A stretch of 21,293 nt of DNA from the IMG/VR virus record IMGVR_UViG_3300035034_000419, positions 1 through 21,293 of that record; one strand, 5' to 3'. How positions within the stretch are numbered: the first letter of the stretch is position 1; every line of letters begins with the position of its first letter. The position numbers were made by a program, and so were the translations under genes. The DNA comes from a virus. Positions 1 through 21,293 of the stretch are shown piece by piece. Below the pieces are notes generated by a model that was not told where the DNA came from, searched no databases, and was given only the letters and a program-made list of their open reading frames with translations.

Positions 1-1295
1 CAAATGGTTTAACAAAGGTATTTAAGAGAGTAATAACAACATCTGATATTAAACCATTTTTGGAAATAATCTTACCAGATGATAATATTATATCGGTTGA
101 TTCTGTTATAACACTAGATGGTACAAATTTTGTAACTACACCTACTTATGATAAATTTTTGAATTTAAATAATAAATGGTTTGAAATGGATGCTTTGGCT
201 GAAGATAAGATTTTTATTGAGGATTCTTCTTCAATATCAGACAATGCTGGTGTTAGACCAGGTAAATGGATTAAAACATCCAAAAAATTCATAAGAGAAT
301 ATACTGATTTAGGTTTTACAAAAGTTATTTTTGGTTCTGGAACTCAAGATGTTAGTAGTCTTTCAGATTTTGATACAAATCCATCATTGGTTAATCAAAT
401 TGGTAATTTTATTAATAATATGTCATTAGGTATAACACCTAAAGCAAATACTACTATGTTTATTAAATACAGAGTTGGTGGTGGTGCTGATACAAATCTA
501 GGACCAAACACTATAAATAGTGTTGGTATTTTAAATATGGATGTTAACGGTCCAAATAATATAATTAATCAAAGTGTTAAAGGTTCATTAAAGGTTAATA
601 ATTTATTCCCAGCTATTGGTGGTAAGAATAGTCCTAGTATTGAGGAAGTTAGAAATATGGTTAGATATAATTTTTCAGCTCAAAATAGAGCGGTAACGAT
701 TAAAGACTATCAAACTAAAATAGCACAAATACCAGGTAAATTTGGAGCTCCATTTAGAAATGGTGTATTTGAAGAGCAAAACAAAGTTAAGGTGTATATC
801 TTAAGTTTAGATTCCAACAGCAAATTAAGTAATCAATTAACAAGTACACTTAAACAAAATATAAGTAATTATTTAGCTGACTATAGAATGTTAAACGATT
901 ATGTTCAAATTGCTGATGGTAGAATCATTAATTTATCATTAGAAATAGATTTGATGGTAGATAAAAAAGTTTCACAATCACAAATCCAAGCACAAGTTAT
1001 TCAAGAAGTTACAAATTTCTTTGATATAAATAAATTTGATATGGGTGATAATATTTATATCTCTCCTTTGATGGAAACTATAAATAATGTAGGTGGTGTA
1101 CTTAACTTGATTGATTTAAGAGTTTATAATAAAGTTGGTAACGGCCTTTATAGTATGAATGAGATTTCACAAATATACGCTGATACACAATCTAGAATGA
1201 TAGACCTAAGTGATAATAATACATTATTCGGTGAAGCTACATCTATGTTTGAAATTAAGTTACCAAATAAAGATATTTTGGTTAGGGTTAAATAA
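1..1295 (+). CDS. Baseplate wedge protein, T4 gp6 / baseplate-J type (5' end missing)
   Basis: The reading frame is open from position 3 to the TAA at 1293-1295, giving 430 residues with no stop before the left edge. A TTG at position 60 could be taken as a start, but in-frame codons upstream (NGLTKVFKR...) look like normal coding sequence, so the gene is cut by the window. Two blocks resemble the gp6/Baseplate_J family: a glycine-rich stretch near 465-510 (YRVGGGADTNLGPNT) and the segment near 680-750 (RAVTIKDYQTKIAQIPGKFG), followed by an alpha/beta C-terminal domain ending GNGLY. In T4, gp6 (660 aa) dimers form the inner ring of the baseplate and join neighbouring wedges; that role is carried over by inference. 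Long uncharacterised structural genes follow directly. The family call is from motif recognition, not a search. Confidence 0.72.
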   Translation, partial: NGLTKVFKRVITTSDIKPFLEIILPDDNIISVDSVITLDGTNFVTTPTYDKFLNLNNKWFEMDALAEDKIFIEDSSSISDNAGVRPGKWIKTSKKFIREYTDLGFTKVIFGSGTQDVSSLSDFDTNPSLVNQIGNFINNMSLGITPKANTTMFIKYRVGGGADTNLGPNTINSVGILNMDVNGPNNIINQSVKGSLKVNNLFPAIGGKNSPSIEEVRNMVRYNFSAQNRAVTIKDYQTKIAQIPGKFGAPFRNGVFEEQNKVKVYILSLDSNSKLSNQLTSTLKQNISNYLADYRMLNDYVQIADGRIINLSLEIDLMVDKKVSQSQIQAQVIQEVTNFFDINKFDMGDNIYISPLMETINNVGGVLNLIDLRVYNKVGNGLYSMNEISQIYADTQSRMIDLSDNNTLFGEATSMFEIKLPNKDILVRVK

Positions 1296-1340
1296 CCTTT
1301 ATTTAGTTATAAATTATTAGTATTATTAAATAAAAAAAAT

Positions 1341-1676
1341 ATGGGTTGTAATTGTAAAAAAGAAAGTGTTTCAGAAAACGATGATAATGTTAAATCATTT
1401 AAGTTCTCAATATCTAAAATAATTGAATATACTGTAAGGGTATTTGGATTTTTAGTGTCATTAATTATAACACCAGTTATTTTACTTATTGTTATTTGGT
1501 TTATGTTTAAAATGTTAGTCTTAAATCAAAACTTTGACTTAAAGGAAACATTTAAGAAATACTTAAAAGTTGGTGATAGTGATAATAACGATGATGATGA
1601 TGATGACGATTACGATGATGACGATGAAGATACCTTAATGATGGAGGTTGATACCATAAGAAGAGAAAAAGATTAA
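1341..1676 (+). CDS. Small single-span membrane protein with N-terminal MGCNC and Asp-rich tail
   Basis: I do not recognise this 111-residue protein. It starts MGCNCKK, with two cysteines in the first five residues, then has a short polar region and one strongly hydrophobic segment at about residues 34-60 (FGFLVSLIITPVILLIVIWF) that should span a membrane. The C-terminal half is soluble and very acidic: residues 84-97 are almost all Asp (nt 1590-1631, GAT/GAC repeats), followed by a mixed charged end. It sits between the wedge gene and the 1411-aa structural gene in the same orientation, so it is probably co-expressed late. Possible roles are a membrane-associated assembly factor, a holin-like or superinfection protein, or a minor virion part; nothing decides among them. 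The acidic tail differs from the usual basic holin tail. The leader is A-rich (AAATAAAAAAAAT before ATG) with no Shine-Dalgarno motif. Confidence 0.75.
   Translation: MGCNCKKESVSENDDNVKSFKFSISKIIEYTVRVFGFLVSLIITPVILLIVIWFMFKMLVLNQNFDLKETFKKYLKVGDSDNNDDDDDDDYDDDDEDTLMMEVDTIRREKD
1590..1631 (+). repeat. GAT/GAC codon repeat (poly-Asp)
   Basis: Inside the 111-aa gene, 14 codons are GAT or GAC apart from one TAC and one GAA. Such triplet repeats can change copy number by replication slippage without breaking the frame. Acidic runs can also bind divalent cations, but that is speculative here. Confidence 0.7.
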
Positions 1677-1683
1677 ATAATAT

Positions 1684-4600
1684 ATGTCAGAAACAATTAG
1701 AATAAGAACAACACCAGATGGTGTTGATAAATACCTTAAAGTTAAAGTAGAACAAGAATTTGATTTTATTGAGACACTATCTATGAAGATAACTCAAGAA
1801 GAAGCTTATAGAAATTTTTGTTCAGATTATGGTGTTGTAGTAGGTAGGGTTAATATCAACTCTGGATTCGGTGTTCCGAATGCTAAGGTTAGTATTTTTA
1901 TACCTATAGACGATATTGATAAAGAAGATTCTGAGATAAAAGGTTTTTACCCTTATGAAATTATTTCTGATTCAAATTCTGACGGTATTAGATATAATCT
2001 ATTACCAAAAACAAACGAGACTGATAATGAATGTTTCACACCAATAGGCACGTTTCCATCTAAACGAGAAATATTAGATAATTCAGAAATAGATGACATT
2101 TATTGTAAGTATTATAAATTTACAACAACAACAAATCATGCTGGAGATTTTATGTTGTTCGGTGTACCATTGGGTAATTATACAGTACATGTAGATGCTG
2201 ATATATCCGATATAGGTATAGCATCACAAAGACCTTATGATATGATTTCACAAGGTACACCAGAAAAAATATTTGAATCACCTACCAAATTCAAGGGTGG
2301 TACTAATTTAGATAAACTTGTACAAATAAAATCGGCAAATATAGGTGTAAATGTGCAACCTTTTTGGGGTGATTCTGAAACATGTGAGATTGGTATTAAT
2401 AGATTAGATATAAACTTAAACTATAATATTACACCTTCAGCTATTTTTGTTGGTAGTATTTTTGGAGATTCGGAAAAACACAGTGTTAATAAACAATGTA
2501 GACCTAGAAATAAAATGGGTGAACTATGTGACCAAGTTACCTCTCAAGGTAGTATTAATATGATTAGAGAGACTATTGATGGTAATATTGAAGATTATGA
2601 CGTTGAAGGTGGTAGAGTAATTGACGATGATGGAAATTGGTCATATCAAATACCAATGAATTTAGATTATGTAGTAACAAATGAGTTTGGTGATTTAATC
2701 CCTTCAGATAACCCAAATATAGGTATTCCAACTAAATCAAATGTTAGATTTAAAGTAGGAATGGATGAAACTGGTGGTGAAGGTAGATTAAGGACTAGAG
2801 CTAAATTTTTAGTTCCTCACAACCCTAACAATAGTAGTGAAATTGATTATGAATTTGGTCCTAAGACTAAAAAAGGTAGTTTAAGGTCTTTATATTGGAA
2901 TAAGATTTATTCGGTATCAAGTTTCATTCCAAGGTATCAAGGTAATAAATTAAATAATAGAGCATTTACTGGTATTAAAAATGTTGATGATTGCGTTGGT
3001 GATAAAACACCGTTTCCATATAATAAAATATCTAGTGATTCTAATCCTATATTTTTTATTATATGTTTATTAATGCAGATTATAGCTGCTATAATAACAG
3101 TTATAAATACTATTTTAATCCCAGTACTTAATGTTGTTATGACAATACTTAATGCAGTATTAAAAGTTATAGGTAAAATAATATATGCTATTGGTGGAAT
3201 AATTTCGGCATTCACAAAAAAAAAACGATGTGATTTCTCAATATCAAATAATGTCCCATGTGATGATTTTGATGATATAATAGACTATATACCTTGTATT
3301 TATATTGCTTGTCCAAGTGATGGTAATCAAAATTTTGCACCAGGTTGTAGAAAAGATAGTAAAGGTTTAGATACAGCATATGAAAAAATTGGATGTACTG
3401 ACTGTATACATTATCCAGGTGATGAGGATGGACACACATCATTAAATACTGGTCTATCTGATTGTATAGCAGCATCATTAGCTGACACGCTTAATGTATA
3501 TAGTTTAGATTTTTATAACGACTGGATTAATGGTTCTTTATATAGTTACTTACTTAAATATAAGAAAAAGAAAAGGGGTAAAGAAAAATTCTGTGAATAT
3601 GATTGTAATGGTTTCGATGGTGAACCTACATATACTGGTGTAGATGGTAATAATAATGATATTGGTGATAATAGATGTCATAATAATTTCTTATTAGATA
3701 CTGGATACGATGATGGTGATGATTCTCAGAAATTAACATATGATAGTGGTCGTATTAGTGAGGGATTAATTAAAAAAGTTGAAACCTTCTTTAAGGGTAA
3801 AAAAGTGAGTGAAGAATTTTACTATGCTGCATCCACACATTATGCAAACTATAAATTATTTGCAACTGAAATAATTAATTTAGGTTCAGTGTTAAATTGT
3901 GATTGGCAAGGTATTCCCAAATTACAAGAAAATTTAATACCAACAACTTATAAAATTCCACCAATAATAGCTGAATTAGAAGATGATGATATTAGTAAAA
4001 AAATAGTTAGTGGTATGGTAGATATAGGTGGTGATTCTTCTTTTGGTATAATATTCGACATAAACTGCCTAGGTGTACATTCTAATTATAGACAAATATT
4101 AAATATTAGACACCAATGTGAATTCGGTGTAGATTTAGATGAAGAATTAGAATTTGGTGGTAATACTATAGGTATTAAAGGTTTTTTAGATTTTACAAAT
4201 ATTGATGATGATAGTGGTAAACTATTTAGAGATGTATTTTTTGGTTTAAATCAAAACCCAAATACATCAACACTTACATTACCATCTAACGGTTATTCTA
4301 CAAATTTTAATACTGTAAGTTTAGGGACATATGATTTTAATAGTTCAAGTCAAAATGGTGTTGATTACGTTAATTTTAGAGGTTTTGGTGGTAAAAATGT
4401 ATTTACACAACCAAAACATTCTTATTTCTTCTATTTTGGTGTAAAACCAGGTTCTTCAGCTATTGATAAGATGAATCAAAAGTTTTTTACGACTTGTAAA
4501 CCATTAGTATCACTAGAATTTAATATAATTGCAACATCAGTTGCTGCAACACAAGTTTTATCTACTGGTTCAATAACATTTCAAATTGTTTCTGGTGTAG

Positions 4601-5919
4601 GACCATTTACATACACTGTTAGTGGGCCAAGTAATTATATTAATAACAGTGATACTACAACAAATGGTTCATTAATAGTTAATTTAAGTGGTTTAGAGGT
4701 TGGTTTATATACGATAACATGTATTGATAATACTGGACGTGAGATATCACAAGAAATAACTGTAAACGGAGCACCAAAACTATACGCTATAGCATCAATT
4801 AGTAAAAATTGTTCATCAGAGCAAGCTAATGATGGTGAAATAACTATAAACTCAATTGGTGGTGGTTCTGGAACATGGACATACCAACTATTTAGAAGTA
4901 ACGGTACAACAGTAAATGCATCACCATCACCAATAAATATAACACCTTTAATTATAGGTGGTTTATCTAAGGATATTGATTCAGATGGTTCAACAACACC
5001 ATACTATGGTTATAAAATAGTTATTAATGATAGCAATGGTGAAACAATAACAATAAACGATTTAATATTAGATGCACCACTTGCAATGGTTGCAACATCA
5101 GTTGTGGTAAATAATGTTTGTTACAATAGTAAAAATGGTTCAATCGCTATAACTATAAATGGTGGTACAAGACCATATACTTTTACGACTCAATCACCAC
5201 CAGATACTTTAGAGGAAACACCACTCGGAAATTATGCTAGTTTCCGAAACTTATCATCTGGTTCATACACAACAACGGTTGTTGATTCTTTAGGTGAAAC
5301 GACATCGGTAATTAATATAGTTACAACAAATAACCCAAAGTTAATGATTCAAAATGCAGATTCATCATTGATGAATAAACAATGTAGTACTACTAATCAT
5401 TCAATACCTTTTATTGTACCAACTGGTGCTATAAATGGTAAAGTATATGTTAGCTATTCATTTGATGATGAAAATAATTTCTCTACTTTACTTGAATTAG
5501 ATTATGTAAATTCTTCAACACCGATGTATATAACAATACCTAAAGATTTGTTTGATAATTATATAAATATAAAAATTAATAATGCTGATGGTACTTGTAG
5601 TAGTAACCCAATAGTAATAAGATTATCAGATATAGAATTACCTCCAGTATCTTTATCTACAAATACAACTGGTATTTTAGGTAGTAAAGTAATTTATGGT
5701 AATGATGTAAGATTTAAATTTAATATTAGTCATCTAGAAACTGGATATACTAGTAGATTACCATACAACCTATCCTACACAGTAAACGGTGGTCCAATTC
5801 AAACAGCTACAATAACATCAAATAGACAATTAATTATTGGTGATGTTTCAGATACTGTAGCCAACATAAATATGACAATCACAGATAAATTTGGTTGTAC
5901 TTACACAACAAATATGTAA
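1684..5919 (+). CDS. Large virion protein (probable baseplate/tail) with hydrophobic core segment and SprB/Ig-like repeats
   Basis: A 1411-residue protein of mosaic structure. About residues 45-180 resemble a carboxypeptidase-regulatory (CnaB-like) fold: a VVVGRVNINSGFGVPNAKV strand pair and, after an insertion, AGDFMLFGVPLGNYTVHVDA. Residues 456-510 are an unbroken hydrophobic stretch, followed by KKKRC encoded by ten consecutive A bases. About 515-870 is cysteine-rich and contains NDWINGSLYSYLLKYKKK. Residues 944-1218 hold three roughly 86-100-residue units of SprB/PKD-like type (for example GSIAITINGGTRPYTFT), and the rest is beta-rich. It lies two genes after the gp6-like gene, where T4 has gp7, another long wedge protein, so a baseplate-periphery or host-contact role is likely but inferred. 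No signal peptide is seen at MSETIRIRTT. It starts 7 nt after the previous stop. Confidence 0.6.
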   Translation: MSETIRIRTTPDGVDKYLKVKVEQEFDFIETLSMKITQEEAYRNFCSDYGVVVGRVNINSGFGVPNAKVSIFIPIDDIDKEDSEIKGFYPYEIISDSNSDGIRYNLLPKTNETDNECFTPIGTFPSKREILDNSEIDDIYCKYYKFTTTTNHAGDFMLFGVPLGNYTVHVDADISDIGIASQRPYDMISQGTPEKIFESPTKFKGGTNLDKLVQIKSANIGVNVQPFWGDSETCEIGINRLDINLNYNITPSAIFVGSIFGDSEKHSVNKQCRPRNKMGELCDQVTSQGSINMIRETIDGNIEDYDVEGGRVIDDDGNWSYQIPMNLDYVVTNEFGDLIPSDNPNIGIPTKSNVRFKVGMDETGGEGRLRTRAKFLVPHNPNNSSEIDYEFGPKTKKGSLRSLYWNKIYSVSSFIPRYQGNKLNNRAFTGIKNVDDCVGDKTPFPYNKISSDSNPIFFIICLLMQIIAAIITVINTILIPVLNVVMTILNAVLKVIGKIIYAIGGIISAFTKKKRCDFSISNNVPCDDFDDIIDYIPCIYIACPSDGNQNFAPGCRKDSKGLDTAYEKIGCTDCIHYPGDEDGHTSLNTGLSDCIAASLADTLNVYSLDFYNDWINGSLYSYLLKYKKKKRGKEKFCEYDCNGFDGEPTYTGVDGNNNDIGDNRCHNNFLLDTGYDDGDDSQKLTYDSGRISEGLIKKVETFFKGKKVSEEFYYAASTHYANYKLFATEIINLGSVLNCDWQGIPKLQENLIPTTYKIPPIIAELEDDDISKKIVSGMVDIGGDSSFGIIFDINCLGVHSNYRQILNIRHQCEFGVDLDEELEFGGNTIGIKGFLDFTNIDDDSGKLFRDVFFGLNQNPNTSTLTLPSNGYSTNFNTVSLGTYDFNSSSQNGVDYVNFRGFGGKNVFTQPKHSYFFYFGVKPGSSAIDKMNQKFFTTCKPLVSLEFNIIATSVAATQVLSTGSITFQIVSGVGPFTYTVSGPSNYINNSDTTTNGSLIVNLSGLEVGLYTITCIDNTGREISQEITVNGAPKLYAIASISKNCSSEQANDGEITINSIGGGSGTWTYQLFRSNGTTVNASPSPINITPLIIGGLSKDIDSDGSTTPYYGYKIVINDSNGETITINDLILDAPLAMVATSVVVNNVCYNSKNGSIAITINGGTRPYTFTTQSPPDTLEETPLGNYASFRNLSSGSYTTTVVDSLGETTSVINIVTTNNPKLMIQNADSSLMNKQCSTTNHSIPFIVPTGAINGKVYVSYSFDDENNFSTLLELDYVNSSTPMYITIPKDLFDNYINIKINNADGTCSSNPIVIRLSDIELPPVSLSTNTTGILGSKVIYGNDVRFKFNISHLETGYTSRLPYNLSYTVNGGPIQTATITSNRQLIIGDVSDTVANINMTITDKFGCTYTTNM
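3049..3213 (+). other. 55-residue hydrophobic segment inside the 1411-aa protein
   Basis: Codons 456-510 of the large virion protein read almost only Ile, Leu, Val, Phe, Ala, Met and Gly, with a few Asn/Thr/Lys. It begins PIFFIICLLMQIIAA and ends YAIGGIISAF. This is long enough for two membrane spans or an amphipathic hairpin and is bordered by basic residues (KKKR). Such segments are unusual in soluble tail proteins. Confidence 0.7.
3216..3225 (+). repeat. Ten-A homopolymer in coding sequence
   Basis: Positions 3216-3225 are ten consecutive A bases spelling the end of a Thr codon and three Lys codons, directly after the hydrophobic segment. A one-base insertion leads to ACG ATG TGA (stop within three codons). 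A one-base deletion reaches TAA after about twenty codons. Either change would truncate the protein near residue 516-532. Confidence 0.9.
4513..5340 (+). repeat. Three SprB/Ig-like protein repeats
   Basis: Three units begin near nt 4513, 4771 and 5074 (residues 944, 1030 and 1131). Each has the layout [N-terminal strand]...G-I-x-x-x-GG/G-x-G-P-[FWY]-T-[FY]...G-L/S-x-x-G-x-Y-x-[IV]-x-x-x-D-x-x-G. The third (VCYNSKNGSIAITINGGT) is the clearest match to the SprB repeat. They are diverged at DNA level, so they are old duplications, not recent ones. Confidence 0.6.
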
Positions 5920-5924
5920 TATAA

Positions 5925-7703
5925 ATGAGTAGTGAAAGAACACAACAAAGATTGAATTTAGAAACTTCAAAAAAATCGGTAAATAATGATACTTATTTAA
6001 AAATTAATTTAGAAAATACAAATAGGTTAATTCCAACCAATGAGATTTATAAAATAGTTGATGTTTCAGAAAGATTTAATATTGAGAGACAACGTAGTAA
6101 ATTTTATAGATTAATAGGTACAATTAACCCTACAATCTCAAATCCTTTATTTAATCTGAATGATTCTGTAATGAATAATAATTACACATGGGCTGGATTT
6201 AATTCTTATTATTTTTTGGACCAATCTTACCCTAAAGATAATAATAATATAGATGATACAGACTATACTTTTTCTACAGCTATTGATAGTGAACTTAAAG
6301 AACAAAATGGATGGTTTGGTTATACAAATCAAGACACTACTAAACCAAATAGTCTATGTAACTTCATTGATATGGAACCAAAAAGAGAAAGATTTAAATT
6401 TATACCAGATTTCACACCATATAATAACACAACTAATCTTAAATCTGTTAAAAATTGGGAATTAACAATAACTTATCCTTTTTCAACAGATAAAACACAT
6501 TCAATAGTTAATGGTGGTTTATTAATTGTAGAAACAAAAACAGTAATCGTTTCAACTAGAGAAATGGTAGGTATAGGAATGTACTGTAAACATAATTTAA
6601 AATCTGGTGATTCAGTTAGAGTTACTGGAACAAATGGTTTTGATGGTGAACATGTAGTGGTTAGGGTTGGTTTGGATAATGGTGATTTAAAAGAAAATTT
6701 CTTTGTTTTAAATTTATCACCAAACGGTTCTATTGGTGCTAATTCTAGAATTAGAAAAGTGATAAATGGTGTAGAATCTGAATATTATTTTAGAAAGTTT
6801 AAAAAAATTAAAACAAGAAATACTTTAGAGTTAGAACAAGATGATTATGATATATATAATCTTGCTTTTAGTCAAAACATCTTTAATGATGAAATAGCTC
6901 AATTTGTAATTAATGAGGATATAGATATTTCAGATATTGTAGATAATTTAGGTAGACCAGTAAGTGAAATTTATTTATCAATTATTAAGACTGATAGTAA
7001 TGGTTTATTTTCTAGAACATCATCTGGTATTGAATCACCATTTTTAACATCATATAATAACAACCCACCATCACACATTAAGGATATCCCAGTAATCAAT
7101 AAAATACACAATGGTATAACCTTACCATTTAATAGTTTTAAACCTTTAAATACGTCCGTAAGGGTATCAGATACTGATTTCTATGGTGATTTAGTTGAAT
7201 ATAATGAAATTATGTTACTAGAAACTGTATTATCTGATGTTCATCATAGATTTAACACATTAAATAGAGAATCTTCAGCTAGTTTAAATTATATAAATAA
7301 CCAATCATTAACACCAGACTTAGTGAATATAGATTTAGGTCCTAGACATGAAGGTTATGAGTATAAGGCTCATTATAAAATAAAAATAAGAGATTTTTCT
7401 AGTTATATCGAGGAAGGTGATAATTTTACTGTTGGTATACCAGATTACGCAGTAAATCTAGGTGATGGTAGAATTATTTGGAGAGATTTAATCGATATAG
7501 GTTTTAATGAAAGTGAATCTGAGGTATTGGATTACCCATTCTTAAATGGTTGTCACTATTTATATAATAACTTCTGTTTTAAATTAAAAAGACAAGACCC
7601 ATTTGCTATATGGGGTCTATACTATGGTAATTTTCCAGAAGACCCAGTTGGTGATAGGCTGACAGATAAATTTACTACTAATACTGAAGACGATGTTTGT
7701 TAA
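5925..7703 (+). CDS. Uncharacterised phage structural protein (592 aa)
   Basis: I do not recognise a named family. The protein is soluble, Asn/Asp/Ile-rich and probably beta-rich, without signal peptide or membrane segment. A polar N-terminus (about 1-60, SSERTQQRLNLETSKK) precedes a body with several short strands. The most distinctive part is near the C-terminus, about residues 516-580, rich in aromatics and Gly/Pro: IIWRDLIDIGFNE, LDYPFLNGCHYLYNNFCF and RQDPFAIWGLYYGNFPEDP. This dense aromatic block looks like a conserved interface. The gene starts 5 nt after the 1411-aa gene and its last 11 nt overlap the next gene, so the two are probably translationally coupled. Position within the structural cluster suggests a baseplate component. 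Confidence 0.6.
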   Translation: MSSERTQQRLNLETSKKSVNNDTYLKINLENTNRLIPTNEIYKIVDVSERFNIERQRSKFYRLIGTINPTISNPLFNLNDSVMNNNYTWAGFNSYYFLDQSYPKDNNNIDDTDYTFSTAIDSELKEQNGWFGYTNQDTTKPNSLCNFIDMEPKRERFKFIPDFTPYNNTTNLKSVKNWELTITYPFSTDKTHSIVNGGLLIVETKTVIVSTREMVGIGMYCKHNLKSGDSVRVTGTNGFDGEHVVVRVGLDNGDLKENFFVLNLSPNGSIGANSRIRKVINGVESEYYFRKFKKIKTRNTLELEQDDYDIYNLAFSQNIFNDEIAQFVINEDIDISDIVDNLGRPVSEIYLSIIKTDSNGLFSRTSSGIESPFLTSYNNNPPSHIKDIPVINKIHNGITLPFNSFKPLNTSVRVSDTDFYGDLVEYNEIMLLETVLSDVHHRFNTLNRESSASLNYINNQSLTPDLVNIDLGPRHEGYEYKAHYKIKIRDFSSYIEEGDNFTVGIPDYAVNLGDGRIIWRDLIDIGFNESESEVLDYPFLNGCHYLYNNFCFKLKRQDPFAIWGLYYGNFPEDPVGDRLTDKFTTNTEDDVC

Positions 7704-8532
7704 TAAAATTAAAATAAATATAAATACAATACTTTCTGGTGCAACAGCAACAACTGTTAATATTCCTATTACTATGACATCTGATAATGTTGATAATAGT
7801 GAATTAATACAAAAGGAGTTTATAGATGTTGGTGTTGAGAATTCAATTAATCCTATATTAGATTACGAGAAAGCTAGGTTTTCACCAGTTAATAGTAATA
7901 ACGATAATATGTTAACATTAATATATGATGTATTCTTATTAGATTCAAACCAATCATATGTTAACACATATGGTGATATTGGATTTACTAATGAAGATAT
8001 AAATAAAAGAAAAGAGTCTTTTAAAAACACATTATTAGATTTAAAGTTTTATGATACTGACAATCCATTAACACAAACTTTAATTAGTTTCACGACATTA
8101 TCTTCAGAACTTAATAGTTCTGACATATTACCAATTGGTGGTGTAGGTCAAACCAAACCAGCAAATGAAATACCAACTAATTTTGTTTTGGAAAATCCAT
8201 TAATTAGACCAAAAAGCCATAACGAAGGTTTTAATATTTACGGTTATAAATCACAATTAAATATAGGTGATTCAATGTATTTATATATGAGAGCTTCATT
8301 TAAAAACTCAAAAACTGGTAAAAGTGTTAATCTTATGGTTCAAAATTCAGCTTTATCTATTGATAAGTTGATACATGAATTATATACTAGATATAAACTA
8401 AGTAGAACATCTACTGGGTATTATTATGAGATTGATGATACATATAATGGTGATGGTTCGTCTAACTCGAATAACATAACTTATTCATCAGATATTGTAA
8501 CTATTAAACTTTACGAAATAAATGCATTATAA
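7693..8532 (+). CDS. Uncharacterised phage structural protein (279 aa)
   Basis: No family recognised. The ATG at 7693 lies inside the end of the preceding gene (11-nt overlap); the next in-frame ATG is 27 codons further on, after residues that look like a normal beta-strand start (KIKININTILSGA), so the upstream start is preferred. The central part, about residues 95-190, contains KNTLLDLKFYDTDNPLTQTL and a Gly/Pro-rich loop (ILPIGGVGQTKP), and the end reads as alternating strands. No membrane segment or catalytic motif is visible. The stop overlaps the next start as TAATG at 8530-8534. The tight coupling to its neighbours suggests that the products are needed in matched amounts in one virion sub-assembly. 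Confidence 0.6.
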   Translation: MFVNKIKININTILSGATATTVNIPITMTSDNVDNSELIQKEFIDVGVENSINPILDYEKARFSPVNSNNDNMLTLIYDVFLLDSNQSYVNTYGDIGFTNEDINKRKESFKNTLLDLKFYDTDNPLTQTLISFTTLSSELNSSDILPIGGVGQTKPANEIPTNFVLENPLIRPKSHNEGFNIYGYKSQLNIGDSMYLYMRASFKNSKTGKSVNLMVQNSALSIDKLIHELYTRYKLSRTSTGYYYEIDDTYNGDGSSNSNNITYSSDIVTIKLYEINAL

Positions 8533-9461
8533 TGGAAGTATTAAAAAGAAAAATATTATTAGAAAATAGTGTCGATAAAAGCTATGAAAGTAAAGATTGG
8601 GGAGGACTAACCGCATCTACTTTCTATATTAAAATCATCTTAACTCAAAAGATGGATGATATGGGTATTTTTTCTGATATGGAATATATAACTAAAGATA
8701 TAACTAATACTGTTCCAGATTATACTATCCTAAAAAATAAATTAAATAGTCTAGGTTATGTATTTCCTTTTATGAATGGAAATGTAAGTCCAGTTTTTAC
8801 AAACTCAACAATTCCAATAAATTATAAAGATATACTAAGACTACCAATTAATGATGTATCTAATTATTATGTTTTTGGTAATTCAGTTATAACTGGTGCT
8901 ACGGATAGTAGAATTGAAGATGTTAGAAGTTATGATGGACAATCCCCATTTAAAGTTGGTTTTGATATTTCAAAAGAAACATATGATAATTATAATAATG
9001 ATAATATAAATGGTGTTGATAGAGTAATTTCAGTACAAGAACCTAAAAAATACGTATTTGATGCGAATAATGACACATTTTTAGGTTCCACTAATCAAAC
9101 AAGTGGGTTATTATTCTATGACTATACTGGTGATAGTAGAACAATAGTAGTTGAAGGAGTTATAACAACTATACCACTAACTACTTATCAATATGTTGGT
9201 GAAGGTAAAAATGAAACTAACACATCTTTGAGTGCTTTAAATAAACAAGAATATTTATTTGGTATAGTTTCTCCACCAGAAATAATAAATGATGTATTTA
9301 TAGAAAGAGGAATAACAAGTGTAAACGATATGCATCTAAAATTATCCGAAATTAATAGTATTAGTGATTTAGATAAATATGGTAATGGTCTTTATAGAAA
9401 TGGGTCTAATGGAAATGGGTCTAATGGAAATGGGTCTAATGGAAATAACAACTGTAAATGA
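8532..9461 (+). CDS. Uncharacterised structural protein (309 aa) with slipped repetitive C-terminus
   Basis: No family recognised. The start overlaps the previous stop (TAATG). The N-terminal part contains KDWGGLTASTFYIKIILTQK and looks like a soluble beta-rich virion protein. Residues 257-290 (ERGITSVNDMHLKLSEINS...YGNGLY) seem to be a defined C-terminal motif; GNGLY also occurs near the C-terminus of the gp6-like protein. After it come three copies of NGSNG from a 15-bp tandem repeat, then NNNCK and a TGA stop. Just past the repeat the DNA again resembles the MHLKLSEIN segment, but in another frame. The present C-terminus is therefore probably the product of a duplication followed by frameshifts, or of sequencing indels. 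This is the only gene here not ending in TAA. Confidence 0.65.
   Translation: MEVLKRKILLENSVDKSYESKDWGGLTASTFYIKIILTQKMDDMGIFSDMEYITKDITNTVPDYTILKNKLNSLGYVFPFMNGNVSPVFTNSTIPINYKDILRLPINDVSNYYVFGNSVITGATDSRIEDVRSYDGQSPFKVGFDISKETYDNYNNDNINGVDRVISVQEPKKYVFDANNDTFLGSTNQTSGLLFYDYTGDSRTIVVEGVITTIPLTTYQYVGEGKNETNTSLSALNKQEYLFGIVSPPEIINDVFIERGITSVNDMHLKLSEINSISDLDKYGNGLYRNGSNGNGSNGNGSNGNNNCK
9398..9446 (+). repeat. 15-bp tandem repeat, three copies plus partial
   Basis: The unit AAATGGGTCTAATGG is repeated exactly at 9398-9412, 9413-9427 and 9428-9442, followed by AAAT of a fourth. It encodes NGSNG repeats. The unit length is a multiple of three, so copy-number change alters length but not frame. 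Confidence 0.95.
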
Positions 9462-9494
9462 TATGCATTTAAAATTAGTGAGTTAAATAAATAA
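9443..9494 (+). pseudogene. Frameshifted relic of a duplicated C-terminal segment
   Basis: Read with one A removed at 9443-9445 and one A added after 9477, this stretch encodes GITTVNDMHLKLSELNK and a TAA at 9492-9494. The same gene upstream at 9309-9356 encodes GITSVNDMHLKLSEIN. The nucleotide sequences match closely over about 36 bases (differences mainly G/C, C/T and C/T). As given, the reading frame stops at 9459-9461, so this segment is mostly untranslated. It is either a decaying partial duplication or an intact C-terminus disguised by two homopolymer indel errors. Confidence 0.7.
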
Positions 9495-9506
9495 TTAAAT
9501 AGTTAC

Positions 9507-9534
9507 TTATTAAGATTTTTAAGTATCTTAATAA
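9507..9534 (+). repeat. Inverted repeat (10-bp arms) in the longest intergenic gap
   Basis: TTATTAAGAT (9507-9516) and ATCTTAATAA (9525-9534) are perfect reverse complements around an 8-nt loop, within the 90-nt gap 9462-9551. No T run follows on the + strand, so it is not a classical intrinsic terminator. It could be an mRNA-stabilising or processing hairpin. The arms are nearly all A/T, so chance is possible. Confidence 0.5.
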
Positions 9535-9551
9535 AAATAAAGATAAAAAAT

Positions 9552-10475
9552 ATGGCAACGGGAACATACGGTACAGTAAGAGCAGCAGATATTTCACCAG
9601 AAGATGTTGAGATATTTTACCATTTTACACCATCTAGGGATAAAATAGGTAATAATACATTGATTAAATTAAATTCAAACGAAGTTTTATTAAAGGTTGA
9701 TAACCCAAATAAGAGTCAATCTAATGTAACTGGTTTTGAGGTTTTTGGTGGTATGTATACACTAAAACTACCAGTAGCTAATTTTGGTGTTAAAGGATAT
9801 TATACAATAATGATTAAACCAGTTGAAATAAGAACTAAAATAGTTGATGTTGGAGTATTATCAGCATATCCAGATGTTACTGGTCTTGTTTTTGATATTT
9901 CAAGTGTACCAACTAATTTAGCTAATAAATTTGAAAATAATGGTTTGGTTGGTTATAGAATTGAATACATTAATGTTGGTAGTACCAACAATGATGTTAA
10001 AATGAATAATTTTTTTAGAATCATAACATCAAATAATAGATGTGAACCAGTAAATCAGAATCTAACAAACTCTAATCAAAAAGCAATTAGATATAGATTT
10101 AATGATAATTCTACTTTGACTTATTGTACGGTTTCACCATCTTCAGCACCCAACATTAAACCAAACGTTTTACCTTTTATAGGTAACCCTAATCAAGAGG
10201 TTATAATTACCAATACATTCTTTAACCCTATCATGCTTGAAGTAGAAATGGTTGAACATGATATAGAAACATTAGCATTTTCATTATATGGAAATCAAAC
10301 AAAAAGTTTGGAAGATGGAATATATACAATTTACAATTTCAAAAATGAAATTTATAAACAATTTAATCTTTTTGAAATTAAAGATGAATTTAGTGGTAAA
10401 CCATTATTTGAGGTTAGAGAGCAAAAAACAGCTATAGATTTCGCAAAAGCATTCAATAATATTACAACATTATAA
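9552..10475 (+). CDS. Uncharacterised phage structural protein (307 aa)
   Basis: No family recognised. The product begins MATGTYGTVRAADISPEDVE, then has FYHFTPSRD, and continues as a beta-rich soluble protein with a glycine/aromatic patch (GFEVFGGMYTLKLP) around residues 65-80 and a more helical, charged C-terminus (EVREQKTAIDFAKAFNN). Only two cysteines occur, unlike the genes further downstream. It is preceded by the longest gap of the window, which contains a hairpin and an A-rich leader (AAAGATAAAAAAT before ATG), so a new transcript or a processed 5' end may begin here. It is followed after 8 nt by the 908-aa gene. A baseplate or tail-tip role is inferred only from its position. Confidence 0.6.
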   Translation: MATGTYGTVRAADISPEDVEIFYHFTPSRDKIGNNTLIKLNSNEVLLKVDNPNKSQSNVTGFEVFGGMYTLKLPVANFGVKGYYTIMIKPVEIRTKIVDVGVLSAYPDVTGLVFDISSVPTNLANKFENNGLVGYRIEYINVGSTNNDVKMNNFFRIITSNNRCEPVNQNLTNSNQKAIRYRFNDNSTLTYCTVSPSSAPNIKPNVLPFIGNPNQEVIITNTFFNPIMLEVEMVEHDIETLAFSLYGNQTKSLEDGIYTIYNFKNEIYKQFNLFEIKDEFSGKPLFEVREQKTAIDFAKAFNNITTL

Positions 10476-10483
10476 CTCACTAA

Positions 10484-13210
10484 ATGGCAAAAAAGATAAA
10501 AGTAGTTGGATATTCAAAAGAAACAGTTTATAATGGTGGTGTATCATATAGAAATTTTAGTCCAAATTTAGTAGGAACACAATTAGCTAGTGATGAAGGT
10601 ACACCTTTATTTACAATGGGTAATTTTGCCGTTACCACTAATTTAGACCCTAAATCTAATAAAAACTATATTACCGATAAGTTTTCAGAATTCGTAACGT
10701 TAGACACGCTTAAATTAACAACTGAGACAACTACAGAATTATTAAAGAATAATACTAGTGTTGTTTTAAATTTAGATAAATCTAATTTAAAACGTTATGC
10801 TTTATTTGGTTCAATGGTTGACTTTATCCGTGTATCTTTAGAGGACATAATAACAAAATGGCCAGCTTCGTTATATTTGGACCCAGTTGCTTTTTATAAT
10901 AATCAACAATTAAATGGTTATACATATGAAAACTATGAATATGACTCAATTGAAGATACTTCTACCTTTAAAATTAACACAACTTTTATTGAAAATAACT
11001 ACCAAGTTAATTATTTAACAAATGGTACAATCATTGATACATTTAATGAATCTAATGATTTGAGAAATTTAACGATAAATTATTTATCATATTGTGTATT
11101 TAAAGACAATAAAGAATATGATATATTAGGTTTCACTGGTTCAACTTATGAAAAAGCGGATTACATATATTTCAAAGCAAAAGGTAATCCATTTAGTGGT
11201 TTAACAACAAATGGAAGTATATTTTACCATATTAAACCACTTAAAATAATTGGTGAAACATTCTTTAATGCATTACCAGATTTTGAGAATTATTTGTTAA
11301 ATCGTAAATCTATTCCTTTATATAATTCTACATTTAATTTTCCAATCAGAACTGATAACGGTATGTTAATGTATACTTCAAAATCACTTACTTGGCCAGT
11401 AAGTGATGGGTATAATATTGATTTTAGTACACCAGAATATAATACATTTGCAACAGAACTATTAGATATAGCAACAAACTATGATTTAACGGAAACTGGG
11501 TTAATGAAACGATTTTTAGTTTCTGAATCTATTTCAGATTTTGATACGACTCCAGTACATTTAGACCCTTTACACCAAGATACAACAACTGGTCAAAAAG
11601 TTAATAAAACTTTAAATATATATGGTAGAGCATTCGATGATGTTAATAAATTCATTGAAGGTATATCATTTGCACATGTTGTAACATATGATAAAAAAGA
11701 CAATGCACCAGATAAATTTTTAAAAGATTTATCTAAAGTATTTGGTTGGGATTCAATCCCAACATTAGAAGAAAATGATTTAATATCTAATTATGTTTCA
11801 ACATCAAACCCAAGTTTCTCTGGTGAATCAGTTGGATTAACAGCAGCTGAAGCAGATATTGAACTATGGAGAAGACTAATATTAAACTCACCTTGGATTT
11901 GGAAATCTAAAGGTGCTAGGAAATCTATCGAGTTTTTACTTAATTTTATAGGTGTACCACAAGGGTTAATCACGTTCAATGAGCATATATACAAAGCTAA
12001 TGGTCCATTAGATATGGATTTATTCATAGAGGCATTAGAATTAAATGGTTTAGATATAGACTTAAGTAAATATCCTATAGATGAAGATGGTTATCCTAAA
12101 CCATTACCAGATACAAACGATATGTATTTCCAAAACCACGGTCTATGGTTTAGAGAAACAGCTGGTACTGGTTCTACTGTAGATATCACAACTGGTAATA
12201 ATCCACATGTTGGTTCTTATGATGGTGGTTCAAAATACATTAATCAATTTAAATCAATAATTACTGACTTTAAACCAATAACTATAACCTCGACAACAGT
12301 TAATATATTAACAAATAATTTATTTACAAATTATAATCTAGGTGATATAACAAATTATAATGGTGATACATATGTAGATGTTAAATCATTAGATGGTTCA
12401 AATGTTGGTGATTATGTTGTTTATAATTCAAGTATAATAACTGACCCTATACCTCAAGAAGTGTTAACACCTTGTGGTTGTGATACTGATGGTGAAGATG
12501 ATGCTTTAAGCATTTGTATTGAAACAAAAACAAAACCAAATAAGGTAAGCGATTGTAAAGGATTTAGTCATACACCAACAATTGATAGAACTAGTGGTTT
12601 TTATGTTTTTAGACTTTACAAAACTGATATAAATGATAATATTGTAACTGACGAGGGTTCAATAATAACTTCTTTTATAAATAAAGAATGTTGTAAAACT
12701 ATAGGTGGTACTTCAGCTTATTTAGATTCAGATACGCTGGGTAATATATCTAGTAATACTAGGTTAATTAGTAGTGGTTATGTTTGTTGTACAACTAATA
12801 AATGTGGTTGTAATGTTGCATGTAAATGGTCATTAAGACCACTCTTAACAAACGAATCAACTGGTAAATCTTACTATGGTGAAATAAATGAACCATTGGA
12901 AATTCCAATCAACAGTGGTAACTTATTTTTAGATTTTAATATGTTTAAAGGTAAAGGTGGTAAAGCTGTAACAACAAGTGATGGTTCTAATTGTATGGTT
13001 AATTATACTATACCAGTTAAAATCACTGACCCATATACAAACGAAGTTGGTTTCGGTTGTAAATTGACTAATTTGGGTAGAGAAGATTTAGCCTTGGGTG
13101 ATGAAAGTTTTATGAATAAGATGTTAACTGAGAAAATTAGTGGTTCGTTAGGTTGTTGTGTTACTAAAAAAGACGAAACTAAAACATATGTTAAAAGTTT
13201 ATACGAATAA
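10484..13210 (+). CDS. Large tail/baseplate protein with P2 gpI-like motif and Cys-rich C-terminus
   Basis: A 908-residue protein. Residues 457-492 contain ELWRRLILNSPWIWKSKGAR, then KSIEFLLNFIGVP. This has the layout of the short conserved block in P2 gpI-type tail proteins and many large-phage tail proteins (basic-R-x-L-I-x-x-[AS]-P, then K-x-K-G-[TA], then I-x-x-[LF]-L, then G-x-P). In P2, gpI is a baseplate wedge component and a partner of the tail fibre. The N-terminal 450 residues are beta-rich. Cysteines are strikingly skewed: one in the first 660 residues and 15 in the last 245 (from C664), including CGC, ECC, VCC and KCGC groups, which suggests metal binding or a disulfide-free tight core. 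No signal peptide or membrane span. A baseplate-wedge/fibre-connector role is a reasonable guess. Confidence 0.55.
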   Translation: MAKKIKVVGYSKETVYNGGVSYRNFSPNLVGTQLASDEGTPLFTMGNFAVTTNLDPKSNKNYITDKFSEFVTLDTLKLTTETTTELLKNNTSVVLNLDKSNLKRYALFGSMVDFIRVSLEDIITKWPASLYLDPVAFYNNQQLNGYTYENYEYDSIEDTSTFKINTTFIENNYQVNYLTNGTIIDTFNESNDLRNLTINYLSYCVFKDNKEYDILGFTGSTYEKADYIYFKAKGNPFSGLTTNGSIFYHIKPLKIIGETFFNALPDFENYLLNRKSIPLYNSTFNFPIRTDNGMLMYTSKSLTWPVSDGYNIDFSTPEYNTFATELLDIATNYDLTETGLMKRFLVSESISDFDTTPVHLDPLHQDTTTGQKVNKTLNIYGRAFDDVNKFIEGISFAHVVTYDKKDNAPDKFLKDLSKVFGWDSIPTLEENDLISNYVSTSNPSFSGESVGLTAAEADIELWRRLILNSPWIWKSKGARKSIEFLLNFIGVPQGLITFNEHIYKANGPLDMDLFIEALELNGLDIDLSKYPIDEDGYPKPLPDTNDMYFQNHGLWFRETAGTGSTVDITTGNNPHVGSYDGGSKYINQFKSIITDFKPITITSTTVNILTNNLFTNYNLGDITNYNGDTYVDVKSLDGSNVGDYVVYNSSIITDPIPQEVLTPCGCDTDGEDDALSICIETKTKPNKVSDCKGFSHTPTIDRTSGFYVFRLYKTDINDNIVTDEGSIITSFINKECCKTIGGTSAYLDSDTLGNISSNTRLISSGYVCCTTNKCGCNVACKWSLRPLLTNESTGKSYYGEINEPLEIPINSGNLFLDFNMFKGKGGKAVTTSDGSNCMVNYTIPVKITDPYTNEVGFGCKLTNLGREDLALGDESFMNKMLTEKISGSLGCCVTKKDETKTYVKSLYE

Positions 13211-13227
13211 AATAAAAAATAGATAAT

Positions 13228-13235
13228 TATAAATA
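13228..13235 (+). promoter_or_regulatory. T4 late-promoter-like TATAAATA before the 821-aa gene
   Basis: The octamer TATAAATA, identical to the T4 late -10 consensus, lies 14 nt before the ATG at 13242 within TTATAAATAAAAA. The same 13-mer stands before the gene at 17902. The octamer alone also occurs inside genes (for example near 507) in this AT-rich DNA, so this is only a candidate; it could also be an A-rich translation leader. Confidence 0.35.
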
Positions 13236-13241
13236 AAAAGA

Positions 13242-15707
13242 ATGGGTTATTTTTTCGACTTAGAAGATTATACTAATTGTGGAACTAAAAGTTCAACATA
13301 CTTAAAACTAATGCATGTAGATGCCTCAAAGTTTCGTGAAGATTATTATATTGAAAACGGAACATATGAAGGTTACCTTCCAAAACAAAGAGTAATCGCA
13401 TTAGCACCTAATGGTGAAATTAAAGTTTTCAGTACAGTTAATGGTAAGATAAGTAAAAGTGAAAATGAAGGTTTTGGTAGTTTTTGTTGTGAAAACAATG
13501 TACCATTATTAATGAACTCTAATTATAGTGTAAACGGTTTACCATACTTCCCAAATTTAAATACATCTAATATTTATTGGGATAACGATACACAAGCATG
13601 TAGATGGAGAACACCATCTACAGAAAACGGTAATTTTGACCCGTTTAAAATAGTTGTTAATCCAAGTGGTAATGATGGTACAGTATTTAATGTGGGTAAA
13701 GACGATGACTGTACATTAAATGTGGAGTTTGATTTTTTATTTAAATACGATTGTAAAGATTTAACTGATACACTTGAAACAACAAATGTTATTACTACAA
13801 CGAATATAAACGTAAAATTAATTAATGAATTCAAAGATAAAATAAAACAATATAAAGTTAGATGTGAATCTATTTCAAACACAATAGAATCAATAACTAA
13901 AGAATACGATAACACTTTACACTCTATTAATTGTGAAAAGTTTCCAACATCTAGAAAATTTAATTTTTTTGATGGGCCTTGGTATGAACGAAATCCAAAT
14001 CAACCTTTACCAGATAATAGAACTTGGGGTAATACAGCGTTTGGTGATTTAACATCATTTAACGGTACAGCACCTTTTTCATATAGTTTCGAACAAAGTC
14101 CTTTTTATGAACAAGTTAACCCTACTAAAAGTGTTAATTTCTGTATAAATGAACCAGAGGGTTTAAATCAGTGGAAAATAATTCTAGGTGATGATAAATT
14201 CAATAAATTTGTTGATGGTGATGCATCATCTTACACTTGCAATGACGTAATAGCATTATCCAATTTAAATGATATAAGATTAAGAAACGGTCAATCAGCA
14301 TTAATATATGAATGTAAGACTCCATTCGGTTTTAAATCTAGTTTAAGTGATAATATAGCTGAATTAACCAAATCTCAAGAAAATTGTGTTTTAAGATTGA
14401 AAAAGTTACAAGCGGAATTAGAATCAATAGAAACTACTGAAACAACTGAAACTGAATCAACATCAACTTGTGGTTCTCCAGCTCAAGTATTGGAAACTTT
14501 AGATGTATCGTTCACTATTGATATAATAGAAAATAATGGTACACACACAACCGTACTAGAACAATCATTACATGAGGCAATTGGTTTAGGTAATTTATAC
14601 ACCTACTTAACACAACATCCTACTGATAGTGGTTTTTATATTGGCGGTATACCAAACTCTAAAGAAGTTATTGAATATAGTTTAATAAATAGCGATATTC
14701 CATTAACTTACGATAATGATACATTTAATACTTCATCATGTAATTACGCTAAGAAAGTATTTACTAAAATATTGTTTACTGAATCTAATTTTGATAATTC
14801 TCAATCAGACCTATTCAATAATTCTCTTTCTAACACTATATTTTCATCTAATTGGTTGAATAAAAGTGTTGAGATTACGGACCCACTTATTTTAGATAGA
14901 ATTAAAAATAAGAAATTAACAATTACATTAAAGGTTAATGATTCATGTGGTAACGTATGTATTCTTATGGATAATATTAAAATGGATTCCAATTGTATTA
15001 ATACTAAAGAAAATATTACAACATTAAATTCATCACCAGGTTTTGTTTTAGAAAAATATGTTGATAATAAGAAATCTTGGGTAAATAACATATCCAACGT
15101 AAATAGAGATTTCGATGTTTCAGATAATAAAGGTAATAATTCAATTAGACAAACTAATTACAATGTTAATGATGAAAGATTAGTTATTAACACAAAAGAA
15201 ATTGATTTAGATGTAGACATATCTAACGCTATCGAATATGATGTTTGGAAATACACATTGGATAATCCATGTTTATTAGATTGTGATGGTGGTTGTGAAG
15301 ACTACACTTTCGATATTAATACAGATGTAGATTTTGAAGCTATTTTTAATACCAACCTACCATCTTCTTATACACCTATAAGTGGTTTTACGTTTATAAC
15401 CACTTGGACTGTTGATGTATATAGTAACTGTAATAATGTTTACAGTAGTTCATTATTTTCTGGACAATCTAGTTCTATTAGTGGTTTAACACCAACTAGT
15501 TCTAATTATCAAACAGAACTATCAGATATGGCAATTGATTTAGGTTTAAATTATTCATTATCTGGTGATACCGTAACACTAACTGATTGTCAAAACTTAC
15601 TAAAAGGTAGTTTTAAAATAGATATTAACTTAAATATATCTGTAACGAGAAATAAACTGGTTGAATGTACTGATATTAGTGCTTCTGCTAACACATATAA
15701 TATATAA
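13242..15707 (+). CDS. Large cysteine-rich structural protein with two coiled-coil segments (821 aa)
   Basis: I do not recognise a named family. The protein begins MGYFFDLEDYTNCGTKSSTY and carries about 23 cysteines spread over its length, with a cluster CLLDCDGGCEDY near residues 682-693. Two regions look like alpha-helical coiled coils: about 190-234 (INEFKDKIKQYKVRCESISN) and about 367-396 (IAELTKSQENCVLRLKKLQA), the second followed by a Thr/Glu-rich low-complexity linker (about 397-409, TTETTETE). Between and after them the sequence is beta-rich; the last 130 residues resemble a repeated strand domain. Coiled coils with beta domains would fit a trimeric fibre or spike protein. No membrane segment or enzymatic motif is visible. 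It has its own 31-nt leader with a TATAAATA octamer and is followed after 3 nt by the 719-aa gene. Confidence 0.6.
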   Translation: MGYFFDLEDYTNCGTKSSTYLKLMHVDASKFREDYYIENGTYEGYLPKQRVIALAPNGEIKVFSTVNGKISKSENEGFGSFCCENNVPLLMNSNYSVNGLPYFPNLNTSNIYWDNDTQACRWRTPSTENGNFDPFKIVVNPSGNDGTVFNVGKDDDCTLNVEFDFLFKYDCKDLTDTLETTNVITTTNINVKLINEFKDKIKQYKVRCESISNTIESITKEYDNTLHSINCEKFPTSRKFNFFDGPWYERNPNQPLPDNRTWGNTAFGDLTSFNGTAPFSYSFEQSPFYEQVNPTKSVNFCINEPEGLNQWKIILGDDKFNKFVDGDASSYTCNDVIALSNLNDIRLRNGQSALIYECKTPFGFKSSLSDNIAELTKSQENCVLRLKKLQAELESIETTETTETESTSTCGSPAQVLETLDVSFTIDIIENNGTHTTVLEQSLHEAIGLGNLYTYLTQHPTDSGFYIGGIPNSKEVIEYSLINSDIPLTYDNDTFNTSSCNYAKKVFTKILFTESNFDNSQSDLFNNSLSNTIFSSNWLNKSVEITDPLILDRIKNKKLTITLKVNDSCGNVCILMDNIKMDSNCINTKENITTLNSSPGFVLEKYVDNKKSWVNNISNVNRDFDVSDNKGNNSIRQTNYNVNDERLVINTKEIDLDVDISNAIEYDVWKYTLDNPCLLDCDGGCEDYTFDINTDVDFEAIFNTNLPSSYTPISGFTFITTWTVDVYSNCNNVYSSSLFSGQSSSISGLTPTSSNYQTELSDMAIDLGLNYSLSGDTVTLTDCQNLLKGSFKIDINLNISVTRNKLVECTDISASANTYNI

Positions 15708-15710
15708 ATT

Positions 15711-17870
15711 ATGTCATTTTATACAACACTTATACTTAACGATAATGGTTCTAGACCAAATAATAGAGTTTTTGATATTTATTCTGATTTAGATAATTTT
15801 TTAAGTCCTATATTAACTAATATATCACTATCTGAATTAATTCAAGTAAATAGTCCTTATATTATGCTGGTTGATGATGGTACAACAATTATTAGAGCTG
15901 TAGATACTGAAGATAGTTGTTATTGTGAATCTAGTATAACTCAAAACAGCCTATGTAGTGATTGTGTCTTAGATTTTAACTATTCTCAAAATAATCTTGT
16001 TGGTAGGATTACTGTTGGTTCGTTAACTGGGTCTTGTGATACTATAAGTGATTATGTTATAAATTGGTATGGCCCTGGTTCTGGGTCAACAAACATAGCT
16101 TACTCTTCTGGTAAGGGTACTACATTTACTGGATATAATTATACACATCCATTAACTGGTAGTAGTTCAATATTTGCACAAGCTGGTGAATATTTTCCTA
16201 GGATAGATAAAGTTTTATTAAATGGTTTGGAATTTTCAGAAACTGGAACAACTGGTAATGGTCCAATACCAGCAGATATGGATTGTTTAACTGGTTATAC
16301 AGTACAAGTATCACCATTTAACTGTAGTAATGGAGGTTCATCAAATCTACCCCAATACGACCACAGAGTTGAATTTACCGCAAACGGTAATGGGGTTTCA
16401 CCTCAAATATTACAATCAACGTTCGAGTTAAATAGTGATATTAATTTTTTTGCTTGGAGTTTTCAAGGGTTTGCCATTTATGATACTTTAAAACTAACAT
16501 TAATAAGTGAAAATTACTCAGACCCAATAGTTATAGATTTTTTCGATGTTGGTACTAATGCACCATCTACCGAATTTAACACTATACCTAATTCGTTTCG
16601 TTCAAGTCGTGCATTAAGTAAAGTAACAACTTTAACTGGTTTAACGATAAGCTCTGGTGATACGATAGTAATGGAGGTAACACCAAACCCATCTGAAGTT
16701 CAAACAAGTTGGGATTTTTATTTTACATGTCTAAATTCGTTTGATAATAACTTTACTGGTAATGACGATACGATATATAAATTAGAAATTAGTACGATAG
16801 ATATATCCACTACTAGCTGTGGTGACAAATTTATTTACGCAAATATACAATCACCTGGTTCACAACCAAATGAAGATTTTTTTAATTACTTAGAAGCTTA
16901 TGAGGTTAATGTTTATAATGGTACAACTTCTTCTGGTAGTACATTTACTAATAGAGAAAGATTTAGAGGTACTTTTAAGAGTGGTGATACAACATGTAAT
17001 TTTGAAATTTTATCAGATACAAATACTTGTGAGGAAATTTCACCTTATGTAATCAATAAAAGTGGTACTACATTATCATTGATTTTTGATTCTCAAGTTG
17101 ATTTAATTGATAAACATAATAAATATTTAGTAAAAATAGCTCAAGTGTGGGATTTTAATAACCCACCACCAAATACTGAAATAGGTTATTATGGTTCTTG
17201 TTATGTTAGTAATTATGTAAACGACTTACCATGTGGTGATGGTAATAGTGTAAATAAATTTTATTATCATCCCTCATCAGTTGTTACAACTGCTCAGACA
17301 TTTGATAATAAATGGAAGATGGATATTGAATTAGAGTCTGTTGATATATCAAACTATACTGGTTCAACTTGTATTTCTTGTTACATCCTTTTTAGTAGTA
17401 GAACCACATATGTGAATGATACTTATTCTGAGACCAACTCATCCACATCATACACTAATGGTAATATATATACAGACCCTTTCGAAATGATGAAATTCGA
17501 ATCATTTACAACTGGTTCTCCAATTCTTAATGGTGATTCAAGAGGTTGGATAGAATGGATAGATGAATCAGCGTTAACAACACCGTTTAGTGGTTCTCCT
17601 TCAACACCTAATTTATTACAATATTCTGGTTCTTGTTTTAACACAACTTATGATAATAGAATATTTGATACTGGGGACTTTTTAATAAGGTATATTTATA
17701 AATATTATTATATATTTGAGTATACTGATATAACACTCACCGATTATAGGATTTATGCTAGACCAGTTATAGGTGGTGTGATTGATATAAATACCGATTC
17801 TAATGATATTATAGTATATACAATGTCTGGTGGTACTGGAACAATAATAGATTCAAACTATGTATTTTAA
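15711..17870 (+). CDS. Beta-rich cysteine-containing structural protein, possible tail fibre/adhesin (719 aa)
   Basis: No family recognised. The composition is typical of a fibre or adhesin: rich in Thr, Ser, Asn and Gly, few Lys/Arg, many short alternating strands. Sixteen cysteines occur. Near the N-terminus four are spaced C70-x-C72-x9-C82-x2-C85 (SCYCESS then LCSDC), compatible with a small metal site. Later come isolated CGD-type sites (SCGD about 370, PCGD about 505) and a CISC pair (about 555). Residues 215-350 look like one beta-sandwich domain (YDHRVEFTANGNGVSPQILQ onwards). The gene begins 3 nt after the 821-aa gene, so the two are probably translated together. I infer a virion surface role from composition and position; the evidence is weak. 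Confidence 0.58.
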   Translation: MSFYTTLILNDNGSRPNNRVFDIYSDLDNFLSPILTNISLSELIQVNSPYIMLVDDGTTIIRAVDTEDSCYCESSITQNSLCSDCVLDFNYSQNNLVGRITVGSLTGSCDTISDYVINWYGPGSGSTNIAYSSGKGTTFTGYNYTHPLTGSSSIFAQAGEYFPRIDKVLLNGLEFSETGTTGNGPIPADMDCLTGYTVQVSPFNCSNGGSSNLPQYDHRVEFTANGNGVSPQILQSTFELNSDINFFAWSFQGFAIYDTLKLTLISENYSDPIVIDFFDVGTNAPSTEFNTIPNSFRSSRALSKVTTLTGLTISSGDTIVMEVTPNPSEVQTSWDFYFTCLNSFDNNFTGNDDTIYKLEISTIDISTTSCGDKFIYANIQSPGSQPNEDFFNYLEAYEVNVYNGTTSSGSTFTNRERFRGTFKSGDTTCNFEILSDTNTCEEISPYVINKSGTTLSLIFDSQVDLIDKHNKYLVKIAQVWDFNNPPPNTEIGYYGSCYVSNYVNDLPCGDGNSVNKFYYHPSSVVTTAQTFDNKWKMDIELESVDISNYTGSTCISCYILFSSRTTYVNDTYSETNSSTSYTNGNIYTDPFEMMKFESFTTGSPILNGDSRGWIEWIDESALTTPFSGSPSTPNLLQYSGSCFNTTYDNRIFDTGDFLIRYIYKYYYIFEYTDITLTDYRIYARPVIGGVIDINTDSNDIIVYTMSGGTGTIIDSNYVF

Positions 17871-17882
17871 AATTAATACATA

Positions 17883-17894
17883 TATTTATAAATA
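17883..17894 (+). promoter_or_regulatory. T4 late-promoter-like TATAAATA within a 12-bp palindrome
   Basis: TATTTATAAATA (17883-17894) is self-complementary and contains TATAAATA at 17887-17894, 15 nt before the ATG at 17902. The surrounding TTATAAATAAAAA is identical to that before the 821-aa gene. The identical spacing supports function, but AT-richness makes chance matches common. Confidence 0.35.
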
Positions 17895-17901
17895 AAAAAT
17901 A

Positions 17902-18552
17902 ATGGAACAAGAAATAATAATTATAAGTACTAGTATCACTAATATATTTGACGAAACTCAAACTAGGTGTGGTGATGGTTGTATTAATTTTGAAAATATT
18001 TTATCTAGTGATTTATCAAATGTTGATAATGTTAATAATTTTAATGAAATATTAACATCTGAATTAATAGACGTTAAAAATCGTAAAACTATTTCAAGAT
18101 ATCCAACACTTGTTGCACTATACAATAGATATTTAAATAATAAGAATTGTGATAATATATCATCTAGATTTACCTACGAAACTATGGGTACATTTACAGA
18201 TGTTGTCGGTACATACTGGGTTGATTTAGTTGAACAAGTTGTCCCATCAACAACAATATGGGGTAGTTCTATAATATTAGGTAATACTATATTTGACCAA
18301 CAAAAATTCGAATATAAAAAATACTCACTATTTATTTCGGATAACACCGCTTTACCACCCAATAGATTAACCTCCAATGTAGATGTGGATACAACAACTA
18401 TTAACGTATTTAATAATCCAGAATTTGAAACTAATATCGTTAAGACAAGTAATGTTTATGCTTCATCACCAAATAGTGATTCTATTTTTATTGGTGAAGT
18501 AATAAACGATGGTGAGAAAAATAATTCTAACTATTTTTATGTTAGAAGCTAA
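17902..18552 (+). CDS. Uncharacterised structural protein (216 aa)
   Basis: No named family. The N-terminal 85 residues are polar and contain two nearby cysteines (RCGDGC, C23 and C27). Residues 89-140 form a compact, aromatic-rich block that looks strongly constrained: SRFTYETMGTFTDVVGTYW, VDLVEQVVPSTTIWGSS and NTIFDQQKFEY. The remaining 75 residues are strand-rich and hydrophilic. There is no signal peptide or membrane segment. It follows two very long cysteine-rich genes and has its own 31-nt leader with a TATAAATA octamer. A short gene holding one dense conserved block after long modular ones could be a piece split from, or a connector for, the large proteins; this is a guess. Confidence 0.58.
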   Translation: MEQEIIIISTSITNIFDETQTRCGDGCINFENILSSDLSNVDNVNNFNEILTSELIDVKNRKTISRYPTLVALYNRYLNNKNCDNISSRFTYETMGTFTDVVGTYWVDLVEQVVPSTTIWGSSIILGNTIFDQQKFEYKKYSLFISDNTALPPNRLTSNVDVDTTTINVFNNPEFETNIVKTSNVYASSPNSDSIFIGEVINDGEKNNSNYFYVRS

Positions 18553-18580
18553 TTAAATAATATTTTTTATACTTATATAT

Positions 18581-18823
18581 ATGTCACAATTATTAAAAAA
18601 TGTTCAAGGTAAAGTTTACACTAACACAAATGGTGAGGTTAGGTTGGTTAAGAGTGTTTCATCTATTATTCAACAAGAAGATTATATAAATATTAAAGGT
18701 TTTATAGCATTTTTACAGAATTTATCTAAAACAGATGTTACTAGCTCAATTGTTAAACCTTTAAACTTTGGTTTAGTTAATAAGTATAATATAAAAACAA
18801 TTACACTAGATATAAGCTACTAA
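18581..18823 (+). CDS. Small uncharacterised protein (80 aa)
   Basis: An 80-residue soluble protein without recognised family. It has a strand-like N-terminal part (GKVYTNTNGEVRLVKSVSS), a predicted amphipathic helix around residues 36-50 (INIKGFIAFLQNLSK) and a final strand (NIKTITLDISY). No cysteines. It is preceded by a 28-nt A/T leader and its stop overlaps the next start as TAATG (18821-18825), which implies coupled translation with the 476-aa fibre-like gene. That coupling and the co-directional context support it as a real gene, possibly a small baseplate or fibre-connector subunit or a chaperone for the downstream product. Confidence 0.6.
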   Translation: MSQLLKNVQGKVYTNTNGEVRLVKSVSSIIQQEDYINIKGFIAFLQNLSKTDVTSSIVKPLNFGLVNKYNIKTITLDISY

Positions 18824-20253
18824 TGAGATATCAAGAAAGAATATACATACAAACTCAAGACTCTTCTATTAGAAATAGGAATTTATTTAATTTTAATATG
18901 AGTAGTGATGTTTGTATTTTTGAACCACCATCATATATCATGAGTGGTGCAACTAAATTAGACTGTACTGGTTCTACAAGTGGTACATCATATATTATTA
19001 CGGGAAATACTCAAACATTACCTTTAACATTTAATTTTACTGGTAATACTTCAACATTTATAGAGACTAATGCTTTATTTAATTTTAAATTATTTAAATA
19101 TTCTAATAATTTTAGTGGTTTTACTACAACACCAACATATAGTTCTAGTGCAATGACTTACACTACCTTTAGTGGTACAAATATTACAACACAATACGTT
19201 CCATCTAGTGGGATAACTTTAGATGGTGAATATTTAATAAAAGGATTCTTCCAATATAGTGCATGTACTGATTTTTTAAGTAGACTAGGTGTTGGAATCG
19301 ATACCTCAAATTATTTAAATGGGAATGAATATGGAATTTATGATGATGAGTTAGATAATTATTTTATAGCAGTTAAATCAGCTAGTATTCCCAACTTAAG
19401 TAATAGTTCAGCAAACCCTAATTCTACTTCTGGATTATACCAACAAATAATATTACCACCAGCTGGTGAAACAAATGTTGTTATAACAAATAGTAGAAAC
19501 GGTAGTTTTATCTTATCATTAAATGGTTTAGTCTTATCAAAAGATTTAGATTATACGGTAAACGGTAATATAATAACTTTAAGTGGTGAAACAGTTGCTG
19601 AAGATATAATAACATTTATATATACAACAAATTCTGGACCTACATTAACACATGATAATATTGAGATAACATCACCAATTATAAGTGGTGTTACAAATTC
19701 AGAAGGGGATAATACAAGCTATTTTAATACAATAACTAATAAATATGAACTATATACCTCAGTTAAACCTTTAAATGCCTCTAACATCCTTATAATGTTA
19801 AATGGTGCAACGTTAGCCAATGGTGTTGACTTTTACCAATCAGTAAGTAATGATAAAAGAATAATATTAGAAGGTGATTTAATGTTAGGTGATATTATAA
19901 CAATAGTTTACTTCCCATTACTAAATTTTTCTAATAATATAAATACCAATAATGTTGTTGTTACTTGGAGTATAGATACACCACCACAATTAATTAATGG
20001 TGATTTTACTCTAGAAGTTAGTACTGGAAATACATTTAGTGATTTCTTTTATACTGGAACTACTGACTATTTATTAAATACAACACTTTATACGTTAGAT
20101 TTTATTGCTAGTGGTAGTATCGGTACAAAATTATATTACAGAGTTAAAAATACTAAAAAATATATAACAATTTGCGGTGATATAGTAGAAAGTATAGCTT
20201 ATAGTGATACTATTCCAGTGATTATATCAACTAATTCGATAAATTCATATTAA
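18823..20253 (+). CDS. Fibre-like structural protein with two beta repeats (476 aa)
   Basis: A Thr/Ser/Asn-rich protein lacking membrane segments. The first 200 residues (MRYQERIYIQTQDSSIRNRN, then a cysteine-poor beta region) form one domain ending FIAVKSASIPNL. Two related units follow, residues 218-268 and about 307-364: SFILSLNGLVLSKDLDYTV...IITLSGETVAEDIITFIY and ILIMLNGATLANGVDFYQS...RIILEGDLMLGDIITIVY. The pattern (aliphatic strand, N-G-x-x-L-x-x-G/D-x-D-[FY], strand, G/E-D-x-I-T-x-x-Y) is the short beta unit found repeatedly in phage tail-fibre and tip proteins. The C-terminal 110 residues look like a fibronectin-type beta domain (WSIDTPPQLINGDFTLEVST). Translation is coupled to the 80-aa gene. 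A receptor-contact or fibre-base function is inferred. Confidence 0.6.
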   Translation: MRYQERIYIQTQDSSIRNRNLFNFNMSSDVCIFEPPSYIMSGATKLDCTGSTSGTSYIITGNTQTLPLTFNFTGNTSTFIETNALFNFKLFKYSNNFSGFTTTPTYSSSAMTYTTFSGTNITTQYVPSSGITLDGEYLIKGFFQYSACTDFLSRLGVGIDTSNYLNGNEYGIYDDELDNYFIAVKSASIPNLSNSSANPNSTSGLYQQIILPPAGETNVVITNSRNGSFILSLNGLVLSKDLDYTVNGNIITLSGETVAEDIITFIYTTNSGPTLTHDNIEITSPIISGVTNSEGDNTSYFNTITNKYELYTSVKPLNASNILIMLNGATLANGVDFYQSVSNDKRIILEGDLMLGDIITIVYFPLLNFSNNINTNNVVVTWSIDTPPQLINGDFTLEVSTGNTFSDFFYTGTTDYLLNTTLYTLDFIASGSIGTKLYYRVKNTKKYITICGDIVESIAYSDTIPVIISTNSINSY

Positions 20254-20311
20254 ATAATATTTACTATGACATATTTATTACTAAAATTAAGAAAAAAAGA
20301 TATTTAATAAT

Positions 20312-21293
20312 ATGAGTTACATAATTAAAAGTACAAGTCCATTTGTTAGTATAAAACTAACTGAAAAAGGTAGAGAACAATTAGCACAAGGGAAATTAAA
20401 CTTTTCTTTTTGGGCAATAGGTGATTCTGAGATTAATTACAATAGAGAAGCGTTAATTGACCCATTAAGTGTTACATTATCAGCTACTAGTGTTGTGATG
20501 AGACCTTTGGATAGACAACCAAATATAAAATCGTTTATCTTACCCTCAACAACTACAGACCCATATAAAGTAGTTAATTCTTCTGTATTAAATGTAGTTA
20601 AAGCAGTTGTAAATAACGAAGCTGATGAAAGAGGTTTCTTTTATTTATCTGGTAGTTCATATATAACTCAATCTGGTTCAGAATATAGTTACAATAATAA
20701 ATACACACCAAACACTGTAACATTATTTACTGGTGGTACTGATTTCATAGTTGAAACTACTGGACTTACAGTTGGAGATGTATTACTAATTAAATATCCT
20801 AAATACCCTAATGGTACTTTAACTGCTAATAATAATAGTACACCATTACCAAATTTATTTTACAGAGTTCAATCTTTTACTGGAATAAATACAACACAAT
20901 CTACTGTAACTTTAGATAGACCATTACCAACACTTGGTGCTACATTTACTGGTTCAACACAATATTATTTATATAAAGGTGGTGAGGTATCAACATCTTT
21001 TGGTGCTAATGATACTACATCTTACTGGGATACTGGTACATTATCTTTTGATTCATCAAGTAATATAACATGTGGTGATGTTCCAGTATGGAACATGAAT
21101 AACGTATGGTGTGAAGATTTAGCTGGTGTTACTGGTTTAACAACTACCAAACTATATGAAGATTACACTAAATTTGGTTCTTATGCTTATTTAGGTCAGA
21201 AAAATCCTTATTTAGAATATCTTTGTGAATCTTCTGCAACAACTGAAAATACGACATTTAATTGTAATGGTGCTGGTAATTCTTATCCAGATG
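20312..21293 (+). CDS. Tail-fibre-like structural protein, attachment-type N-terminus (3' end missing)
   Basis: An ATG at 20312 opens a frame that stays open to the right edge (327 codons), so the gene continues beyond the window. The N-terminus (SPFVSIKLTEKGREQLAQGK, then LNFSFWAIGDSEINYNRE) resembles the attachment domain of phage tail-collar/P2 gpH-type fibres, which typically have T-x-x-G-R-x-x-[LI]-A-x-[AG] followed by a x-x-[AV]-x-G-D motif. This resemblance is by eye. The rest is beta-rich (repeated TxxTGGT and TFTGSTQYYLYKGG patterns), with cysteines CGD and CED/CES near the end of the visible part. It follows the 476-aa fibre-like gene after 58 nt that contain no other convincing gene. 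A virion surface role is likely. Confidence 0.62.
   Translation, partial: MSYIIKSTSPFVSIKLTEKGREQLAQGKLNFSFWAIGDSEINYNREALIDPLSVTLSATSVVMRPLDRQPNIKSFILPSTTTDPYKVVNSSVLNVVKAVVNNEADERGFFYLSGSSYITQSGSEYSYNNKYTPNTVTLFTGGTDFIVETTGLTVGDVLLIKYPKYPNGTLTANNNSTPLPNLFYRVQSFTGINTTQSTVTLDRPLPTLGATFTGSTQYYLYKGGEVSTSFGANDTTSYWDTGTLSFDSSSNITCGDVPVWNMNNVWCEDLAGVTGLTTTKLYEDYTKFGSYAYLGQKNPYLEYLCESSATTENTTFNCNGAGNSYPD

Follow-up and report, generated by a model that had tools for sequence, protein, structure and literature searches.

The window analysed here is a whole virus record of 21,293 bases and ends where the record ends. Its nucleotides 3049-3213 (+) translate as IFFIICLLMQIIAAIITVINTILIPVLNVVMTILNAVLKVIGKIIYAIGGIISAF, residues 456-510 of a 1411-aa open reading frame (ORF; 1684-5919) that we infer from its gene neighbourhood to encode a virion protein. 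The question raised by this locus is what so long a hydrophobic segment does in the midst of such a protein. The features used in answering it are listed below.

3..1295, +, gp6-like baseplate wedge protein (Baseplate_J), cut by the window edge (phrog_219, E 3.5e-18; Pfam PF04865)
1341..1676, +, 111-aa partner candidate with MGCNCK N-terminus, one transmembrane helix and acidic tail (hydropathy, small-gene survey)
1440..1502, +, transmembrane helix of the partner candidate, best 21-residue window, residues 34-54 (-2.77 kcal/mol, simplified Hessa scale)
1684..5919, +, 1411-aa baseplate-cluster protein bearing the hydrophobic helix (ORF list; Pfam, PHROG and IMG/VR searches)
1816..2433, +, first beta-sandwich, carboxypeptidase-regulatory/CnaB-like, residues 45-250 (VIA-align, best Z 10.2)
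2440..3033, +, second, possibly transthyretin-like beta-sandwich, part before the insert, residues 253-450 (Z 6.7, weak)
3046..3216, +, predicted polar-striped hydrophobic helix, residues 455-511 (AlphaFold2; stripe statistics)
3217..3495, +, variable Cys-containing part of the insert, residues 512-604 (alignment, AlphaFold2)
3496..3888, +, remainder of the possible second sandwich, residues 605-735, starting with the DFYNDWINGxLY block (alignment, AlphaFold2, VIA-align)
3508..3534, +, DFYNDWING motif, residues 609-617, right-hand border of the removable insert (alignment A1)
4519..5916, +, C-terminal region, residues 946-1411, with an SprB repeat at 1138-1168 (Pfam PF13573, E 3e-8)
10484..13210, +, 908-aa wedge protein in the gp7 position (phmmer against three related wedge operons)

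The hydrophobic segment and its polar stripe

A, V, I, L, M, F, W, C, G, Y and T account for 47 of the 55 residues, and the only charged residues are K494 and K498. The mean Kyte-Doolittle value of the segment, 2.17, lies above the maxima of all 20,000 shuffles of the same protein (0.84 +/- 0.18, highest 1.97), which excludes chance composition as its source. Hydropathy was scored across the window for the 14 main forward ORFs, leaving out antisense and overlapping ORFs. A 19-residue window above 1.5 was found in the 1411-aa ORF and the 111-aa ORF at 1341-1676 only, the next ORF reaching 1.47. The hydrophobic segment is therefore confirmed as real.

Conservation was examined in an alignment of 59 homologues, kept after removal of those more than 92% identical and of the truncated L061. 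The earlier note on this DNA had asked whether hydrophobicity is retained in homologues, and it is: the hydrophobic maximum of the protein sits at this segment in 59/59 non-redundant sequences, the long helix being missing in two further relatives, L114 and L167, described below. The hydrophobic stretch ranges from 23 to 70 residues, with a median of 45; the shortest belongs to L045, where the region was cut by the alignment and the protein stays hydrophobic further on. On the simplified Hessa scale the best 21-residue window falls below 0 kcal/mol in 39 of the 59 homologues and below 2 in 51. The best windows of the remaining eight are weaker, at 2.3-6.7 kcal/mol; six of these belong to a divergent clade with a shorter and more amphipathic helix (L065, L067, L068, L070, L076 and L078), and the other two are L043 and L045, the latter an artefact of the region cut.

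Polar residues recur along the segment in a regular pattern. N475 is present in 59/59 sequences, C461 in 55/59, N483 in 44/55 and N490 in 38/50, the denominator being the number of sequences with a residue at that position. The polar columns (465, 469, 472, 475/476, 480, 483, 487, 490, 494, 497/498, 501/502, 504/505 and 508/509) are spaced 3 or 4 residues apart. The family-mean helical moment peaks at 100 degrees, and none of 5000 shuffles was as high. The best of seven angles for the polar columns was 99 degrees per residue, at which successive thirds of the segment are in phase within 7 degrees, compared with a 29-degree drift at 100; none of 20,000 random column sets was as clustered at 99 degrees. 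As judged from the aligned sequences, the stripe favours a single uninterrupted helix whose polar face runs straight. A two-pass hairpin is disfavoured by the continuous phase of the stripe and by the single predicted helix, and the difference between about 99 degrees and the 102.9 of a left-handed heptad coiled coil speaks against a classical coiled coil of that type. The description of the segment in the earlier note as nearly pure aliphatic and aromatic thus needs amending. It is strongly hydrophobic and aliphatic, but aromatic residues are scarce (F457, F458, Y501 and F510), and because of the polar stripe it is not purely aliphatic.

Structure prediction, also proposed in the earlier note, was carried out on the monomer. 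An AlphaFold2 model of residues 1-945 from 53 sequences (mean pLDDT 85.2, pTM 0.82) is confident and mainly beta, and within it residues 455-511 are predicted as a single continuous helix. The pLDDT of the helix blocks is 88-91 over residues 451-490, 84 over 491-500 and 73 over 501-510. The VIA-align match to transthyretin (Z 6.7, weak and suggestive only) covers model residues 253-735 and so spans both sides of the helix, which may therefore be an insert within a sandwich loop. In the rest of the insert C543 and C594 are each conserved in 57 of the 58 sequences with a residue at the position, and beyond it D609, F610, Y611, N612, W614 and G617 are invariant in alignment A1.

Fold searches with the 945-residue model returned generic beta-sandwich proteins from the PDB and one clear homologue, A0A8S5LA66, from BFVD. 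The family profile matched only an unrelated lyase among PDB chains at E up to 1 (E 0.33). The SprB repeat (PF13573) is the sole Pfam match over cut-off in the 1411-aa protein, a weak CarboxypepD_reg match at residues 146-173 (E 0.021) falling below it, and no PHROG family matched with an E of 0.001 or less.

The locus and its relatives

A large gene soon after gp6 recalls T4 gp7, and the earlier note had remarked that such a segment is not expected of gp7-type wedge proteins. Searches against the wedge operons of Mel-JY01, LR756508 and Immutovirus indicate that this comparison is inapplicable. With phmmer, the 908-aa ORF matched all three (E 1.5e-6, 5.4e-5 and 5.6e-4 respectively, in a small database consisting of the ORFs of those loci), whereas the 1411-aa protein gave nothing significant against their gp7-position proteins (best E 0.2). 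An hmmsearch with alignment A1 against the three operons likewise found nothing above the inclusion threshold, the best E of 0.065 being to another ORF. The gp7-position proteins of these operons have no comparable hydrophobic segment, their best windows lying at 8.0-9.0 kcal/mol. Assignment of the 1411-aa protein as the gp7-position wedge protein is rejected on these searches, and on sequence similarity the 908-aa ORF appears to be the better candidate for that position. It also carries WKSKGARKSIEFL, a motif that we take to recall tail protein I. The 1411-aa protein appears to be a separate addition to the wedge cluster, and the contrast with gp7 is therefore no puzzle. No PDB sequence match was obtained for either the 1411-aa or the 908-aa family, and distance may hide a relation of either to T4 gp7.

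Relatives are abundant in metagenomes. At least 592 IMG/VR stretches encode a relative of the 1411-aa protein, on contigs of up to 380 kb; for comparison, giant phages of freshwater Bacteroidetes are stated, in the part of the source consulted, to reach 331 kb (PMC9723584). No match was found by tblastn in 50,697 annotated phage records, a set that may omit records very near the window, whether the query was the 1411-aa protein (E up to 1e-5) or a 1000-residue portion of a divergent relative (E up to 1). Seven GTDB genomes contain a relative. Four are labelled Bacteroidota, Bacteroidales or Paludibacteraceae and the other three Mycoplasmatota, Clostridiales and Wolfebacteria; these contigs may be phage DNA binned with the host. 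The SprB repeat also suggests Bacteroidota hosts.

The order of genes in one relative, L059, is a 128-aa ORF (gp25-like by position), a gp6-like gene, the small gene and the large gene. Beyond the reach of the 21-kb window, relatives contain a contractile-tailed structural cluster with sheath, tube and wedge genes. Of 11 giant records, eight matched the sheath C-terminal domain at E <= 0.001, six of them over cut-off, and three had no match. In the 369-kb record G018, ORFs for sheath, tube and tape measure lie about 24-34 kb before this locus. Plus-strand ORFs of 75 aa or more were scored over 80 kb around the tail genes of G018. From the sheath to the gp7-position gene, the large and small genes contain the only windows below 2 kcal/mol; another ORF with such a window lies further downstream, at 205403. 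Each of 16 large relative-holding records has one full-length gene. A second, partial relative is present at 268821-270044 of G022, the 380-kb record of L050, as a 702-aa open frame covering the N-terminal 350 positions only.

The small upstream gene and loci without the helix

The 111-aa ORF immediately upstream of the large gene prompted a survey of 186 loci (L001-L163 and L167-L189), of which 11 were unscorable (L037, L060, L061, L116, L148, L154, L162, L163, L187, L188 and L189). The counts refer to loci rather than independent phages, as some contigs occur twice, and L081 corresponds to the window. A relaxed search (length 45-260 aa, within 1200 nt upstream, energy below 6) found a small gene of like design at 160 of the 175 scorable loci. 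With a stricter motif the small gene was present at 148 of 160 loci, comprising 141 with a window below 2 kcal/mol and seven with a weak one only. In 99 of 103 non-redundant cases the small ORF lies within 30 nt upstream of the large gene, and 95 of the 103 small ORFs have an N-terminus of the M(G/A/S)C-x(1-2)-C type. Alignment of 47 examples shows C3 without exception and C5 with a conservation of at least 90%. The small proteins carry one hydrophobic helix, which has no stripe at 100 degrees. The acidic tail is not general, roughly one third of the 103 having five or fewer acidic residues in the last 45.

Two variant arrangements were seen. In L049 and L108 a 305-aa ORF with a zinc-ribbon-like N-terminus, by eye possibly a transposase, lies between gp6 and the small gene, and in L171 and L184 a 301-aa ORF splits the small gene from the large gene.

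Some relatives lack the long helix. From PFPYN to FYNDWING the window has 162 residues, L114 has 13 and L167 has 36. A short hydrophobic relic is retained in L167, and FYNDWING is kept in both relatives. These two loci come from different metagenomes and are 80% identical in alignment A3. An AlphaFold2 model of L167 has a mean pLDDT of 81.7 and a pTM of 0.84, with matching strands flanking the gap; the junction itself is poor (pLDDT 51-56) and the alignment rows were mostly helix-bearing relatives. The scaffold does not appear, from this model, to need the long helix, and because the model stays confident the helix does not look like scaffold core. The buried trimer core suggested in the earlier note is accordingly disfavoured by the L114 and L167 deletions, as far as monomer models go, although a core within an oligomer is possible.

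The same loci also lack the small gene. L114, L167, L187 and L188 have neither a long helix nor a small gene at the locus, and the ORF judged by eye to be gp6-like ends 4-15 nt before the large ORF (15 nt in both L114 and L167). No relative of the small gene was found elsewhere in these four records, which are 5.7, 19.5, 134 and 21 kb long, the first two being short. L160, L162 and L163 also have neither element, but in other or unclear surroundings; L163 is uncertain because its contig stops, with the ORF still open, shortly past the expected start of the site. L162, L163, L187 and L188 were judged in this way although they are outside the 175 scorable loci. Among those 175 there was no case of a small gene without a hydrophobic insert. 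The converse, an insert without a nearby small gene, was found at 12 loci (L141, L150, L153, L156, L177-L183 and L186); the tally of helix without small gene is 13 if L167, whose relic scored as helix-bearing, is included. In the divergent L177-L183, L186 and L156, which have no small gene nearby, the insert is sometimes long or multi-pass. This divergent group might have acquired additional helices that take the place of the partner. No convincing homologue of the small protein was found elsewhere in 17 helix-less or partner-less records: weak partial matches occurred in G017 (E 0.0019) and G005 (E 0.05), and the positive controls G018, G019 and G020 were matched in all three cases.

In a tree of 117 rows, with L162, L163 and L187 entered as helix-less, L114 with its deletion falls within a group of helix-bearing relatives. 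L167 and L188 had been dropped by the tree filters (fewer than 200 columns or more than 85% identical). There are two independent co-absence contrasts on well supported branches and four on all branches, too few for significance. The co-absence of helix and small gene is therefore suggestive and not significant. Two DNA-pattern scans for further helix-less relatives yielded no new cases over the gap lengths they covered, those between the two scans excluded. The first found none and missed L114 as well, its codons differing from the pattern; the second recovered the contig of L167 again (L204), together with L202 and L203, which have both helix and small gene.

Possible roles of the helix

The explanation that we tentatively prefer, at somewhat under an even chance, is that giant contractile-tailed phages have a membrane-active helix module inserted in a baseplate protein built mainly of beta-sandwiches. 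Several copies of the protein would stay shielded within the baseplate until the tail reaches the cell. The helices would then enter a host membrane, outer or inner, with their hydrophobic faces toward lipid or one another and the Asn/Thr/Lys stripe inward, and would there anchor the baseplate or line a passage. The small protein, whose own helix resembles an ordinary membrane anchor, might hold or chaperone the long helix in assembly, or join it within the membrane. The length of the helix, some 85 A for 57 residues, counts against such a module, being far more than one bilayer requires. A strict partnership is opposed by the 12 insert-only loci, where the insert is partly longer or less regular. 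In a more specific and quite unlikely version, the striped helices and those of the CxC proteins would form a two-component barrel in the host membrane, with a shared metal or disulfide link through cysteines conserved in each protein, and this barrel would anchor the tail or carry DNA. If true, this would amount to a removable two-gene membrane-entry module separate from the tape measure.

The retained hydrophobicity, the neighbouring gene and the predicted dispensability of the helix for the scaffold fit both membrane roles raised in the earlier note, insertion device and assembly anchor. As an anchor, the helix and the small membrane protein would hold the large protein at the host inner membrane during baseplate construction, and the helix would play no part in infection. 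This we consider doubtful. The helix of the small protein, unstriped at 100 degrees and strong enough for ordinary insertion (-2.77 kcal/mol), suits such a role, as does the joint absence of small gene and long helix in L114 and L167; yet about 20 residues suffice for an anchor, whereas the median length of the hydrophobic stretch is 45 and its polar stripe is conserved, and the loci that hold an insert with no small gene nearby count against it too. (T4 gp28, considered as a precedent for membrane-bound assembly, was set aside, the portion of PMC3004832 consulted treating it as a hub or needle-tip candidate.) The helices could also pack against each other or round the hub inside the baseplate and never touch lipid. 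Such packing is feasible for a long helix with a single stripe, hydrophobicity is only moderate in divergent members, and the helix belongs to a confident model, but we judge a purely protein-protein bundle unlikely: the scaffold is predicted to be intact without the long helix, the neighbouring membrane-protein gene is given no obvious reason, and the stripe angle departs from that of a heptad coiled coil. Finally, two adjacent proteins with membrane-type segments might be a non-virion pair acting in the membrane of the infected host, with a role such as exclusion or lysis timing. That is very improbable, with both genes flanked in the wedge cluster by the gp6-like gene and the gp7-position gene, and the remainder of the large protein composed of beta-sandwich and SprB repeat.

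The preferred reading, an inserted membrane-active module, has parallels in other systems, and in our best reading the helix would work like the phi29 gp9 L-loop or the RcGTA iris domain, by analogy of principle. In phi29 the L-loops of gp9 are described as leaving the knob to form an alpha-helix barrel that is hydrophobic outside and has a channel of about 32 A (PMC6542822). Both proteins carry a hydrophobic element within a beta-rich protein, as predicted for the 1411-aa protein, whose tail location is presumed. The scored sub-ranges of the gp9 L-loops (presumed loop limits) are, however, far less hydrophobic, at 9-19 kcal/mol, and rich in Gly, Ala and Ser, and the phi29 tail is short and non-contractile. 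Our fold searches with the 945-residue model listed no phi29 gp9, nor did the family profile match it among PDB chains at E up to 1. The iris/penetration domain of RcGTA is, according to excerpts of PMC7296036, a baseplate helix proposed to line a pore for crossing the outer membrane, so that in both cases a membrane role is proposed for a helix of a baseplate protein. The RcGTA element consists of N-terminal residues 1-46 forming two short helices in a trimer (same excerpts), whereas the helix of the 1411-aa protein is internal (455-511), about 57 residues long and found in a contractile-tailed lineage. Wza provides a further parallel, the amphipathic helices of several chains forming an outer-membrane pore in the part of PMC11845990 consulted. 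It differs in being a cellular capsule exporter, and the resemblance is of principle only, homology having been compared by PDB sequence search.

A conserved, removable helix and its neighbouring gene make a defined gene pair, with natural deletions for testing, in a large uncultured phage family. To our knowledge, the passage of DNA through the last membrane by contractile-tailed phages is still poorly settled. Tape-measure proteins or short loops are among the published candidates for this step. The principle of a membrane-entering helix is known from the sources cited, and what appears to be new is a long striped helix in a contractile baseplate cluster together with a neighbouring membrane-protein gene; the literature searched, mainly titles and the beginnings of abstracts, contained no report of such a combination.

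Predicted transmembrane helices, presumed to form a conduit, are described for the tape measures of diffocin, TP901-1 and JBD30 in the sections consulted of PMC10996793 and PMC11445458. The present case differs in that the tape measure of the relative G018 is a separate ORF, matching phrog_167 at 7.7e-18; the 1411-aa protein, without a PHROG match of its own, is therefore rejected as a tape-measure protein. An independent tape-measure membrane channel is possible, since the G018 tape-measure ORF has its own Gly/Ala-rich hydrophobic stretch (3.0 kcal/mol). Beside this tape measure lies a 1341-aa ORF (L199, 4915-8937) whose OmpA-like domain match in Pfam (E 3e-6) narrowly passes the cut-off.
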